From positions 124,001 to 188,000 of the forward strand of contig CACYRK010000002.1 of the NCBI GenBank assembly GCA_902776835.1: DNA of 64,000 nucleotides, read 5' to 3'. Positions 1-64,000 of the stretch are shown here, piece by piece. A program made the translations under genes and the position numbers. The stretch's first letter is position 1; every line of letters begins with the position of its first letter. Source of the stretch: an uncultured Bacteroidales bacterium. Its GTDB lineage: Bacteria; Bacteroidota; Bacteroidia; Bacteroidales; Muribaculaceae. The notes below the pieces were generated by a model. The model saw only the letters and a list, made by a program, of their open reading frames with translations. It searched no databases and was not told the DNA's origin.

Positions 1-153
1 GTTATCGTTCTTATTGCTCTGGCAGTGATGCTGTTAGGGGTAAAAATATTTTTCGTTAAGGGTGGTCGTTTCCCCAATACTCACATCCACGACAATGCCG
101 AGATGAAAAAGCGAGGAATTACCTGTGCACGTGATAGCGAATTTTATAAATAA
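1..153 (+). CDS. Small membrane protein, 5' end outside window
   Basis: The reading frame is open from base 1 and stops at 153, giving the last 50 residues of a protein. They begin with a hydrophobic stretch (VIVLIALAVMLLGVKIFFV), then a short polar tail with the motif MKKRGITC. This looks like a small one-helix membrane protein with a short soluble tail; I recall similar tails in small Bacteroidales membrane proteins but cannot name the family. The start lies upstream of the window. It sits 27 bases before ompH on the same strand, so both may share a transcript. Function unknown. Confidence 0.6.
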   Translation, partial: VIVLIALAVMLLGVKIFFVKGGRFPNTHIHDNAEMKKRGITCARDSEFYK

Positions 154-180
154 TTTAACATTATACACATCATCTACGCA

Positions 181-768
181 ATGAATCTGATTACGATTTC
201 AAAGTATGCTCTTGTTGCAGCAGTAATTGTTGCAGCAGTTTCGTGCAACAACACTCCACAAAAACCGGCTAACGACGCCTCGAAACCCGCAGCAGCCATC
301 GAAAAGATGACAATCCGCTACATCGACGAGGACTCGATTATGAACAACTACAACTTTGCCAAGGAACTCAGCGAGGCCATGCTGAGAAAGCAAAACCAAT
401 TTGACGCCGCACAGCAGCAACGAGGCAGCGAAATCAATAAGTTTGGCAATGCCATGCAGCAAAAGATGCAAAACAACCAGTATCTTAGCGAAGACAGTTA
501 CAAGGCCGACCAGCAGAAACTCATCAAGATGCAGAGCGAAGCCGAGAACTATCTTTCAGGCCTGCAGCAGAACATCCAGAACGAACTTAACCAAAGCAAT
601 ATGCAACTCATGGACTCAATCAACAACTTCATGAAGGATTATGCCAAGGCTAAGGGCTTCGACATGGTGCTGCGCAAATCGGCAGCCCTGTATATCGACC
701 CCAAGTATGACATTACCGACGAGGTGATTGAGGGCCTGAACAAGCGCTACGTAAAAGTTAAGAAATAA
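181..768 (+). CDS. OmpH/Skp-family periplasmic chaperone, predicted lipoprotein
   Basis: A 195-residue protein. Residues 1-22 form a lipoprotein signal with the lipobox AVSC, so the mature protein should be anchored by a lipidated Cys22. Residues about 60-165 are rich in K, E, Q and A and predicted to be long helices, matching the coiled-coil tentacles of OmpH/Skp, which hold unfolded outer-membrane proteins in the periplasm. The C-terminal part (GFDMVLRKSAALYIDPKYDITDEV interrupted here only by wording, near residues 157-180) matches the conserved OmpH end. Length is usual. A terminator-like hairpin follows at 793-825. Classic Skp is soluble; lipid-anchored OmpH copies are common in Bacteroidetes. 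Confidence 0.85.
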   Translation: MNLITISKYALVAAVIVAAVSCNNTPQKPANDASKPAAAIEKMTIRYIDEDSIMNNYNFAKELSEAMLRKQNQFDAAQQQRGSEINKFGNAMQQKMQNNQYLSEDSYKADQQKLIKMQSEAENYLSGLQQNIQNELNQSNMQLMDSINNFMKDYAKAKGFDMVLRKSAALYIDPKYDITDEVIEGLNKRYVKVKK

Positions 769-792
769 CACCCGGCCACGTGTTGGGAACAT

Positions 793-826
793 AGTCGCCG
801 CGCCCTGTGGTACGGCGGCTTTTTAT
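793..826 (+). terminator. Hairpin terminator after ompH
   Basis: A 12-bp imperfect stem (793-804 with 809-820, two wobbles and one mismatch) and a 4-base loop are followed by a T-rich run. It ends just 8 bases before the hflX ATG, so it probably insulates hflX from ompH or acts as an attenuator in the hflX leader. Confidence 0.6.
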
Positions 827-833
827 TGAAGAT

Positions 834-2078
834 ATGGGACTTATCGACGACAAAAAACGCGCCATCAGCGACCTTGAACATGAGCATGCTGTGCTCGTGG
901 GACTCATCACGCCCCAGCAGGGCGAGGCCCGGGCACGCGAGTATCTCGACGAGTTGCAATTTCTTGCCGAAACGGCCGGCGCAACAACGGTGAAGCAGTT
1001 CACTCAACGCTGCGACGCGCCTAACCGCGCAACATTTGTGGGCAGCGGAAAGTTGCAAGAAATCGCTCAATATGTTCACGACAACGATGTGTCGCTCGTG
1101 ATTTTCGACGACGACCTGTCGCCAAAGCAGGTGTCGAACATCGAGAAAGAACTCAAGGTCAAGGTGCTCGACCGCACCACGCTCATCCTCGACATCTTCG
1201 CCAAGCGCGCACAGACGGCAAATGCCAAGATGCAGGTGGAACTGGCACAATACCAGTACTTGCTGCCGAGGTTGGCGGGTATGTGGACCCACCTCGAGCG
1301 TCAGCGAGGCGGTATCGGTATGCGCGGACCTGGTGAGGAGCAAATCGAGACCGACCGCCGTATTGTTAAGACGCGCATTGCGCTGCTTAAGCAGAAACTG
1401 CAAGACTGGGACAAGCAGAAGGTGATTCAACGCAAAAACCGTGGCAAACTCACACGCATCGCGCTTGTGGGCTATACCAACGTGGGCAAGTCGACGCTGA
1501 TGAACGTGCTGAGCAAGAGCGACGTTTTCGCCGAGAATAAACTCTTTGCCACGCTCGACACCACGGTGCGAAAGGTTGTTATCGAGAACTTGCCCTTCTT
1601 GCTGAGCGACACGGTGGGCTTTATCCGCAAGTTGCCCACGCACCTGGTGCAGTCGTTCAAAACCACGCTCGACGAGGTGCGTGACAGTGATATCCTGGTG
1701 CATGTTGTCGATATCTCGCATCCACAGTTCGAGGAGCAGATCGAGGTCGTCAACCGCACGCTCCAAGAGGTGTGTGACGCCGGAAACAAAGAGATGATCA
1801 TGGTGTTCAACAAGATTGACCAGTTCAGTTATGTGCCCAAGGATGAGGATGACCTCACACCTCGTGAGCGACACAACATCTCGCTCGACGAGTTGCAGGC
1901 CACGTGGATGGCCCGCATGGCGGGCAACTGCGTCTTTATCAGCGCCAAGAAGCAGCAAAACATCGACCAACTCAAGCACATGCTCTATGAGAAGGCGCGC
2001 ATTGTGCACACTCAGCGATTCCCTTACAACGATTTCTTATACCAGCAATACGACGACCTGGGCGAGTTGCAACAATAG
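834..2078 (+). CDS. hflX: GTPase HflX
   Basis: A 414-residue ribosome-associated GTPase that splits stalled or heat-damaged 70S ribosomes in the cytoplasm. The N-terminal half is the HflX substrate domain, including the glycine-rich loop GGIGMRGPGE before the G domain. The G domain begins near residue 207: Walker A GYTNVGKST at about 213-221, switch motif DTVGF near 258, and base-specificity motif NKID near 325. The ATG at 834 is chosen over an upstream GTG at 807 because that GTG lies in the preceding hairpin and would add residues outside the domain. The LptF/G gene follows 36 bases later, so they may be cotranscribed. Confidence 0.93.
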   Translation: MGLIDDKKRAISDLEHEHAVLVGLITPQQGEARAREYLDELQFLAETAGATTVKQFTQRCDAPNRATFVGSGKLQEIAQYVHDNDVSLVIFDDDLSPKQVSNIEKELKVKVLDRTTLILDIFAKRAQTANAKMQVELAQYQYLLPRLAGMWTHLERQRGGIGMRGPGEEQIETDRRIVKTRIALLKQKLQDWDKQKVIQRKNRGKLTRIALVGYTNVGKSTLMNVLSKSDVFAENKLFATLDTTVRKVVIENLPFLLSDTVGFIRKLPTHLVQSFKTTLDEVRDSDILVHVVDISHPQFEEQIEVVNRTLQEVCDAGNKEMIMVFNKIDQFSYVPKDEDDLTPRERHNISLDELQATWMARMAGNCVFISAKKQQNIDQLKHMLYEKARIVHTQRFPYNDFLYQQYDDLGELQQ

Positions 2079-2114
2079 CCTCTTGCCTTACCTTATATAT
2101 AAACTGTGAGCCCC

Positions 2115-4043
2115 ATGCGCATCAAGCGATTAGACATATTCATGCTCAAGACGTTCTTGCCGCAGTTCATGATGACGTTCTTCATCTGTCTGTTCATCGT
2201 GATGATGCAGTTTTTGTGGCGTTATATCGACGACCTGGTGGGCAAGGGCTTGAGCATCGATGCCGTGGCCGAACTGTTTTTCTACGCCGCGCTCACGCTT
2301 GTGCCCATGGCGTTGCCACTGGCCATATTGCTGGCATCGATTATGACCTTCGGCGACCTGGGCGAGCACGTCGAACTCACCGCCATGAAGTCGTCGGGCA
2401 TCTCGCTTGTCACGGTCATGAAGCCGCTCATTGCGCTCATGGTGCTTGTGGCCATCGGTGCGTTTTTCTTTCAAAACAATGTGTTGCCGCACTCGCAGGT
2501 GAAAATGTGGACGCTGCTGTTTTCTATGCGTCAAAAGTCGCCCACACTCGACATCCCCGAGGGCATCGTCTACACTCAAATCCCCGGCTACAACCTGTAT
2601 GTGAAGCAAAAGAGCAAAACCAACGATATGCTCTACGACCTCTACATCTACGATGTGGCCAATAGCGGAGGTTATCCGCGCATCGTCGTGGCCGACTCGG
2701 GCAGCCTGAGCATGACGCCCGACAAGCAGCACCTGGTGCTGAACCTGTATCATGGCAATTGGTATGAGGACATGCACGGCAATTCCACGATGGGCAACAA
2801 TCTGTATCGCCGCGAGTCGTTCCACGACAAGGAAATCATGATTCCTTACGACAACACCTTCACCCGCATGGACGATGATGCCATGCGCCAGCAATACGTG
2901 GGCAAGAACATCGCGCAGTTGCAGCACACCATCGACTCGGTGCAACTGCGCGTCGACTCGGTCGGCGACAACATCACTCGCGACCTGCGCTCGCAGCCTG
3001 TGGTGGGTGTGCCCACACGGCGCAACACCATCAAGGATGGCAAGCCTCACTATGAGATGGTGCCACCCGTGAAGGTTACCACCCACATCGACCTCGACTC
3101 GTTGTTGGACGCCCTGCCGGGATCCATGCGCGGCGCTGTGCTCGACCAGGCCATCATGAAGGCTGTAAACGAGAAGCAGGACAATATGTTCAAGGGCTAC
3201 ACGCTCAGCGACGACAATTTTGTGATTCGCCGCCACATGATTGAAATGCAGAAGAAGTTCACCCTGTCGCTGGCTTGCCTCATTTTCTTCTTCATCGGAG
3301 CGCCACTGGGCGCCATCATTCGCAAAGGTGGCATGGGTTATCCCATCGTCATCTCGGTGCTGCTGTTTATTGCTTACTATATCATCGACAATATGGGCTA
3401 CAAACTTGCGCGCGACGGGCGTTGGCCCGTGTGGCAGGGTATGTGGCTCAGTTCGGCTGTTCTGCTGCCGCTGGGCGTGTTCCTCACCAAAAAGGCCGTC
3501 GACGATTCGGCGGTGTTCAATCCCGACGCTTGGATGAACTTCCTGCGCCGCATCGCAGGCATCCACCAGACGCGCAAACTTGCCATGAAGGAGGTGATTA
3601 TCAACGATGTGGAGCAAGAGCACGCACTTGAACTCTTGAGCCATCTGCGCAACTCGTGCACCGAGTTTCTCGAGCGTTACAAGGGTCGCCAGTCGTATAT
3701 CGACTACCTGTGCAAGGGCTATGACAAAACCATGTTGCGCAACCTGGCGCAAGAAGTGGATGATGTGGTCGACTACCTCTCGAACTCGCGCGACCAGATG
3801 GTGCTCAACAAAGCCATGGATTTCCCCATCATCAGGCAACTGCTCACTTACCATGTGACCAATTATCCAAAGTTGGGCATCGCCTTGGCTGTCCTGTTCC
3901 CCGTCGGACTGCCGTTGTGGCTGGTGGGCATGCGTCACCAGCGCAACCTCAAGCGCGACGTCAAACTCACCGCCAAGGTTTGTGATCAGATGTCGGCTAT
4001 TTTCAACGACAATTACACTCGCGATATGGAGTATCGCGACTAA
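2115..4043 (+). CDS. LptF/LptG-family lipopolysaccharide export permease (long form)
   Basis: A 642-residue inner-membrane protein of the YjgP/YjgQ family, which with LptB2 extracts lipopolysaccharide and passes it to LptC/LptA. N-terminal helices (residues about 10-130) are followed by a periplasmic domain (about 130-375) and a second helix group (about 380-470). A C-terminal extension of some 170 residues includes one more hydrophobic segment near 600-620, making it longer than the usual 360-residue LptF/G. A second, shorter family member lies at 15174; the two may form the LptFG pair although about 13 kb apart. The ATG at 2115 starts the conserved MRIKRLDIF; a GTG at 2106 is the alternative. 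Confidence 0.88.
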   Translation: MRIKRLDIFMLKTFLPQFMMTFFICLFIVMMQFLWRYIDDLVGKGLSIDAVAELFFYAALTLVPMALPLAILLASIMTFGDLGEHVELTAMKSSGISLVTVMKPLIALMVLVAIGAFFFQNNVLPHSQVKMWTLLFSMRQKSPTLDIPEGIVYTQIPGYNLYVKQKSKTNDMLYDLYIYDVANSGGYPRIVVADSGSLSMTPDKQHLVLNLYHGNWYEDMHGNSTMGNNLYRRESFHDKEIMIPYDNTFTRMDDDAMRQQYVGKNIAQLQHTIDSVQLRVDSVGDNITRDLRSQPVVGVPTRRNTIKDGKPHYEMVPPVKVTTHIDLDSLLDALPGSMRGAVLDQAIMKAVNEKQDNMFKGYTLSDDNFVIRRHMIEMQKKFTLSLACLIFFFIGAPLGAIIRKGGMGYPIVISVLLFIAYYIIDNMGYKLARDGRWPVWQGMWLSSAVLLPLGVFLTKKAVDDSAVFNPDAWMNFLRRIAGIHQTRKLAMKEVIINDVEQEHALELLSHLRNSCTEFLERYKGRQSYIDYLCKGYDKTMLRNLAQEVDDVVDYLSNSRDQMVLNKAMDFPIIRQLLTYHVTNYPKLGIALAVLFPVGLPLWLVGMRHQRNLKRDVKLTAKVCDQMSAIFNDNYTRDMEYRD

Positions 4044-4056
4044 TTATTCTGATATT

Positions 4057-4506
4057 ATGACTCTTAATACTATGATTTTAAGCGAGATTCGTCCGTGGAT
4101 GATTATTCTCGCAATATCCGTAATTCTAGGATATTTTGTGAAAAAACGACAGTCGGAACGCGAGGCTGAGCAACGCCGCAGGTCGCAGGGCCCGCAAGCG
4201 CATCAGGTGGCGCAGCGATCCGAAGTGCCCCTGGGCCGGATTATCGTTGACGCCGTGCGGCGCAATGATCCCGATGGGCATATCGTGGTCTATCCAAGTT
4301 TCATCGTGTATAACGGGATGCGCATCGACAAGTCGCAAATCCTCAACGTGACGCTCAGTTCCCCCAACGCTTATCCCGCCGGCGGCTATCATTTGGTGAT
4401 TGCCACAAACATGCCGTCACTGCCTTACCTCAACATTCCGGTGGGCAGCGATTTAGCGTGGGCGCAAAATGTGGCGCAGGACCTTGCCAACAACCTCTAC
4501 CACTAA
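4057..4506 (+). CDS. Hypothetical single-helix membrane protein
   Basis: A 149-residue protein I do not recognise. Residues 8-30 are hydrophobic, followed by a strongly charged stretch (KKRQSEREAEQRRR), consistent with one membrane helix facing a cytoplasmic domain. The remainder (about 60-149) is predicted to be a mixed alpha/beta domain. The ATG at 4057 is used; a second in-frame ATG at 4072 also keeps the helix. It starts 13 bases after the LptF/G gene and is probably its operon partner. A hairpin at 4525-4560 ends the operon and also faces clpB from the other side. Confidence 0.6.
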   Translation: MTLNTMILSEIRPWMIILAISVILGYFVKKRQSEREAEQRRRSQGPQAHQVAQRSEVPLGRIIVDAVRRNDPDGHIVVYPSFIVYNGMRIDKSQILNVTLSSPNAYPAGGYHLVIATNMPSLPYLNIPVGSDLAWAQNVAQDLANNLYH

Positions 4507-4524
4507 CCACCAACAATCACAAAA

Positions 4525-4566
4525 AACGCCATCAAAGGGGACGGTTCCTTTGATGGCGTTTTTATA
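4525..4566. terminator. Bidirectional terminator between convergent genes
   Basis: A perfect 14-bp inverted repeat (4525-4538 with 4547-4560) with an 8-base loop is flanked by A-rich bases on the left and T-rich bases on the right. It lies between the plus-strand gene ending at 4506 and the minus-strand clpB ending at 4611, so it can stop transcription both ways. Confidence 0.88.
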
Positions 4567-4610
4567 TGTATAACCCGAATCGGGTTTGGACTGGTCGTGG
4601 GGTGGGGCGC

Positions 4611-7199
4611 TTAGTTGGCGAAGGTGAGTTCGCCACCGGCGGCGTCGACCACGATGGGCCGCTCGCGCGTTACGCGCTGACCGATGATGTCCTTGCTCAG
4701 GCGGTTGAGCAGCATCGATTGGATGGCACGTTTCACGGGCCTTGCGCCGAATTCCGGGTCGTAGCCGGCCTGTGCCAGCAGGGCGATTGCCGAGTCGCTT
4801 ACCTGCAGCGTCACGCCGTTGCTTGCCAGCATGCGGCACACACCAGAAATCTGCATCTTCACGATTTCACGTATCTGCTCCTCGGTGAGCGGGGTGAACA
4901 TGATAATCTCATCGATTCGGTTCAGGAACTCCGGCCGGATGGTCTGCTTGAGCATTTCCATCACCTCGTTACGGGTCTGGTCGATGATGCTATCGCGGTT
5001 GGCGGCCGTGAGGTGCTCGAAGCGTTCGCGAATCAGGCTCGACCCTAAGTTGCTGGTCATGATGATGATGGTGTTCTTGAAGTTGACGGTGCGACCCTTG
5101 TTGTCGGTGAGTCGTCCATCGTCGAGCACTTGCAGCAACACGTTGAACACGTCGGGGTGAGCCTTCTCGATTTCGTCGAAAAGCACCACGCTGTACGGCT
5201 TGCGGCGCACGGCCTCGGTGAGTTGGCCGCCCTCGTCGTAGCCTACGTAGCCTGGAGGCGAGCCGATGAGTCGAGTAACCGAGAACTTCTCCTGATATTC
5301 GCTCATGTCGATACGTGTCATCATGTTCTCATCGTTGAACATATAGTCGGCCAGAGCCTTTGCCAACTCGGTCTTACCTACGCCCGTGGTACCTAAGAAG
5401 ATAAACGAGCCGATGGGTCGGCGCGGGTCGTTCAGTCCGGCACGGCTGCGGCGCACGGCGTCGCTGATGGCCTTGATGGCGTCGTCCTGACCCACCACGC
5501 GCTTGTGCAGTTCCTCCTCGAGGTGCAGGAGTTTGCTCATTTCGCTTTGCAGCATCTTCGTCACGGGGATGCCCGTCCAGCGGCTCACCACCTCGGCGAT
5601 GTCGTCGCTGTCGACTTCCTCCTTGATGAGCGCACCCTCGCCTTGCATCTGCTTGAGTTGCTCTTGCTTGGCGCGGTTTTCGTCCTCCTTCTGCTTGATG
5701 AGCGAGTAGCGGATTTCGGCCACACGGCCATAGTCGCCGTTGCGCTCGGCGCGCTCGGCCTCGTAGTTGAGTTGCTCAATGTCGATTTTGTTCTGCTGGA
5801 TGCTGTCGATGAGCGATTTCTCGCTTTTCCAACTTGCGCGGTACTCGCTCTCGCGGTCGCGCAGTTCGGCCAACTGCTTGTCGAGTTGTGCGATGCGCTC
5901 GCTGTCGCCGTCGCGCTTGATGGCGGCACGCTCAATCTCCAGTTGGGCGATTTTACGGCTCGTCTCGTCGAGTTCCTCCGGCACACTGTCCATCTCTATT
6001 CGCAACTTGGCGGCGGCCTCATCGATCAGGTCGATGGCCTTGTCGGGCAAGAAACGGTCGCTGATGTAGCGCTCGCTCAACTGCACGGCGGCGATGATGG
6101 CGTCGTCTTTGATACGCACCTTGTGGTGGTTCTCGTAGCGCTCCTTCAGGCCACGCAAGATGGCGATGGCGCTCTGCTCGTCGGGCTCGTCGACCATCAC
6201 AATCTGGAAGCGTCGCTCCAAAGCCTTGTCTTTCTCGAAGTATTTCTGGTACTCGTCGAGTGTGGTTGCACCGATGCTGCGCAGGTCGCCTCGTGCCAGG
6301 GCTGGCTTTAGGATGTTTGCCGCATCCATGGCGCCGCTGCTCTTGCCTGCACCCACCAGGGTGTGAATCTCATCGATGAAGAGGATAATCTCGCCCTCGG
6401 CTTTGGTAATCTCGTTGATTACCGCCTTCAGACGCTCCTCAAATTCGCCTTGATACTTTGCTCCGGCAATCAAAGCGCCCATGTCGAGCGAATACACCTG
6501 TTTGCGCTTCAAGTTCTCAGGCACGTCGCCACGCACGATACGCTGTGCAAGCCCCTCGACGATTGCCGTCTTGCCGGTACCCGGCTCGCCAATCAGGATG
6601 GGGTTGTTCTTGGTGCGTCGGCTTAAAATCTGCAACACACGCCTGATTTCGTCGTCACGGCCAATCACGGGGTCGAGTTTGCCCTGCTGGGCGCGCTCGT
6701 TAAGGTTGATGGCATATTTGCTCAGCGCCTGATATTGTTCCTCGGCTTCTTGCGACGTAGCCTTGCGGCCCTGGCGCAGTTCCTCGATGGCTTTTTTCAG
6801 CGCATCCTCGGTGATGCCAGCGTCCTTCATGATGGTTGCCGCGGGCGACTTCACCTGCAGCAATGCCATCAGCAGAGCCTCGACGGTAACATATTGGTCG
6901 CCAAGTTTGTGAGCCACATCGCCAGCCTTGTCAATCACCTTGGCCGACTCGTTGCTCAAGTATGGTTCGCCGCCTTCTACGCGCGGTAGACGCTGTAGTT
7001 CGGCGTTCAGTGCGCGGTCGAGCATCGTGGCGGGGATGTCGAGTTTCTGAAGGATGAACTTCATCACCGTCTCGTCGCCCGAGAGCAAAGCCGCCAACAG
7101 ATGCACTGGCTCCAGAGCCTGTTGGCCGCCGCTCCGCGCCAGGTCCACCGCCCTCTGGACGGCCTCCTGGCCTTTAATGGTAAAATTGTTGAAATTCAT
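4611..7199 (-). CDS. clpB: ATP-dependent disaggregase ClpB
   Basis: An 862-residue Hsp100 chaperone that threads aggregated proteins through its hexamer together with DnaK. The Clp N domain covers about residues 1-150, the first AAA+ domain carries Walker A GEPGTGKT near 205, a long charged coiled-coil middle domain (about 400-540) separates ClpB from ClpA and ClpX, and the second AAA+ domain carries GTTGVGKT near 605. Length is normal. The start at 7199 (MNFNNFTIK) is chosen because a purine-rich ribosome site (AGGAGA) lies just upstream; the frame extends 12 codons further without need. It appears monocistronic. Confidence 0.96.
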
Positions 7200-7412
7200 A
7201 TCGTGTTTCTCCTTTCTTTCATTTTTTACATTCATTAATCACATAGCAAGTGATGTGCCACGACATTGATTTTGTTATTTAACTGACTGATTGTCACTAT
7301 AAAAAACAAATTGTCAACACCCCCTCTGCCAATTTGTCACCATCACTTTAACACTGTTTTGATCACCGAATATTTTTGTTTGCAGAAAAAACAGCAGACT
7401 TGCTTGCTATAA

Positions 7413-7445
7413 TTTCGAAAAACTTAGTAATTTTGCAAGTTAAAC
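7413..7445 (+). promoter_or_regulatory. Promoter of the BspA-like gene
   Basis: A -7 box TAATTTTG at 7438-7445 has a weak -33 match (CTTG, 7413-7416) 21 bases upstream. This is the Bacteroidetes primary-sigma promoter form. The ATG of the downstream gene is about 20 bases away. Confidence 0.6.
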
Positions 7446-7466
7446 GACGAATAAAAGATAATTACT

Positions 7467-9443
7467 ATGAGATATTTCAACACATCAGTCCGCTTGCTTG
7501 CCAAGTGCACCCTCCACCGCTGGCTCCCTCTGGCCATCTTAATGCTCACCCTGCTACCCACACCAGCCCACGCCTACGACTTCATGGTCGACGGCATAGC
7601 GTACGGAATAAAGTCCTTCACTGATGAGGACGAAGTGGAAGTGACATATACAGCGCTCTTTAGTTCAAGTAACTACACTGGGTTAACAACAGCAGATATT
7701 CCTAATGCAGTAAGCTATAATGGTAAAACCTATTCAGTGACGTCAATTGACAGTCATGCGTTTTTTCGTTGCACCACTTTGACAACGGTATTTATAGGAA
7801 ACAATGTTACAGAAATTGAATATAGTGCGTTTGAGGATTGTTCGGCACTTGCATATGTAGATATCCCGAACTCTGTTGCCACGATTGGCCAATCTGCTTT
7901 TAATGGATGCGGGAGTCTTGATTATATCTATATACCCAGTTCTGTCACTTCAATTGGTACACGAGCATTTAAAGATTGTAAATTATCTTCGATAACCATC
8001 CCCAACTCCGTGAATTGGATTGGTTTAAGTGCTTTTGATGGTACTGAATGGTACAAGAATCAACCAGACGGGTTGGTCTATGCTGGATTGGTAGCTTATA
8101 AGTACAAAGGCTCAATGCCAGCCAACACCGCGATAACCATACAAAATGGGACAAAAGGAATTGCTTGCGCTTGTTTCAGCTATTGTAAAAACCTTGTCTC
8201 TGTAAGTATTCCTGGCACTGTTGAAACAATCGGGTATTATGCATTCGAAGATTGTGAAGGCTTAACTTGTGTCACGATTCCTAATTTGGTTACTATAATT
8301 GAAAGTGGCACTTTTGAGAACTGCAGCAATTTATCTTCGGTACAATTGCCATCTTCTATCACTTCTATTGAAAGCAATGCTTTCGAGGATTGTACAAGTT
8401 TAATATCTATCACAATTCCTGGTTCTGTTGAGTCTCTCGGTATGCAAGCATTTGAGGGTTGTACAGCTTTGACATCAATAACCATACCAAGTTCAGTTAC
8501 CACAATCGATAATCAAGCGTTCTGGCGTTGCAGCGGCTTGGAAACTATTAAAGTTGATGCTGGTAACCCAAAATATGATTCTCGAGACAACTGTAATGCT
8601 CTCATCGAGACTTCGACTAATAAATTGGTTACAGGCTGTAAGAATACTATTATTCCTAATACTGTTACGAACATTCAGTACTGTGCTTTTTATGATTGTA
8701 TTGGCTTGACTTCGTTAACTATACCAAGTTCTGTGACTTCAATTGATACGGATGCCTTTACTGGCTGTGCGGGACTGTCGAGCATTAAAGTTGCAAGTGC
8801 CAACACTGTATATGATTCTAGAAATAATTGCAATGCCATTATCAGAACCTTCGACAATACGTTGATTACAGGTTGTAAGAATACATATATTCCCAACACT
8901 GTCACTGCTATTGGAATGAGCGCATTCGAAGGTTGTTCTGGATTGACATCACTTACAATCCCCAACTCAGTAACTTTAATTGGGCGGTATGCATTCCGAA
9001 GTTGCAACGGGCTCACCTCGGTGACTATCCCCAGCTCGGTCACTGTTATCGACAACTACGTTTTCTTTCATTGCGACAACTTAATCAATTTATATAGCAA
9101 ATTGGTTGATTTCAGCCAATTGTCAATGGAAAGCGAGGTGTTCTATGCCTGCCCTTCTTCCACTTGCGTGCTTAAGGTGCCGATGGGGACGGCTGGGGCT
9201 TATCGGCAGACGGCTCCGTGGAGCGATTTCACGAATATCAGCGAGGTGTTTTATAAGAGCGACACACTTGGTGATTTGAACTGTGACGAAGTGGTTAATG
9301 GCACTGATGTGAATTATTTGGTGAACCAGCTGCTGAAAAAGGATGTGTATGAGGACGTGGACGGTGCTACCGACCTCAATGGCGACGGACGCACAAGCGG
9401 CCTCGACCTCAACCGCATGATTAGCATTATCTTAGGTCAGTGA
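7467..9443 (+). CDS. BspA-like leucine-rich repeat surface protein with dockerin-like end
   Basis: A 658-residue secreted protein. Residues 1-35 form a signal peptide ending in AHA. Residues about 85-560 hold a dozen or more LRR_5 (BspA/TpLRR) units with the pattern SVTSIGxxAFxxCxxLTSITIP; one spacer (about 190-225) breaks the periodicity. Such repeats typically mediate adhesion to host proteins or other bacteria. The last 60 residues contain two calcium-loop repeats (DLNCDEVVNGTD and DLNGDGRTSGLD) like a type I dockerin. The repeat region is visibly more AT-rich than the ends of the gene, hinting at a mosaic origin. The next gene encodes another dockerin-like protein 22 bases downstream. Confidence 0.88.
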   Translation: MRYFNTSVRLLAKCTLHRWLPLAILMLTLLPTPAHAYDFMVDGIAYGIKSFTDEDEVEVTYTALFSSSNYTGLTTADIPNAVSYNGKTYSVTSIDSHAFFRCTTLTTVFIGNNVTEIEYSAFEDCSALAYVDIPNSVATIGQSAFNGCGSLDYIYIPSSVTSIGTRAFKDCKLSSITIPNSVNWIGLSAFDGTEWYKNQPDGLVYAGLVAYKYKGSMPANTAITIQNGTKGIACACFSYCKNLVSVSIPGTVETIGYYAFEDCEGLTCVTIPNLVTIIESGTFENCSNLSSVQLPSSITSIESNAFEDCTSLISITIPGSVESLGMQAFEGCTALTSITIPSSVTTIDNQAFWRCSGLETIKVDAGNPKYDSRDNCNALIETSTNKLVTGCKNTIIPNTVTNIQYCAFYDCIGLTSLTIPSSVTSIDTDAFTGCAGLSSIKVASANTVYDSRNNCNAIIRTFDNTLITGCKNTYIPNTVTAIGMSAFEGCSGLTSLTIPNSVTLIGRYAFRSCNGLTSVTIPSSVTVIDNYVFFHCDNLINLYSKLVDFSQLSMESEVFYACPSSTCVLKVPMGTAGAYRQTAPWSDFTNISEVFYKSDTLGDLNCDEVVNGTDVNYLVNQLLKKDVYEDVDGATDLNGDGRTSGLDLNRMISIILGQ

Positions 9444-9465
9444 TTAGAATTTAAATAGATTTCAA

Positions 9466-12400
9466 ATGACAAAGAAATATATAGCAATGAGAACTCTATT
9501 AAAAACCATATTACTGCTGGCTGTGATGATGGTCGCCACCGACGGCGCAGCCCAACTGGTCGACCGTGCGACGTTTGAGCGCCACCAGGCGGCGGCTCGT
9601 GCCGTTAGCGCCAAGCAACGTAAAGCCAACGCTGCCGCACCCTACACAATCACACAGAACCCTTACCAAATCGAGGAGTTCACCCTCGAGCCTGGCAACT
9701 CGTCGGCGCAAGTCAAGGTCTATTTCAACACTGCTGTGATGGCTTCTTATCGCACACAGCGCTGCCCGCGCGTGGGTGAGTTTGAACTTAAATTACCGGC
9801 CGGCTACACCGTTACTGCGGTCGCTGCCGGCAGCGGACTGCAATACACCACAGGCGGCAATGTTCACACTCCCATCACCGTGACGGGATATTTTGTCGAA
9901 GAGACCAATACGCTTCAATTTCTGGCTTACGGCATCTGCGATGCCGCCGAGATGGCGTTGATGCCCACCGGACGCATCCACTACGCCACCCTCACAGTCG
10001 CGGCCACTAATGCCACTACCGGCAACTACTCGATGACGATGAGCAACGCCTGCTTCGGCATGGCCGACGAGCCGATGGATTTCAATATCTCAGGCACCTC
10101 CAACTTCGGCTTTAGCGTGCGCTCTACTTTGGCTACCGGTATTTCGCTGAATAGAACCTCGGCAACGATTGATGTTGGCCAGACACTGCAACTCGCCGCC
10201 ACCATCACGCCGAGCAAAGCCAGCCAGGCCGTTACGTGGAGGTCGAGCAACACCAGCGTGGTCACCGTGAACAGCAACGGCCTGGTGACCGCCAAGGCCC
10301 CCGGCACGGCCACCATCACTGCCACCACGCAAGACGGCACTAACCTGAGCGCCTCGTGCCAAGTGACGGTCAAGACACCTTCGGCCACTGGCATCAGTCT
10401 GAACAAGACCAGTTATACAATGAGCGTCAACACTTCGTTCCTGCTCGAGGCCACCGTCACGCCGAGCAATGCCAGCCAGGCCGTCACCTGGACGTCGAGC
10501 AACCCCAGCGTGGCCACCGTGAGCGGTACTGGCCAGGTGACAGGCAAAGCCCCGGGCAACGCCACAATCACCGCCACTACAACCGATGGCACAAACCTGA
10601 GCGCCAGTTGTCAGTTCACCATTACTCAGCCGGCCACCGGGGTGACGCTGAATCAAACCACGGCGAGCCTTGTCGTAAACCAGACGCTTCAACTCACAGC
10701 CACCGTCACGCCGAGTAACGCCACTAATAAGGTCGTTACCTGGTCGTCGAGCAACACCAGTGTGGCTACCGTGAGCAGCAACGGCATGGTGACTGCAAAA
10801 GCCCCGGGCAACGCCACAATCACCGTCACCACTACCGACGGCAGCAATAAGAGCGCCACATGCGCTGTGACCGTATCCGCTCAGTTGGCCACGGGCATCA
10901 CGCTCAACAAGACCTCGGCAACAATCAATAACGGCGAAACGCTGCAACTCACCGCCACCGTTACTCCGAGTTCGGTCAGTCAGGCGGTTACTTGGTCATC
11001 GAGCAACACCGCCGTGGCTACCGTAAGCAGTAGCGGCGTTGTGACCGCCAAAGGCCCCGGAATGGTAAATATCACCGCAACAACCACCGACGGCTCCAAC
11101 CTCAGTGCCAGTTGCGCCGTGACTGTGCGTCAACTGGTTACCGGCATAACCATGAGCCCAACCGAAGCGAGTGTGGCGATAGGCAACACGCTGCAACTCA
11201 CGGCTACCGTAACGCCGAGCAACGCCTCCAACAAGGCCTTGACATGGACGTCGAGCAACACCAGTGTGGCAACAGTAAACTCCAGCGGTCTTGTCACAGC
11301 CAAGGCCGTTGGCACGGCAACCATCAGCGCGACCACCAAGGATGGCACCAACTTGAGCGCCACTTGCGCTGTGACCGTGACACAGCAACTGGCCACGGGC
11401 ATTACACTCAGCCAAAGCGAGGCTGAAATCGGGGTGGGAGAGACCATAACCCTTACGGCCACAGTGACACCAGCCAATACGCCTAACAAAAATGTGGTGT
11501 GGCGCAGCGACAACAGTGCTATCGCCACCGTGGTGCGTGGCGTGGTGACCGGCGTGGGTGTGGGCGAGTGCATTATCAGCGCGACGACCACCGACGGCAG
11601 CAACCTCAGCGCCTATTGCCTTGTGATGGTCACTGGAGGCGGCACCGTCACCGAAATCCCTGTCACCGGAGTGACACTGAACTATACCAACATCAGCCTC
11701 GGCGTGGGTAACCAGCGAGTTATCAGGGCTACTGTCACGCCCAGTAACGCTACCAACAAGGGCCTGGCATGGAACACAAGCAAGGCCTCGGTGGCCACCA
11801 TCGATGCCGATGGCGTTCTTACTGCCGTTGGTGCCGGGCAGTGCGACATCACGGCCACATCGATCGACGGCACAAACATCAGTGCCACCTGCCATGTGAC
11901 TGTGACCGACAGCAGCGTGCCCGACTACCTCAGCGCCGAAGACATCAACGATGTGGTTGCCGGACAGTCGTTTGTCATTCCTGTGGCACTGACCAATCAG
12001 GATGACATCACTGGTTTGCAAGCCGACCTGTATTTGCCTAATGGCATTATCCTGCCCGATTACAACGATGACGATGAATTTGTCACCCTCGAACCCTCGC
12101 GCAAGGGCCGCGGCCATTCGGTAAATGCCACTGTGACCGCTGTGGCGACGCGCATCGTGGCCTCGTCGGGATATAACAGTGTCTTCCAGGGCAACTCGGG
12201 CACCGTGATGTATATCTACCTGAGGATGAGCGATAATGCCAGTCCCGGACGCTATGGCATCGACTTGAAGAATATCCAACTTACCACTCCCACTGGTCAA
12301 ATCATCAGTGCGCCCGACGTGGCTGTGAACATTGGTTCCATGACCCACCATAGTGGTGATGCCAACGGCGACGGCGTGATTGACAACCCTGATTACACCA

Positions 12401-13191
12401 TCACAGTCAACTATCTGCTTGGACAAAGTGTGAGTAACTTTATGTTTGACGCTGCCGACATGGACGGCAACGGCCGCATTATTGTCAACGACCTTCCGCT
12501 TATCATCGATGCTGCGTTGCACTTCGACTTCGACAGCCAGTCTAATGCTCCGCGCCGCGCCCCCAAGCAGGCCTCGGCAAACAATAGGCTCTATATTAAC
12601 GATTTCGACCTTGCCGGCAACAAGACTGTGACGCTCAACTTGAATTTGAACAACAGTACACAGTTTGTGGCTTTGCAGTGCGACATCTTGTTGCCGCAAG
12701 GACTGTCGATTGTCGAGCAGACCGATGCCGACGGTTATCCGACTTACGCCACGCTCGTGGCCTCGCGCAGCAACGATCACCTGCCGTGGACCGATATTAC
12801 CAACCACGGCGATGTACGCATGATTGCCGCCAACAGCACCAATAAGACCTTCAAAGGCAGCAGCGGCGCTTTGGCGAAAATTAAGGTGAAAAGTGCGGCA
12901 GGCTTCAGTGGCGAGCACCAGATTCTCCTGAAGAATATTGTGTGCTCCGATGCCAATGCCGCACGTTACGCGCTGCCCGACGCCATCTGCCGCATCAATC
13001 ATGTTGACAGCCTTCAGGGTGATGTGGATGGCAATGGCGAGGTGAACGGCACCGACCTGAACATCCTTATCAACATCATCCTTGGCAAGGACAACGCCGC
13101 CAACTACGATGGCCGTGCCAACGTCGACGGCAATGGCAGTGTCGACGGCAATGACCTCAACGCAATGATCAACATCCTCTTGGGAAAATAA
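9466..13191 (+). CDS. Large secreted Big_2 repeat protein with cohesin-like and dockerin-like modules
   Basis: A 1241-residue protein with a signal peptide ending near GAAQ. An N-terminal beta-rich domain (about 35-220) resembles a cohesin fold. Seven bacterial Ig-like Big_2 domains of about 83 residues follow (about 221-820), each with a TGI(S/T)LN start, SNTSVATV core and (S/A)xC end. Then comes a cohesin-like domain with a dockerin-like pair (DANGDGVIDNPD, DMDGNGRIIVND), and a second cohesin-like domain with a terminal pair (DVDGNGEVNGTD, DVDGNGSVDGND). Big_2 arrays usually act as extracellular stalks. An in-frame ATG at 9487 is an alternative start that also leaves a signal peptide. Binding partner unknown. 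Confidence 0.85.
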   Translation: MTKKYIAMRTLLKTILLLAVMMVATDGAAQLVDRATFERHQAAARAVSAKQRKANAAAPYTITQNPYQIEEFTLEPGNSSAQVKVYFNTAVMASYRTQRCPRVGEFELKLPAGYTVTAVAAGSGLQYTTGGNVHTPITVTGYFVEETNTLQFLAYGICDAAEMALMPTGRIHYATLTVAATNATTGNYSMTMSNACFGMADEPMDFNISGTSNFGFSVRSTLATGISLNRTSATIDVGQTLQLAATITPSKASQAVTWRSSNTSVVTVNSNGLVTAKAPGTATITATTQDGTNLSASCQVTVKTPSATGISLNKTSYTMSVNTSFLLEATVTPSNASQAVTWTSSNPSVATVSGTGQVTGKAPGNATITATTTDGTNLSASCQFTITQPATGVTLNQTTASLVVNQTLQLTATVTPSNATNKVVTWSSSNTSVATVSSNGMVTAKAPGNATITVTTTDGSNKSATCAVTVSAQLATGITLNKTSATINNGETLQLTATVTPSSVSQAVTWSSSNTAVATVSSSGVVTAKGPGMVNITATTTDGSNLSASCAVTVRQLVTGITMSPTEASVAIGNTLQLTATVTPSNASNKALTWTSSNTSVATVNSSGLVTAKAVGTATISATTKDGTNLSATCAVTVTQQLATGITLSQSEAEIGVGETITLTATVTPANTPNKNVVWRSDNSAIATVVRGVVTGVGVGECIISATTTDGSNLSAYCLVMVTGGGTVTEIPVTGVTLNYTNISLGVGNQRVIRATVTPSNATNKGLAWNTSKASVATIDADGVLTAVGAGQCDITATSIDGTNISATCHVTVTDSSVPDYLSAEDINDVVAGQSFVIPVALTNQDDITGLQADLYLPNGIILPDYNDDDEFVTLEPSRKGRGHSVNATVTAVATRIVASSGYNSVFQGNSGTVMYIYLRMSDNASPGRYGIDLKNIQLTTPTGQIISAPDVAVNIGSMTHHSGDANGDGVIDNPDYTITVNYLLGQSVSNFMFDAADMDGNGRIIVNDLPLIIDAALHFDFDSQSNAPRRAPKQASANNRLYINDFDLAGNKTVTLNLNLNNSTQFVALQCDILLPQGLSIVEQTDADGYPTYATLVASRSNDHLPWTDITNHGDVRMIAANSTNKTFKGSSGALAKIKVKSAAGFSGEHQILLKNIVCSDANAARYALPDAICRINHVDSLQGDVDGNGEVNGTDLNILINIILGKDNAANYDGRANVDGNGSVDGNDLNAMINILLGK

Positions 13192-13198
13192 CAATCAC

Positions 13199-13243
13199 TA
13201 AGGTCGTTAAAGCCCTTAAGGCCCTTAACGACCTTAATAACTT
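13199..13243. repeat. Left array of 9-bp repeats
   Basis: Four 9-bp units in strict register (TAAGGTCGT, TAAAGCCCT, TAAGGCCCT, TAACGACCT) plus a degenerate fifth. The array is nearly self-complementary, because TAAGG and CCTTA recur in opposite sense. It occupies the gap between the Big_2 gene and the four-helix-bundle gene and ends 13 bases before the latter's ATG. A longer array of the same units lies downstream (13821-13901). Confidence 0.9.
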
Positions 13244-13256
13244 CAAAAAGAAAACA

Positions 13257-13823
13257 ATGAGTGATTTCCTGCCACAAAACGGCAATTATCGGAATTTGAT
13301 TGCTTATCAAAAGGCCGAATGCATCTACGATGTGACGTTCTTCTTTGCTCATAAGTATTTGGGCAAAGGTGATCGCACTATCGACCAGATGATTCAGGCT
13401 GCTCGCAGTGGCAAGCAAAATATTGCTGAAGGCAGTGCGGCGTCGGCAACCTCGAAAGAGACCGAAATCAAGCTCGTGAATGTGGCAAAAGCGAGTATGC
13501 AGGAGCTGCTTGTGGACTATGAGGATTATCTGCGAGTGAGGAACTTAGAGCGTTGGAGTGACACCGACAAGCGGTTTTTACAGACCAAAGAGGTGGCTGC
13601 ACGCCATAACGATTCGGAGTTTTATCGCCAGGCTATCGAGAGTCGCTCCGACGAAACGATAGCCAACATCGCCATCATCCTCATCAACCAAGTGGATTAC
13701 CTGCTTTTCCGCTTGATAGAGCGCCTGAAGAGCGATTTCCTGAAGAATGGTGGCATCAGGGAAGCAATGTCGCAAGCTCGCAAAAACTACTTAAATAACA
13801 ACAATAAATCAAAAGGCCATTAA
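13257..13823 (+). CDS. Four-helix-bundle protein (S23/IVP and bAvd-like family)
   Basis: A 188-residue protein of the family first described from open frames inside 23S rRNA intervening sequences and related to the Avd accessory protein of diversity-generating retroelements. Diagnostic segments are NYRNLIAYQKAECIYD near residue 10, and DQMIQAARSGKQNIAEGSAAS near residues 43-62 with the RSGxQNIAEG core. Members form helical bundles that can bind nucleic acid; the cellular role of free-standing copies is unclear. The stop codon is the first three bases of the downstream 9-bp repeat array, and the ATG lies 13 bases after the upstream array. No reverse transcriptase or variable-repeat pair is present nearby. 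Confidence 0.85.
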   Translation: MSDFLPQNGNYRNLIAYQKAECIYDVTFFFAHKYLGKGDRTIDQMIQAARSGKQNIAEGSAASATSKETEIKLVNVAKASMQELLVDYEDYLRVRNLERWSDTDKRFLQTKEVAARHNDSEFYRQAIESRSDETIANIAIILINQVDYLLFRLIERLKSDFLKNGGIREAMSQARKNYLNNNNKSKGH

Positions 13824-13901
13824 AGTCCTTAACGACCTTAAAGCCCTTAAGGCCAATAAGGTCACTAAGGTCGTTAAGGTCCTTAAAGCCCTTAATGACC
13901 T
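13821..13901. repeat. Right array of 9-bp repeats
   Basis: Nine consecutive 9-bp units in register: TAAAGTCCT, TAACGACCT, TAAAGCCCT, TAAGGCCAA, TAAGGTCAC, TAAGGTCGT, TAAGGTCCT, TAAAGCCCT, TAATGACCT, followed by a T-run. The first unit supplies the stop codon of the four-helix-bundle gene. A 17-base stretch around 13838-13854 is identical to one in the left array, and parts of the two arrays are complementary, so the transcript could fold with the gene in a closed loop. Confidence 0.9.
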
Positions 13902-13972
13902 TATTTTTTGTGGTGATTCGTGAAATTCTCGTTAAAAATCGGGGGTGGTTGTAGAAAAAGTGGGGTGGGGTG

Positions 13973-14003
13973 TTTCGGGTGTCGTGGAATAGTCGTAATT
14001 TTG
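13973..14003 (+). promoter_or_regulatory. Promoter of the tgt operon
   Basis: -7 box TAATTTTG at 13996-14003, with TTTC (one mismatch to TTTG) 19 bases upstream. The tgt ATG follows 20 bases after the -7 box. Confidence 0.65.
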
Positions 14004-14023
14004 TAAGTTTTTAAATACACAGT

Positions 14024-15154
14024 ATGGACTATAAAGTGAATGCTACTGCGCCGGGCTCAGCCGCTCGTGCCGGACTGATTACGACCGACCACGGAACCAT
14101 CGAGACACCCATCTTTATGCCGGTGGGTACGCTGGGTGCCGTGAAGGCTGTGCATATGACTGAGTTGCGCGACGACATCAAGGCGCAAATCATCCTTGGC
14201 AACACTTATCATTTGTATCTTCGCCCGGGCATGGACATCATTGGCCGTGCCGGAGGTCTGCATAAATTCAACGGCTGGGACCGCCCGATACTTACCGATA
14301 GCGGCGGCTTCCAGGTGTTCTCGCTGTCGGAGAACCGTAAACTCAAGCCCGAGGGTGTGACCTTCCGTAGCCATATCGACGGCTCGAAGCACCTGTTTAC
14401 GCCCGAGAATGTGGTTGACATTCAGCGCATAATCGGCAGCGACATTATGATGGCGCTCGATGAGTGTCCTCCGGGCACCAGCGATCGCGCCTACGCCGAG
14501 AAGTCGCTACGCCTGACGCAGCACTGGCTCGAGCGTGGCTGGAAGCACTTCAATGCCACGCAGCCGCACTATGGCCACCGCCAGGCCTATTTCCCTATTG
14601 TTCAGGGCTGCGTGTATAAGGACTTGCGACAGGATGCCGCCAAGCATGTGGCCGACTTGGGAGCCGACGGTAACGCTATCGGCGGCCTCGCTGTGGGTGA
14701 GCCCACCGAGGTGATGTACGACATGATTGAGGTGGTAAACGAGATTCTGCCGCAGGACAAGCCGCGCTACCTGATGGGCGTGGGCACTCCGGCCAACATC
14801 CTCGAGGCCATCGACCGCGGTGTGGACATGATGGACTGTGTGATGCCCACCCGCAACGGCCGCAACGGCATGTTGTTTACCCAGCACGGCATCATGAACA
14901 TGCGCAACCTCAAGTGGGCCGACGACTTCTCGCCCCTGCAGGAAGACGGCGCCAGCGTGGTCGACCGCCTCTACACCAAGGCTTACCTGCGCCACCTGTT
15001 CATCGCGCAGGAACTGCTCGCGCTGCAAATCGCCAGCATCCACAATCTTGCCTTCTACTTGTGGCTGGTGGGCGAGGCGCGCCGCCACATCATCGAGGGC
15101 GACTTCAAGTCGTGGAAAACCGACATGGTGGAGCGAGTGACCCGTCGCCTGTAA
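14024..15154 (+). CDS. tgt: tRNA-guanine transglycosylase
   Basis: A 376-residue enzyme that swaps guanine-34 for a queuine precursor in tRNAs with GUN anticodons. The base-binding motif DSGGFQVFS is near residue 92 and GGLAVGE near 228; the AV form is typical of bacterial enzymes that use preQ1. The MPTRNGRNG segment is near residue 275. Unusually, the Cys-x-Cys-x2-Cys zinc ligands normally found before the YLRHL segment are absent (SPLQEDGASVVDRLYTKAY interrupted around residue 310); the later His in SIHNL remains. Length and all catalytic segments are otherwise normal. It leads a run with an LptF/G gene 19 bases downstream. Confidence 0.95.
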   Translation: MDYKVNATAPGSAARAGLITTDHGTIETPIFMPVGTLGAVKAVHMTELRDDIKAQIILGNTYHLYLRPGMDIIGRAGGLHKFNGWDRPILTDSGGFQVFSLSENRKLKPEGVTFRSHIDGSKHLFTPENVVDIQRIIGSDIMMALDECPPGTSDRAYAEKSLRLTQHWLERGWKHFNATQPHYGHRQAYFPIVQGCVYKDLRQDAAKHVADLGADGNAIGGLAVGEPTEVMYDMIEVVNEILPQDKPRYLMGVGTPANILEAIDRGVDMMDCVMPTRNGRNGMLFTQHGIMNMRNLKWADDFSPLQEDGASVVDRLYTKAYLRHLFIAQELLALQIASIHNLAFYLWLVGEARRHIIEGDFKSWKTDMVERVTRRL

Positions 15155-15173
15155 CCGCTTATAACCGAATACG

Positions 15174-16421
15174 ATGAGCGACGAAACTACACATATCCTG
15201 CCCGACGCACCCGAGGCCACTGACGAGGCCACGAAGGTTGCCGACGAGGCCGTGGTTAATGCCGACGCCCCCGAGGCCGCTGACGAGGCAACGAAGGTTG
15301 CCGACACCCCCGCTGAGGCGCCTAAGGCCGAGAAGCCCGCGCGACGACCGCTGGTCAAGAAGTTCGATATCTACATTATCAAGAACTTCTTGGGCACCTA
15401 TGTGTTTGCCATTCTGTTGCTGTTTGCCATCGTCATCATGTTTGACGTTAACGAGAAACTCGACGCCGTCATCAACGCCCCGTGGAAGGAGACAGTGTTC
15501 AAGTACTTCCTCAACTTCTTGCCCTTTGTGGCGAGCCAGTTCAGCCCCCTATTCACGTTTATCGCGGTGATTTTCTTCACCTCGCGCCTGGCCGACCGCA
15601 GCGAGATTATCGCCATGCTCTCGAGCGGCATCAGTTTCAACCGCCTCGCCATCCCATACATCGTGAGTGCCGCGGTGATTGCCGCCAGCAGTTATGCGCT
15701 GTCGGCCTATGTGATTCCGCCCGCCAACGTCAAGCGCATCGAGTACACCAACCAATGGGTGAAAAACAAGGCGGTGGTGTATGCCGACAATGTGCAGATG
15801 CAGGTGCGCGAAGGCCTGATGGCCTACCTCTCGCGCTACGACAACACCACTCGCACCGGATTCCGCTTCAGTCTCGACGAGTACGACGGCAAGAAACTCA
15901 AGTCGCGCCTCACTGCCGAGAACGTGCGCTACGACAGCATCGGGCGCTGGACGCTGAAAAACTATGTCGACCGCAATTTCGACGGTCTGCACGAGACCAT
16001 GACAACAGGGGCGTCGCTCGACACCCTGCTGGGCATTGAGCCGCGTGATTTCCTGATTTCGAAAAACGATGAGCAGACGCTCACCTCGCCCGAACTGAAA
16101 TACTACATCGACCGGCAGAAGGCGCGTGGCGTAGGCAATATCAAGTCGTTCGAGATTGAGTATGAGCGTCGCTTGGCCATGACGGCGGCGGCATTTATCC
16201 TTACCATCATCGGACTCTCGCTGTCGTCGCGCAAGGTGAGGGGAGGCATGGGCAAAAACATTGCCATCGGTCTGTTGCTGAGTTTCTCCTACATCCTGTT
16301 TATGCAGGTGACCTCCACCTTTGCCATCTCGGGCTACACCTCGGCGCGCGTGGCGATGTGGATTCCCAACGTGCTCTACACAATCATCGCCGTCGTCCTC
16401 TACCGCCGCGCCATGCGGTGA
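15174..16421 (+). CDS. LptF/LptG-family permease with acidic N-terminal extension
   Basis: A 415-residue inner-membrane protein of the YjgP/YjgQ lipopolysaccharide export family. The conserved part starts near residue 60 (KKFDIYIIKNFLGTY), with helices at about 70-90, 110-130 and 155-180, a periplasmic domain, and three helices at about 335-410. The first 58 residues are an Ala/Glu/Asp-rich, low-complexity cytoplasmic tail containing a 20-residue tandem duplication (60-bp DNA repeat at 15203-15305). That tail is not part of the usual family. No ATG between 15174 and the core would restore the usual start. It follows tgt closely and precedes a TPR gene by 29 bases. Confidence 0.88.
   Translation: MSDETTHILPDAPEATDEATKVADEAVVNADAPEAADEATKVADTPAEAPKAEKPARRPLVKKFDIYIIKNFLGTYVFAILLLFAIVIMFDVNEKLDAVINAPWKETVFKYFLNFLPFVASQFSPLFTFIAVIFFTSRLADRSEIIAMLSSGISFNRLAIPYIVSAAVIAASSYALSAYVIPPANVKRIEYTNQWVKNKAVVYADNVQMQVREGLMAYLSRYDNTTRTGFRFSLDEYDGKKLKSRLTAENVRYDSIGRWTLKNYVDRNFDGLHETMTTGASLDTLLGIEPRDFLISKNDEQTLTSPELKYYIDRQKARGVGNIKSFEIEYERRLAMTAAAFILTIIGLSLSSRKVRGGMGKNIAIGLLLSFSYILFMQVTSTFAISGYTSARVAMWIPNVLYTIIAVVLYRRAMR
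15203..15305 (+). repeat. 60-bp tandem duplication in LptF/G N-terminus
   Basis: A 43-base block at 15203-15245 recurs at 15263-15305 with few changes. It encodes the duplicated DAPEA(T/A)DEATKVAD motif and lies in frame, so it lengthens the acidic tail without breaking the gene. Confidence 0.85.
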
Positions 16422-16450
16422 TGCCAGGGCTGGTGACATGATTTTAAACA

Positions 16451-17377
16451 ATGATGAAACACATTATTTATATAATTGTTGCATGCTTGGCCGTCACGAC
16501 AGCCCAAGCCCAGGTGATTACGCAACTCGCCAAGGAGGCCATGCAGATTCCTCGCGGCGACCGCCCCGACGATGACAAGGGTATCAACCAACTTGAGAAA
16601 TACACGGTAAACGTCGACACCACGAGTGCCTACAATGCTCTGCTTGACTCGGTGCAGCAAGCCACCGACGCGCAGCAGTGGAGCCGCGCCGAGCAGTTTA
16701 TCAAGCAGATGGTGGCCCTTGATCCCACCAATGTCAACAACTCGTTGCTGCTGTCGAACCTCGGCACAGTGCAGCGAATGCAAGGCAAATTCGACGACGC
16801 TCTGCGAAGTTACAACATGGCCCTCGACATGACGCCTAACGCTGTGGCGATACTTACCAACCGTGGCGTGCTGCACATTCAGCGCGGCGAACTTGACGCT
16901 GCCGATGCCGACTTGCAGCGCGTTGTGGAACGCGACGCCCAAAACGAGGAGGCGCTGTTCTGGCTTGCCTTCATCGCCATGAACCGCGGACAAGCCGATG
17001 TGGCAGCATCGCGCCTCGACGAAATCCTGGCTTTTAACCCGCGTTCGGTGCAGGCGCTCGAGGGAAAGGCCTTGTTGGCCAAAGCCACTGGTGATTACAC
17101 TAATGCTTTAAGTTTGTATACTCAACTGATTGAAAATGCGCAGGATGCCGACTATTACGCTAATCGTGCCGACTGCGCTCTCATGTTGCGCAATCTGAGT
17201 CAAGCCAGCGAGGACATCCAGAGCGCGCTAAACATCAATCCCGATGATGGTTACCTGTACTTGCTGCGCGCCAAACTCAATAAGATGCGTTTTAACTTCG
17301 ACGATATGGAGCGCGACATAAAACTCGCTGAGCAACACGGCGTTGACCCTGAAGAGATACAAAATTCCTTGAAATAA
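16451..17377 (+). CDS. Tetratricopeptide repeat protein, secreted to periplasm
   Basis: A 308-residue protein with a signal peptide (MMKHIIYIIVACLAVTTAQA). From about residue 70 it is a chain of TPR helices: units such as VNNSLLLSNLGTVQRMQGKF, LTNRGVLHIQRGELDAADAD and ALFWLAFIAMNRGQADVAAS mark roughly six repeats. TPR arrays are protein-protein scaffolds; the partner here is unknown. It starts 29 bases after the LptF/G gene and probably ends the tgt operon, since a promoter for the next gene follows in the short gap. Confidence 0.82.
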   Translation: MMKHIIYIIVACLAVTTAQAQVITQLAKEAMQIPRGDRPDDDKGINQLEKYTVNVDTTSAYNALLDSVQQATDAQQWSRAEQFIKQMVALDPTNVNNSLLLSNLGTVQRMQGKFDDALRSYNMALDMTPNAVAILTNRGVLHIQRGELDAADADLQRVVERDAQNEEALFWLAFIAMNRGQADVAASRLDEILAFNPRSVQALEGKALLAKATGDYTNALSLYTQLIENAQDADYYANRADCALMLRNLSQASEDIQSALNINPDDGYLYLLRAKLNKMRFNFDDMERDIKLAEQHGVDPEEIQNSLK

Positions 17378-17388
17378 CGTTTTTTTGC

Positions 17389-17419
17389 ATTGTCACTTCA
17401 GAATATTTTTGTAATTTTG
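17389..17419 (+). promoter_or_regulatory. Promoter abutting the HU/SPOR gene start
   Basis: ATTG at 17389-17392, 19 bases, then TAATTTTG at 17412-17419. The ATG at 17425 is only 5 bases after the -7 box, so transcription should begin at or next to the start codon and give a leaderless mRNA. Confidence 0.6.
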
Positions 17420-17424
17420 CAGTG

Positions 17425-18312
17425 ATGACATCAATTATTCAACACATCGAATATCAGATGACCCTGCACGACTGTGTGGTTGTGCCAGGGTGGGGTGCGT
17501 TGGTGGCCCAGCATGCCCCCGCCAGTTATGATGCTGACGCACGCGTGTTTCGTTGTCCTCACCGCGCCATCGCCTTCAATGCGTCGGTCAATCACAACGA
17601 CGGCTTGCTGGTGAACTCCATCATGCGCCGCGACGGCCTCACCTACGACAATGCCATGCGCACTATCGACGATCAGGTTAGTACCTATCGCCGCCAGATT
17701 GCGCAAGGCCGCGAGGTGGCCTTTGGCCGCTTGGGCGTGTTCAAGGCTGCGAAGGGTGGGGCAATGGAGTTTGTGCCCTTCGGCGGTGCCGGCCGCGATG
17801 AATATTTCGGCCTCGCCGACCTGCACGTGGCCACGCTTGAGCAGAAGTCGCAACCGCTGCCCGCCGCATCGACACAAGAACGTGCCCGCGACGAATTTAT
17901 GCGCTATGTGAAACGCACTTGGCAGGTTGCTGCATCGGTGGTGGTGCTCGTGGCACTTACCATCATGCTCACAACGCCCCGTGTGGTCAATACCAACGAT
18001 ACTGTGCAGGCCTCGCTTAATGTGCCGGCCATCCATACTCCCGCTGCTCCTGCCGCTCCCGCAGCACAACCGGTGGCGCAACCCGCTGTGGAGCAAGGTC
18101 GCTACTATCTTGTGGTGTGCACAATGGGTAGCCAAAATCAAGCACAGAAGTTTATCAACCGTCATAATGCCGACTTCCAGGGCAACCTGCGTGTGTATCA
18201 CCGTGGCCGTCACTACTTTGTGTACGTTGCACGAGGCAATAACAAGGATGCGCTTCACGAGCAAATCCACAGTCTGCCCCCGAAGTACCACGACGCTTGG
18301 ATAGCAGAGTAA
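17425..18312 (+). CDS. HU-like (CCDC81-type) and SPOR domain protein
   Basis: A 295-residue inner-membrane protein. Residues 1-120 match the Bacteroidetes HU-CCDC81 type: a short helix, then VVVPGWGALVAQ and FNASVNHNDGLL, ending in a strand-rich part (EVAFGRLGVFKA). A hydrophobic segment near 165-185 is the single membrane helix. A linker rich in Pro and Ala leads to a C-terminal SPOR domain (about 222-295, starting RYYLVVCTMGSQNQA), which binds denuded peptidoglycan at division sites. The family is thought to link the cell interior to septal wall. The ATG at 17425 is needed for the first helix; it lies right after a -7 box. Confidence 0.85.
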   Translation: MTSIIQHIEYQMTLHDCVVVPGWGALVAQHAPASYDADARVFRCPHRAIAFNASVNHNDGLLVNSIMRRDGLTYDNAMRTIDDQVSTYRRQIAQGREVAFGRLGVFKAAKGGAMEFVPFGGAGRDEYFGLADLHVATLEQKSQPLPAASTQERARDEFMRYVKRTWQVAASVVVLVALTIMLTTPRVVNTNDTVQASLNVPAIHTPAAPAAPAAQPVAQPAVEQGRYYLVVCTMGSQNQAQKFINRHNADFQGNLRVYHRGRHYFVYVARGNNKDALHEQIHSLPPKYHDAWIAE

Positions 18313-18335
18313 TTAACTCATCATAGAAGTGTATT

Positions 18336-18378
18336 TCCTCACTGCTGCCGGACTGCCGGAAGTGGTGAGGTTTTTTAT
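18336..18378 (+). terminator. Terminator after HU/SPOR gene
   Basis: CCTCAC pairs with GTGAGG around an inner GCCGG/CCGG-rich loop, followed by six T. It lies between convergent genes, about 25 bases after the HU/SPOR stop. Confidence 0.7.
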
Positions 18379-18423
18379 TGTGTGATGGTGATTGAGGAAT
18401 CTAACACTCGAGTGGTGTTTGGG

Positions 18424-19320
18424 TTAGGTGTTGGTGGGCTTTATTGGCTCGACGTGCAGTGTGATGTGCGCGGCCTCGCCAAAGCGTTCTTTCAGTTTTT
18501 TCTCGATTTCTGTTGCGCGGTCGTGAGTGTGGCGCAGCGTCAGGTCGCCATCCATGCGGATGTGCACCTCGATGGCCACGTTGTTGCCGATGCGGCGCGT
18601 GCGCAGGTTGTGCGGCTCTACGACATCGGGAAATGCGCGGATAATGTCCTCGATCTCGCGCTCGGTGTCTTGCGGCAGCGAACTGTCGGTGAGTTCGCCT
18701 ATGCTGGTGCGCAGCAGCCCCACCGCCACCTTGACGAGCATTCCGCCCACCACCACCGAGGCCAGCGGGTCAAGCACAGTCCAGCGCTGTCCGAGCAAGA
18801 TGGCGCCCGCGATGCCGATAGTTGCGCCTATCGACGAGAGTGCGTCGCTGCGGTGATGCCAGGCATTGGCAATCAGTGCCTGCGACGACAGTGCCTTGCC
18901 GCGAATCACGGTGTAGCGGTAAAGCGCCTCCTTGCAGAGCACCGAGAGCAGCGCGGCCCACAGCGCGAGCATGCCTGGGGCCTCGAGTTGCTCGCCACGC
19001 AGCCAGTCGGCAATCTTCAGCACCCCTGACACGATGATGCCTGTGGCGGCGGCAATCAGCGCCAAACCTATGAAAAACGAGGCTAAGGTCTCGAATTTTC
19101 CGTGACCATAGTCATGCGATTCGTCCTGTGGCTTTGCGCTGATGCGCACAAATGCAATTACAATAATGTCGGTGATAAAGTCAGAGAGCGAGTGCACGGC
19201 ATCGGCAATCATAGCCGAACTATGTCCCACAATACCAGCAATAAACTTGAATGTGAGCAGTGCAATGTTGCCAGCACTACCCACAAGAGTCACTTTGTAT
19301 ATGTCGCGTTCTCTACTCAT
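18424..19320 (-). CDS. Cation diffusion facilitator (CDF) metal exporter
   Basis: A 298-residue inner-membrane transporter that moves divalent metals such as Zn, Fe, Co or Mn out of the cytoplasm by proton exchange. Metal-site motifs are DAVHSLSDFITD near residue 42 and the second HxxxD (HHRSDALSS) near 154; about six helices span residues 10-205, followed by the cytoplasmic ferredoxin-like domain (about 210-290, RTRRIGNNVAIEVHIRMD). The residues in the two sites do not fix the metal. It is monocistronic and divergent from the flavodiiron gene. Confidence 0.92.
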   Translation of the reverse strand: MSRERDIYKVTLVGSAGNIALLTFKFIAGIVGHSSAMIADAVHSLSDFITDIIVIAFVRISAKPQDESHDYGHGKFETLASFFIGLALIAAATGIIVSGVLKIADWLRGEQLEAPGMLALWAALLSVLCKEALYRYTVIRGKALSSQALIANAWHHRSDALSSIGATIGIAGAILLGQRWTVLDPLASVVVGGMLVKVAVGLLRTSIGELTDSSLPQDTEREIEDIIRAFPDVVEPHNLRTRRIGNNVAIEVHIRMDGDLTLRHTHDRATEIEKKLKERFGEAAHITLHVEPIKPTNT

Positions 19321-19442
19321 AAATCATATTGACTCGCAAAAATAAACTATTTTTTACTGATGTGCAAGAAACTCGATATAAAAAGAATACTCATGCTCAA
19401 CTTGCATTTATACGTGGGGTGGGAGTGTTTTTTGCGTGGTGG

Positions 19443-19474
19443 GTTGTGAGATTCGGCAGACTTTTGTAATTTTG
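19443..19474 (+). promoter_or_regulatory. Promoter of the flavodiiron gene
   Basis: GTTG at 19443-19446, 20 bases, then TAATTTTG at 19467-19474. It leaves a leader of about 60 bases before the ATG at 19537. Confidence 0.6.
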
Positions 19475-19536
19475 CGAGGTTTTAGCCTTATGGCTTAACC
19501 ATAACATGGATATTAACCTCAAAATAGAATAAAACT

Positions 19537-20730
19537 ATGGCAAAACGCATTACCGACCGCGTGACGTGGGTCGGCAAAATTGACTGGGAATTGAAGCATT
19601 TTCATGGCGAGGAACTGTCGACTCACCGTGGCTCGAGTTATAACGCCTATCTCGTTCGTGACGAGAAGGTTGCGCTCATCGACACTGTGTGGCGTCCTTA
19701 CGACCGCGAGTTTGTGTCGCGCCTTAAGGAGGAAATCGACCTTCACGCTATCGACTATGTGATTATGAACCATAACGAGGTGGATCACAGCGGCGCCTTA
19801 GTGGAACTGCTGCGCGAAATCCCCGACGTGCCCATCTACTGCACGGCAAAGGGCGAGGCAATACTGCGCGGACAGTATCACGCCGACTGGAACTTTGTGC
19901 GCGTCAGGACGGGCGACACCCTGTGCTTGGGCGCCACCACGCTCACATTTATTGAGGCACCGATGTTGCACTGGCCCGACACCATGTTCACCTACATGAG
20001 CGGCGACAACATCCTGTTCTCGAACGACGGTTTCGGCCAGCACTATGCCAGCGAAAGCCTCTACAACGACTGCGTGGACCACGAGGAGATGATGTATGAG
20101 GCGTTGAAATACTACGTCAACATCCTCAACCCGTTCAGCCCGATGGTGATGCGCAAAGTCAAGGAAATCTTAGGCATGGGCCTGAAAATCGACATGATTT
20201 GCCCCAGCCACGGCGTTGTGTGGAAAGAGCATCCCGAGCAGATTGTGGAGAAATATCTGCAGTGGGCCGATGCCTATCAAGAGAATCAGGTGACAATCGT
20301 CTACGACACCATGTGGCAATCGACCCGCCTTATGGGCGAGGCCATCGCCGAAGGAATACACGAAGTGAGCCCCACCACCACGGTGAAACTGATGAATGCC
20401 GGCAAGGAGGACAAGAACGACATCCTCACCGAGGTGTTCCGCTCGCGTGCTCTGTTGCTTGGCTCACCCACCATCAACAATGGCTATGGATATGGCGTGG
20501 CAGGCTTGCTCGAGATGATTCGTGGCCTCAAGTTCAAAAAGAAACACGCTGCGGCTTTCGGCTCTTACGGCTGGAGCGGCGAGGCCGTGAAGCAACTCAG
20601 CGAGCGCCTCGAGCAGGCAGGCTTTGCTATGCTCAACGAGGGCCTGCGCATGGCTTGGGTGCCCGACGATGCTTCGTTGCAGCAGTGCCGCGACTATGGC
20701 CGCAACATTGCACAAGCACTTAACGCATAA
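19537..20730 (+). CDS. Flavodiiron protein (FprA-type oxygen/NO reductase)
   Basis: A 397-residue cytoplasmic enzyme that reduces O2 to water or NO to N2O in anaerobes. The N-terminal metallo-beta-lactamase-like domain carries the diiron ligands His79, Glu81, Asp83 and His84 (HNEVDH), with further His and Asp near 145, 166 and 225 (LHWPDT, NDGFGQH, PSHGVVW). The C-terminal part from about residue 250 is a flavodoxin domain, with the FMN-binding loop TMWQSTR and a second loop SPTINNGYGYG. Length is normal. rlmD follows after 20 bases and may be cotranscribed. Protection against transient oxygen is the likely role; an electron donor is not encoded nearby. Confidence 0.94.
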   Translation: MAKRITDRVTWVGKIDWELKHFHGEELSTHRGSSYNAYLVRDEKVALIDTVWRPYDREFVSRLKEEIDLHAIDYVIMNHNEVDHSGALVELLREIPDVPIYCTAKGEAILRGQYHADWNFVRVRTGDTLCLGATTLTFIEAPMLHWPDTMFTYMSGDNILFSNDGFGQHYASESLYNDCVDHEEMMYEALKYYVNILNPFSPMVMRKVKEILGMGLKIDMICPSHGVVWKEHPEQIVEKYLQWADAYQENQVTIVYDTMWQSTRLMGEAIAEGIHEVSPTTTVKLMNAGKEDKNDILTEVFRSRALLLGSPTINNGYGYGVAGLLEMIRGLKFKKKHAAAFGSYGWSGEAVKQLSERLEQAGFAMLNEGLRMAWVPDDASLQQCRDYGRNIAQALNA

Positions 20731-20750
20731 TAAATTATCCAATTCAATAT

Positions 20751-22157
20751 ATGAGTAGGAAACGAAAAGAGTTACCGATTGTCGAGAATTTTGAGATTAC
20801 CGGTGTGGCTGCCGAGGGTAAGAGTTTGGGTCGCTGGAACGACCTGGTGACCTTTATCCCTTACGGCGCGCCTGGCGACATTGCCGATGTGAAAATCACT
20901 CGCAAGAAGCACAATTTTGCCGAGGGCACCATTGTCAAGATGGTTACTCCCAGCCCATTGCGCGTGGATCCGGTGTGCGAGCACTTCGGCCTGTGCGGCG
21001 GTTGCAAGTGGCAACATTTGCCTTACGACTACCAGCTGAAGTGCAAACAACAGCAGGTGGTCGACGCCTTGCAGCGCATCGGCAAAGTGGAGATGCCTCC
21101 CATCAACACCATCTTGGGGTCGGAACACACGCTGCATTACCGCAACAAACTTGAGTTCACCTGCTCAAACCGCTGCTGGCTCACCGCCGAGCAACTGGCC
21201 ACGGGCGAGCAGTTTGACCGCCACGCCGCCGGATTCCACATCCCTGGCGCTTTCGACAAGGTGCTCGACATAAAGCGCTGCTGGCTGCAGGATGACCTGT
21301 CGAACGAGATACGCCTGTTTGTGCGTCAGCATGCAATCGACATGGGCTATTCGTTCTACGACATCCGCAACAATGCCGGTTTCTTGCGCATGATGATGGT
21401 GCGCATTGCCAGCACTGGCGAGGTGATGCTTGTGGTTGTTTTTGGCGATGACAACAAAGTGGCCGTGAACGAGATGATGACAGCCATCAAAGAACGATTC
21501 CCGCAAATTACCAGCCTGATGTACGTCATCAATCTCAAGGTCAACGACTCACTTGCCGACCAGGACATCATCCTATTTGCCGGACGCGACTATATCGAGG
21601 AGGCGATGGAGGATCTGCGCTTCCGCGTTGGGCCAAAGTCGTTCTACCAGACCAATTCGCTCCAGGCTTACGAACTGTATAAGGTCGTGCGACGTATGGC
21701 GGCACTCACCGGCAATGAAATGGTCTACGACCTGTATACCGGCACCGGAACCATAGCCAATTTTGTGGCTCACCAGGCACGTCAAGTGGTTGGCATCGAA
21801 TATGTTCCCGAGGCTATTGAGGACGCAAAACTCAACTCACGCGTCAATGGCATTGAAAATACCGAATTCATCGCTGGCGACATGAAAGACGTGCTTACCG
21901 ACGACTTCGTGGCCCACCACGGCCGCCCGGAGGTGATGATTGTCGACCCGCCGCGCGCCGGAATGCACGAGGATGTGGTAAAAGTGATTCTCAATGCCGA
22001 ACCGCAGCGCATTGTGTATGTGAGTTGCAATCCTGCTACCCAGGCACGTGACCTCTCGATGCTCGACGCCAAATATCGCATAACCGAGATACAACCGGTG
22101 GATATGTTCCCACACACACATCACGTTGAAAACGTGGTGTCGCTGCAACTGCGTTGA
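20751..22157 (+). CDS. rlmD: 23S rRNA (uracil-C5)-methyltransferase, RlmD/RumA type
   Basis: A 468-residue S-adenosylmethionine-dependent RNA methyltransferase. Residues about 10-70 form a TRAM RNA-binding domain. The iron-sulfur cysteines are CEHFGLCGGC near 83-92 plus a Cys about 17 residues later (LKCKQ). The methyltransferase domain has FYQTNSLQA, the AdoMet loop DLYTGTGTIANF near 328, VDPPRAG near 400 and the catalytic Cys in VSCNPAT near 427. The exact uridine (U1939, U747 or both) cannot be told from sequence. The subtilase gene starts 2 bases after the stop, suggesting translational coupling. Confidence 0.92.
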   Translation: MSRKRKELPIVENFEITGVAAEGKSLGRWNDLVTFIPYGAPGDIADVKITRKKHNFAEGTIVKMVTPSPLRVDPVCEHFGLCGGCKWQHLPYDYQLKCKQQQVVDALQRIGKVEMPPINTILGSEHTLHYRNKLEFTCSNRCWLTAEQLATGEQFDRHAAGFHIPGAFDKVLDIKRCWLQDDLSNEIRLFVRQHAIDMGYSFYDIRNNAGFLRMMMVRIASTGEVMLVVVFGDDNKVAVNEMMTAIKERFPQITSLMYVINLKVNDSLADQDIILFAGRDYIEEAMEDLRFRVGPKSFYQTNSLQAYELYKVVRRMAALTGNEMVYDLYTGTGTIANFVAHQARQVVGIEYVPEAIEDAKLNSRVNGIENTEFIAGDMKDVLTDDFVAHHGRPEVMIVDPPRAGMHEDVVKVILNAEPQRIVYVSCNPATQARDLSMLDAKYRITEIQPVDMFPHTHHVENVVSLQLR

Positions 22158-22159
22158 TA

Positions 22160-24235
22160 ATGAGTTGTTTGCATCGACACATCGCCCTGCTTCTTGCGTT
22201 AGCACTGCCTCTTGCAATGCTGGCGCAAGTGCTTACGCCACGCACTCGCCTGGCGTTGCAGCAGCAGCCGTTGAAAAGAGTTGTGGCGAGCGCCAACACT
22301 CGTGTGCCGATGTTTATCACCGTTGACGACGATGATGCTTTGGCCCGCCTCGCCGAGCAAGGGGTGACGCTGAATGCGCGTTTTGGTCGACTCTGCACTG
22401 CCCAGGTGCCGCTGCGCAGCGTTGGGGCACTGCCGGGCATTGCCGGGCTGCGCTCGGCACAGATAGCCACCACCATGTCGCTGAGCAATGACAGCGCACG
22501 CTTCTACAGCAACGTCGATGCGGCGCATGTGGGTACCGCCTTCGAGTCGCCATATCTGGGCGAAGGCGTGCTTGTTGCAATTATCGACACCGGCATTGAT
22601 TTCAACCATGTGAATTTTCGTGACGAGGATGGCAACTCGCGCGTCGAGGCTGTCTATATGCCCGATGACAGCACGGGCGTTGCGCCAGTGGTCGAGGGAC
22701 TTACGTTGCCAGGCAGTTGCTACGAGAACCGTGAAGCAATAGCCGCCCTAACCACCGACACACCCAACGCCTCGCATGGCACCCACACAACCGGCACTGC
22801 AGCCGGCAGTTATCGTGGCAACGCTTACTACGGTGTGGCTCCAGAAGCACGTCTGCTGCTGTGTGGACTCACCGAACTTACTGACGTCAATATCGCCAAT
22901 TCGCTCAAGTATATCGCCGACTTCGCCGACCGCAAACAAATGCCGGTGGTGGTCAACATGAGTTTTGGCAGTCACGAGGGCGCTCACGACGGCACGTCGC
23001 CACTGTGCCAGGTGTTTGACCATGTGTCGGGTCCGGGGCGCATCTGCGTGATTTCGGCGGCAAACGATGGCCACCTGAAGATGCATCTGAGCCGCACATT
23101 CGGCACAGCCGACACGCTGCGCACAACCATTGCGTCAAACAGCAACCGCGGCGGTCGTCTGCCGGGTTATGTCTCGATTTGGTCCGATGACAATAGGGCT
23201 CACGACATGCGCTTGGCATTTGTCAACCGCAACACTGGCGAGGAGGTTTTTCACACGCCGTTTGTGTCGGAAATACCTACTGACTCGGTGCTGATTATTA
23301 CCAGCGACGAACATCCTGAGATGGCGCCATATTTTACCGGAAAACTCCTCCTTGCCGCTGGCCTGGAGGACAATGGGAAATATCATTCGGTAGCCGAATT
23401 TGAACTGCAAGAAACCAGCAACGTCTACCGCTTGAGTCTGCAACTCACCGGACCGCGCGGCAGCAGTGCCCAAGCCTGGGTTGCGACAGGCAACGTGTTT
23501 ACCCGCAGCAATATATCGGGTTATGAAACGGGTACTACCGTGGGCTCGATCAGCGACCTGTGTACTGGCGAGCAAGCCATCTCGGTGGGTGCTTATTGCT
23601 CCAAGCGCACTACACCGTTGGCCACAGGCGGCCTCTATTGGCACTCGCGCAGCACTCCGCCTGACATCGCTTATTTCTCGTCGTACGGACCAGATGCACG
23701 CGGCATCTCGCGCCCCGAAATTTGCGCTCCAGGCTTGAGTATGGTATCCTCGGGCAATCGTTACGACACCAATCCGTCATCTTCGATAACAGGCACCGGA
23801 GCATTGTCTGAAATGGTGAACGAGGGTGGGGTGGATTACCCTTACGGCCCGCAGGGTGGCACATCGATGTCGGCCCCCGTAGTTACCGGCACAATAGCAT
23901 TGTGGCTTCAGGCCAATCCGCAACTAAGTCCTGCCACAGTGCGCGAGGTGCTGAAAAACACTGCGTTGCGCGACAGTTACGTCATTATGGGCGACGAGCA
24001 ACGCTGGGGCTATGGCAAAATCGACGCCGAGGAGGGCCTGCGCTATCTCACTCAAACCGGAGTCGCCACAGTTGCCGCCAGCACAACACTGTTACCGCCA
24101 CTGCGCGTTTACGACATGATGGGGCGCCTGGTGAGCGTTCTCGACAGCGAATCGGCTACGTCGGCGCTCGCTCCGGGCATCTACATGCTGGTTTCATCGC
24201 AAGGTGGCGCCAAGCGCATATTAATCACTAATTAG
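22160..24235 (+). CDS. Secreted subtilisin-like (S8) protease with T9SS sorting tail
   Basis: A 691-residue serine protease exported to the cell surface. A signal peptide (about 1-22, ending LAQ) is followed by a propeptide-like region to about 120. Catalytic residues are Asp in IIDTGID near 141, His in ASHGTHTTG near 205 and Ser in GGTSMSAP near 567. A large beta-rich insert separates His from Ser. The last 45 residues (LRVYDMMGRLV, then LAPGIYML and KRILI) match the type A C-terminal domain that directs cargo through the type IX secretion system, whose SprA pore is encoded 700 bases downstream. The ATG at 22160 is used; a TTG at 22154 is in frame. Confidence 0.9.
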   Translation: MSCLHRHIALLLALALPLAMLAQVLTPRTRLALQQQPLKRVVASANTRVPMFITVDDDDALARLAEQGVTLNARFGRLCTAQVPLRSVGALPGIAGLRSAQIATTMSLSNDSARFYSNVDAAHVGTAFESPYLGEGVLVAIIDTGIDFNHVNFRDEDGNSRVEAVYMPDDSTGVAPVVEGLTLPGSCYENREAIAALTTDTPNASHGTHTTGTAAGSYRGNAYYGVAPEARLLLCGLTELTDVNIANSLKYIADFADRKQMPVVVNMSFGSHEGAHDGTSPLCQVFDHVSGPGRICVISAANDGHLKMHLSRTFGTADTLRTTIASNSNRGGRLPGYVSIWSDDNRAHDMRLAFVNRNTGEEVFHTPFVSEIPTDSVLIITSDEHPEMAPYFTGKLLLAAGLEDNGKYHSVAEFELQETSNVYRLSLQLTGPRGSSAQAWVATGNVFTRSNISGYETGTTVGSISDLCTGEQAISVGAYCSKRTTPLATGGLYWHSRSTPPDIAYFSSYGPDARGISRPEICAPGLSMVSSGNRYDTNPSSSITGTGALSEMVNEGGVDYPYGPQGGTSMSAPVVTGTIALWLQANPQLSPATVREVLKNTALRDSYVIMGDEQRWGYGKIDAEEGLRYLTQTGVATVAASTTLLPPLRVYDMMGRLVSVLDSESATSALAPGIYMLVSSQGGAKRILITN

Positions 24236-24253
24236 AACCATAATACTACACAA

Positions 24254-24847
24254 ATGTTTGACTATATCAAAGGCAGTATCGCCGAACTCAACCCCGCCTA
24301 TGTCGTAATCGACAATCATGGCTTGGGCTACATGATAAATATCTCGCTGTCGAGTTACGACCAACTGGTAAAACTCGGCAACGATGCCACAGCGCATGTC
24401 TATGTCTATGAGGCTATCCGCGAGGATGCTCATGTGCTTTACGGTTTTACTACCAAGCGCGAGCGCGAACTCTTTGAACTGCTTATCAGTGTGAGCGGAG
24501 TCGGCCCCAACACGGCGCGCATGATTCTCTCGGCAGCCCCTGCCGACCAACTCGAGCAGGCCATTGCGTCGGGCAATGTGGCACTACTCAAATCGGTCAA
24601 GGGCGTAGGTGGAAAGACGGCCCAACGAATCATTGTCGACCTGAAAGATAAAATAAATAGCACAGTAAATACGTTAATAGTTGGAACAAATGAACCGAAG
24701 AGCGAAATCTTCGACGAAGCATTGGCCGCCCTAACCATGCTGGGCTTCACCCAGCAGGCCTCGGTCAAGGCGTTGAAGAAACTCTTTGAGAAACAGCCTG
24801 ATATCACCATCGAGCAAGCCATCAAGCAGGCTCTGAAGATGATGTAA
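24254..24847 (+). CDS. ruvA: Holliday junction DNA helicase subunit RuvA
   Basis: A 197-residue protein that binds four-way junctions and recruits the RuvB motor during recombination repair. The N-terminal OB fold begins MFDYIKGSIAELNPAYVVID; the two helix-hairpin-helix motifs appear as LISVSGVGPNTARMIL (near 77) and SVKGVGGKTAQRIIVDLKDK (near 115). The C-terminal RuvB-contacting domain (about 150-197) is intact. No ruvB or ruvC is nearby. It follows the protease by 18 bases. Confidence 0.96.
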   Translation: MFDYIKGSIAELNPAYVVIDNHGLGYMINISLSSYDQLVKLGNDATAHVYVYEAIREDAHVLYGFTTKRERELFELLISVSGVGPNTARMILSAAPADQLEQAIASGNVALLKSVKGVGGKTAQRIIVDLKDKINSTVNTLIVGTNEPKSEIFDEALAALTMLGFTQQASVKALKKLFEKQPDITIEQAIKQALKMM

Positions 24848-24940
24848 CAGCGCTGGTCAACTACAGCGTGGACTCAAAATAGCGTCACGCAACAGATGGC
24901 ACATGGCATTGTGCCAAATGATGATTATTGTGTTAAAAAA

Positions 24941-27900
24941 ATGAAAAAACTCGGTATTTGGTTTTGGGTATTGGCCTGCTGCATAGCGGTGGCCGCATTA
25001 ACCAATCAGGAAGCACTGGCGCAGTACGTTAAGTCGCAACTGACGCCACCGCCCCCTGTACCCGACCGTACTGTGCCGACACAGCCGCAGCACTCGAAGC
25101 GCACGTCGCCCAACGACACGCTGCATACCGACTTTCGCGTTCACAACACAATTCCCATCGGATATGACGACGTGATGGGCCAGGACGAGTACTCTATCGA
25201 CCTGAAAACACCGTCGAACATCACCACTGAAGCTGAATATGACTACGAAACTGGCACCTACATTGTGCGCACCAAACTGGGCGAGAACGAAATAGTAACC
25301 CCATTTGTGCTCAGTCCTGCTGAGTACAACAATATTGCCATGCGGCAATCGATGATGGAGTATTATCGCCAAAAAAATGCCGAGAGTGCTGCCGAAAAAG
25401 AGAAAAATCCGTTCAACTTCTTGGATATGCAGTTCGGCCTTGGCCCGCTGGAAAGCATCTTTGGCCCTGGTGGTGTGCAACTTAAGACACAAGGCTCGGT
25501 CAACATTAGCATGGGTGTGAAGTCGAATAAGACCGATAACCCAGCCCTCTCAATGTCGGCACGCCGTAAGACCTACTTCGACTTCGACAACAAGATTCAG
25601 GCCAACATCAATGCGTCGGTCGGCGACAAGATGAAGTTCAACATGACTTACAACACCGACGCAACATTCGAATTCGACAACAAGAACCTCAAACTCGCAT
25701 ATGAGGGCAAGGAGGATGAAATTATCAAGAGCATCGAAGCCGGTAACGTGAGTATGACCACCGGCTCGTCGCTCATCCGAGGTAGCGCGGCGCTTTTTGG
25801 TATGAAGACCAAAATGCAGTTTGGCAAATTCACTGCCACCGCGTTGGTTTCGCAGCAAAACAGTGAAACACAGTCGGTGAGCACACGTGGTGGAGCCCAA
25901 ACCACCAACTTCTACATCACCGCCGACAAGTACGACCAGAACCGAAACTTCTTCCTGTCGCACTTCTTCCGCGATAACTACGACAACTGGTGCAGCCGCC
26001 TGCCTCTGGTGTCAAGCGGTGTCAATATCACCCGAATCGAGGTTTGGGTCACCAATAAGCGAGGCTCATTCAGCGAGTCGCGTAACATCATGGCATTTAT
26101 GGATGTTGGTGAAACTGACCACATCTACAACAGCCACTGGCAGCCCTCGGCTGATAAGGCTCCGAGCAACCAGTCGAACAACATGCTCGACGAAATCAAG
26201 GAGCAATATCCCGACGCGCGCTACATCAGCCAGGCATCCACAGCGTTGCAGCCATTGCAAGCCTATGAATTTGAGGGTGGCCGCGATTATGAGAAGATTG
26301 AGAGCGCCCGCATTCTCAACTCATCGGAATATACACTGCATCCGACGTTGGGTTACATCGAACTGAAAACGACGCTTAACCCCGACGATGTGCTCGCCGT
26401 GGCTTTCCAGTACACTTACCACGGACGCACTTACCAGGTGGGTGAGTTCTCGAGCGACGTTACCACCACCGACCAGTCGCTGTATGTGAAGATGCTTAAA
26501 GGCACCACTACGTCGCCCAACTTCCCCGTGTGGGACCTGATGATGAAAAACATCTACTCGCTTGGGGCAAACCAAATCTCGAAACAGAACTTCAAACTTA
26601 ACATTAAGTACCTGAGTGACACCACCGGTACTGAACTTACCTATATCCCTGCTGGAAACATCAGCGGCAAGCCGTTACTGCAAGTGATGAATCTTGACCG
26701 ACTCGATGCCAACAACGAGGCAAACATCGACGGACGCTTTGACTATGTTGAGGGTTACACCGTCAACAGTTCCACCGGTCGAATCATCTTCCCCGTTGTC
26801 GAGCCTTTCGGTACTCACCTGCGCAAGGCATTCAACGATAACACATTGGCCGACCGATACGTGTATCAAGAACTTTACGACTCAACGCTCACCGTGGCCC
26901 GTATGGCTCAGGATAAGAACAAGTTTGTGCTTGAGGGCGAATATCAGTCGTCGGCAGGCAATGTTATCAGGCTCAACGCCATGAATGTGCCGCGCGGATC
27001 GGTGGTCGTCACCGCCGGTGGTGTGACACTGACCGAAAACAGCGACTATACCGTCGACTACAACATGGGTACGGTAACCATCACCAACCAGAGCATCATT
27101 GACGCCGGAACAAACATCAACGTGTCGATGGAGAATCAGTCGATGTTCAGCACGCAACGCAAGACGCTGCTTGGCCTCGACCTTGATTATGCCTTCAACA
27201 AGAATTTCCACATCGGCGGTACCGTGATGCACTATGGTGAAAAGGCGCTTACCGAGAAAGTGTCGATTGGCGATGAGATTGTCAACAACACCATTTGGGG
27301 CGTTAACCTGAGTTACAACACCCGCTTCATGTGGCTCACCAACTTGCTCAATAAGATTCCTACAGTCAATGCCACGGCACCGTCGACGCTGACCTTTAAC
27401 GGCGAGTTTGCCCAACTCATCCCGCACCAGGCGCGCACCGGCTCTAACCGCGGTAGTTCATATATCGACGATTTTGAATCGACACAGAGCGGTATCGACT
27501 TGCGCTCGCCTTACTCGTGGTTCCTGGCCTCGACGCCCTACGATAATACGTCGAGTGCCCTCTTCCCTGAGGCTTCCCTGAGCAACAATGTGGATTATGG
27601 CAAGAACCGCTCGCTGTTAGCGTGGTACTACATCGACCGCATGTTCACGCAGCGCAACTCGTCGTATGTGCCGGGATACATCAAAAACGACTTGGAGCAA
27701 CTCTCCAACCCCTATGTGCGTGAGATTCCTTACAGCGAGGTGTTCCCCGGACGCGAACTCAACTATGGCGAGGCTTCGACCATTCAAACACTCAACCTCT
27801 CGTTCTATCCCCGCGAGCGCGGACCGTATAACCTCGATGCCGAGAATATCGACGATGAGGGCTATCTGCTTAACCCCGAGAAGCGTTGGGGCGGCATCAT

Positions 27901-30900
27901 GCGCAAACTCGACAACACAAACTTTGAACAGTCGAATATCGAGTATATCCAGTTCTGGCTCCTCGACCCCTTTATGGACCCCAACCTTAACAACCAGGAC
28001 GGCGGTTACCTGTACTTCAACCTGGGCGAGATCAGCGAGGATATTCTGAAGGATGGACTCAAGTTCTATGAGAACAGTATCGGCACCAATGTCGACTCCA
28101 CCTATTTGCGTGAGACCAATTGGGGTAAGGTATCGACTCAAACGTCGCTCACCTACGCCTTCGACACCGCCAACGGCTCGCGCATTGCGCAGGACGTGGG
28201 TATGGATGGCCTTCGCACCGAAGAGGAGATGGCCTTCTCGAGTTATAAAGACTTCACCGATGCTCTGCGTCGCCGCCTGCCGGCCAACACCTTGGCCGTG
28301 ATGCAAGAGGACCAGTTCTCGCCGCTCAACGACCCCGCCAGCGACAATTACCATTTCTTCCGCGGATATGACTACGATGAGCAGCGACTGAGCATCCTCG
28401 ATCGATACAAGCACTACAATGGCACCGAGGGCAACTCGCTCTCGCAGGATGATGCCAGCGATGGTCTCTATCAAAGTTCTCGCTCGGTGCCCGATGTGGA
28501 GGATATCAACCAGGACAACACGCTCAACGAGTATGAGCGCTATTTCCAATATCGCATTGCAATCCATCCCGACTCGCTCGAGGTGGGCCGCAATTACATC
28601 ATCGACAAGCAACGCGCTCGCGTGAATACGCGCGACGGTAAGGTGCAAGAGGCAACTTGGTATCAGTTCAGCATACCTCTGCGCTCCTATGAGAAGAAGG
28701 TTGGGTCGATCAACGATTTCTCCACCATTCGCTTCATGCGCATGTTTATGACGGGCTTCCGTGAGACCACCCACCTGCGTTTTGCCACGCTCGAACTCAT
28801 GCGCGGTGAGTGGCGCAACTACGACTACAACCTGAACTCGCGCGGCGATATGCCCGCAACGGGTAGCGTTAACGTGAACACGGTGAACATCGAGGAGAAT
28901 GCCTCGCGCGAGCCGGTGAACTACGTGCTGCCCCCGGGTGTGACGCGTATCGTTGACAGCGGACAGTCGCAAATCACGCAACTTAACGAGCAGTCGGTGC
29001 AAATCAAGGTCGACGGCTTGCAGGCTGGCGACGCACGCGCCGTGTATCGCAACACGCAACTCGACCTGCGCATCTACCAGCGTCTGCAGATGTTCCTCCA
29101 TGCCGAGGCTCTCATCGGCGACAACTTACTGCGCAGCGGCGAAGTGTCGGCATTTTTGCGACTTGGCTCCGACGTGAAGAACAACTATTATGAGTATGAG
29201 ATTCCGTTGCAACTCACCGCCCCCGGCCACTACAACACCAATAGTGAGTCCGACCGCTACAAAGTATGGCCCGAGGAGAACATGCTCGATCTCGACCTGG
29301 ATGTGCTCACCACTGCCAAGAAGGAGCGCAATGCCGCCAAACTCGCCGGTGATGTCAGCGTGGCTTACAACCAGCGTTACACCACGCAAGACCCGAATAT
29401 GCCTAACCACCGCGTGACGGTGATGGGTAATCCCTCGCTGGGCGACGTGCGCGTGATGATGATTGGTGTGCGCAACAATGCCTCCAGCGAGCGCAGTTGC
29501 GTCGTCTGGGCCGATGAGTTGCGTGTGACCGACTTCGACAACTCGGGCGGCTGGGCAGCAAAAGCCAATATGACCCTCAACCTCAGCGATGTGGCAACAG
29601 TCAACGTGGGCTTCCATAAGGAGACCTACGGCTTTGGTGGCGTCGACCAGTCGTTGGCGCAGCGTCGCCTCGACAACCTCGACCAGTACAATATCGCTGT
29701 GCAGGGCGATGCCGGACGTTTCTTGCCTGAAAAGGTGAAACTGAAAGCACCCATTTACTATAGTTACAACAACGAGAAGACCACGCCGAAGTACAACCCG
29801 CTCGACCAGGACATCCTCCTGCAGGACGCTATCGATATCTGCGAGAACGACCACCAGAAGGACTCTATCAACGAGTATGCCGTGACGCTGCGCACCACAA
29901 AGAGTTTCAGCATCTCGGGCTTGAAATTCGACGTTAAGAGCAAGAACCCCATGCCTTGGGATCCTGCCAACTTCACGTTCAGTTACTCGTTCAATAAGCA
30001 GCATCTCAATGACCCCAACAACGTCTACGAGAACACCAACGACTACCGTGGCAGTTTCCAGTACAACTGGACTCCTTACAACAAACCGTTCACGCCGTTC
30101 AAGAAGTTAATCAACGACAAGAACACCAGCATGAAGTTCTTCCGTGAGTGGGAGTTGCATTACTTGCCGGCCAACATTACGTTCGGCACCAATATGTCGC
30201 GCTACTACTATGAGCAGCAAACGCGCAACGAGACGGGTATCGACGTCGAGTTGCCCGTGGCGGTGAGTAAGAACTTCCTGTGGGACCGTCAGTTTGCCAT
30301 CACTTGGAATTTCACCAAGTCGCTTACGGCATCGTTCAATAGCAACACCACTGCGCACGTGCTCGAGCCTATTGGCCAGGTGAACAAAAAACTCTTCCCC
30401 GATGAGTACCGCGACTGGCGCGACTCGGTGATGCAATCGATACGCGACCTGGGTACGCCATGGGCTTACCGCCAGACGTTCAACGCGTCGTATAAGGCGC
30501 CGTTCAACGCCATCCCCATCCTGAGTTTCATTACCGCCTCGGCAACCTATAATGCTACCTATAACTGGGACCGCGGCACAGTGATTGAGGACATCAACAG
30601 CGGTAACACCATCAGCAACCAGTCGTCGTTTAACATCGACACTCGCTTCTCGTTTGAGCAGTTGTACAACAAGGTGAACTACCTCAAGGAGGTGAACAAG
30701 CGCTTTGGCAACAACAGCACCGGCAACAAGACTGAGAAGAAGGCTAAACCTAAGAAGTTTAACCGCACCTTCAAACTCTCGCCCGACAGTGCCATAACCG
30801 TGAAGCACAACATGAATGTGAAGAGTGTCAAGGCCTCGGCAACCACAACCGATAACAAGCCTTACGCGCTGAAATATAAAGTGGTGGATGCAAACAACAT

Positions 30901-32404
30901 CCTCATCGAGAATCTTGACTCAATCAATATCAAACTCACCGTTAACGAGGTGCAAAAGACTCACGAAGGCTTCTGGTGGGACCTCGGACAATATGCGGCA
31001 CGTTTCGCCATGAGTCTGCGCAGCGCTTCTGTGAAGTGGCGCAACACGCGGCAGATGTCGATTCCGCAGTTCGTTCCCGAGATTGGCGACGTGTTTGGTC
31101 AAAGCACACGCTACGACGTTATGGCGCCGGGTCTCGACTTTGCCTTCGGCCTCGTGGATGAGAGTTATGTCGACCGCATCAAGGAGCGCGGCTGGCTGCT
31201 GGGCGACCAGTCGATGACCACACCGGCACTGTTTGCGCGCACCCAGGAGTTCAGCGCCGAGGTGCAACTTGAGCCGGTCCGTGGCCTTAAGATCACCCTC
31301 ACGGGTAATCGTACCGACAACCGCACCAGCCAACTGCAGTTTATGTACGACGACATGACCACGCTGTACTCGGGTAGTTACACCAAGACGCACATGATGC
31401 TTGCGTCGGCATTGCGCTCAATCAGCGCCGACGACGGTTACCACAGTCAGGCATTCGACGACTTCTTGGCCAATATTCCCAAGATTGCCGCACGAATCCA
31501 GAACCAATATATCGGCACCACATATCCCGAGCGTGGCTTCTTTGCCGGCACTATCATGGCGGGCAATGAGTTCGATCCGTCACAGTCGCTGGTCAACACC
31601 GCCAGCAGCGATGTGCTCATTCCGGCATTCTTGTCGGCCTATTCGGGCAAGAACCCCGACAAGATTGACCTCAATCCGTTCCCGAGCATTAAGGCAATCC
31701 TGCCCAACTGGCGCATCACATACGACGGCCTGACGAAGATACCATTCTTCAAGAAGTGGTTCAAGAGTTTCACGCTCACTCACGCTTACCAGTGTACGTA
31801 TGCGGTGGGGCAGTACAACTCGTTCACCGACTGGGTGTCGATTGGCAACGGCTTGGGATTCACCCAGGACGCTCTTAGTGGCGCCGCCATTCCCTCGAGC
31901 CCCTACAACATCTCGTCGGTTACCGTCACCGAGAAATTTGCTCCGCTCATTGGCATCAACGGCACACTCAACAATGGCATGACGCTCAACGTTGAGTATC
32001 GCGACGGTCGCACGCTGACGCTGAACTCGGCAGCCGGACAGTTGGTCGAGGCCATCACGCGCTCGTTTGTCGTCGGCATGTCGTACAAGATTGCCAACTT
32101 CTCGTCGGTGCTGAAACTCAAGGGCAAGGGCACAGGTGTGAGCAACGACCTGACGATGAACCTCGACATTCAGATGAACAACAACACATCGCTCATCCGC
32201 AAAATCGAGAACAACACCGCTCAGGCCACCAACGGCACCAAGACCCTCGGCATCAACTTTAAGGCCAACTACCAACTTAGTAAGCGCGTCACCCTGGGAG
32301 CCTTCTTCGACCACCAGGTGAACACGCCGCTCGTCTCGGCGTCGGCTTATCCTACCACCAACACCAATGCCGGCCTGACGATGAACATGAGCCTCACACG
32401 CTAA
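24941..32404 (+). CDS. sprA: T9SS outer-membrane translocon SprA/Sov
   Basis: A 2487-residue giant beta-barrel forming the conduit through which T9SS cargo crosses the outer membrane, first known from gliding motility (SprA) and from Porphyromonas gingivalis (Sov). A signal peptide (KKLGIWFWVLACCIAVAALT) starts the protein; the ATG at 24941 is chosen over 24896 because the signal begins there. Long stretches of alternating aromatic and polar residues, for example MSARRKTYFDFDNKIQANI near 205, are typical of the 36-strand barrel. The conserved SSYIDDFESTQSGIDLRSPYSW region interrupted only by length lies near 840. No frameshift is seen. Other T9SS genes are not in the window. Confidence 0.95.
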   Translation: MKKLGIWFWVLACCIAVAALTNQEALAQYVKSQLTPPPPVPDRTVPTQPQHSKRTSPNDTLHTDFRVHNTIPIGYDDVMGQDEYSIDLKTPSNITTEAEYDYETGTYIVRTKLGENEIVTPFVLSPAEYNNIAMRQSMMEYYRQKNAESAAEKEKNPFNFLDMQFGLGPLESIFGPGGVQLKTQGSVNISMGVKSNKTDNPALSMSARRKTYFDFDNKIQANINASVGDKMKFNMTYNTDATFEFDNKNLKLAYEGKEDEIIKSIEAGNVSMTTGSSLIRGSAALFGMKTKMQFGKFTATALVSQQNSETQSVSTRGGAQTTNFYITADKYDQNRNFFLSHFFRDNYDNWCSRLPLVSSGVNITRIEVWVTNKRGSFSESRNIMAFMDVGETDHIYNSHWQPSADKAPSNQSNNMLDEIKEQYPDARYISQASTALQPLQAYEFEGGRDYEKIESARILNSSEYTLHPTLGYIELKTTLNPDDVLAVAFQYTYHGRTYQVGEFSSDVTTTDQSLYVKMLKGTTTSPNFPVWDLMMKNIYSLGANQISKQNFKLNIKYLSDTTGTELTYIPAGNISGKPLLQVMNLDRLDANNEANIDGRFDYVEGYTVNSSTGRIIFPVVEPFGTHLRKAFNDNTLADRYVYQELYDSTLTVARMAQDKNKFVLEGEYQSSAGNVIRLNAMNVPRGSVVVTAGGVTLTENSDYTVDYNMGTVTITNQSIIDAGTNINVSMENQSMFSTQRKTLLGLDLDYAFNKNFHIGGTVMHYGEKALTEKVSIGDEIVNNTIWGVNLSYNTRFMWLTNLLNKIPTVNATAPSTLTFNGEFAQLIPHQARTGSNRGSSYIDDFESTQSGIDLRSPYSWFLASTPYDNTSSALFPEASLSNNVDYGKNRSLLAWYYIDRMFTQRNSSYVPGYIKNDLEQLSNPYVREIPYSEVFPGRELNYGEASTIQTLNLSFYPRERGPYNLDAENIDDEGYLLNPEKRWGGIMRKLDNTNFEQSNIEYIQFWLLDPFMDPNLNNQDGGYLYFNLGEISEDILKDGLKFYENSIGTNVDSTYLRETNWGKVSTQTSLTYAFDTANGSRIAQDVGMDGLRTEEEMAFSSYKDFTDALRRRLPANTLAVMQEDQFSPLNDPASDNYHFFRGYDYDEQRLSILDRYKHYNGTEGNSLSQDDASDGLYQSSRSVPDVEDINQDNTLNEYERYFQYRIAIHPDSLEVGRNYIIDKQRARVNTRDGKVQEATWYQFSIPLRSYEKKVGSINDFSTIRFMRMFMTGFRETTHLRFATLELMRGEWRNYDYNLNSRGDMPATGSVNVNTVNIEENASREPVNYVLPPGVTRIVDSGQSQITQLNEQSVQIKVDGLQAGDARAVYRNTQLDLRIYQRLQMFLHAEALIGDNLLRSGEVSAFLRLGSDVKNNYYEYEIPLQLTAPGHYNTNSESDRYKVWPEENMLDLDLDVLTTAKKERNAAKLAGDVSVAYNQRYTTQDPNMPNHRVTVMGNPSLGDVRVMMIGVRNNASSERSCVVWADELRVTDFDNSGGWAAKANMTLNLSDVATVNVGFHKETYGFGGVDQSLAQRRLDNLDQYNIAVQGDAGRFLPEKVKLKAPIYYSYNNEKTTPKYNPLDQDILLQDAIDICENDHQKDSINEYAVTLRTTKSFSISGLKFDVKSKNPMPWDPANFTFSYSFNKQHLNDPNNVYENTNDYRGSFQYNWTPYNKPFTPFKKLINDKNTSMKFFREWELHYLPANITFGTNMSRYYYEQQTRNETGIDVELPVAVSKNFLWDRQFAITWNFTKSLTASFNSNTTAHVLEPIGQVNKKLFPDEYRDWRDSVMQSIRDLGTPWAYRQTFNASYKAPFNAIPILSFITASATYNATYNWDRGTVIEDINSGNTISNQSSFNIDTRFSFEQLYNKVNYLKEVNKRFGNNSTGNKTEKKAKPKKFNRTFKLSPDSAITVKHNMNVKSVKASATTTDNKPYALKYKVVDANNILIENLDSINIKLTVNEVQKTHEGFWWDLGQYAARFAMSLRSASVKWRNTRQMSIPQFVPEIGDVFGQSTRYDVMAPGLDFAFGLVDESYVDRIKERGWLLGDQSMTTPALFARTQEFSAEVQLEPVRGLKITLTGNRTDNRTSQLQFMYDDMTTLYSGSYTKTHMMLASALRSISADDGYHSQAFDDFLANIPKIAARIQNQYIGTTYPERGFFAGTIMAGNEFDPSQSLVNTASSDVLIPAFLSAYSGKNPDKIDLNPFPSIKAILPNWRITYDGLTKIPFFKKWFKSFTLTHAYQCTYAVGQYNSFTDWVSIGNGLGFTQDALSGAAIPSSPYNISSVTVTEKFAPLIGINGTLNNGMTLNVEYRDGRTLTLNSAAGQLVEAITRSFVVGMSYKIANFSSVLKLKGKGTGVSNDLTMNLDIQMNNNTSLIRKIENNTAQATNGTKTLGINFKANYQLSKRVTLGAFFDHQVNTPLVSASAYPTTNTNAGLTMNMSLTR

Positions 32405-32416
32405 CCATCGTTCAAT

Positions 32417-33181
32417 ATGACTCCAGTCGAACTTGAATATGGCGTAATATATGTTTTCACTAACTTGTATGCGCCTACGCAGTTGCTCAATGACTACATA
32501 GCCAGCGCTGGGCGGGCTCGTGGACAGACCGACGCATTGCAGCGATTCAAGGTCGAGGTTAACTATGTCGATTCTGCGCCGACTTTGGTCGCACGGCGTT
32601 TCAATGCCGGCAACATTGGCAAGGTGGCCGTTGTTACCTGTCCTGTGTGTGGCGATATCAACATCGACGGCCGCCTAGTAAACGAATTTGTACGCTGCTT
32701 GTTTGACTTCAGTAGTATCGACAATGGTGACCATTTCATCAAACTCGATGACTTCTTGACGCGGGCCGAGAAATCCCAGTGGCAGAACCGCCTTGAGCAT
32801 CCCGACTTGGGGGCAAAGTTAGAGCATGCCCGCATGATGGCCGTAGCCACCGACGATTCTGTTGAGGAGCGCGACCTGCAAAACTCTGAAGAACGTGAGT
32901 TGAGCGAGGCCGAGCGCATGCGCAAGCAATACCTTACCATAGTTGGCCAGTTGGTTATCAACTTTGTCGCGTTGACCCATTCCGACCCTCATCAGTTGCT
33001 TGGCGACACGTTGCGCGACACACCCATTGTCTTTGCCGCACAACAGTTAAGCCCGCTGGTGATTGACAGCGATTTGCGGCTCCGGCTCACCGACTATGGC
33101 AATGCCGAGATTAGGCTTTTACCTTGTTGTATAATAGTAATGTACTGTATAATAATATACAATGAATATATATACTTTTAA
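32417..33181 (+). CDS. Unrecognised protein, C-terminus probably replaced at island border
   Basis: A 254-residue frame 12 bases after sprA. Residues 1-230 have normal composition for the region and include CPVCGD near 75 and a charged helical stretch near 130-180. The final 24 codons (from about 33115) are abruptly AT-rich and encode a hydrophobic, Ile/Tyr/Cys-rich tail that looks like read-through into foreign DNA rather than a designed end. I infer that the AT-rich restriction-modification island removed the original 3' end. I do not recognise the family, so the normal length is unknown to me. Confidence 0.55.
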   Translation: MTPVELEYGVIYVFTNLYAPTQLLNDYIASAGRARGQTDALQRFKVEVNYVDSAPTLVARRFNAGNIGKVAVVTCPVCGDINIDGRLVNEFVRCLFDFSSIDNGDHFIKLDDFLTRAEKSQWQNRLEHPDLGAKLEHARMMAVATDDSVEERDLQNSEERELSEAERMRKQYLTIVGQLVINFVALTHSDPHQLLGDTLRDTPIVFAAQQLSPLVIDSDLRLRLTDYGNAEIRLLPCCIIVMYCIIIYNEYIYF

Positions 33182-33573
33182 GTAACAAATAAGTAACATT
33201 ATTAGATAGGTTTTATAACTGCGCTTCATCATCAAGTATTTCTTGTGACATAGCCATAAAGTGAGAGTTTTCTAAAAAATCATTCACCGTTTTAATTTGC
33301 TTAGTAAAAGCCCCCATTTATGTTGAGTAATCCCCCGTCTTAGTAACTACTAATGTATTAGGAGGGGCTAAGTTATTACCATAGAATTCCCAGATTTTGA
33401 CATTTGGAGATTTCGATGAAAAATGGAGCGAATAGAATTCAGATAGAAGTCATCAACGTTTGTTCTTTTGTGAAAGTAAAAGGACAAACAGTGCAAAAGG
33501 TGTATGCTTTATGTGGCATTTTATTCAAATTTTAGAGAAAATATATGATTATCATAACTTTCCTTTGATAATA
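33182..33573. other. AT-rich noncoding left flank of the restriction-modification island
   Basis: About 390 bases without a credible gene. The composition is clearly more AT-rich than the sprA side. I see no transposase or integrase fragment and no clear attachment-site repeat. It holds only the upstream region of the promoter at 33574. Confidence 0.6.
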
Positions 33574-33605
33574 GTCGTTAATCTCATGGAATTTTAATAT
33601 CTTTG
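33574..33605 (+). promoter_or_regulatory. Promoter of the restriction-modification operon
   Basis: A perfect Bacteroidetes promoter: TTTG at 33574-33577, 20 bases, TATCTTTG at 33598-33605. It lies 28 bases before the HTH gene, so regulator and methylases would share one transcript. Confidence 0.8.
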
Positions 33606-33632
33606 CACCAAATTATAATCAATAATAGTATT

Positions 33633-33834
33633 ATGACAAATCTGAACAGAATAAAGGTTGTGCTTGTTGAAAAGGGTAAAACTGGCAAATGGCTTGCAGA
33701 AGAGGTTGGCAAAACGCCTTGTACTGTAAGCAAATGGTGCAGTAACACCATACAACCAGATACCGACATTAGATAAGATAGCAAAGATCCTTGACATTGA
33801 CGTAAAAGACTTGTTGAACTCAACCGAAAAATAA
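33633..33834 (+). pseudogene. XRE-type helix-turn-helix regulator, frameshifted
   Basis: The frame from ATG 33633 encodes a small HTH protein: GKTGKWLAEEVGKTPCTVSK (about residues 15-34) is a typical XRE DNA-binding helix pair. It reads ...IQPD, then goes out of frame near 33762 and stops at 33774-33776 after 47 codons. Shifting by one base gives PTLDKIAKILDIDVKDLLN, the expected family ending, stopping at 33834. So the intact gene would encode about 67 residues, like controller proteins of restriction-modification systems. The site is not a homopolymer. The methylase starts 12 bases later. It could be a true mutation, an assembly error or, less likely, programmed frameshifting. Confidence 0.78.
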
Positions 33835-33846
33835 AATTAGCATATT

Positions 33847-34794
33847 ATGGGAAAAGCAAAACCTTTTATCAAGTGGGTTGGCGGCAAGAGCCAGCTCATT
33901 GAACAACTGGATGCACAACTTCCAGCTGACTTTGATAATTGGGAGAATGTAACGTACATAGAACCCTTTGTGGGTGGTGGAGCAATGCTCTTCTATATGC
34001 TTCAACGTTATCTTAATATCCAACACGCTATTATCAATGATATAAATCCTGATTTGGCTATATGCTACCGAACTGTCAGAGATACCCCTGAACAGTTAAT
34101 AGAGTCATTGATGGATATAGAGAATGCGTATTTGGCTCTTGAAACGGAAGAAGAAAGAAAAGACTTCTTCATGGCTGTTCGTTATCGATATAACGAGAAG
34201 AATCTTGATCCCATCGAGAATACAACAAAATTCTTCTTCCTGAATAGAACTTGTTTCAATGGTCTTTATCGAGTAAACAAGAAGGGATTATTCAATGTTC
34301 CTTTCGGGAAATATGCAAATCCAACAATATGCGATCATGAAACCATAAGGAAAGATAGTGAGTTGTTGCAGCGCGTGGAGATTCTAAATAGTGACTTTGA
34401 GGTGACATTTGAACATGCACGTGGCAATACTCTTTTCTACTTCGACCCTCCATACCGTCCGCTGAGCGACACCTCAAGTTTCAATGATTATGCGAAAGAA
34501 GCTTTTAATGATGATGCTCAGGTGCGTCTAAAAGAGTATTGCGACCATATTAACGAAGCAGGTTTTCATTTCATGCTAAGCAACTCGGATTGTAAGGGCA
34601 AGAATGAAAATGACAACTTCTTTGATGTTTTGTATGGCGCATATCGGATTGAAAGAGTCTGGGCATCAAGAAGCATTAACTCGAATCCTGAAAAGCGAGG
34701 AAAGTTGACAGAAATACTTGTTCACAACTATCAGGACACTAAGCATAACTATCAGACAAGCCTTTTACAATTTGTGGCAAATAAAAATGTCTAA
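33847..34794 (+). CDS. DNA adenine methylase, DpnM/Dam type (alpha-class N6)
   Basis: A 315-residue DNA N6-adenine methyltransferase of the Dam/DpnM family, expected to protect GATC sites. The AdoMet loop FVGGGAML is near residue 40, preceded by the Dam-type start KPFIKWVGGKSQL; catalytic motif IV DPPYRPLSDT is near 200. The length is a little above DpnM. It lies directly upstream of a DpnII-type nuclease, which supports GATC as the target. Codon use is AT-rich compared with the flanking chromosome. A weak HTH remnant precedes it. Confidence 0.92.
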   Translation: MGKAKPFIKWVGGKSQLIEQLDAQLPADFDNWENVTYIEPFVGGGAMLFYMLQRYLNIQHAIINDINPDLAICYRTVRDTPEQLIESLMDIENAYLALETEEERKDFFMAVRYRYNEKNLDPIENTTKFFFLNRTCFNGLYRVNKKGLFNVPFGKYANPTICDHETIRKDSELLQRVEILNSDFEVTFEHARGNTLFYFDPPYRPLSDTSSFNDYAKEAFNDDAQVRLKEYCDHINEAGFHFMLSNSDCKGKNENDNFFDVLYGAYRIERVWASRSINSNPEKRGKLTEILVHNYQDTKHNYQTSLLQFVANKNV

Positions 34795-34827
34795 ACTTCC
34801 AAAATGGCTGTAAATCAATAATATAGC

Positions 34828-35646
34828 ATGAGAGACTTTAACAAATTCATGTCTCAGCTTCAAGAGACGAACCAAACACTTGATTTCTTCTGCGATTTTG
34901 ATAAAATTGCTGCAAATGTAGATAATATCAAACTAAGCTTATGTATGCTAAATAGTATGATTGGCACTACAGATTTAAGGAAGAGTGTTGAAACTATATG
35001 GAATCGTGACCGTACCGCATTCAGTGTAATGGATATTCTTATTGCTGTTCGTAGCGAAGGCAAAAAAGCGGTTCTTAATTCCGCTGGTCAATGTATTATT
35101 CTTGATAGACTCTTCACCACTATTGAAGGCGTGTTGGAGTATCTTGAAGGAACAGGTCTTGCAGATTTGTTCCGTCAAAAGAAAATAAACGATTTGGTTG
35201 ATTATGTTTTTGGGATCGAAACAGGTCTTGATAGTAATGCAAGAAAGAATCGTAGTGGTCATGTCATGGAAAGTATGGTAGCTAACATTATGGACAAGAA
35301 TGGAGTTAAGTACCGTCAGGAGGTATATTCAACGGAATGGCCAAACCTCCAGAAAGTCCTTGGCGATGATGAAAAGAGATTTGATTTCGTAATCAAAACG
35401 ACTTCAAAAACCTATTTGATAGAAGTGAATTTCTATAGTGGAGGTGGTTCAAAACTTAACGAAGTCGCACGCTCTTATTCTGATATTGCGCCAAAGGTTA
35501 ACTCGGTGCCTGGTTTTGAATTTGTGTGGATTACAGATGGTGTAGGCTGGAAGAGTGCAAGAAACAAATTGCAAGAGGCCTATTCAATTATTCCAAGTAT
35601 CTACAACCTTACAGATATTGTCGATTTCATTAAACTTGTAAAATAA
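34828..35646 (+). CDS. DpnII/MboI-family type II restriction endonuclease
   Basis: A 272-residue endonuclease predicted to cut unmethylated GATC. The C-terminal catalytic core has the PD-(D/E)xK-like pattern: RFDFVIKT near 187 and YLIEVNFYSGGGSKLNE near 196-211, the latter being a hallmark of DpnII/MboI enzymes. The N-terminal half is helical. It follows the methylase after 33 bases and is followed by the next gene after one base, so the operon is tightly packed. In the classical DpnII locus the second methylase lies between the first methylase and nuclease; here it lies further downstream. Confidence 0.9.
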   Translation: MRDFNKFMSQLQETNQTLDFFCDFDKIAANVDNIKLSLCMLNSMIGTTDLRKSVETIWNRDRTAFSVMDILIAVRSEGKKAVLNSAGQCIILDRLFTTIEGVLEYLEGTGLADLFRQKKINDLVDYVFGIETGLDSNARKNRSGHVMESMVANIMDKNGVKYRQEVYSTEWPNLQKVLGDDEKRFDFVIKTTSKTYLIEVNFYSGGGSKLNEVARSYSDIAPKVNSVPGFEFVWITDGVGWKSARNKLQEAYSIIPSIYNLTDIVDFIKLVK

Positions 35647-35647
35647 T

Positions 35648-35920
35648 ATGGCTTGTAACAAAGATCATTCTCAGATTCAAAGAATTATGGCAACTCTGCC
35701 TACTGACCAAGGTGGAGTTGGCCGACATAAATGTGCAGCTTGTGCTTACGAAGCAGGGTATCAAGCAGGGTACAATCTTAACGGCACGTTGAGTGTTGAT
35801 AATGTTTTATCACACTTGGAAGAGAGTCAGGCAAAAGCTCAACGACATAAAAGTCCACATGCAGCTTTTGCATTAGGTTATTATCACGGAGTATGCCAAC
35901 GAACAAACGACGACAATTAA
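35648..35920 (+). CDS. Small restriction-island protein, unknown
   Basis: A 90-residue protein beginning one base after the nuclease stop. It contains HKCAACAYEAGYQAGY near residue 27 and a similar ALGYYHGVC at about 76, so it looks like two weakly related helical hairpins with clustered Cys and His (a possible metal site). I do not recognise a named family. Its tight coupling to the nuclease and the following gene implies a role in the same system, perhaps as a nuclease accessory or inhibitor; that is inference only. Confidence 0.6.
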   Translation: MACNKDHSQIQRIMATLPTDQGGVGRHKCAACAYEAGYQAGYNLNGTLSVDNVLSHLEESQAKAQRHKSPHAAFALGYYHGVCQRTNDDN

Positions 35921-35921
35921 T

Positions 35922-36446
35922 ATGATTAAAGGTGGAGTAGGTGGTGGTAATACCATCACAGGATTAATTTATGAAGGAAAGGTTGACCTATCGACCTATC
36001 TATCTCAACAAAATGATTATGAAGTAAAAGGCTCAGAAGTCTTTTATAAAGGGGATGTAGTTGCTTATGTTTTTAAAAAACATGAGTTTTACAGGTTCCT
36101 AGATGCAAAAGGCGTTGACTGGAAACAGATAATTTCTAGTCAGTTACTTCCCGACAACTGCATTTATGTAATTGTTAACAACACTTTGTTTATTATTGAA
36201 GTAAAGAATCAAAATGTTGGAGGTAGTGTTGATGAAAAATTGCAGACATGCGATTTCAAGAGAAAACAATATATTAAATTGCTATCTCAGTTAAATATCG
36301 AAGTAGAATACGTTTACATACTTAGTCAATGGTTTAAGAATCCAAAATATAAGGATGTCTTGGACTACATAATTAGTGTAAATTGCCATTATTACTTTGA
36401 TTATATTCCACTTCAAAAATTGGGGTTGCCTGTACCTGAACAATGA
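35922..36446 (+). CDS. Putative PD-(D/E)xK endonuclease in the restriction island
   Basis: A 174-residue protein. The start GGVGGGNTITGLIYEGKVDL carries the G-N-x-x-G-x-x-(Y/F)E pattern seen at the front of many type II nucleases. VNNTLFIIEVKNQNVGG near residue 85-101 gives an E-x-K active-site candidate at the end of a hydrophobic strand, followed by a helix CDFKRKQYIKLL. These features suggest a PD-(D/E)xK nuclease, possibly a second restriction enzyme. Its stop overlaps the start of the DpnA-type methylase (ATGA at 36443-36446). The family and target are not certain. Confidence 0.65.
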   Translation: MIKGGVGGGNTITGLIYEGKVDLSTYLSQQNDYEVKGSEVFYKGDVVAYVFKKHEFYRFLDAKGVDWKQIISSQLLPDNCIYVIVNNTLFIIEVKNQNVGGSVDEKLQTCDFKRKQYIKLLSQLNIEVEYVYILSQWFKNPKYKDVLDYIISVNCHYYFDYIPLQKLGLPVPEQ

Positions 36447-37321
36447 TTCCATCATACTATAAATCACCCAACAACGACTTCACCTTGATTCAAGGTGATT
36501 GCGTGGAGATTTTGTCAAAATTCAACTTTGGATTTGACATGGTCTTTGCAGATCCACCATATTTTTTGTCTGGTGGTGGCATATCATGTCAAAGTGGGCA
36601 GGTCGTTTGTGTTGATAAAGGTGAATGGGATAAACCTTCAACTCATGAAGAAATGGATGCATTTAATCTTAAATGGCTATCTGCTTGCAGAAAGCACATG
36701 AAAGATAATGCAACCATATGGATTTCTGGTACTCATCACAATATATTTAGTGTTCAGCAACAACTCCTGAAACTGGGCTTCAAAATACTGAATGTGATAA
36801 CTTGGGCAAAAACCAATCCCCCGCCAAACATTTCTTGTCGATATTTTACCTACTCAACAGAGTTCATCATCTGGGCAAGAAAGTCACAAAAAGTAGCTCA
36901 TTTCTACAACTATGATTTGATGAAGCAACTTAATGGAGACAAACAAATGACAGATGTATGGCAATTGCCAGCCATTGGTCGTTGGGAGAAGTCATGTGGC
37001 AAGCACCCGACACAAAAGCCCCTGGGAGTTTTGGCAAGATTGATTCAAGCCAGTACTCAACCTGGGGCATGGATTCTTGACCCCTTCAATGGCAGTGCGA
37101 CAACTGGTATTGCTGCAAATTTACTTGGCAGAAAATACCTTGGGTTAGAAATTGAAGATGAGTTCCTTGCAATGAGTAAAGCCAGAAGGGAAGAAATAGA
37201 GAATAGTGCCGTTCGTAGCGACTATCTGGAAAGATTGGCTAAGGCAAAAATAATTTTGCCTCCTGACAACTTCTTTGTAGCGGATGATCCCGATATAAAT
37301 TACGGAGTGCCTTGGTTATAA
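36443..37321 (+). CDS. DNA adenine methylase, DpnA type (beta-class N6)
   Basis: A 292-residue N6-adenine methyltransferase. Motif order is permuted: DPPYFLSGGGISCQSGQVV (catalytic motif first, near residue 37), then KHPTQKP near 190 and the AdoMet loop DPFNGSATTG near 211. Together with the segment VDKGEWDKPST this strongly resembles DpnA (M2.DpnII), which methylates GATC also in single-stranded DNA and protects incoming DNA. Start codon overlap with the upstream gene implies coupled translation. Expected partners DpnM and DpnII are both upstream in the operon. Confidence 0.9.
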   Translation: MIPSYYKSPNNDFTLIQGDCVEILSKFNFGFDMVFADPPYFLSGGGISCQSGQVVCVDKGEWDKPSTHEEMDAFNLKWLSACRKHMKDNATIWISGTHHNIFSVQQQLLKLGFKILNVITWAKTNPPPNISCRYFTYSTEFIIWARKSQKVAHFYNYDLMKQLNGDKQMTDVWQLPAIGRWEKSCGKHPTQKPLGVLARLIQASTQPGAWILDPFNGSATTGIAANLLGRKYLGLEIEDEFLAMSKARREEIENSAVRSDYLERLAKAKIILPPDNFFVADDPDINYGVPWL

Positions 37322-37337
37322 ATTTTACTCAACAAGG

Positions 37338-37631
37338 ATGACATTAGAAAATTTAGATGGGATTAAGGTCTTTATAATCGAATCGCTTCGTAATGGAGAC
37401 AAAAAGACTGGTGAAGATTTGAAAGATAATCTTCGCCAGATTTGGTATGACCAGAATTTGATTTCTGACTTTGATTGTCAATATACTTACGTTCATGACT
37501 CAAATGGCTTAATTTGCGCTATCAAGGATATTGAAAAACAAGTCACAACAAGTAACATGTTGCCAATTCTCATGAGGGAAATATATTCAGCCCCTGTGGA
37601 TGCAGCATTTAAGGCGTTGGGGATAATGTAA
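37338..37631 (+). CDS. Hypothetical protein, end of restriction operon
   Basis: A 97-residue protein 16 bases after the second methylase, same strand and similar AT-rich composition. No signal peptide, membrane segment or recognised motif. The first half is charged and helical (LKDNLRQIWYDQN); the rest is mixed. Position suggests it travels with the restriction-modification system. Function unknown. Confidence 0.55.
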   Translation: MTLENLDGIKVFIIESLRNGDKKTGEDLKDNLRQIWYDQNLISDFDCQYTYVHDSNGLICAIKDIEKQVTTSNMLPILMREIYSAPVDAAFKALGIM

Positions 37632-37636
37632 TTATT

Positions 37637-37930
37637 ATGAGAAATGCTGAAGATATAATATGTATGTGTAATCCAGTATTACACAAATACACTTGTGGTG
37701 ACAGAAGCTTCGAATATTATGAGGCTTCTGTAATTGTACGTCCACATGTTGTAAATTTGGCTCTGCCCCGTGACGCTCTTTGTCCTGGGCCGCTATCCCA
37801 AATACCTCTACATCCGCAAGTCACAATCAACCACAAATTAACCTTAATGGATAATAACCACAAATCTTTGTGGCAGAAAGGAGTGCGTCTACGGCGCGGA
37901 ACCCTTAAAACCGAATGGTCGTTGAATTGA
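37637..37930 (+). pseudogene. Chimeric frame at right border of the island
   Basis: A 97-codon frame whose first 35 codons are AT-rich, like the island, and whose remainder is GC-richer and lacks coding character in this frame. In another frame 37762-37841 encodes PVTLFVLGRYPKYLYIRKS and then stops, which looks like the 3' end of a resident gene. I read this as a junction between island DNA and the remains of a host gene, not as one working protein. Confidence 0.4.
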
Positions 37931-37957
37931 AATTTTGGTGGTGTGGGAGGATGTAGT

Positions 37958-37988
37958 AATGGCGAGCCGGGTGGGGTGGCTCGCCATT
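37958..37988 (-). terminator. Hairpin after the minus-strand beta-barrel gene
   Basis: A perfect 11-bp inverted repeat (37958-37968 with 37978-37988) with a 9-base loop lies about 60 bases beyond the stop of the minus-strand gene at 38047. There is no T-run directly after it on the minus strand, so it may be a stabilising hairpin or factor-dependent terminator. Confidence 0.55.
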
Positions 37989-38046
37989 GCTGCTGCAGGG
38001 TGGGGCGATGCCCGGTTCTGCAGAAATGGTGGTTGGTTGATGAGCG

Positions 38047-38532
38047 TTAGAATCGGTAACTGAGGCCGAGGCTGAGCACGCCTTGGTCAACCTTGCGGAT
38101 GATGGTGTGGCGATACTCAAAGGCTGCGCTGAAGTGGTCGTCGATAAGATACTCAGCGCCACCGCCCACGTTCAGACCGACATGGTTCTCCTCGTCGTTG
38201 TGGCCTTCGATTTTGTAATTCACCATAGTGTAGTTGAGACCTGCAAGAGGATAAAGAATCACCTTGTCCTGATAGACTGGAATCAGATAGTGGCCGTTAA
38301 CGTTGACGTCCATCCAGTTGCTGTGGTGCTTCTTGAAGAAGAAGTTGGTGCTTACCTCACCACGAATCTGGTCCCATACGTTGTACTGGAAGTGTGCTCC
38401 CAAACCCATGTTCTCAATTCCGCTGCCATAGAGGATCTTTCCGCCGACAGCAGCAACGCCTTGCTCTGTTTGAGCCCACATCGCTCCACAGGTGAGCAAT
38501 GCGGCACATACCAATGTAAGAAGTTTCTTCAT
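38047..38532 (-). CDS. Small outer-membrane beta-barrel protein
   Basis: A 161-residue protein with a signal peptide (MKKLLTLVCAALLTCGAMWA) and alternating hydrophobic and polar strands to the end, finishing in SLGLSYRF. A C-terminal aromatic after such strands is the signal recognised by the BAM complex. The size fits an eight-stranded barrel of the OmpA/OmpX-like group (OMP_b-brl). Length is complete. It is monocistronic and divergent from the gene at 38769. Ligand or role unknown. Confidence 0.82.
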   Translation of the reverse strand: MKKLLTLVCAALLTCGAMWAQTEQGVAAVGGKILYGSGIENMGLGAHFQYNVWDQIRGEVSTNFFFKKHHSNWMDVNVNGHYLIPVYQDKVILYPLAGLNYTMVNYKIEGHNDEENHVGLNVGGGAEYLIDDHFSAAFEYRHTIIRKVDQGVLSLGLSYRF

Positions 38533-38671
38533 AATGTTATTAAAATTATATGTGTGTATTCAATTTATTGGCAAAAATAGTTACTTTTCTTCATCTTACA
38601 AAATATTCGAGGCCTAAAACGCATGTTTTGGTCAAGAATCGCTGACTTTTCGTCAAAAATGGGTGGATTTG

Positions 38672-38704
38672 TTTGCAAAAGTTTACAAATATTGTGTAAT
38701 TTTG
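38672..38704 (+). promoter_or_regulatory. Promoter upstream of the 38769 gene
   Basis: TTTG at 38672-38675, 21 bases, TAATTTTG at 38697-38704: a full Bacteroidetes promoter. The ATG follows 64 bases later. Confidence 0.75.
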
Positions 38705-38768
38705 TCGTGTGAATTTAAACGTGCTATTTTAATTCGCCGTGTGTAGATAACAGAAAAAATTTACTACT

Positions 38769-39449
38769 ATGAAACGAATCATAATTACAATCGCGATGTC
38801 GCTGCTTGTGTGCTTGGCAGCCATTGCACAAAACCAGCACCGGGCTAATGTTAAGAGCCAGATTGACAAGTGGGGCTTGTGCCGCACAGTTGCAATCACC
38901 AAAAAGGGTGGTGCAGTTGCCATTACGCAAACAAATGCTTATACCGCCAGTGGCATCCCCAAGGCGATGGAGAAGGCGCTGAAACGTGCCAACGAGAAAG
39001 GCTATCAAATCGACGACGTGGTGCTCACCGACAAGGGCTCGTGGCTCGTGCTCTACGCCAATAACGGTGTTGACTGCGGCAAGGTGCCCAAGAACTTGGA
39101 GAACCAACTGCGCGCGCTCAACAAAGCCGGCGAGAAGATTACTTCGGTAACCTTTAACGATGCCGGCGAGTGGATTGTGGTGACCGCCACAAAGGCCGTT
39201 TGCTCTTACGACATCTATGACTGGATTGCCGACGGCGGGCAGAAATATGGCAAGTTGCTCACGGCTCACATCACGGGCAACGGCCTGGCCATGCGCTTCG
39301 AGCGAGGCTATAAATTTGACGGCGTCGTACCCGAAGCGTTGAAGGATCGCCTGAAAAGCACCAAAATCGACGTTTACCGCATCAAGTTCTGGAGCGACGG
39401 CACGTATTTCTTTGCCGACCGCAAAGGCAACTATTCATATAAGTTATAA
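38769..39449 (+). CDS. Hypothetical exported protein
   Basis: A 226-residue protein with a clear signal peptide (ITIAMSLLVCLAAIAQ). The mature part has two similar blocks: DDVVLTDKGSWLVLYANNGV and TSVTFNDAGEWIVVTATKAV share a (T/N)DxGxWxVx pattern, with a looser third near the C-terminus (IKFWSDGTYFFADR). This looks like repeated beta-hairpins in a periplasmic or surface domain. I do not recognise the family. It precedes the Ser/Thr kinase by 32 bases, so both may form an operon. Confidence 0.65.
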   Translation: MKRIIITIAMSLLVCLAAIAQNQHRANVKSQIDKWGLCRTVAITKKGGAVAITQTNAYTASGIPKAMEKALKRANEKGYQIDDVVLTDKGSWLVLYANNGVDCGKVPKNLENQLRALNKAGEKITSVTFNDAGEWIVVTATKAVCSYDIYDWIADGGQKYGKLLTAHITGNGLAMRFERGYKFDGVVPEALKDRLKSTKIDVYRIKFWSDGTYFFADRKGNYSYKL

Positions 39450-39481
39450 TTCGGCTCAAATAGCATTAAGCAATTACAACC

Positions 39482-41095
39482 ATGAGCAAGAAAGAAAACC
39501 AAACCGCTATACTGCCGGTCGATACCGAGTTGCAGGGCGGTAAATATACCATCACGGGATTTATCTCGAGCGGTGGCTTCGGCAACACCTACATCGCCCA
39601 CAACAACATGCTCGACATCGACGTGGCAATGAAGGAGTTCTTCATCAAGGGTATCAACAGCCGCACTTCCGACACGCGTTCGGTGGTGGTGAGCAATGAA
39701 ACCAACGCAGCCCAGTTCAACGAACAGCGCGAGAAGTTCAAGCGTGAGGCCCAGCGCATCAGCAAACTCGACAATCACCACATTGTGCGTGTGATGGACC
39801 TCTTCGAAGAGAACGGCACGGCTTACTATGTGATGGAACTCATCCACGGCAAGTCGCTCAACGACATGGTGCTGCGTGCCGGCCGTCCGCTCAGCGAATC
39901 GGTGGTTCGCGTCTATCTGCCGCAAATTCTCGATGCCCTCGACGAGGTGCATAGCAAAAATATCTATCACCTTGACCTCAAACCCGCCAACGTGCTTGTT
40001 GACCGCAATGGTCATATCAAGGTGATTGACTTCGGCGCAAGCAAGCAGTTGTCGTCGGTGAGCCACCAGTTCACCACCACCGCGGTCACCTATACGCCTG
40101 GTTACGCCCCCCGCGAGCAACTCGAGCACAACAGCAACAAGTTTGGCCCCTGGACCGACCTGTACTCGCTTGGCGCTACGCTGTATTTCTGCCTTACCGC
40201 GTGCGACCCACCATCGCAAACCGACATTATCGACTTGCGGCAAAAAGCGTTTAAATTCCCTGTCACTGTGTCGAACGACATGCGACAACTCATATTGTGG
40301 CTGATGAACGACCGTCGCACCAAGCGCCCGCAGAGCGTCGCCGCCGTGTATCAGGCACTGCGCACCTTTGCTCCGCTCGATATGCCCAGCACGTCGCCGT
40401 CGCAGCCACCTGTGCCCAACTCTGTGCCACCTTATGCCATATATGGCAGTGGTGAGCCGCAGGTACAAGCCCTGCAACAGGCGCCTGACTCAGGCCCAGC
40501 CCCCAGCCCTCAACCCAATTCTTCTCCCGTGCCCAATTCGCAACCAGTTAGCCAGCCCGTTAGCCAGCCCGTAAGCCAACCGGTGAATCAACAGGCTATA
40601 CCTGTGGTCGACTCACGCGAGGTGTATTACGAGTCCTATAACGATGAGGAAGACGAGGAGAGCAAGTCGCGCAAGCGCAACATCATCGTTGCAGCAATCT
40701 CGGCCCTCGTGGCTGCTTTAGTGATACTTGCCATCGCTTTCTTTACTGGCGGCCCGAAGAATGTTAACAATGTTTCATTCACCCTTGCTAACGGTGAGCC
40801 TTATGTCTATTCAGGCACCGTCGACGATCACGGTGTGCCCAATGGCAACGGTGTGGCAAAGTTTGCCAATTCGACGAGTTATGAAGGCCAGTTTAACCAC
40901 GGTGTGATGCAAGGCGACAGCGTGACGTATAAAACGCTTGAATGGACTTTCGTGGGCGCCATGAACGATAACAAGTTCTTGAATGGCACTCTCACTTATG
41001 CCGATGGCTCCTACTTCAAGGGCACTTTCGACGGCTTCAAGCCTGCCGACGGCACTTACTATAACGCCGACGGCACCCAGAAGAAGAAACGATAA
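39482..41095 (+). CDS. Membrane Ser/Thr protein kinase with extracytoplasmic MORN repeats
   Basis: A 537-residue protein. Residues about 20-290 are a Hanks-type kinase: glycine loop SSGGFGNTY, ATP-site Lys in VAMKEFF near 50, catalytic loop YHLDLKPANVL near 162, and VIDFGASKQ near 182. The catalytic loop reads HLD in place of the usual HRD, common in bacterial kinases. A Pro/Gln-rich linker (about 310-385) contains tandem SQPV units. A single membrane helix (about 400-424) is followed by three or so MORN-like motifs (YEGQFNHGVMQGD, YFKGTFDGFKPADG). The usual layout is kinase inside and MORN in the periplasm. A mobile element begins one base after its stop codon. Confidence 0.9.
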   Translation: MSKKENQTAILPVDTELQGGKYTITGFISSGGFGNTYIAHNNMLDIDVAMKEFFIKGINSRTSDTRSVVVSNETNAAQFNEQREKFKREAQRISKLDNHHIVRVMDLFEENGTAYYVMELIHGKSLNDMVLRAGRPLSESVVRVYLPQILDALDEVHSKNIYHLDLKPANVLVDRNGHIKVIDFGASKQLSSVSHQFTTTAVTYTPGYAPREQLEHNSNKFGPWTDLYSLGATLYFCLTACDPPSQTDIIDLRQKAFKFPVTVSNDMRQLILWLMNDRRTKRPQSVAAVYQALRTFAPLDMPSTSPSQPPVPNSVPPYAIYGSGEPQVQALQQAPDSGPAPSPQPNSSPVPNSQPVSQPVSQPVSQPVNQQAIPVVDSREVYYESYNDEEDEESKSRKRNIIVAAISALVAALVILAIAFFTGGPKNVNNVSFTLANGEPYVYSGTVDDHGVPNGNGVAKFANSTSYEGQFNHGVMQGDSVTYKTLEWTFVGAMNDNKFLNGTLTYADGSYFKGTFDGFKPADGTYYNADGTQKKKR

Positions 41096-41280
41096 ACCCA
41101 AATCGGTCATTAGAAATTATGTCATAACAGAATTTGTTTTGAGAGTATTGCTGTTAGTGAAATCGAAGGCATAGCGGGCTATGGCGAGATTTCAGTGGCG
41201 GCAAGACGCCGAAACAAAACTGTTATGATATAATTAGGAAAAAAAACATAACTCCGTTCTAATGACCGATTTGGGATAAA
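41092..41280. mobile_element. MITE copy 1: 179-bp palindromic element with 5-bp target duplication
   Basis: Element 41097-41275 begins CCCAAATCGGTCATTAGAA and ends with the exact reverse complement (19-bp terminal inverted repeats). It is flanked by ATAAA on both sides (41092-41096 and 41276-41280), a 5-bp target-site duplication. Inside are further nested inverted pairs, such as CATAGC/GCTATG and GAAATC/GATTTC, so the strand can fold into a long hairpin. It encodes no protein. A second copy in opposite orientation lies at 56064-56246 and is about 95% identical. The kinase stop codon sits within the left target duplication. Confidence 0.88.
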
Positions 41281-41296
41281 CGACATAACATAAAAT

Positions 41297-41339
41297 AGCA
41301 ATGATAGCAACTGTACCAGATACGGTTGCTATCATTGCT
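41297..41339 (-). terminator. Terminator after the minus-strand cdsA-purM run
   Basis: A perfect 15-bp inverted repeat (41297-41311 with 41325-41339) with a 13-base loop lies 24 bases beyond the stop of the DUF3332-like gene and is followed on the minus strand by a T-rich stretch. Confidence 0.85.
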
Positions 41340-41363
41340 ATAATTGGTATATGCTATTGCGAG

Positions 41364-41912
41364 TTACTTCAGGGCCATCCAACGTGCCTCGCTCACGAGT
41401 TGCTCATAGGCCATGACGCCTTGCTGATTCAATTCGACAGTGCGCCAACTGCCGTCGGGAGTAATCATGCGCACGTGGCTGTCGTCGACGAAACTCATAA
41501 ACTTATATTCCGAGCCGTTGGTCTCGAGCGACCACGAGCGGTCGCTGGCGTCGAAGTTGAAGCGTACAACGCTCTTGTCGCTCAAGTTGGTGATGGTGTA
41601 ACCAGTGGCATCGCTCTGTACAAGGTATTGCGCATCCTTGCCGTCGACAACCTTGGTCTCGCTAACAACAGGATTCTCGCCCGTCCAAAACTCGATGGAG
41701 TTGAGCACCAGCATGTCGGCCGCCAAAGTGAGTTCATACACTGGCAGCACCCAGAATGCAAAGAACACCAACTCGTTGACGTACTTGTTGCCCACTTCGC
41801 GATTCCACGTCAGCACCTTGTTGGTGAGTGAGAAACTGCCAAGGCACGACTGCAGTGGCATAGAGAGTGCAAGTGCAATAAGTACTGTGCAAGTTAAATG
41901 ATATTTTTTCAT
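41364..41912 (-). CDS. DUF3332-like lipoprotein
   Basis: A 182-residue protein. The start at 41912 (MKKYHLTC) is chosen because it begins a lipoprotein signal with lipobox near LQSC (Cys about 22); the frame extends 10 codons further upstream. The next part (SFSLTNKVLTWNREVGNKYVNELVFFAFW, split here only by family description) has the N-R-x-V-G-x-K-x-x-N-E pattern and a hydrophobic segment typical of DUF3332. It is the last gene of the minus-strand cdsA-purM-mltF run, 7 bases after mltF. Function of the family is unknown. Confidence 0.78.
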   Translation of the reverse strand: MKKYHLTCTVLIALALSMPLQSCLGSFSLTNKVLTWNREVGNKYVNELVFFAFWVLPVYELTLAADMLVLNSIEFWTGENPVVSETKVVDGKDAQYLVQSDATGYTITNLSDKSVVRFNFDASDRSWSLETNGSEYKFMSFVDDSHVRMITPDGSWRTVELNQQGVMAYEQLVSEARWMALK

Positions 41913-41919
41913 TTCTGTT

Positions 41920-43398
41920 TTAATTATTTGGTTGATTGTCATTATCTTGAGTGTTTTCGGCCTGTGAGGTGGGCAGTGTCACCTTGACAGGCGGCTTTGC
42001 GGGTATGGAGTCGGGCGGCAGCGGAGTTTCACCCTTCATGGGGAACTTGTTGCGGTAATAACGGTAACGCTGCTCGACCTTTGCCACATAATCCACCGTC
42101 TCACGCCCACGGAAGTAACCATAACGGCACACGCGGTCGTTATAGAATTGAGGATTTGATTTCCACAATATTGCTTCTTCGACGTTGCCGTCCCACACCT
42201 GTGGGTCCTTGTCGTATTTCCGAGCCAGCGCAATAGCGTCTAGTACATGGCCTACACCGCCATTGTACGAAGCCAGGATGAACTTTACGCGCTCATTCTC
42301 ATTAGCAATGAGTGGAGTGAATTTCTTAATCAGACTTTTAATCAGCAGTACGGCAGTGCTAATGTTGGCTTCAGGATCGGTGATTTTGTCCATCGACAGA
42401 CCATAGTCCTTGGCCGTACTGGGCATAATCTGCATGATGCCGCGTGCTCCGGCCCACGATACGTCGTTGGGGTTGAAACGCGACTCGCAATATCCGATTG
42501 CCGCCAGCATGCGCCAGTCCCAACCGATGGTGGCACTGTAGGCTTTAAACAGGCTGTCGTAAGGCGAGATGCCGCCCGGTGGTGTGCTGGGAAGCACAAC
42601 AGTGGTGTCGTGGCTGCGATGCTTGCTCATCTCGAAATAGCGCCGTAACGCCGTCTTTGAGTAGGCTTGTGCGTTGCCAGAGTTTGCCCAGTTGTTGATG
42701 CTGTCGGCAAGCCACGCCTTGTCTTTTCCCACCGCCCACGACGAGCGTTGTGCGAAACTCACGGCCAGACTGATATCAATGCTGTCGTAGTAAGTGTGGT
42801 TGAATTGCGCTATGTCGCTGTCGACCACAGTGAGCGGCAGTTTGTGGTCCGACACCATGGCAATCAGGTCCTCGGGCATGAGAGTATCGGTGTTGATTGG
42901 GTGAATTTTGATTCCACCACCCAACTCACTGTCGAGGTTCCGCAATCGCGACTCATATTTTGAGCCGCGCTCCACGTATATGTCGCGCCCCACCAATTGT
43001 GTGACGTCGGTAATCACGCTGTCGCCGCTGTGCTGAATGAGCACCTGGTGCGTCTCGTTGACGGCGCCACAACCCAGAACACGTTTTTTGAATTCTGCTG
43101 TGTGTGGTACCTCGCATGCTATGATGTCGATAGAGTCTTGCTCGAGCAACCCGATAAGCGCCTGTATGTTAGGCGCCACGCGAAAGCGCAGTGCGATGCC
43201 TTTGTCGCGGGCAAAGTCGGTGATACGGTCGAAGTCGTAGCCCAACGTATCGCCGTGAAGGATGAAGAAGCCGGTGGGGCTATAAAGCGTGCCCACCACC
43301 AGCGTGTCGGGGAGCGGGTGGGAGTGCGCTCCCTTGCCGCAACTTACCCACGACATCACCATCAATAGCCCAAATGCCGCAACAAGTAATTTTCGCAT
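41920..43398 (-). CDS. mltF: Membrane-bound lytic transglycosylase, MltF type
   Basis: A 492-residue predicted lipoprotein (lipobox near WVSC). Residues about 30-260 resemble a solute-binding (SBP_bac_3) domain as in E. coli MltF, and about 275-430 form the SLT lytic transglycosylase domain. The catalytic Glu is in GYCESRFNP near 303, with ARGIMQIMPSTA and ASYNGGVGHV following. The enzyme cleaves peptidoglycan to 1,6-anhydromuropeptides. The C-terminal tail is Pro-rich. The ATG at 43398 follows the purM stop by 4 bases; a TTG at 43413 is an unlikely alternative. Confidence 0.9.
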   Translation of the reverse strand: MRKLLVAAFGLLMVMSWVSCGKGAHSHPLPDTLVVGTLYSPTGFFILHGDTLGYDFDRITDFARDKGIALRFRVAPNIQALIGLLEQDSIDIIACEVPHTAEFKKRVLGCGAVNETHQVLIQHSGDSVITDVTQLVGRDIYVERGSKYESRLRNLDSELGGGIKIHPINTDTLMPEDLIAMVSDHKLPLTVVDSDIAQFNHTYYDSIDISLAVSFAQRSSWAVGKDKAWLADSINNWANSGNAQAYSKTALRRYFEMSKHRSHDTTVVLPSTPPGGISPYDSLFKAYSATIGWDWRMLAAIGYCESRFNPNDVSWAGARGIMQIMPSTAKDYGLSMDKITDPEANISTAVLLIKSLIKKFTPLIANENERVKFILASYNGGVGHVLDAIALARKYDKDPQVWDGNVEEAILWKSNPQFYNDRVCRYGYFRGRETVDYVAKVEQRYRYYRNKFPMKGETPLPPDSIPAKPPVKVTLPTSQAENTQDNDNQPNN

Positions 43399-43402
43399 CG
43401 TG

Positions 43403-44569
43403 TCAATATTCAAAAGTTCCGTATTCGCTCTTGATAGTCAACCGATTGGTATCGGCCGCTTCGACATAGCCAATCACTTGGGCCTCAATGTCAAAGTTTT
43501 CGGCGATGTCGATTATTGCCTGCGCATCTTTCGGCTCGACGTAGAGTTCCATGCGGTGCCCCATGTTGAACACCTTGTACATCTCGCTCCACGACGTACC
43601 GCTGAGGCGCTGAATGAGTTGGAACAGAGGCGGTGTGGCAAACATATTGTCCTTCACCACGTGTTTGCCATCGACGAAATGCATCACCTTGGTCTGCGCG
43701 CCGCCAGTGCAATGAACCATGCCGTGGATATTAGGCCGCATGACGTCAAGCACTCGCTTGATTACGGGCGCATAGGTGCGGGTTGGCGAGAGCACGAGCC
43801 GTCCGGCATCCAGGGGAACGCCCGGCACTGTGTCGGTCAGGCGGCATGTGCCGCTGTAAACGAGATCGGCGGGCATCCCCGGGTCGTAGGTCTCGGGATA
43901 GGCTTTGGCAACGTCGCCGCCGAACACGTCGTGACGCGCCGACGTCAGGCCATTGCTGCCCATGCCGCCGTTGTAGCAATGCTCATATTTTGCCTTTCCC
44001 GACGATGCAAGGCCAACAATCACGTCGCCTGCGGCGATGCGCGCATTGTCGATTACCTCGTCGCGGCGCATGCGGCACGTGACGGTGCTGTCGACAATCA
44101 CGGTGCGCACCAGGTCGCCCACGTCGGCCGTCTCGCCGCCAGTGAGCACGATGTCAACGCCCATGCTGCGAAGTTCGGCCAGGAAATCCTCGGTGCCGCC
44201 GATAATCGCGGCAATTACCTCGCCGGGAATCAGTCGCTTGTTGCGACCGATAGTCGATGACAGCAGTATGCCACTTGTGGCACCCACACAAAGCAGGTCG
44301 TCGATATTCATCACTATTGCATCCTGCGCGATGCCGCGCCACACACTAAGGTCGCCCGTCTCGCGCCAATAGGCGTAGGCGAGCGACGATTTTGTGCCGG
44401 CACCGTCGGCATGCATGATGTTACAGTAATCTGGGTCTCCGCCCAGCAGGTCGGGCATAATTTTACAGAAGGCCTGCGGAAACAGGCCCTTGTCGATGTC
44501 CTTAATGGCGTTGTGCACATCGTCTTTGCTGGCACTCACCCCACGGGCGTCGTAACGTTGTTGATTCAT
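43403..44569 (-). CDS. purM: Phosphoribosylformylglycinamidine cyclo-ligase (AIR synthase) PurM
   Basis: A 388-residue cytoplasmic enzyme of purine synthesis that closes the imidazole ring of AIR with ATP. HADGAGTKSSLAY near residue 53 is the PurM nucleotide/substrate motif; VLTGGETADVGDLV near 137 and GLASSGKAKYE near 187 are further family signatures. It is somewhat longer than E. coli PurM (345). It lies between cdsA and mltF on the same strand with gaps of about 10 and 4 bases; the genes are functionally unrelated, so this is likely simple co-expression. Confidence 0.88.
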   Translation of the reverse strand: MNQQRYDARGVSASKDDVHNAIKDIDKGLFPQAFCKIMPDLLGGDPDYCNIMHADGAGTKSSLAYAYWRETGDLSVWRGIAQDAIVMNIDDLLCVGATSGILLSSTIGRNKRLIPGEVIAAIIGGTEDFLAELRSMGVDIVLTGGETADVGDLVRTVIVDSTVTCRMRRDEVIDNARIAAGDVIVGLASSGKAKYEHCYNGGMGSNGLTSARHDVFGGDVAKAYPETYDPGMPADLVYSGTCRLTDTVPGVPLDAGRLVLSPTRTYAPVIKRVLDVMRPNIHGMVHCTGGAQTKVMHFVDGKHVVKDNMFATPPLFQLIQRLSGTSWSEMYKVFNMGHRMELYVEPKDAQAIIDIAENFDIEAQVIGYVEAADTNRLTIKSEYGTFEY

Positions 44570-44578
44570 AGCAATAGA

Positions 44579-45424
44579 TTATCCTTGGTTGTAAAACATC
44601 AATATCAAGTAGATGAGTACTGCGGGGGCCACCATGAGAAGGCTGTCGACGCGGTCGAGGATTCCGCCGTGTCCGGGCATCAGTTTGCCTGAGTCCTTCA
44701 CACCGGCGGTGCGCTTGAAGAGCGACTCCACCAGGTCGCCAAAAGTGGCGGCTATCGACACTACCACGCTAAGCCCCACCCACAAAGTGAGGTCGGGCAC
44801 CTGATAGATGTCGTTGAACCACTTGTCGATGGCAAATGCTGCTCCAATGCATGCGAGCAGTCCACCAAAGAAGCCTTCCCACGACTTCTTGGGTGAGATG
44901 CGCTGGAACAGGCGATGCCGGCCAAGTGCCACGCCCACCAAGAACGCCCCGGTGTCGTTAATCCAGATAAAGGTAAACAAGGCCAGCAGCATGCGCGGTG
45001 CCGTGATTGTGGCTATGACATTGAGCAAGCCAATGGGCACGGCAACATAGCACACTGCAAATAGCGACCGCTGAATGCTCGTGAGAGCGTTAAGTTGCGG
45101 GCGGTAAAGTTGCAAGATAAGGCGCAACACAATGTAGACACAAGGTGGAAGCAGCCACAAGTGGTGCTTTACTGCCGGGTCGCCTTCGAGATAAAAAGCG
45201 AAAAACACCGCCACGCCACCAAGCATGTCGAGCAACATGATGAGCCACGAGGCGGGCTCGCCTGTGTCGGTCATGTCGTTAATCTCTTTGATTCCCAGCA
45301 CGATGATAGCCGAGAATACAATCCAATAAGTGATAGGGGAGTGGTCGAGCAACAGCAGCGACAGCACAATCAGGGCAACGTAGACGCTGCCCGAGGCCAC
45401 GCGAGTTAATATATTCTTAATCAT
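44579..45424 (-). CDS. cdsA: Phosphatidate cytidylyltransferase CdsA
   Basis: A 281-residue polytopic inner-membrane enzyme that makes CDP-diacylglycerol from phosphatidate and CTP, the branch point of phospholipid synthesis. The signature is clear: SPKKSWEGFFGG near residue 180 and GDLVESLFKRTAGVKDSG near 229, with LPGHGG-like MPGHGGILDRVDS following. About seven hydrophobic helices cover the chain. Length is normal. It is the first gene of a four-gene minus-strand run; a TAAATTTG box lies upstream at 45444-45451. Confidence 0.95.
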   Translation of the reverse strand: MIKNILTRVASGSVYVALIVLSLLLLDHSPITYWIVFSAIIVLGIKEINDMTDTGEPASWLIMLLDMLGGVAVFFAFYLEGDPAVKHHLWLLPPCVYIVLRLILQLYRPQLNALTSIQRSLFAVCYVAVPIGLLNVIATITAPRMLLALFTFIWINDTGAFLVGVALGRHRLFQRISPKKSWEGFFGGLLACIGAAFAIDKWFNDIYQVPDLTLWVGLSVVVSIAATFGDLVESLFKRTAGVKDSGKLMPGHGGILDRVDSLLMVAPAVLIYLILMFYNQG

Positions 45425-45443
45425 ATCGTAACTATTGTCACTG

Positions 45444-45451
45444 CAAATTTA
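45444..45451 (-). promoter_or_regulatory. -7 box of the cdsA run
   Basis: TAAATTTG on the minus strand, 20 bases before the cdsA ATG. No good TTTG was found at the expected -33 distance, so only the -7 box is claimed. The rest of 45452-45638 shows no gene. Confidence 0.5.
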
Positions 45452-45638
45452 CGGCAATTTTTTGGATTATCCCACTTCCGGCGCAAGTATTTTCTCAAGG
45501 CATCGTGCCTACGTGGCTGCTGTGTGATCAGCATCAGGCGCTGTCCCCGCTGGTTGGCGCGATAAATGGGGCTGAGGCATAGCCTGCCAACCTCGCGGCA
45601 CGCCAGAGCCACCATGGGCCACGCTCAGTGCATTAATT

Positions 45639-45842
45639 TCAAGAGTGCTTGTGGCGGGTGATGAGGTGGTCGATGAGGGCGTAGAGGGCTGTGGGGATGG
45701 CTGCAAACACCACGTTGACCAACAGGTTGCTGCCCTCGGGGTCGTCGTGCGGCAACAGCCGGCACCACGCCACACGCAACGTGAGCACCACCACGAATAC
45801 GATGGCGGCGCGCAACCACAAGTGTTCCTTGATGTGTTTCAT
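45639..45842 (-). CDS. Small two-helix membrane protein
   Basis: A 67-residue protein with hydrophobic segments at about 11-27 and 42-60 and positively charged ends, predicted to span the inner membrane twice. Its ATG overlaps the stop of the upstream gene (ATGA, 45839-45842), indicating coupled translation. No family recognised. Confidence 0.55.
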   Translation of the reverse strand: MKHIKEHLWLRAAIVFVVVLTLRVAWCRLLPHDDPEGSNLLVNVVFAAIPTALYALIDHLITRHKHS

Positions 45843-46966
45843 TCTTTGTTATAATCGGCGTTGAGAACTTTCACAAAGCGCACTTGGCTGCGGTAGACGG
45901 GAAATTTCATGGCCAGGATGATGCCGTTCTCGATGGTGGCATACACGTCGCGGTCGATGAGTGTGCGGTTGCAGTCGACCCACACTGCCTCGTAATTGTC
46001 GATAAACGCTGTGCTGGTGAGGTGGCCTTTGCGCATACCTGTTTGCCACAGCGAGCGCTTAACCTGCGCACCGTCGATATAGATGATGTCGTAGCCGTCG
46101 TCAGTGGCTACCAGTGCCAGCGTATAGCGTCCGCCCAGACGCATCACCGTGTCGTCGAGATCGCGGTCTTGATATTTCCAATAGCCCTCCAAGGGGTCGT
46201 TGCTGTTGGCAAAATACTCGTTGAGCGAGTCGAGGGTCCACTGGGTCGACAAGTCGACCGCTGCATTGCTGTCGTATTTCACCACCGAGCGTTCCACGGC
46301 CACTTCGGCACCAGCACCCACCACAATGCCGGCATGCACCGGCCCTGCAGGAAGTGTGCGTGGAAGGTCGAAAACGGTGTTGGGCTGATGTCGGCCTATT
46401 TTCACTACCGTGCGGTCGTCTTCAAGCGCGACCACGATGGTGTTGAAGTCGGTGTAGAGATCCACATCGTCGGTGAGCACGGTGGTGGCTATGGTGTCGG
46501 TGACTGAGGCGGTGATGTGAAGCACACGTGCGGTGAGTTCGCGGCGGTCGTTAATGTCGTCGTTAGGTGCGGTGTTGTCGCAGCAAAGCACTAACTCCCA
46601 TCGCTCGGTGGCCGTCACATCCCAGGCCACACCCCAGATTGGATGCTCGATGCGCTTCGAGCCGTCGGCAGCGGTCACGCGGTAACTTTTTCGCTCGGCG
46701 TTGTGGCGGTTGGCCAGGCGTGCCGTGTAGCGATAGTTTGGCGAGGCAATGGCAGTGGTGTCGAGCCAAGTGATGCCTGGCCCAGCAGTATTGCATGCTA
46801 TGACCAGGCAGTCGCCGTTAATGCCGTAGGTGTCGGCGGCCGCAATGTGTGGTGGTTGCGACATCAACGAGGCAAATCCGTTGGCGGCAATGCTGTAGCG
46901 TGTCACCGCATGAGCCGAGACGATTGCCGCAACAGCAAATAGAGCAAATAAGGTAATGCGTTTCAT
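45839..46966 (-). CDS. Hypothetical exported protein
   Basis: A 375-residue protein with a signal peptide (MKRITLFALFAVAAIVSAHA). The start at 46966 is chosen to begin the signal; the frame runs 24 codons further up into poor leader sequence. The body is strand-rich; WKYQDRDLDDTVMRLGGRY near 270 and similar segments suggest a carbohydrate-binding or lectin-like beta-sandwich, but I cannot name a family. The small membrane protein follows in an overlapping arrangement. It is divergent from the LysE-type gene. Confidence 0.6.
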   Translation of the reverse strand: MKRITLFALFAVAAIVSAHAVTRYSIAANGFASLMSQPPHIAAADTYGINGDCLVIACNTAGPGITWLDTTAIASPNYRYTARLANRHNAERKSYRVTAADGSKRIEHPIWGVAWDVTATERWELVLCCDNTAPNDDINDRRELTARVLHITASVTDTIATTVLTDDVDLYTDFNTIVVALEDDRTVVKIGRHQPNTVFDLPRTLPAGPVHAGIVVGAGAEVAVERSVVKYDSNAAVDLSTQWTLDSLNEYFANSNDPLEGYWKYQDRDLDDTVMRLGGRYTLALVATDDGYDIIYIDGAQVKRSLWQTGMRKGHLTSTAFIDNYEAVWVDCNRTLIDRDVYATIENGIILAMKFPVYRSQVRFVKVLNADYNKE

Positions 46967-47017
46967 GCTCTTACATTTTTTGTCATGCAAAATTAGCATT
47001 TTTCCGGAGAATTTTTG

Positions 47018-47025
47018 TAATTTTG
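47018..47025 (+). promoter_or_regulatory. -7 box of the LysE-type gene
   Basis: TAATTTTG, 24 bases upstream of the TTG start at 47050. A clear -33 box is not visible. Confidence 0.5.
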
Positions 47026-47049
47026 CAGAGTTTTTCAAGAAAATAAACT

Positions 47050-47706
47050 TTGGAAATTATTATTTCTTTAATTATAGGGTGCATTTCGATTGGCATAATC
47101 CTCTCGGCACCCATGGGACCAATAGGCATATTATGCGTACAGCGGACCTTGAACAAGGGCCGCTTGGCAGGACTGCATACTGGCGTAGGCGCGTCGCTGA
47201 GCGACCTGTTCTATTGCTTGCTGGCAGGTATGGGTATGTCGATTATTACCGACTTTATTGCTACCAATGTCGATCTGTTGCAGGTGGTGGGTAGCATCAT
47301 CCTGATTGTTTACGCTATCTACATGATTGTTCACAACCCCGTGAGCAAGGTGAAAAAAGACGTGCCTGAGGTAAACGACAAGTGGCGTGAGATTCTGTCG
47401 GGCTTCCTGCTCACGCTCTCTAACCCGCTGATTATCCTGCTGATTTTCCCGCTTTTTGCCCGATTCGGTTTCCCGCTGCCCGAGCATCATTGGTATCACA
47501 TCATCTTAGGTTATGCCCTGATTGTGTGCGGTGCCATGCTGTGGTGGTATGCCATTACATATATTGTCGACAAGGTGCGTTCTCGCTTTAATATCAATAG
47601 TATGTGGACCATCAACCGCATCATGGGCTCAATCCTGCTGCTGGTTTCGCTCTATGGTCTTGGCACTGGATTGTGGAGACTGCTCGTAACCTATCACGTG
47701 ATTTAA
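47050..47706 (+). CDS. LysE-family amino-acid exporter, TTG start
   Basis: A 218-residue inner-membrane protein with about six helices. The N-terminal ILSAPMGPIGILCVQRTLNKG segment, with P-x-G-P near residue 21, is the LysE/RhtB signature; such proteins export amino acids or related solutes. The only start that keeps the first helix is TTG at 47050: an in-frame stop lies 6 bases upstream and the next ATG (47112) is after the first helix. The following gene begins 13 bases downstream. Confidence 0.82.
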   Translation: MEIIISLIIGCISIGIILSAPMGPIGILCVQRTLNKGRLAGLHTGVGASLSDLFYCLLAGMGMSIITDFIATNVDLLQVVGSIILIVYAIYMIVHNPVSKVKKDVPEVNDKWREILSGFLLTLSNPLIILLIFPLFARFGFPLPEHHWYHIILGYALIVCGAMLWWYAITYIVDKVRSRFNINSMWTINRIMGSILLLVSLYGLGTGLWRLLVTYHVI

Positions 47707-47719
47707 CGCGCCCCACGCT

Positions 47720-48367
47720 ATGGACCGCTCACTCATTATTACCTATATGCCCGGCCTCGAGACGATGACGCTCGACGAGGCCAGCGACCTTGTGCTTCGT
47801 GCCTCAGCGCCGCACCCCATCGACTGCGTGTGCTGGCCCGACGTGACGTCGTATGCCCCGCTGACAGCGTTTGCCATCGCTCGCTCCGACAGCGCGCTTT
47901 ACATCCGCTTCGACGTCAAGGATATGGGGTTGCGTGCCGTGGTCGACAGCGACCTGGGCCCCGTGGCGCAGGACAGTTGCGTGGAGTTCTTCGTGCAGGT
48001 GCCCGGCAGCGACGAGTATTGGAACTTTGAGTTCAACTGCATTGGCATGCTCAATGCCAGTCATCGTGTGGAGCGCGACAAACCCACCCGCCTCACGGCT
48101 GAGCAGTTGGCGAGCGTCGAGCGCCTCAGCACGCTTGGCACACAGCCTTTTGCCGAGCGTGAAGGCATGCACGAATGGACGCTGACAGTAAAATTGCCGC
48201 TTGCGCTTCTGGGCCTCGACAGTAACAATCTGCCTGAGCAGTTGCGTGGCAACTTCTACAAGTGCGGCAGCGCAACCGCACATCCCCACTATCTGGCATG
48301 GAACGAAGTCGACGGCGACACCCCCAACTTCCATCGCCCCGACTGCTTCGGCACTCTGTGGTTTTGA
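47720..48367 (+). CDS. Carbohydrate-binding (CBM9/DOMON-like) protein, probably cytoplasmic
   Basis: A 215-residue protein without a signal peptide. The order of segments SALYIRFDVKD near 53, SCVEFFVQVPGSDEYWNFEFNC near 84-105 (split by a loop), HEWTLTVKLPLALLG near 153 and FHRPDCFGTLWF at the end matches the CBM9-like family found as stand-alone proteins in Bacteroidetes. A sugar or cell-surface ligand is inferred from the fold only. It follows the LysE-type gene by 13 bases. Confidence 0.72.
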   Translation: MDRSLIITYMPGLETMTLDEASDLVLRASAPHPIDCVCWPDVTSYAPLTAFAIARSDSALYIRFDVKDMGLRAVVDSDLGPVAQDSCVEFFVQVPGSDEYWNFEFNCIGMLNASHRVERDKPTRLTAEQLASVERLSTLGTQPFAEREGMHEWTLTVKLPLALLGLDSNNLPEQLRGNFYKCGSATAHPHYLAWNEVDGDTPNFHRPDCFGTLWF

Positions 48368-48936
48368 TCCAATACACATTTTAAATGCATAATCCACATT
48401 TTATGGGCTGTTGTCATTGTTATGGCGACAGTTTTCTTTGTTCTGTTTTCCGTCATTGAGGACAGGTGTCGGGGTAAAAAAATAATCCTCGGCTCACGCC
48501 GGGGATTGCTTAACTAATTAACCTTCTAATACCATTAACATAAACCTTTGAAAGTGCGCAGCCGCCTCTCGGCGCCTGGAATTTCATAACCTTAAAAACT
48601 AATATTACTATGAAAACCGATGCAAATATATACACATTTATTGGAATGGCAATGGCTTTGCCAAAAAAAGTGAGCATATTTAACATTTTTTGTGCAAACT
48701 GGGTGTATTTTGTGGTGATTTTAAACGAAAGTAATCAAAAATTTGATAGAATATTGCGCAATATGTCAATCCGCTTACATGCCAATCGTGAAATGCGGCA
48801 AATATACGATAAATAATTATGGATTTAACGCCCATAGCGATACTCTCAGCCACGATATGGGAGTGCGGATATTTATGATTTTGTGATAATGTTTATAGCG
48901 ACTACAGAACCCATAGCGTTTGCAGCATCTATAGTG
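48368..48936. other. 569-base gap with hairpin, no credible gene
   Basis: The left part contains a 10-bp hairpin (48484-48493 with 48498-48507) that on the minus strand is followed by a T-run. The middle has a possible 68-codon frame (48610-48816) starting MKTDANIYTF, AT-rich and without homology I know; I do not call it a gene. The right part has several scattered copies of CCATAGCG/TATAGCG. Nothing else supported. Confidence 0.5.
48474..48507 (-). terminator. Minus-strand terminator in the 48.4-48.9 kb gap
   Basis: A 10-bp stem with one wobble and a TCAC loop, followed on the minus strand by ATTTTTTTA. It would stop transcription coming leftward, for example from the HsdR-N gene 430 bases away. 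Confidence 0.6.
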
Positions 48937-49395
48937 CTATTCTTTGGTGAGTGAGGGGTAGGGCGGTATCTCACTCAGAAAGGCATAGGTGCCCGTGGCG
49001 TAGTCGATGTGGCAGCAGTAGTGCTTGAGGCCGTTGCTCACCATCAGGTAACTGGCGTGAAGCACCATGTTGTAGCGCACAATCTGATCGAAGGTGCGCT
49101 GCGTGATTGCCACCGACGGCGCCTTGTACTCCACGATGACCAGCGGCCGGCCGTGCGGATCGGCCACAACGGTGTCGCAACGACGCTTGATGCCGTTCTG
49201 CGTAAGGCTGATTTCATTGCCCATCAGCGCCACGGGATATTGCTTGTCGTTAATGAGGAACTCGACGAAATACTGGCGCACCCACTCCTCAGGGGTAAGT
49301 GCGACAAAACGCTTGCGCAGACGGTCGAACACCATCGTGCTGCCGTCGCTCTTGCGGCGCGTGCGTAGCGGATATGGCGGCAAATTAAGTTGCAT
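48937..49395 (-). CDS. HsdR N-terminal-like (HSDR_N_2) nuclease-fold protein
   Basis: A 152-residue protein matching the N-terminal nuclease-like domain of type I restriction subunit R, found free-standing next to holA in Bacteroidetes. It contains ALTPEEWVRQYFVEFLI near 32, KRRCDTVVAD near 70-80 and the PD-(D/E)xK-type LVIVEYKAPS near 85-94 (Asp, then E-Y-K). No helicase or specificity subunits are nearby, so it is not a complete restriction system. Role unknown; a DNA-processing function is inferred from fold and neighbour. Confidence 0.82.
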   Translation of the reverse strand: MQLNLPPYPLRTRRKSDGSTMVFDRLRKRFVALTPEEWVRQYFVEFLINDKQYPVALMGNEISLTQNGIKRRCDTVVADPHGRPLVIVEYKAPSVAITQRTFDQIVRYNMVLHASYLMVSNGLKHYCCHIDYATGTYAFLSEIPPYPSLTKE

Positions 49396-49441
49396 ATTAT
49401 TTGAAAAATAGCGCTAGGCAGGCGACGAAATGGGCGAAAAA

Positions 49442-49473
49442 TTTGCATTTCATCGCGCCTTGTGCTAACTTTG
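49442..49473 (+). promoter_or_regulatory. Promoter of holA
   Basis: TTTG at 49442-49445, 20 bases, TAACTTTG at 49466-49473: a perfect match to the Bacteroidetes consensus, 43 bases before the ATG. Confidence 0.78.
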
Positions 49474-49516
49474 CGGTGGCGAATTTACTCATTATTTTTT
49501 AAATCGCAGTTATTTT

Positions 49517-50569
49517 ATGGCCGCAAAACGTGAAAATGTGACGTATTTCTCACTTCGCGCCGAGGTGCTGAAGGGCGAGTTCCGCCCAATTTATGTGCTT
49601 CAGGGCGAGGAGCCTTATTATATCGACCAACTCAGCGACCTGATCGTGGAGAAAGCCCTCGATGACAGCGAGCGTGACTTCAACCTGAACATTTACTACG
49701 GCAACGAGGCTGATGTGCGCGAGGTGATTGCCACCTGTCTGCAGTATCCGGCGTTTGCCCAGCGTCGCGTGGTGGTGCTTCGTGAGGCACAGTTGGTGCC
49801 CAAGCAATTGGGCAGCCACAAGAAAGACCTGGAACTCTTCAAGAACTATGCCGAGAAGCCACTCGGGACTACAGTGCTCGTGATTTGCCACAAAGGCGGC
49901 GCAATGGCCGCAAAGCCGTTTATCGACCAGTTGAAAGCCAGCAAAAGTGGCGTGGTGCTCGACTCGGCAAAGGTGCGCAAGGGGCGCGACCTGCAGGCGG
50001 TGATCAACAACTATGCCACTATGGTGGGTTGCAACATCGACGCCAAGTCGACCTCGATGCTTGCCGACAGCATCGGCAACGACCTGTCGCGGCTCTTTGG
50101 CGAACTCGACAAGTTGCGCATCATCGTGGGCGACACGATGAAGATCACCCCCGACATCATCGAGAAGAACATCGGCATCAGCAAGGACTTTAATAACTTT
50201 GAGTTGATCGACGCTCTGGTGGCGAAGAATCCGCTTAAAGTGTACCGCATCATTGAGTACTTTGAGAAGAATCCCAAAAATAACCCCGTGAACGTGACCA
50301 TCTCGCAGTTGTTCTCGTTTTACTCCTCGCTGTTGCTCTATGTCACGGCCAAGAATCGCGACCAGCGTTCGCTGATGGACGCTGTGGGAGCCCGCGAAAC
50401 GTGGCAGATGCGAAAATATGAGGACGCGTCGCGCAACTACAGCAAGCGTGCCTGCGTCAACATCATCACCTTTATCCGCGAGTGCGACACCAAGACCAAA
50501 GGCATCGGTTCACGCCAGGAACAATATGCGCTACTGAGCGAACTCATCTACAAAATCCTGCACGCATAA
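49517..50569 (+). CDS. holA: DNA polymerase III delta subunit HolA
   Basis: A 350-residue clamp-loader subunit that opens the beta clamp. Family hallmarks are RPIYVLQGEEPYYIDQL near 23, the VVVLREAQ segment near 87, and NPLKVYRIIEYFEKNPKNNPV near 234. The C-terminal helical collar domain is present and length is normal. It is divergent from the HsdR-N gene and has its own promoter. Confidence 0.9.
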   Translation: MAAKRENVTYFSLRAEVLKGEFRPIYVLQGEEPYYIDQLSDLIVEKALDDSERDFNLNIYYGNEADVREVIATCLQYPAFAQRRVVVLREAQLVPKQLGSHKKDLELFKNYAEKPLGTTVLVICHKGGAMAAKPFIDQLKASKSGVVLDSAKVRKGRDLQAVINNYATMVGCNIDAKSTSMLADSIGNDLSRLFGELDKLRIIVGDTMKITPDIIEKNIGISKDFNNFELIDALVAKNPLKVYRIIEYFEKNPKNNPVNVTISQLFSFYSSLLLYVTAKNRDQRSLMDAVGARETWQMRKYEDASRNYSKRACVNIITFIRECDTKTKGIGSRQEQYALLSELIYKILHA

Positions 50570-50588
50570 CCGACGGATAAAATTTTAA

Positions 50589-51047
50589 ACCACAAATTAA
50601 ACAAATTAATACAAATGATTAGCGGATAATTTATTAACACGAATTTACCATGAATTGGCCATTAATTATCTGACTATAAAATAATTATCAAAGAAGATTT
50701 ATGGATAATTTATGGATAATTCATGTTTAAAATAACCACGATGGGAGTGCGCCTAACGGCGCAGAACCACGAAGTGCTCACGACCGACCAATGGCGCGAG
50801 CCGAATGCAGAGTAAGAACTTGTTCTTGCTATGCAGAGGCGAAGCCCATTGATGCTGAAAGAACGGAGCCCGTAGGGCAAGCGAAGCGCAGTAAATCTTT
50901 CAAAATCTGTTCCAAAATCTAACAAAATAATCTTTTCTTTCAAAGTGAGATTTTGTTTCAATTTTGTTCGATTTCTCGCGAAGCGACTCCTTTCAGACAT
51001 TAATCATCACTCGGCTATCGGCCTGTTTAATTTGTTTAATTTGTGGT
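50589..51047. repeat. 459-bp noncoding element with perfect 21-bp inverted ends
   Basis: The 21 bases at 50589-50609 are the exact reverse complement of 51027-51047. Between them lies no credible gene: the 96-codon minus-strand frame 50710-51000 is low-quality. Within it, CTGAAAG near 50860 and CTTTCAG near 50991 bound a second, imperfect inverted region rich in AAAATCT/AGATTTT. It also contains one copy of the 70-bp repeat described at 50649. It fills most of the 653-base gap between holA and the dockerin-like gene. Confidence 0.75.
50649..50728. repeat. Dispersed repeat, copy A
   Basis: An AT-rich block starting CATGAATT and ending TTCATGTTT. It recurs at 52260-52328 in the same orientation with most bases conserved; copy A carries an extra internal repeat of TATGGATAATT. 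The two copies bracket the dockerin-like gene 51223-52152. Confidence 0.75.
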
Positions 51048-51127
51048 CCAATTCACGCAGAAACGCGCCCTATTTAGTTAATTAATCTTAAAAATGGGGG
51101 GGGTAAACAGTTTTTACGTAAAACATG

Positions 51128-51135
51128 TAACTTTG
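51128..51135 (+). promoter_or_regulatory. -7 box of the 51223 gene
   Basis: TAACTTTG 87 bases before the ATG. The upstream -33 match is weak. A run of eight G lies at about 51097-51104 just upstream. Confidence 0.5.
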
Positions 51136-51222
51136 CGACAGTTTACAAAGGGTCATGGTAAGGTTAAAAGGGTTCTTCCTTTTCCATGATTCAAAAACAG
51201 AATTGAACCCAGCCCAAAAACT

Positions 51223-52152
51223 ATGAAAGTAAAGAGTTTATTATTGATTTTGGCGATGGCTTGCAGCTTTGCAGCCAGCGCCTACGTGCCGTTGGTGCGC
51301 GAAGGCGTGAAATGGGTGTACTTTTATTATTACGATTTAGGCCCGGACTATGATAAAGAGTTTAAATGTGAGTATTCACTTGAGGTAAATGGTGATTCCG
51401 TGATTAATGGGGTCACGTATAAAAAAGTATACTCTCAGTGGCTTAAGGTCAGCAAGGATGAAGATGCACCTAACTATGGTTCTGATAAACCTGAACTACG
51501 CGCTTTGGTTAGGGAGAATGATAAAGTCGTTTATATTCATTTGGTTACCGAAGAAGACATTTGGTATTACGAAGAATTGATGGACCGATATGGCTGTATC
51601 GCCATGGTTGCAGGTCCTGCGCCAGACGAATGGGTGCTATATGATTTCAACGACATTAACCGCACATTCTCCAACCTTCCTACGCAAGACCTCTATGGAT
51701 TTGACGACTGTCTAAATAATCCTGAATTTACTTATTCAGAGACGATTCAGTTGCAAGGTGAATCAGCAAAAAAATATGTTGGAAGTGATTTCCCGGCTAA
51801 GTATATCATTGAAGGTCTTGGCTATGTAAATATGTATGATGGAGATTGGTTGTACACGGTGGCCGATCTTTTTCAACCGTGCTTGACAGGATGGCCTCAG
51901 TGGTCTTATGAACTCTCATATCTTGCTGATGCCGACGGCAACGTGTTGTTTAAAGGTCCGGCCTATACCAGAATGTGCGACAACAATAATGACGGTAAGG
52001 TTGACGGCAACGACCTAAACAGATTAATCAACTTCGTGCTTAATGGTGACAACCCATGGGAGTCTTACCCATACAGATACGACGCAAATGGCGATGCGGC
52101 GGTCGATGGGGCTGACATCAACGAGGTAATCAATTTTATCTTAAACAATTAA
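51223..52152 (+). CDS. Secreted protein with dockerin-like C-terminus
   Basis: A 309-residue protein with a signal peptide (VKSLLLILAMACSFAASA). The middle part (about 20-245) is a mixed domain I do not recognise; VPLVREGVKWVYFYY near 22 recalls exported Bacteroidales proteins of unknown role. The last 60 residues contain two calcium-loop repeats: DNNNDGKVDGNDLNRLINF near 255 and DANGDAAVDGADINEVINF near 288, as in the two proteins at 7467 and 9466. Its coding part is more AT-rich than guaB. A 70-bp direct repeat lies on each side. Confidence 0.78.
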   Translation: MKVKSLLLILAMACSFAASAYVPLVREGVKWVYFYYYDLGPDYDKEFKCEYSLEVNGDSVINGVTYKKVYSQWLKVSKDEDAPNYGSDKPELRALVRENDKVVYIHLVTEEDIWYYEELMDRYGCIAMVAGPAPDEWVLYDFNDINRTFSNLPTQDLYGFDDCLNNPEFTYSETIQLQGESAKKYVGSDFPAKYIIEGLGYVNMYDGDWLYTVADLFQPCLTGWPQWSYELSYLADADGNVLFKGPAYTRMCDNNNDGKVDGNDLNRLINFVLNGDNPWESYPYRYDANGDAAVDGADINEVINFILNN

Positions 52153-52175
52153 TTAGTAAATAAATATAATTCAAG

Positions 52176-52210
52176 GCGGGTGCCCCCACTACCGGGCATC
52201 CGCTAATTTT
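52176..52210 (+). terminator. Terminator after the dockerin-like gene
   Basis: A 10-bp stem with one wobble (52176-52185 with 52194-52203), an 8-base loop, then TAATTTTAT. Confidence 0.7.
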
Positions 52211-52259
52211 ATACGTAAATTTAGCAAGTGATTCGCTGGTTCTTATTTAAGCGAATAAT

Positions 52260-52328
52260 CATGAATTAACCATTAATTATTTGATTATAAAATAATTGTC
52301 AGAAGAGATTCATGGATGATTCATGTTT
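52260..52328. repeat. Dispersed repeat, copy B
   Basis: The second copy of the AT-rich block at 50649-50728, same orientation, about 1.6 kb downstream. It lies between the terminator of the dockerin-like gene and the guaB promoter. The rest of the 301-base gap holds only these elements. Confidence 0.75.
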
Positions 52329-52383
52329 CTTCTCATTTTAAATCTCTGCTCTAATTAGTGTTTATAAAAAAGTAAAAATTAAT

Positions 52384-52414
52384 TTTGTCGTTCACTGGTT
52401 TTTGAGTAACTTTG
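52384..52414 (+). promoter_or_regulatory. Promoter of guaB
   Basis: TTTG at 52384-52387, 19 bases, TAACTTTG at 52407-52414, a perfect consensus match 40 bases before the ATG. Confidence 0.8.
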
Positions 52415-52453
52415 CACGCAATAAATGCGAAACACCTTATAACAGTTTGAATT

Positions 52454-53926
52454 ATGTCGTTTATTGCCGATAGAGTGAAAATGGATGGACTCACCTTTGA
52501 TGACGTCCTGCTGATTCCGGCTTACTCCGAAGTATTGCCGAAAGATGTGAACCTCACCACACGTTTCTCACGCAACATCACCCTGAATGTGCCGCTTATT
52601 TCGGCGGCGATGGACACCGTCACCGAGGCGCGCCTGGCCATTGCCATAGCGCGAGAGGGCGGTATGGGCGTGATTCACAAAAACATGTCGATTGAAGAGC
52701 AGGCTCGCCAGGTTAAGATGGTGAAGCGTGCCGAGAATGGCATGATTTATGACCCGGTGACCATCAAGCGCGGTGCCACCGTGGGCGATGCGCTGCGCAT
52801 GATGGAGGAATACCATATTGGTGGCGTGCCTGTTATCGACGACGACCGCCATCTGGTGGGCATAGTTACTAACCGTGACTTGCGCTTCGAGGCCGATATG
52901 CTTCGCCCCATCGACGAGTTGATGACCAGCGAGAACCTGGTGACCACGTCGCAGTCGACCAACCTCGAAGATGCCACAAAAATCCTGCAGAGCCACAAGA
53001 TTGAGAAACTCCCCGTGGTCGACTCGATGGGCCGCTTGGTGGGCCTGGTGACCTACAAGGATATCGCCAAAGCCAAGGACAAGCCAAACGCATGCAAAGA
53101 CAGTCTGGGTCGCCTGCGCGTTGCAGCGGGAATAGGTGTGACTGGCGACAGCATGGAGCGCGCCGAAGCGCTGGTGTCGGCCGGTGTAGACGCCATCGTC
53201 ATCGACACGGCGCACGGCCACACGCGTGGCGTGGTGGATGTGCTTCGCAGGGTGAAGGACGCGTTTTCGCAAATCGACGTGGTGGTGGGCAACATTGCCA
53301 CTGCCGACGCCGCGCGTTTCCTGGCTAACAATGGCGCCGACGCTGTGAAGGTGGGTATCGGCCCCGGCTCGATATGTACCACGCGCATCATTGCGGGAAT
53401 CGGCGTGCCACAACTCTCGGCGGTCTATGAGGTTGCCAAGGCGCTCGAAGGCACCGATGTACCCCTTATTGCCGACGGCGGCATACGCTACTCGGGCGAC
53501 ATCGTCAAGGCCCTGGCTGCCGGTGCGCACTCAGTGATGCTCGGCGGACTCTTTGCCGGTGTCGAGGAGTCGCCCGGTGAGACGGTGATCTTCAACGGCC
53601 GTAAATTCAAGACCTATCGCGGCATGGGTTCGCTCGAGGCCATGGAGCGTGGTTCTAAGGACCGCTATTTCCAAAACAACGTCACCGACGCGAAAAAACT
53701 TGTGCCCGAAGGCATCGCGGCCCGCGTGCCTTACAAGGGTGGCCTCTACGAGGTGATTTATCAGATGCTGGGCGGCTTGCGTGCCGGCATGGGCTATTGC
53801 GGTGCTCCCGACATCGAGGCGCTGCACAGCGCACAGTTTGTGCGCATCACCAATGCCGGTGTGGCCGAGAGCCATCCGCACGATGTGACAATCACCAGCG
53901 AGGCACCAAACTACAGCCGCAACTAA
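52454..53926 (+). CDS. guaB: Inosine-5'-monophosphate dehydrogenase
   Basis: A 490-residue enzyme converting IMP to XMP with NAD, the committed step to GMP. The TIM barrel is interrupted by a pair of CBS domains (about 95-210, with [11 protein letters not shown] and IEKLPVVDS), which usually sense ATP or GTP. The active-site Cys is in GPGSICTTR near 306; the flap [10 protein letters not shown] follows near 395. Length is normal. It has its own promoter and is probably monocistronic. Confidence 0.97.
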
Positions 53927-54077
53927 TTACGCACAACGTCTGATTTTTTTTCTGACGAGGTACACAATATTTAATATGTGGCTTCGTTAAAAATAAGTAT
54001 GGAATAAAAATTGCGAAAATGTCGCCCCGCGCGGCGGTTTTGCAAAATGAATAACGTTTTACTATTTTTTGACAGTA

Positions 54078-56009
54078 ATGAAAGGTAAACTTTTAATCTC
54101 TTCGTTGATTCTCGGCACAGCGTTGATGGCTCTGGCAGCCACCGACCCAGTGCTGATGACGATCAATGGCAAGGATGTCAAACTCTCAGAGTTTGAGTAT
54201 CTTTACAACAAAAACAACCAGCAGCAAATCGAGAAAGAGTCGCTCGAAGACTACGTGGACCGTTTTGTCATCTACAAACTCAAGGTTGCTGATGCCGAGG
54301 CTGCAGGCTACGACACGCTGCCCGCCTTCAAGAAGGAGTTCGAGGGCTATCGCGACGACTTTGTGAAGCCCTTCCTTGAGGACACCACGGTGAAAAACCG
54401 CCTTGTCGACGAGGCTTACGACCGCATGACGAAAAATGTGAAGATTGACCACATCATGCTGCCGCTGGGAACCACCTACGAGGAGAGTCAAAAGCAGCGC
54501 GCTCTGGCCGACAGCATTCGCCAGTGCGCCCTCAATGGCGAAGATTGGGAGGAACTGGTGGAGAAATACAGCGTCGACCCGTCGAAGGCCAACAACCACG
54601 GCCACTACGGCTTTGTGACCGCCAACATGTTCCCCTACGCATTTGAGTACGCCGCATTCAACACCCCAGTGGGCCAAATTAGCGAGCCGGTGAAGACCAA
54701 CTATGGCTACCATCTGATACGCGTTAACGCCATCGAGCCCGACGCCGGCATGCTGCACGTGCGCCACATCCTGCTGCTCTTCCCGCGCAATTGCACCGAC
54801 AGCGCGAAAGCCGCAATCAAAGTGCGCATCGACTCGATCTACGAGGCCGTTACCGCCCCGGGAGCCGACTTTGCTGAGATTGCCAAGAAGGTGTCGCAAG
54901 ACCCCGGCACACGCAACCGCGGTGGCGACCTGGTGAACTTCTTCGGCCGCGGCCAGATGGTGCCCCAGTTTGAGGAGGTGTCTTACAGCCTGAAAGACGG
55001 CGAAATCAGCAAGCCTTTCGAAACACGTTTCGGCTACCACATCGTGCAACGCCTCGAGAGCCGCCCCGTGCGCAGTTTCGAGGCTGCAAAGCCCGACATT
55101 GAAGCCCGCATTGCCCGCGACGAGCGTTCAACCATGCCGCAGGAGAAAGTGCTGGCACATGCCAAGGAACTCTACAACTTTAAGTATAACGACCGTCTGG
55201 GCGATGTGCTGCTCAAGGCCATCAACGACAATGGCGGCTACGACACCACCTTCGTGAAGGGCTTCCTGGCTAACTGCAGCGAACCAATGTTTACCTTTGC
55301 TGGCAACCAGAGCCGTCCCGTTTCGGAGATTGCACCATTGGTCAACCCGATGGCAGTGCTCAATCCCATACCCGCCCGCGATTACATCATGTCGCATATC
55401 GACCCCATCGCCAACAAGGCCGTGATGGATTATTATAAGGAGAACCTTATCAACGACAATCCCGACTATCGCAACCTCATCAACGAGTATCGCGACGGCA
55501 TGCTGCTGTACGAAGTGAGCAACCGCCGCGTGTGGGAGGGAGCCAGCCGCGACACCGCAGGCTTGAACAAGTACTTTGAGCAAAACCGCGCTAAGTACCA
55601 CTGGGACGCTCCGCGATTCAAGGGCATCATCCTCAGCGCCAAGAACGACTCGGTGCTCAATGCCGTCAAGGACGACGTGCGTGTGCTCGGCGCCGACACG
55701 CTCACCATCACTCTCTACAAGAAGTATGGCCGCGACATCAAGATGGAGCGCATGCTGATGGCTAAGGGTGAGAACGACCTGGTGGACTACCTGTTCTTCG
55801 CAGCCGATAAGCCCCAGAATCTTGAGTATCCAGTGTTTATGGTGCTCGAGGGTGGACTCATCAACCAACCTGAGGGTCTGGCCGATGTCAAGGGCATGGT
55901 TACCAGCGACTATCAGGACGTGCTCGAGAAGCGCTGGGTTGAGGAACTTCGCGCCAAGTATCCTGTGAAAATCAACAAGAAAGTGCTCAAGAAAATCCAG
56001 AAGAAATAA
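54078..56009 (+). CDS. Periplasmic peptidyl-prolyl isomerase with two parvulin domains (SurA/PpiC-like)
   Basis: A 643-residue exported folding factor. The signal peptide is KGKLLISSLILGTALMALAA; ATG 54078 is chosen over a TTG at 54069. After an N-terminal chaperone region (about 30-120), two parvulin domains follow: about 122-225 (KIDHIMLPLG ... SEPVKTNYGYHLIRV) and about 230-335 (HVRHILLLFP ... SKPFETRFGYHIVQ). The C-terminal 300 residues have no clear domain. The double-parvulin layout is like E. coli SurA, which helps outer-membrane proteins fold. A strong terminator follows. Confidence 0.9.
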   Translation: MKGKLLISSLILGTALMALAATDPVLMTINGKDVKLSEFEYLYNKNNQQQIEKESLEDYVDRFVIYKLKVADAEAAGYDTLPAFKKEFEGYRDDFVKPFLEDTTVKNRLVDEAYDRMTKNVKIDHIMLPLGTTYEESQKQRALADSIRQCALNGEDWEELVEKYSVDPSKANNHGHYGFVTANMFPYAFEYAAFNTPVGQISEPVKTNYGYHLIRVNAIEPDAGMLHVRHILLLFPRNCTDSAKAAIKVRIDSIYEAVTAPGADFAEIAKKVSQDPGTRNRGGDLVNFFGRGQMVPQFEEVSYSLKDGEISKPFETRFGYHIVQRLESRPVRSFEAAKPDIEARIARDERSTMPQEKVLAHAKELYNFKYNDRLGDVLLKAINDNGGYDTTFVKGFLANCSEPMFTFAGNQSRPVSEIAPLVNPMAVLNPIPARDYIMSHIDPIANKAVMDYYKENLINDNPDYRNLINEYRDGMLLYEVSNRRVWEGASRDTAGLNKYFEQNRAKYHWDAPRFKGIILSAKNDSVLNAVKDDVRVLGADTLTITLYKKYGRDIKMERMLMAKGENDLVDYLFFAADKPQNLEYPVFMVLEGGLINQPEGLADVKGMVTSDYQDVLEKRWVEELRAKYPVKINKKVLKKIQKK

Positions 56010-56023
56010 GAACTTCATTCAAT

Positions 56024-56061
56024 AATGAAAGGCCTCAGCGCGAATGCGTTGGGGCCTTTTT
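56024..56061 (+). terminator. Terminator after the parvulin gene
   Basis: A 14-bp stem with mismatches (AAAGGCC...CGC with GCG...GGCCTTT) and a GAAT loop, followed by a T-run. The second MITE copy inserts directly at the end of the T-run (target duplication TTTAA starts at 56059). Confidence 0.82.
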
Positions 56062-56251
56062 AACCTAAATCGGTCATTAGAACGGAGTTGTGTTATTTTT
56101 TATTCCTAATTATACCATAACAGTTTTGTTTTGGCGTCTTGCCGCCACTGAAATCTCGTCATAGCCCGCTATGCCTTCGATTTCACTGACAGCAATACTC
56201 TCAAAACAAATTCTGTTCTGACATAATTTCTAATGACCGATTTGGGTTTAA
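56059..56251. mobile_element. MITE copy 2: 183-bp palindromic element with 5-bp target duplication
   Basis: Element 56064-56246 is the reverse-orientation partner of the copy at 41097-41275, with about 95% identity over the shared bases. One terminal repeat starts CCTAAATCGG, one base different from the other end. It is flanked by TTTAA at 56059-56063 and 56247-56251. Like copy 1 it sits between convergent genes, just after a terminator. No coding capacity. It fills most of the 304-base gap 56010-56313. Confidence 0.88.
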
Positions 56252-56313
56252 GTTCGACACTTATAGAGTCGTGCGGTAGTTACTTGAGGGATATCACGTA
56301 AAGCCGAATGAGG

Positions 56314-56982
56314 CTAATCGAGTTCGTTGCGCAGGCGTTTACGCGTCTTGCCGAGCAACTCGGCAGCCTGCTCATGGCCTTGCTCGGCTGCCCTCTCAAG
56401 ATAGTATCGCGCCACAATCCAGTCGAGAGGCACGCCGATGCCGTTGTAGTAGCAATAGCCCACAGTGTACTGCGACTCCATGTCGCCATCAAGGGCGAGG
56501 TCAAGCACGTTGTGGGTGACCTCGGGCATGTTGTCGCTAAGACTGAAATTCAGCGGCAGAGTGTACATCACGTTCACCGGCTGGCCGTCGACGATGCCAG
56601 GCTTGAAACGAGGTATCAATTTGCACACGCGCACAGCCTCGGCATCAATCTCGGGCGATATGCTGCGGAGAACCTCCACATCGCCGATCTCACCGGTTTT
56701 CGTGACAATAAACTGCAAAATCACCTTGCCTTGCACACCGTTCATCCGCGCCTGCTCAGGGTAATGAATCTCACCGGCGATGAAGTTCATCAACGCCTGC
56801 AAGCCACCGGGAAATTCAGGCATCACGTCGGGGGCGAGAATGGCTTTCCTGCTGTCTTGCTCCTCACATTCGTCTACTTCGCTGTCAGGCACGATAAGGA
56901 GTTCGGTGACCTTGTTTTGCGCCATTGACGACATTGGCAACAACAAGGCACACAAAGAAGAAAAGATGAAATTACGTTTCAT
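56314..56982 (-). CDS. Exported TonB C-terminal domain protein with Sel1 repeats
   Basis: A 222-residue protein. The start at 56982 (MKRNFIFSS) begins a signal peptide ending SMAQ. Residues about 50-145 match a TonB C-terminal domain (MPEFPGGLQALMNFIAGEI, YPEQARMNGVQGKVILQFIV, FKPGIVDGQPVNV). Residues about 155-215 hold Sel1-like repeats (QYTVGYCYYNGIGVPLDW and ARYYLERAAEQGHEQAAELL). Unlike true TonB there is no N-terminal membrane anchor and no Pro-rich spacer, so energy transduction is unlikely; a periplasmic binding role is more plausible. The asparagine-synthase-like gene is just upstream, 5 bases away. Confidence 0.82.
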   Translation of the reverse strand: MKRNFIFSSLCALLLPMSSMAQNKVTELLIVPDSEVDECEEQDSRKAILAPDVMPEFPGGLQALMNFIAGEIHYPEQARMNGVQGKVILQFIVTKTGEIGDVEVLRSISPEIDAEAVRVCKLIPRFKPGIVDGQPVNVMYTLPLNFSLSDNMPEVTHNVLDLALDGDMESQYTVGYCYYNGIGVPLDWIVARYYLERAAEQGHEQAAELLGKTRKRLRNELD

Positions 56983-56987
56983 AATCA

Positions 56988-58040
56988 TTATTTATCAAAT
57001 AAGTTAAGGAAGAGTTCGGCGCACCACAGTTGCCACTTCTGGTTGCCGGTGAGGGCTGCCATGTCGATGTCCTGGCGGAACTCTGAGCGGCTCGGTCCTT
57101 CCCAATCCTTGAAAACTGCGTCGACGGGACGAGGCATCGGAATCTTGAATGGGATGGGGATGTCGGGGTAGGTGATGGCATAAGCGTCTCGCACCAGATA
57201 CTTCGGCTCGCCGTTGCGCACGCGCTGCAAGTCGAGTTCGTCGCGCATCACAAGGATTGCATATGGGTCGTAATAGGGCAGCCCCGCCACCTCAAATGCG
57301 TTGAGATACGAACTTGAACTCTCAATGGCAAACACATCGTCCATGAAGCGCATATAGTCAATCTTGCCCTCTGGAAGGCGATAACGCTCGTAGAGGTCCA
57401 TCACGCTCATGTCGGGGTTGGTAAGCACCCGCTCGGGCTGCAGGAATGTGTAACGGGCAACAAAGTCGTCGTAATTCCACTCGCGTGAAATCAGTTGATC
57501 CATGCCACCGAAAATCAGGTCGGCGCTCTCGCCCACAATCATCATCTGCACGCCGTCGGCACGCGCTGCCATGGCGGCTTTGTAGATTTGCGGCTCGATG
57601 GAGTGCACTGGAGCGCATTTGTTTTTCATCACGATGGGCGTATAGCGCTCGTAGTCGTCGAAGTCAATTTCAATAAGGTGATGCTGCAGGCCGTGACGGC
57701 GGCAATACTCGGCGGCACGCGCCACATCGGCATTAAACACCTCGCTGCGCTGCGTGGTGAACGTGTAGGCATGGCTGCCGGGGCGCAAGAACGATGACAG
57801 AATGGCACTGTCCATGCCGCCCGAAAGCAGGATGCCGATGCTCTCGTAGCGCGAGTAAAGGTCGTCGAATTGACGCTGGATTTCAGCGCGAATCTCCGCG
57901 CCGCTACCCACGGGTATGCGTTTCTCCATGGGCACGGGTGCGATGTTGCGGTGATGCATGCCCTCGAAGAAGTCCATGTCGTCCTTAAAGATGTAGCGGT
58001 AAGCAATGTAACTGCTGAGGCAGAAGTCTTTGTTATACAT
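56988..58040 (-). CDS. Asparagine-synthase-like ATP-dependent amidating enzyme (C-terminal domain only)
   Basis: A 350-residue protein with the PP-loop ATP motif SGGMDSAIL at about 73-81 and GESADLIFGGMD near 175, as in asparagine synthase. The N-terminal glutaminase domain is absent, so nitrogen must come from ammonia, another protein, or the enzyme makes a different amide or ligates a different substrate. Such stand-alone forms occur in surface-polysaccharide loci (compare WbpG/PseA-type enzymes). The TagD-like gene lies just upstream on the same strand. Substrate unknown. Confidence 0.8.
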   Translation of the reverse strand: MYNKDFCLSSYIAYRYIFKDDMDFFEGMHHRNIAPVPMEKRIPVGSGAEIRAEIQRQFDDLYSRYESIGILLSGGMDSAILSSFLRPGSHAYTFTTQRSEVFNADVARAAEYCRRHGLQHHLIEIDFDDYERYTPIVMKNKCAPVHSIEPQIYKAAMAARADGVQMMIVGESADLIFGGMDQLISREWNYDDFVARYTFLQPERVLTNPDMSVMDLYERYRLPEGKIDYMRFMDDVFAIESSSSYLNAFEVAGLPYYDPYAILVMRDELDLQRVRNGEPKYLVRDAYAITYPDIPIPFKIPMPRPVDAVFKDWEGPSRSEFRQDIDMAALTGNQKWQLWCAELFLNLFDK

Positions 58041-58079
58041 AATATAGTGTGTGATTATTGGTTATTGTTGTGTGGTTCA

Positions 58080-58514
58080 TTATTTTACATCCTCCAAGTT
58101 GTGGCCGCGCACAACGTCCAGCGCTTTGCGGATTTGTGTCGACGACGTGCCGTGAGTGTAGGGGAAATAGACGATTTTTATGCCGGCCTCGGCAAATTCA
58201 CGCTCGTAAGCCTGCCACTTCTCAGTGCCGTACCAGTCATCGCCCACAAAGAGCATCTGTGCACCAAGTTTCTTGCATGCTGTGAGTTTGTCCATGTCGT
58301 ATTGAGGCACCGCGGCGTCGACATATTTTATGCTGCGCACAATCTCGATGCGGTCCTCAAACGGTATCATGGCCTTCTTGCCCTTGTAGCCGACGAGTTC
58401 GTCGACCGTGACACCCACTATCAACTTGTCGCACATCCCTTTGGCATTCTTCAGCAAGTTGAGATGCCCGATGTGAAACAAGTCATAAACTCCTGTAGTA
58501 TATCCTATAGTCAT
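58080..58514 (-). CDS. TagD-like glycerol-3-phosphate cytidylyltransferase
   Basis: A 144-residue nucleotidyltransferase with HIGH at residues 14-17 (GVYDLFHIGHLN), RIEIVRSIKYVD near 55 and the GTSSTQIR loop near 122. It fits enzymes making CDP-glycerol from glycerol-3-phosphate and CTP. The CDP-glycerol glycerophosphotransferase gene at 59753 supports that product. It reads with the downstream asparagine-synthase-like gene on the minus strand. Its promoter lies in the 49-bp repeat 58540-58588. Other small alcohol-phosphates cannot be excluded. Confidence 0.82.
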   Translation of the reverse strand: MTIGYTTGVYDLFHIGHLNLLKNAKGMCDKLIVGVTVDELVGYKGKKAMIPFEDRIEIVRSIKYVDAAVPQYDMDKLTACKKLGAQMLFVGDDWYGTEKWQAYEREFAEAGIKIVYFPYTHGTSSTQIRKALDVVRGHNLEDVK

Positions 58515-58539
58515 AACAAAAATGTTTTTTCTATTTAAC

Positions 58540-58588
58540 CTGCAAATTTAGAGCAAAATTGCCGCAACGCCAAATCTTTCATGAAAAA
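58540..58588 (-). repeat. 49-bp promoter repeat, copy 1 (tagD side)
   Basis: Perfect 49-base direct repeat of 59633-59681. On the minus strand it holds TTTG, 20 bases, TAAATTTG, a complete Bacteroidetes promoter pointing at the tagD-like gene 26 bases away. The two copies bracket the DUF1016-like gene. Confidence 0.95.
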
Positions 58589-58596
58589 CCGCGCGA

Positions 58597-59616
58597 TCAT
58601 TGCATATGTTGCAACATAAACAGCGTCTTTTGCTTTTCAATCTCCCGGCCAAGCTCCTCTTTAGTTGGAAGTAATGGCAAATATTTTGCGGCGAACAATT
58701 GCTCGTTACCTTTTAGAATTGAATAGCGTGCTATGTCTTTGCTTGTTTCAGAGCAAAGCACGATACCGATGGTTGGATTGTCGCCCTCGGTACGTTTCAG
58801 TTCGTCGTACATGCGTACATACATGTCCATTTGCCCCACGTCTTGATGGGTGATGATACCTACTTTTAAATCGATAAGCACATAGCATTTCAGCACCACG
58901 TTGTAGAACACAAGGTCGATGAAATAGTCTTGCGTGTCGGTGCGCACGAGTTGTTGGCGTGCCAAAAAAGCGAATCCACGGCCCATTTCCATAATGAAAT
59001 CTTTCAGGTGGCTGATGATGGCACTCTCTAAATCTTTCTCCGAAAAACTGTTGTCTTGTTTGAACCCAAGAAATTCGGCTACTATCGGACTTTTTAGCAG
59101 TTCCAATTTATCGGGATTTTCCTCTTTCATAGGCAACTGTGGTTGCTTGAAATGCCGTTCAAAATATTGAGTGCCGATGTTGCGATCGAGGGTTCGCACA
59201 CTCCACATTTCCTGTGAAGCCGTAATTAAGTACCAGCGTGCGGCAACTTCACTGTCTACTCTTAGTGTGCGGAAAATGTGAGTCCACGTGAGATTTGGAA
59301 ATCGCGATTTCCAAATCTCAATAGAGGGCACGAGTTGATAAAACCTTCTAAATGCCCGTAGATAACGGGCTGAAAAGCCTTTACCGTACTCGTAGGTTAA
59401 TTGTTTTGCTAATCCTTCTATTAATTGTGCACCATATTCGGCTCGGTGTTCGCCCTGTTGCTCTTCTTCAACAATTCGACGACCAATGCGCCAATATGTC
59501 TCTATCATTGCACTATTCACTGCGCTGTAGGCCAGTTTGCGGCCATTGTCTATAATTGAGCGTAAATCGCTCATTAAAGATGCTGATAGATTATTTGATC
59601 GTAATTCGCTTGACAT
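58597..59616 (-). CDS. DUF1016/YhcG-type PD-(D/E)xK nuclease-family protein
   Basis: A 339-residue protein of the YhcG family. The N-terminal helical domain (about 1-150, INSAMIETYWRIGRRIVEEEQ-like segment near 25) is followed by a PD-(D/E)xK domain: FIDLVFYNVVLKCYVLIDLKVG near 215-236 gives Asp then D-L-K, and NPTIGIVLCSETSKD near 277. Such proteins are spread as accessory genes in restriction and mobile regions; the biochemical role is not settled. The whole gene with 16 bases before the ATG and 8 after the stop lies between perfect 49-bp direct repeats. Divergent and unrelated to the polysaccharide genes around it. Confidence 0.88.
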   Translation of the reverse strand: MSSELRSNNLSASLMSDLRSIIDNGRKLAYSAVNSAMIETYWRIGRRIVEEEQQGEHRAEYGAQLIEGLAKQLTYEYGKGFSARYLRAFRRFYQLVPSIEIWKSRFPNLTWTHIFRTLRVDSEVAARWYLITASQEMWSVRTLDRNIGTQYFERHFKQPQLPMKEENPDKLELLKSPIVAEFLGFKQDNSFSEKDLESAIISHLKDFIMEMGRGFAFLARQQLVRTDTQDYFIDLVFYNVVLKCYVLIDLKVGIITHQDVGQMDMYVRMYDELKRTEGDNPTIGIVLCSETSKDIARYSILKGNEQLFAAKYLPLLPTKEELGREIEKQKTLFMLQHMQ

Positions 59617-59632
59617 ATTTTCATTTACTATT

Positions 59633-59681
59633 CTGCAAATTTAGAGCAAAATTGCCGCAACGCCAAATCTTTCATGAAAAA
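59633..59681 (-). repeat. 49-bp promoter repeat, copy 2 (nuclease side)
   Basis: Identical to 58540-58588. It contains TTTG and TAAATTTG spaced by 20 bases on the minus strand and places a promoter 17-20 bases upstream of the DUF1016-like ATG. Confidence 0.95.
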
Positions 59682-59701
59682 AGCCGTTTTGCGGTGGCGG
59701 T

Positions 59702-59732
59702 TTTGTGGTTTTGACAAAAATGCGTAACTTTG
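59702..59732 (+). promoter_or_regulatory. Promoter of the glycerophosphotransferase operon
   Basis: TTTG at 59702-59705, 19 bases, TAACTTTG at 59725-59732; this rules out an upstream in-frame start at 59705 for the next gene. Confidence 0.75.
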
Positions 59733-59752
59733 TAAGTTTAAATGAAGTTGTT

Positions 59753-61030
59753 ATGGCTAATGACAGTTCTTTTTTAGGCAAGGCATGGCGCTATGTGTAT
59801 CTGCACTGCTGGCAGTATAAGCGGGTGGGGCAGTGGCATGCGCGTCGCATCGCCATGGTGGAGCAGCGCGGCAAGGCCCGCGTGGTGCTGCTGGCAATGA
59901 GTGTGCCCATGTGGCGCTATCAGCATCTGTGGGAGACCCTTAAGGATGACCCGCGTTTTGAGGTGACTATCGTAATTTCGCCCAGCATCGACTACGACGT
60001 GGAGCAGCAACACCTCGACGCCCAAGGTTTGCGCGACTATTTCGAGAAGCGCAACATGCCCTACGTCGACTGCAACATTGAGGGTGAACCTTACGACATC
60101 AAGGGCCAACTCGACCCCGACGTGATTTTCTACCCTCAGCCTTATGAGCACCTGCTCGTGCCCGAGCACGACTGTATGTCGTTCTACGACCGCCTGTTGT
60201 GCTACTATCCGTATGCCTATATGACCGGCAACGGCAAGTTTAGTTACGATTTCCATTTCCACAATTTGGCATGGCGTCTCTACTATAGCAACGACGAGAT
60301 TTTGCACGAGGCGCAGCGCACAGCCACCAACAAGGGTAGTAACGTGCGCATTGTGGGTTATCCCACCAGCGACGATTTTATGCGCCCCAACTTCCCCGAC
60401 GTGTGGAAGCACATTGACGACGGCCGTGAGCGCAAGCGCATCATTTGGGCTCCTCATTTCTCGTTTACCGACAAGTTTGGCCAGATTCCCCGCGGCAATT
60501 TCCTGTGGGTGGCACATTTTATGGTTGACCTTGCTCAGCGCTACAAGGAGCATATCCAGATTGCTTTCAAGCCGCATCCGAGGTTGCTCACCGAACTGTA
60601 TGCCCATCCGGAATGGGGCAAAAAACGCACCGACGAGTTTTACCAGTTGTGGGCCGACATGGAGAACACCCAACTCGAAATGGGCAACCATGTGGACCTG
60701 TTTATGACCAGCGACGCCATGATTCACGACAGCGGCTCGTTTGTCATTGAGTATATGTACACTCATAAGCCGGTGATGTTCATTTCGCGCGACATCGATT
60801 ATTTCCTCACTGGGCAAACCGACTTCTCTCGCCAGGCCTTGGCAGTGCATTACATAGGCAAGGATGAGAAGGAAATACGTGATTTCGTCGACCTTCAGGT
60901 GCTTGGCGGCGAGGACCCGATGGCTGAAAAACGCATGGAGTTCTATAAACGTTATCTTCTGCCGCCCAACAATAAAACAGTGGCACAAAACACTATGGAC
61001 GACCTTATTGAGTCGCTACATCTAAAGTAA
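59753..61030 (+). CDS. CDP-glycerol:polyglycerophosphate glycerophosphotransferase-like enzyme
   Basis: A 425-residue protein related to TagB/TagF glycerophosphotransferases. The C-terminal half carries the family signature: FKPHPRLL near 273, then FMTSDAMIHDSGSFVIEYMYTHKPVMF near 318-344 with the D-S-G-S core. It would add glycerol phosphate from CDP-glycerol to a surface glycan on the cytoplasmic side of the membrane. The start at 59753 (MANDSSF) lies 20 bases after the -7 box. A flippase follows in 10 bases. A glycerol-phosphate-bearing capsule or O-antigen is inferred, not proven. Confidence 0.82.
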   Translation: MANDSSFLGKAWRYVYLHCWQYKRVGQWHARRIAMVEQRGKARVVLLAMSVPMWRYQHLWETLKDDPRFEVTIVISPSIDYDVEQQHLDAQGLRDYFEKRNMPYVDCNIEGEPYDIKGQLDPDVIFYPQPYEHLLVPEHDCMSFYDRLLCYYPYAYMTGNGKFSYDFHFHNLAWRLYYSNDEILHEAQRTATNKGSNVRIVGYPTSDDFMRPNFPDVWKHIDDGRERKRIIWAPHFSFTDKFGQIPRGNFLWVAHFMVDLAQRYKEHIQIAFKPHPRLLTELYAHPEWGKKRTDEFYQLWADMENTQLEMGNHVDLFMTSDAMIHDSGSFVIEYMYTHKPVMFISRDIDYFLTGQTDFSRQALAVHYIGKDEKEIRDFVDLQVLGGEDPMAEKRMEFYKRYLLPPNNKTVAQNTMDDLIESLHLK

Positions 61031-61040
61031 TGCTTGAGGT

Positions 61041-62492
61041 ATGGCTGAATCGAACTTGAGAGATAAAACGGTGCGTGGTGTGGCATGGAGTTTCGTTGAG
61101 CGATTCTCGGTGCAAGCCGTCACCTTTGTGCTTGAGTTGGTGATAGCCCGCTTGGTGGGCCCCGACAATTTCGGTTTGATAGCCATGCTGGCGATTTTTA
61201 TGAGCGTGTCGCAGGTGTTTATCGACGGCGGCTTCTCCAGCGCGCTCATCCAGCGCAAAGAGTGCAACGAGCGCGACTTCTCGACTGTGTTCTATGTGAA
61301 CTTTGGCATCAGTTTGGTTATCTATGCCCTGCTTTTTGCTGCCGCGCCTTACATTGCAGAATTCTTTAGGCAACCTATTTTGGCCCCTGTCGCACGCGTT
61401 TATTGTTTCAACCTGGTCCTTAACTCGCTGGTGGCGGTCAACAAAACCAAACTCACCATTGCCGTTGATTTCAAGACACAGAGCAAAATTTCGCTGTTCA
61501 GTGCCATCATTTCAGGCCTTACGGGCGTGGCGCTGGCTTGGCTGGGCTATGGCGTGTGGGCCCTCGTGGTGCAGGCGCTGGTACAGGCGGTAGTGACGGT
61601 GGCGTTAAGTTTCTTCTATGTGCGGTGGTGGCCGCGTGAGCGCTTTTCGGGCGATTCGTTCCGCCGCCTCTTCGCCTTTGGCTCGAAACTGCTGGTGGCT
61701 ACACTTATCAGCAGCCTATACACCAAGGTTTACGACATGGTGATTGGCCGCAAATTCTCGTCTAACAGCCTGGGGCTTTATTCTCGCGCCGATAAGTTCA
61801 ACATGTTCTGCAGTGCCAACATCAGCGGCATCCTGTCGCGCGTGTCGTTCCCGGTATTGAGCAAGATTCAAGACGATGACGCCCGGCTGCGCAGCGTCTA
61901 CAAGCAATATATGCAACTTGCCGCTTTGGCGGTGTTCCCGCTCATCATGGGACTTTGTGGCATTGCCAAGCCGCTTATCCACCTGCTGCTGGGCGACGAG
62001 TGGATGGGGTGTGTGCCGTTGCTGCAAATCCTGTCGTTCGCTTATCTGTGGGACTGTGTGGTTATGGTCAACCTCAACTTGATATATGTAAAGGGGCGCA
62101 GCGACTATGTGTTGCGGCTGGAAATCATCAAGAAGTCGATAGGCTTCACCATTCTCTTCCTGTCGCTGCCCTTCGACCTGATAGGCATTTGCGTAGGCCG
62201 CGTGATTTATGCCATTATTGCTTTCTATCTCAATACTTATTATACCAAGAAACTGCTCGATTACGGCTTCTTGAAGCAGTTGCGCGAGTTGTTGCCGATA
62301 ATGCTTCTCGCATTGCTTGTGGCGGCCTTGAGTTTCGGCTTCTCGTGGCTCATCACCAACGACTGGCTGTCGCTCGCCGTCTCGCTCACGGTGTGCCCGG
62401 TGGTGTACATAGTTCTGTGTCGGTGGCTGCACGTCGAGGCTTTCGGCAAACTGATGGATTTAATACGTTTTCGTCGTCATGAAAAACAATAA
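61041..62492 (+). CDS. Polysaccharide flippase (MOP/Wzx-like)
   Basis: A 483-residue inner-membrane protein with about 12-14 helices. The start LRDKTVRGVAWSFVERFSVQAV and ARLVGPDNFGLIAMLAIF near 35 are typical of Wzx/MOP lipid-linked oligosaccharide flippases. It should move undecaprenyl-linked repeat units across the inner membrane. It overlaps the acyltransferase gene by 14 bases. Confidence 0.9.
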   Translation: MAESNLRDKTVRGVAWSFVERFSVQAVTFVLELVIARLVGPDNFGLIAMLAIFMSVSQVFIDGGFSSALIQRKECNERDFSTVFYVNFGISLVIYALLFAAAPYIAEFFRQPILAPVARVYCFNLVLNSLVAVNKTKLTIAVDFKTQSKISLFSAIISGLTGVALAWLGYGVWALVVQALVQAVVTVALSFFYVRWWPRERFSGDSFRRLFAFGSKLLVATLISSLYTKVYDMVIGRKFSSNSLGLYSRADKFNMFCSANISGILSRVSFPVLSKIQDDDARLRSVYKQYMQLAALAVFPLIMGLCGIAKPLIHLLLGDEWMGCVPLLQILSFAYLWDCVVMVNLNLIYVKGRSDYVLRLEIIKKSIGFTILFLSLPFDLIGICVGRVIYAIIAFYLNTYYTKKLLDYGFLKQLRELLPIMLLALLVAALSFGFSWLITNDWLSLAVSLTVCPVVYIVLCRWLHVEAFGKLMDLIRFRRHEKQ

Positions 62493-63531
62493 CACACTTC
62501 CCTCGCAAGTCAAGGTTCGCGACAGCAACATGGAGTTGCTGCGCATCGTGGCCATGCTGCTGGTGATGGTTGTCCACGCCAATTTCCGCGCTCTTCCTGT
62601 GCCGGGCATGGCGTGGCTGCACGCGCATCCATCGTCGGGTTTTCTAATGTTTATGACCGAGGGCTTCTCGATAGTCGCCGTCGACCTGTTTGTGCTGCTC
62701 TCGGGCTGGTACGGCATCAAGCCTCGCCTCAACCGCTTTGCTGAGTTGGTCTTCCAGGTGCTGTTTTTCGGCCTTGTGGCCATCGCCGGTTGCGCAATCT
62801 TTGTGCCCGCCGATTTGCGCCCCACGAGCAGCGTGTTCTCACGGCTGTTTTTGCTGGGCGATTTCGACTATTGGTTTGTCAAGGCTTACATAGCGATGTA
62901 TCTCTTCGCGCCAGCGTTGAATACCTTTGTCGAGCATGCCACGCGCCGCCAGTTTGCCACTGTGTTGCTCTCGTTTCTCGCGTTTCAGTGCATATATGGC
63001 TGGCTGTGGGAAGGCACCAAGTGGTTTGTGGCGGGCTATTCGGCAATCTCGTTTATGTGGCTCTACCTCTTGGCTCGCTACGTGCGCCTGCATCCCGTCA
63101 AATGGCTGTGGCAGCGCAGCAAGTGGTTCGACCTGGCTGTGTATCTTGGCTGCGTGGCGTTTTTCACTATTGCCATGTTTGCGATTAAGTGGCAGGGGGG
63201 CCGAGGTGGTTTCCTGTATTTCTACAATTGCCCCATCGTTATCGTGTCGGCGTTGCATCTGCTGCTGTTTTTCAGCAAAATATCGTTGCGCAGCCGACTT
63301 ATCAACTGGGTGGCGGTGTCGGCTTTTGCCATCTACCTGACCCATTCCAGCAGTTTCATCGGCAAGTATTACGACGTGTACCTGCTGCAATGGTTCACTC
63401 AGTGCAGCCGTGCCGACTTCATCGGCCGTGCCGTCCTGCTCATCGTGGGTGTCTTTATCGCCTCAATCCTCCTCGACAAACTCCGCCTCCTCCTCTGGCG
63501 CCCCCTCAACGACCTCCTCTTCAAACGGTGA
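62479..63531 (+). CDS. Acyltransferase family 3 membrane protein
   Basis: A 350-residue protein with about ten helices and the acyltransferase 3 start (RDSNMELLRIVAMLLVMVVHANF near 12-34, split by the reader) including the conserved H in VVHAN. Such enzymes acetylate or acylate surface sugars. It overlaps the flippase stop by 14 bases and belongs to the same operon. Substrate unknown. Confidence 0.86.
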   Translation: MKNNNTLPSQVKVRDSNMELLRIVAMLLVMVVHANFRALPVPGMAWLHAHPSSGFLMFMTEGFSIVAVDLFVLLSGWYGIKPRLNRFAELVFQVLFFGLVAIAGCAIFVPADLRPTSSVFSRLFLLGDFDYWFVKAYIAMYLFAPALNTFVEHATRRQFATVLLSFLAFQCIYGWLWEGTKWFVAGYSAISFMWLYLLARYVRLHPVKWLWQRSKWFDLAVYLGCVAFFTIAMFAIKWQGGRGGFLYFYNCPIVIVSALHLLLFFSKISLRSRLINWVAVSAFAIYLTHSSSFIGKYYDVYLLQWFTQCSRADFIGRAVLLIVGVFIASILLDKLRLLLWRPLNDLLFKR

Positions 63532-63592
63532 GAATGACACGAGGAAACAGAAGATTTGGTGGGAGAGTGATGATGAACTCAGTTTCTTAAAT

Positions 63593-63625
63593 ATTGGTGA
63601 GTATGTGAAAAAAGTCGTATCTTTG
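63593..63625 (+). promoter_or_regulatory. Promoter of wecB
   Basis: ATTG at 63593-63596, 21 bases, TATCTTTG at 63618-63625, 34 bases before the ATG. Confidence 0.62.
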
Positions 63626-63659
63626 CAAGGAAATATTGAATTAGCAACAACATAATAAG

Positions 63660-64000
63660 ATGAAAAAAATAATGCTCGTTTTCGGGACGCGTCCCGAAGC
63701 AATCAAAATGGCACCGCTGGTGAAGGAGTTCCAGCGCTATCCACAGGATTTTGAAACAATCGTGTGCGTTACCGCTCAGCACCGTGAGATGCTCGACCAG
63801 GTGCTGAAAATCTTTGAGATTACACCTGACTACGACCTCAATATCATGAAGCAGGGCCAGGACCTCTACGATGTGACGTCGAGGGTGCTGCTCGGCATGC
63901 GTGATGTGCTCAATGAGGTAAAGCCCGACGTTGTGCTCGTTCACGGCGACACCACCACAAGCACGGCCGCCGCGCTGGCCGCTTTCTATCAGCAAATTCC
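63660..64000 (+). CDS. wecB: UDP-N-acetylglucosamine 2-epimerase (non-hydrolysing), 3' end outside window
   Basis: The frame starts at ATG 63660 and is open to the window end (113 codons). [20 protein letters not shown] is the diagnostic N-terminus, followed by [12 protein letters not shown] near 39 and [18 protein letters not shown] near 94. The enzyme interconverts UDP-GlcNAc and UDP-ManNAc for surface polysaccharides. It has its own promoter after the acyltransferase, showing that the polysaccharide locus continues beyond the window. Confidence 0.92.

Follow-up and report, generated by a model that had tools for sequence, protein, structure and literature searches.

Two copies of a short element between convergent genes

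The window, a stretch of 64,000 nucleotides from an uncultured Bacteroidales bacterium, contains two copies of a short non-coding element, and convergent genes surround each of them (Table 1). Copy 1 (41097-41275, 179 bp) has perfect 19-bp terminal inverted repeats, CCCAAATCGGTCATTAGAA and TTCTAATGACCGATTTGGG, and ATAAA target-site duplications on both sides, exactly as an earlier note on this DNA, made from the letters alone, had described. It lies immediately 3' of a stop codon and, because the upstream gene ends at 41095, the end of that gene's TAA stop falls inside the left duplication. Copy 2 (183 bp) has a single mismatch between its ends, at the terminus (CCTAAAT). Its opposite orientation and its TTTAA duplications were correctly reported in the earlier note, whereas its identity to copy 1, which had been put at about 95%, is 93% as measured here. 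Searching the window with the 17-bp end and allowing up to three mismatches returned four places, all of them ends of these two copies, compared with 0.12 expected by chance. A strong inverted repeat (GCAATGATAGCAAC...GTTGCTATCATTGC, 41300-41343) lies just 3' of copy 1 and is probably the terminator of the convergent genes.

Table 1. Positions of the two element copies, their parts and the neighbouring genes in the window
Feature	Position	Strand	Basis or remark
Protein-kinase-like gene upstream of copy 1	39482..41095	+	Sequence motifs by eye; element abuts its stop codon
Target-site duplication ATAAA, left	41092..41096	.	Holds the end of the upstream gene's TAA stop
Left terminal inverted repeat, copy 1, 19 bp	41097..41115	+	
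Conserved ~120-nt hairpin core, copy 1	41115..41235	+ (sense)	Covariance model R1, 89.6 bits, E 2e-20; score not independent, copy 1 being among the 29 sequences used to build R1
A-rich linker 3' of the copy 1 core, mostly unpaired	41236..41256	+	
Right terminal inverted repeat, copy 1, 19 bp	41257..41275	+	
Target-site duplication ATAAA, right	41276..41280	.	
Lipoprotein-like convergent gene downstream of copy 1	41364..41942	-	By eye
Peptidyl-prolyl isomerase-like gene flanking copy 2	54069..56009	+	By eye
Target-site duplication TTTAA, copy 2	56059..56063	.	
Element copy 2, 183 bp	56064..56246	-	Opposite orientation to copy 1
Conserved ~120-nt hairpin core, copy 2	56108..56228	-	Covariance model R1, 91.8 bits, E 6e-21
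Target-site duplication TTTAA, copy 2	56247..56251	.	
TonB-like convergent gene flanking copy 2	56314..56988	-	By eye

Distribution of the element family

The genome-wide search that the earlier note had proposed shows that these copies belong to a dispersed family. Full-length copies (153-185 bp) number about 15 in the host genome, a 3.09-Mb draft in 53 contigs, which also contains about ten short forms (56-97 bp), forms of 288 and 333 bp, and many single ends. Across species genomes, the 17-bp end was found in at least 116 stretches, the titles of which are nearly all Bacteroidales, with one labelled Chloroherpetonaceae. Prevotella pectinovora, Prevotella falsenii and Phocaeicola coprophilus are among the species with copies. 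Related elements from other species retain full length at about 68-75% identity. As a MITE, the element is short and non-coding, with a length of 179-185 bp and inverted ends of 17-19 bp. A plasmid collection queried with copy 1 and a phage collection queried with a Prevotellaceae copy returned no match, and viral contigs contained two single ends and nothing more.

Reduced and broken forms are also present. Scars of 24-30 bp such as CCCAAATCGGTCATTAGGATTTGGG, seen at five loci in two genomes (L071, L072, L074, L077 and L090; G104 and G186), can be attributed to deletion between short repeats (GATTT) near both ends, the outcome expected of slippage across a long palindrome. In an 80-bp copy on host contig C27 (L022, 1501-1580), the right end forms a near-perfect palindrome; several forms of 81-83 bp have similar junctions, which suggests that all of these are derivatives that lost the core described below through template switching. 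At four places in the host genome (L019, L021, L033 and L036), broken copies are adjoined by a second dispersed palindromic repeat, centred around GACGCGCCATGGCGCGTC, which was not found in the window.

Transposition and a partner insertion sequence

Perfect 5-bp duplications flank 77 of 112 elements from many genomes, against a mean of 17.3 and a maximum of 28 when the flanks were shuffled, and no other duplication length is comparably prominent (for 2 bp, 9 versus 3.1 shuffled). The perfect duplications always have T at position 2 and A at position 4, and are of the TTNAA type. TTTAA and TTAAA contain TAA, and for this reason many copies immediately follow a stop codon.

In genome G010, a relative of the window copies interrupts a repeat of which the neighbouring copy is uninterrupted and identical at 190 of 201 bases; the empty paralogous site has a single TTGAA, and at the filled site the element stands between TTAAA and TTGAA. 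This comparison was possible because of repeats on contig C15 (L055, 1438-2073) that contain ACACCGCGCCGG motifs and are spaced at about 400 bp where the element is present in one of them. For a short copy located at a stop codon, the orthologous locus in another species is likewise uninterrupted. Empty sites, which the earlier note had suggested looking for, were thus found for these two elements but not for the window copies. For the latter and several others, no empty orthologous site was found among the genomes sampled, which are single representatives rather than strain sets; flanking synteny was unconserved or no alignment spanned the junction.

An insertion sequence (IS) that shares the ends, which the earlier note had suggested should be sought, was present among the listed stretches (at least 116) that carry the 17-bp end. 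This IS of 1467 bp from Hallella bergensis (L229, 2594-4060) has identical 17-bp ends and TTAAA on both sides, and its one gene encodes a 459-aa protein that matches the IS1380 model NF033539 at 239.9 bits (cut-off 180) and also matches PF13701. A second transposase, 82% identical to that of L229, lies between the same ends in genome G503 (L317), and the ends of more distant IS1380 elements are related to these, for example CCCAAATTACGCATTAG and CCCAGATTACGCAATAG. By eye, the L229 element contains no core. MITEs with the same ends at L104, L192 and L269 also lack the core, and have instead an IS-like interior, CTAATG(A/G)C(C/G)G(C/T)CATTAG.

The earlier note had reported no transposase with the element, and we likewise find none encoded inside it and no match to NF033539 in the host genome, a draft in whose 53 contigs a copy may have been collapsed. 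Judged from that negative search, current mobility in the host is open to doubt. Across the host and four relatives, the sole trace of an IS1380 transposase was a weak fragment in G010. IS1634 was considered as a source and rejected: intact transposases are present in the host and in G010, but their loci lack a matching end pair.

In summary, the element is a MITE, on the evidence of its copies, its 5-bp AT-rich duplications, an empty site, the lack of a transposase of its own and an IS with matching ends. The earlier interpretation as a non-autonomous mobile element is therefore supported. The outcomes that had been named in advance as counting against it were a family confined to two copies, homologous strains carrying both loci without ever an empty site, and other copies with flanks that differ from 5-bp duplications; none of these was encountered.

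A conserved core that folds on one strand

The interior of the element contains a core of about 120 nt that forms a single long hairpin, with one strand favoured, and is built from three stacked helices with two internal loops between them. When close relatives were aligned, double compensatory changes were seen in 20 of 54 pairs. Order-wide, in an alignment of 29 diverse cores of 116-122 nt, double changes occur in 30 of 31 pairs, 86% of cells are paired compared with 64% after shuffling, and the covariation score is 0.640 compared with 0.232 after shuffling and at most 0.18 when the partners are slid. Both internal loops retain tandem G·A pairs in most of the 29 sequences (by alignment column, G33·A95 and A/G35·G94 in the lower loop, and G54·A76 and A55·G/A75 in the upper loop). 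The apical loop is C/U-G-G-G (CGGG), with G changed to A in a few sequences, and its closing G-C pair is invariant. No Rfam family reaches its gathering threshold on the core, and we found no description of this element family in the literature. On sequence grounds, the putative core RNA is an unclassified family, and the interior, through its structure, shows stronger conservation than the ends do.

The earlier note had predicted that each strand would fold into one long hairpin. The hairpin is present, but the two strands are not equal: the folding energy of copy 1 is -87.2 kcal/mol for the + strand and -64.1 kcal/mol for the - strand, and the same strand is favoured by folding in 31 of 32 full copies. 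We compared G·U with A·C oppositions using strand-neutral scoring of the arm alignments and taking the orientation from the apex motif alone, which avoids circularity. On the favoured strand, G·U outnumbers A·C by 96 to 38 (elements 23 versus 3, p = 9e-5), where cell counts are inflated by kinship among the copies and the sign test was applied after thinning at 85% identity. For a separate group of elements that have other ends, the counts are 45 versus 14 (elements 11 versus 0), and the sense strand folds better in 15 of 15 cases. This excess of G·U over A·C on one strand favours RNA over cruciform DNA.

Genomic orientation is, by comparison, even. With gene positions assigned by a simple longest-ORF rule, the upstream gene is co-directional with the core in 45 of 79 cases, an absence of bias that speaks against a simple role in 3' untranslated regions. 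The replication-strand comparison rests on G504, a genome in one contig with clear GC skew, the skew of the host genome being too weak; its twelve cores are split 6:6 between the leading and lagging strands, in what is a small sample. Orientation counts thus lend no support to a role in 3' UTRs or to one tied to the replication strand.

The core lies between different transposon ends

Of 295 Bacteroidales genomes, 19 from 16 genera contain cores identified by a covariance model that was built solely from elements with CCCAAATCGG ends. Among 395 genomes from across the phylum, matches were confined to two, the host and G503, both of which are Bacteroidales. Many of the cores sit between other ends, namely (A)GAGCCTGTTTAAATTTT, GAAACTGTTTTGAATTT, GAAGTGATTTAAACTTTTT and GGTTCTATAAATTGATTT-like sequences. 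Among the places listed for five genomes, no intact partner IS with GAGCCTGTTTAAATTTT ends was seen. The class of ends that starts with GA has 3-bp duplications in 21 of 30 cases, compared with 7.7 after shuffling, and 5-bp duplications in none, which implies that a different transposase acts there. From the ends and the TNA-like 3-bp duplication, our guess is that this second transposase may be of the IS5 type.

In both end classes a distance of 17-21 bases separates the left end from the start of the core, and the extra linker lies 3' of the core in nearly all members. The second end class taken alone has a covariation score of 0.662, compared with 0.199 after shuffling, a value that leans towards the model to which the alignment was fitted. 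As judged from these sequences, the core appears to outlive changes of transposase. The interior of the element is a conserved, strand-specific, structured core common to MITEs with unrelated ends, and not filler.

Matches to other RNA families were seen close to cores at two loci. In G465 (L348, 1152-1320), a stretch that precedes a core by about 180 bases matches Rfam V_AS7, a Vibrio antisense RNA, at 62 bits (E 7e-10), below the gathering score of 90. In G343 (L353), two cobalamin riboswitch matches (1244-1483 and 2030-2157) flank a core-carrying element.

Possible roles of the core

The best explanation of the whole, to which we assign a probability of roughly 0.7, is a MITE of about 180-195 bp that is moved in trans and carries a selected, structured RNA core. 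The element inserts at TTNAA-type sites with a 5-bp duplication, and its layout is fixed, with the ~120-nt hairpin core next to the left end and the linker 3' of the core, before the right end. An IS1380 transposase would act in trans on the matching ends; the host's own transposase would have gone from the genome or been lost in assembly gaps. The core would be transcribed as RNA by read-through from neighbouring genes in the sense direction. It is strand-specific, loop-conserved and independent of the ends, features for which selection on the fold of an RNA is the best explanation. Tentatively, a conserved protein of the Bacteroidales could bind the folded transcript and so help the element to persist or spread, which would account for the survival of the core through changes of transposase. 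We put forward protein binding as the most likely mode of action, though at somewhat less than even odds. The same caution applies to the wider proposal that an old RNA core of about 120 nt is the functional part, that the ends of at least two transposase systems are interchangeable vehicles, and that an unknown conserved protein is the partner.

Long quasi-palindromes undergo arm-to-arm correction by template switching, and the element could be an ordinary MITE in which this process alone keeps the arms complementary around a core without function. The arms are nearly perfectly complementary in L258, and their perfect match in the 80-bp L022 indicates that arm-from-arm copying probably occurs and could yield some of the covariation. 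However, such correction would erase mismatches, and the tandem G·A mismatches persist across the order; it would be symmetric between strands, so that the G·U to A·C asymmetry (in both sets) counts against its acting alone; and it would neither hold the core near 120 nt nor retain it when the ends change. We consider this the least probable of the alternatives. The fold that matters could instead be that of single-stranded DNA, formed for example in replication or conjugation, with an enzyme recognising it on one strand. IS200/IS605 and attC sites form hairpins of this kind, and strand-specific pairing with tolerance of G·T would fit single-stranded DNA as well, but the even strand split in G504, small as that sample is, and target duplications at quasi-symmetric sites, which are typical of double-strand transposition, make this explanation distinctly unlikely.

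The most plausible of the alternatives, although still an unlikely one, is that the core serves mobility, as a folded RNA or DNA that recruits or regulates transposases and travels with any working ends. In the copies examined, the core lies in small mobile elements and is fixed beside the left end in two classes. Those classes nevertheless imply different transposases, both of which would need to recognise one core, and the IS1380 element itself has no such core by eye. The coreless copies of 56-97 bp, some of which have intact duplications, further suggest that the core may be unneeded for movement, although later deletion would give the same look. A cis-acting role, in which the hairpin alters mRNA processing or stability from within 3' untranslated regions, would be in keeping with the many copies directly after stop codons, and RNase III processing has been proposed for Correia/NEMIS transcripts in Neisseria (PMC2229807). 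The chance-like frequency of sense orientation to the upstream gene nevertheless leads us to doubt such a role.

Relationship to known systems

MITE interiors are usually seen as neutral deletion leftovers of insertion sequences, whereas here the interior is kept as structure. The core persists across different transposase systems, being carried also in mini-transposons moved by other machinery within the same order, the Bacteroidales, which dominates the gut and oral microbiota. As a putative, unclassified RNA family of which some genomes contain a dozen or more natural copies, it is useful for finding its partner, and it allows the idea of structured-RNA cargo on mini-transposons to be tested.

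The element shares its identical 17-bp ends and its type of 5-bp duplication with IS1380-family insertion sequences and the MITEs derived from them, and differs from the IS in having a hairpin core. HEARO and omega RNAs are transposon-associated structured RNAs that are likewise spread in many copies by mobile elements, but the present family matches none in Rfam and, unlike IS200/IS605, has inverted ends and direct duplications. The duplications speak against an assignment to the IS200/IS605 or REP type of single-stranded DNA element, as does the even strand split in G504. BrickBuilt, MITE239 and MITEPgRS of Porphyromonas gingivalis are MITEs of the same bacterial order; their ends match IS5-family ISPg elements (GAGACC..., ACGTCA...) and differ from those described here, and BrickBuilt carries 23-nt repeats, not this core (PMC4596501). 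ERIC, Correia/NEMIS, CIR and RUP elements are, like this family, dispersed and about 100-200 bp long; their transcripts are predicted to form long stem-loops, and a phylogenetically conserved RNA structure has been proposed for CIR (PMC2229807). Compared with these elements by description, the present family is set apart by covariation that extends across a bacterial order and by a core common to different ends and duplication lengths.
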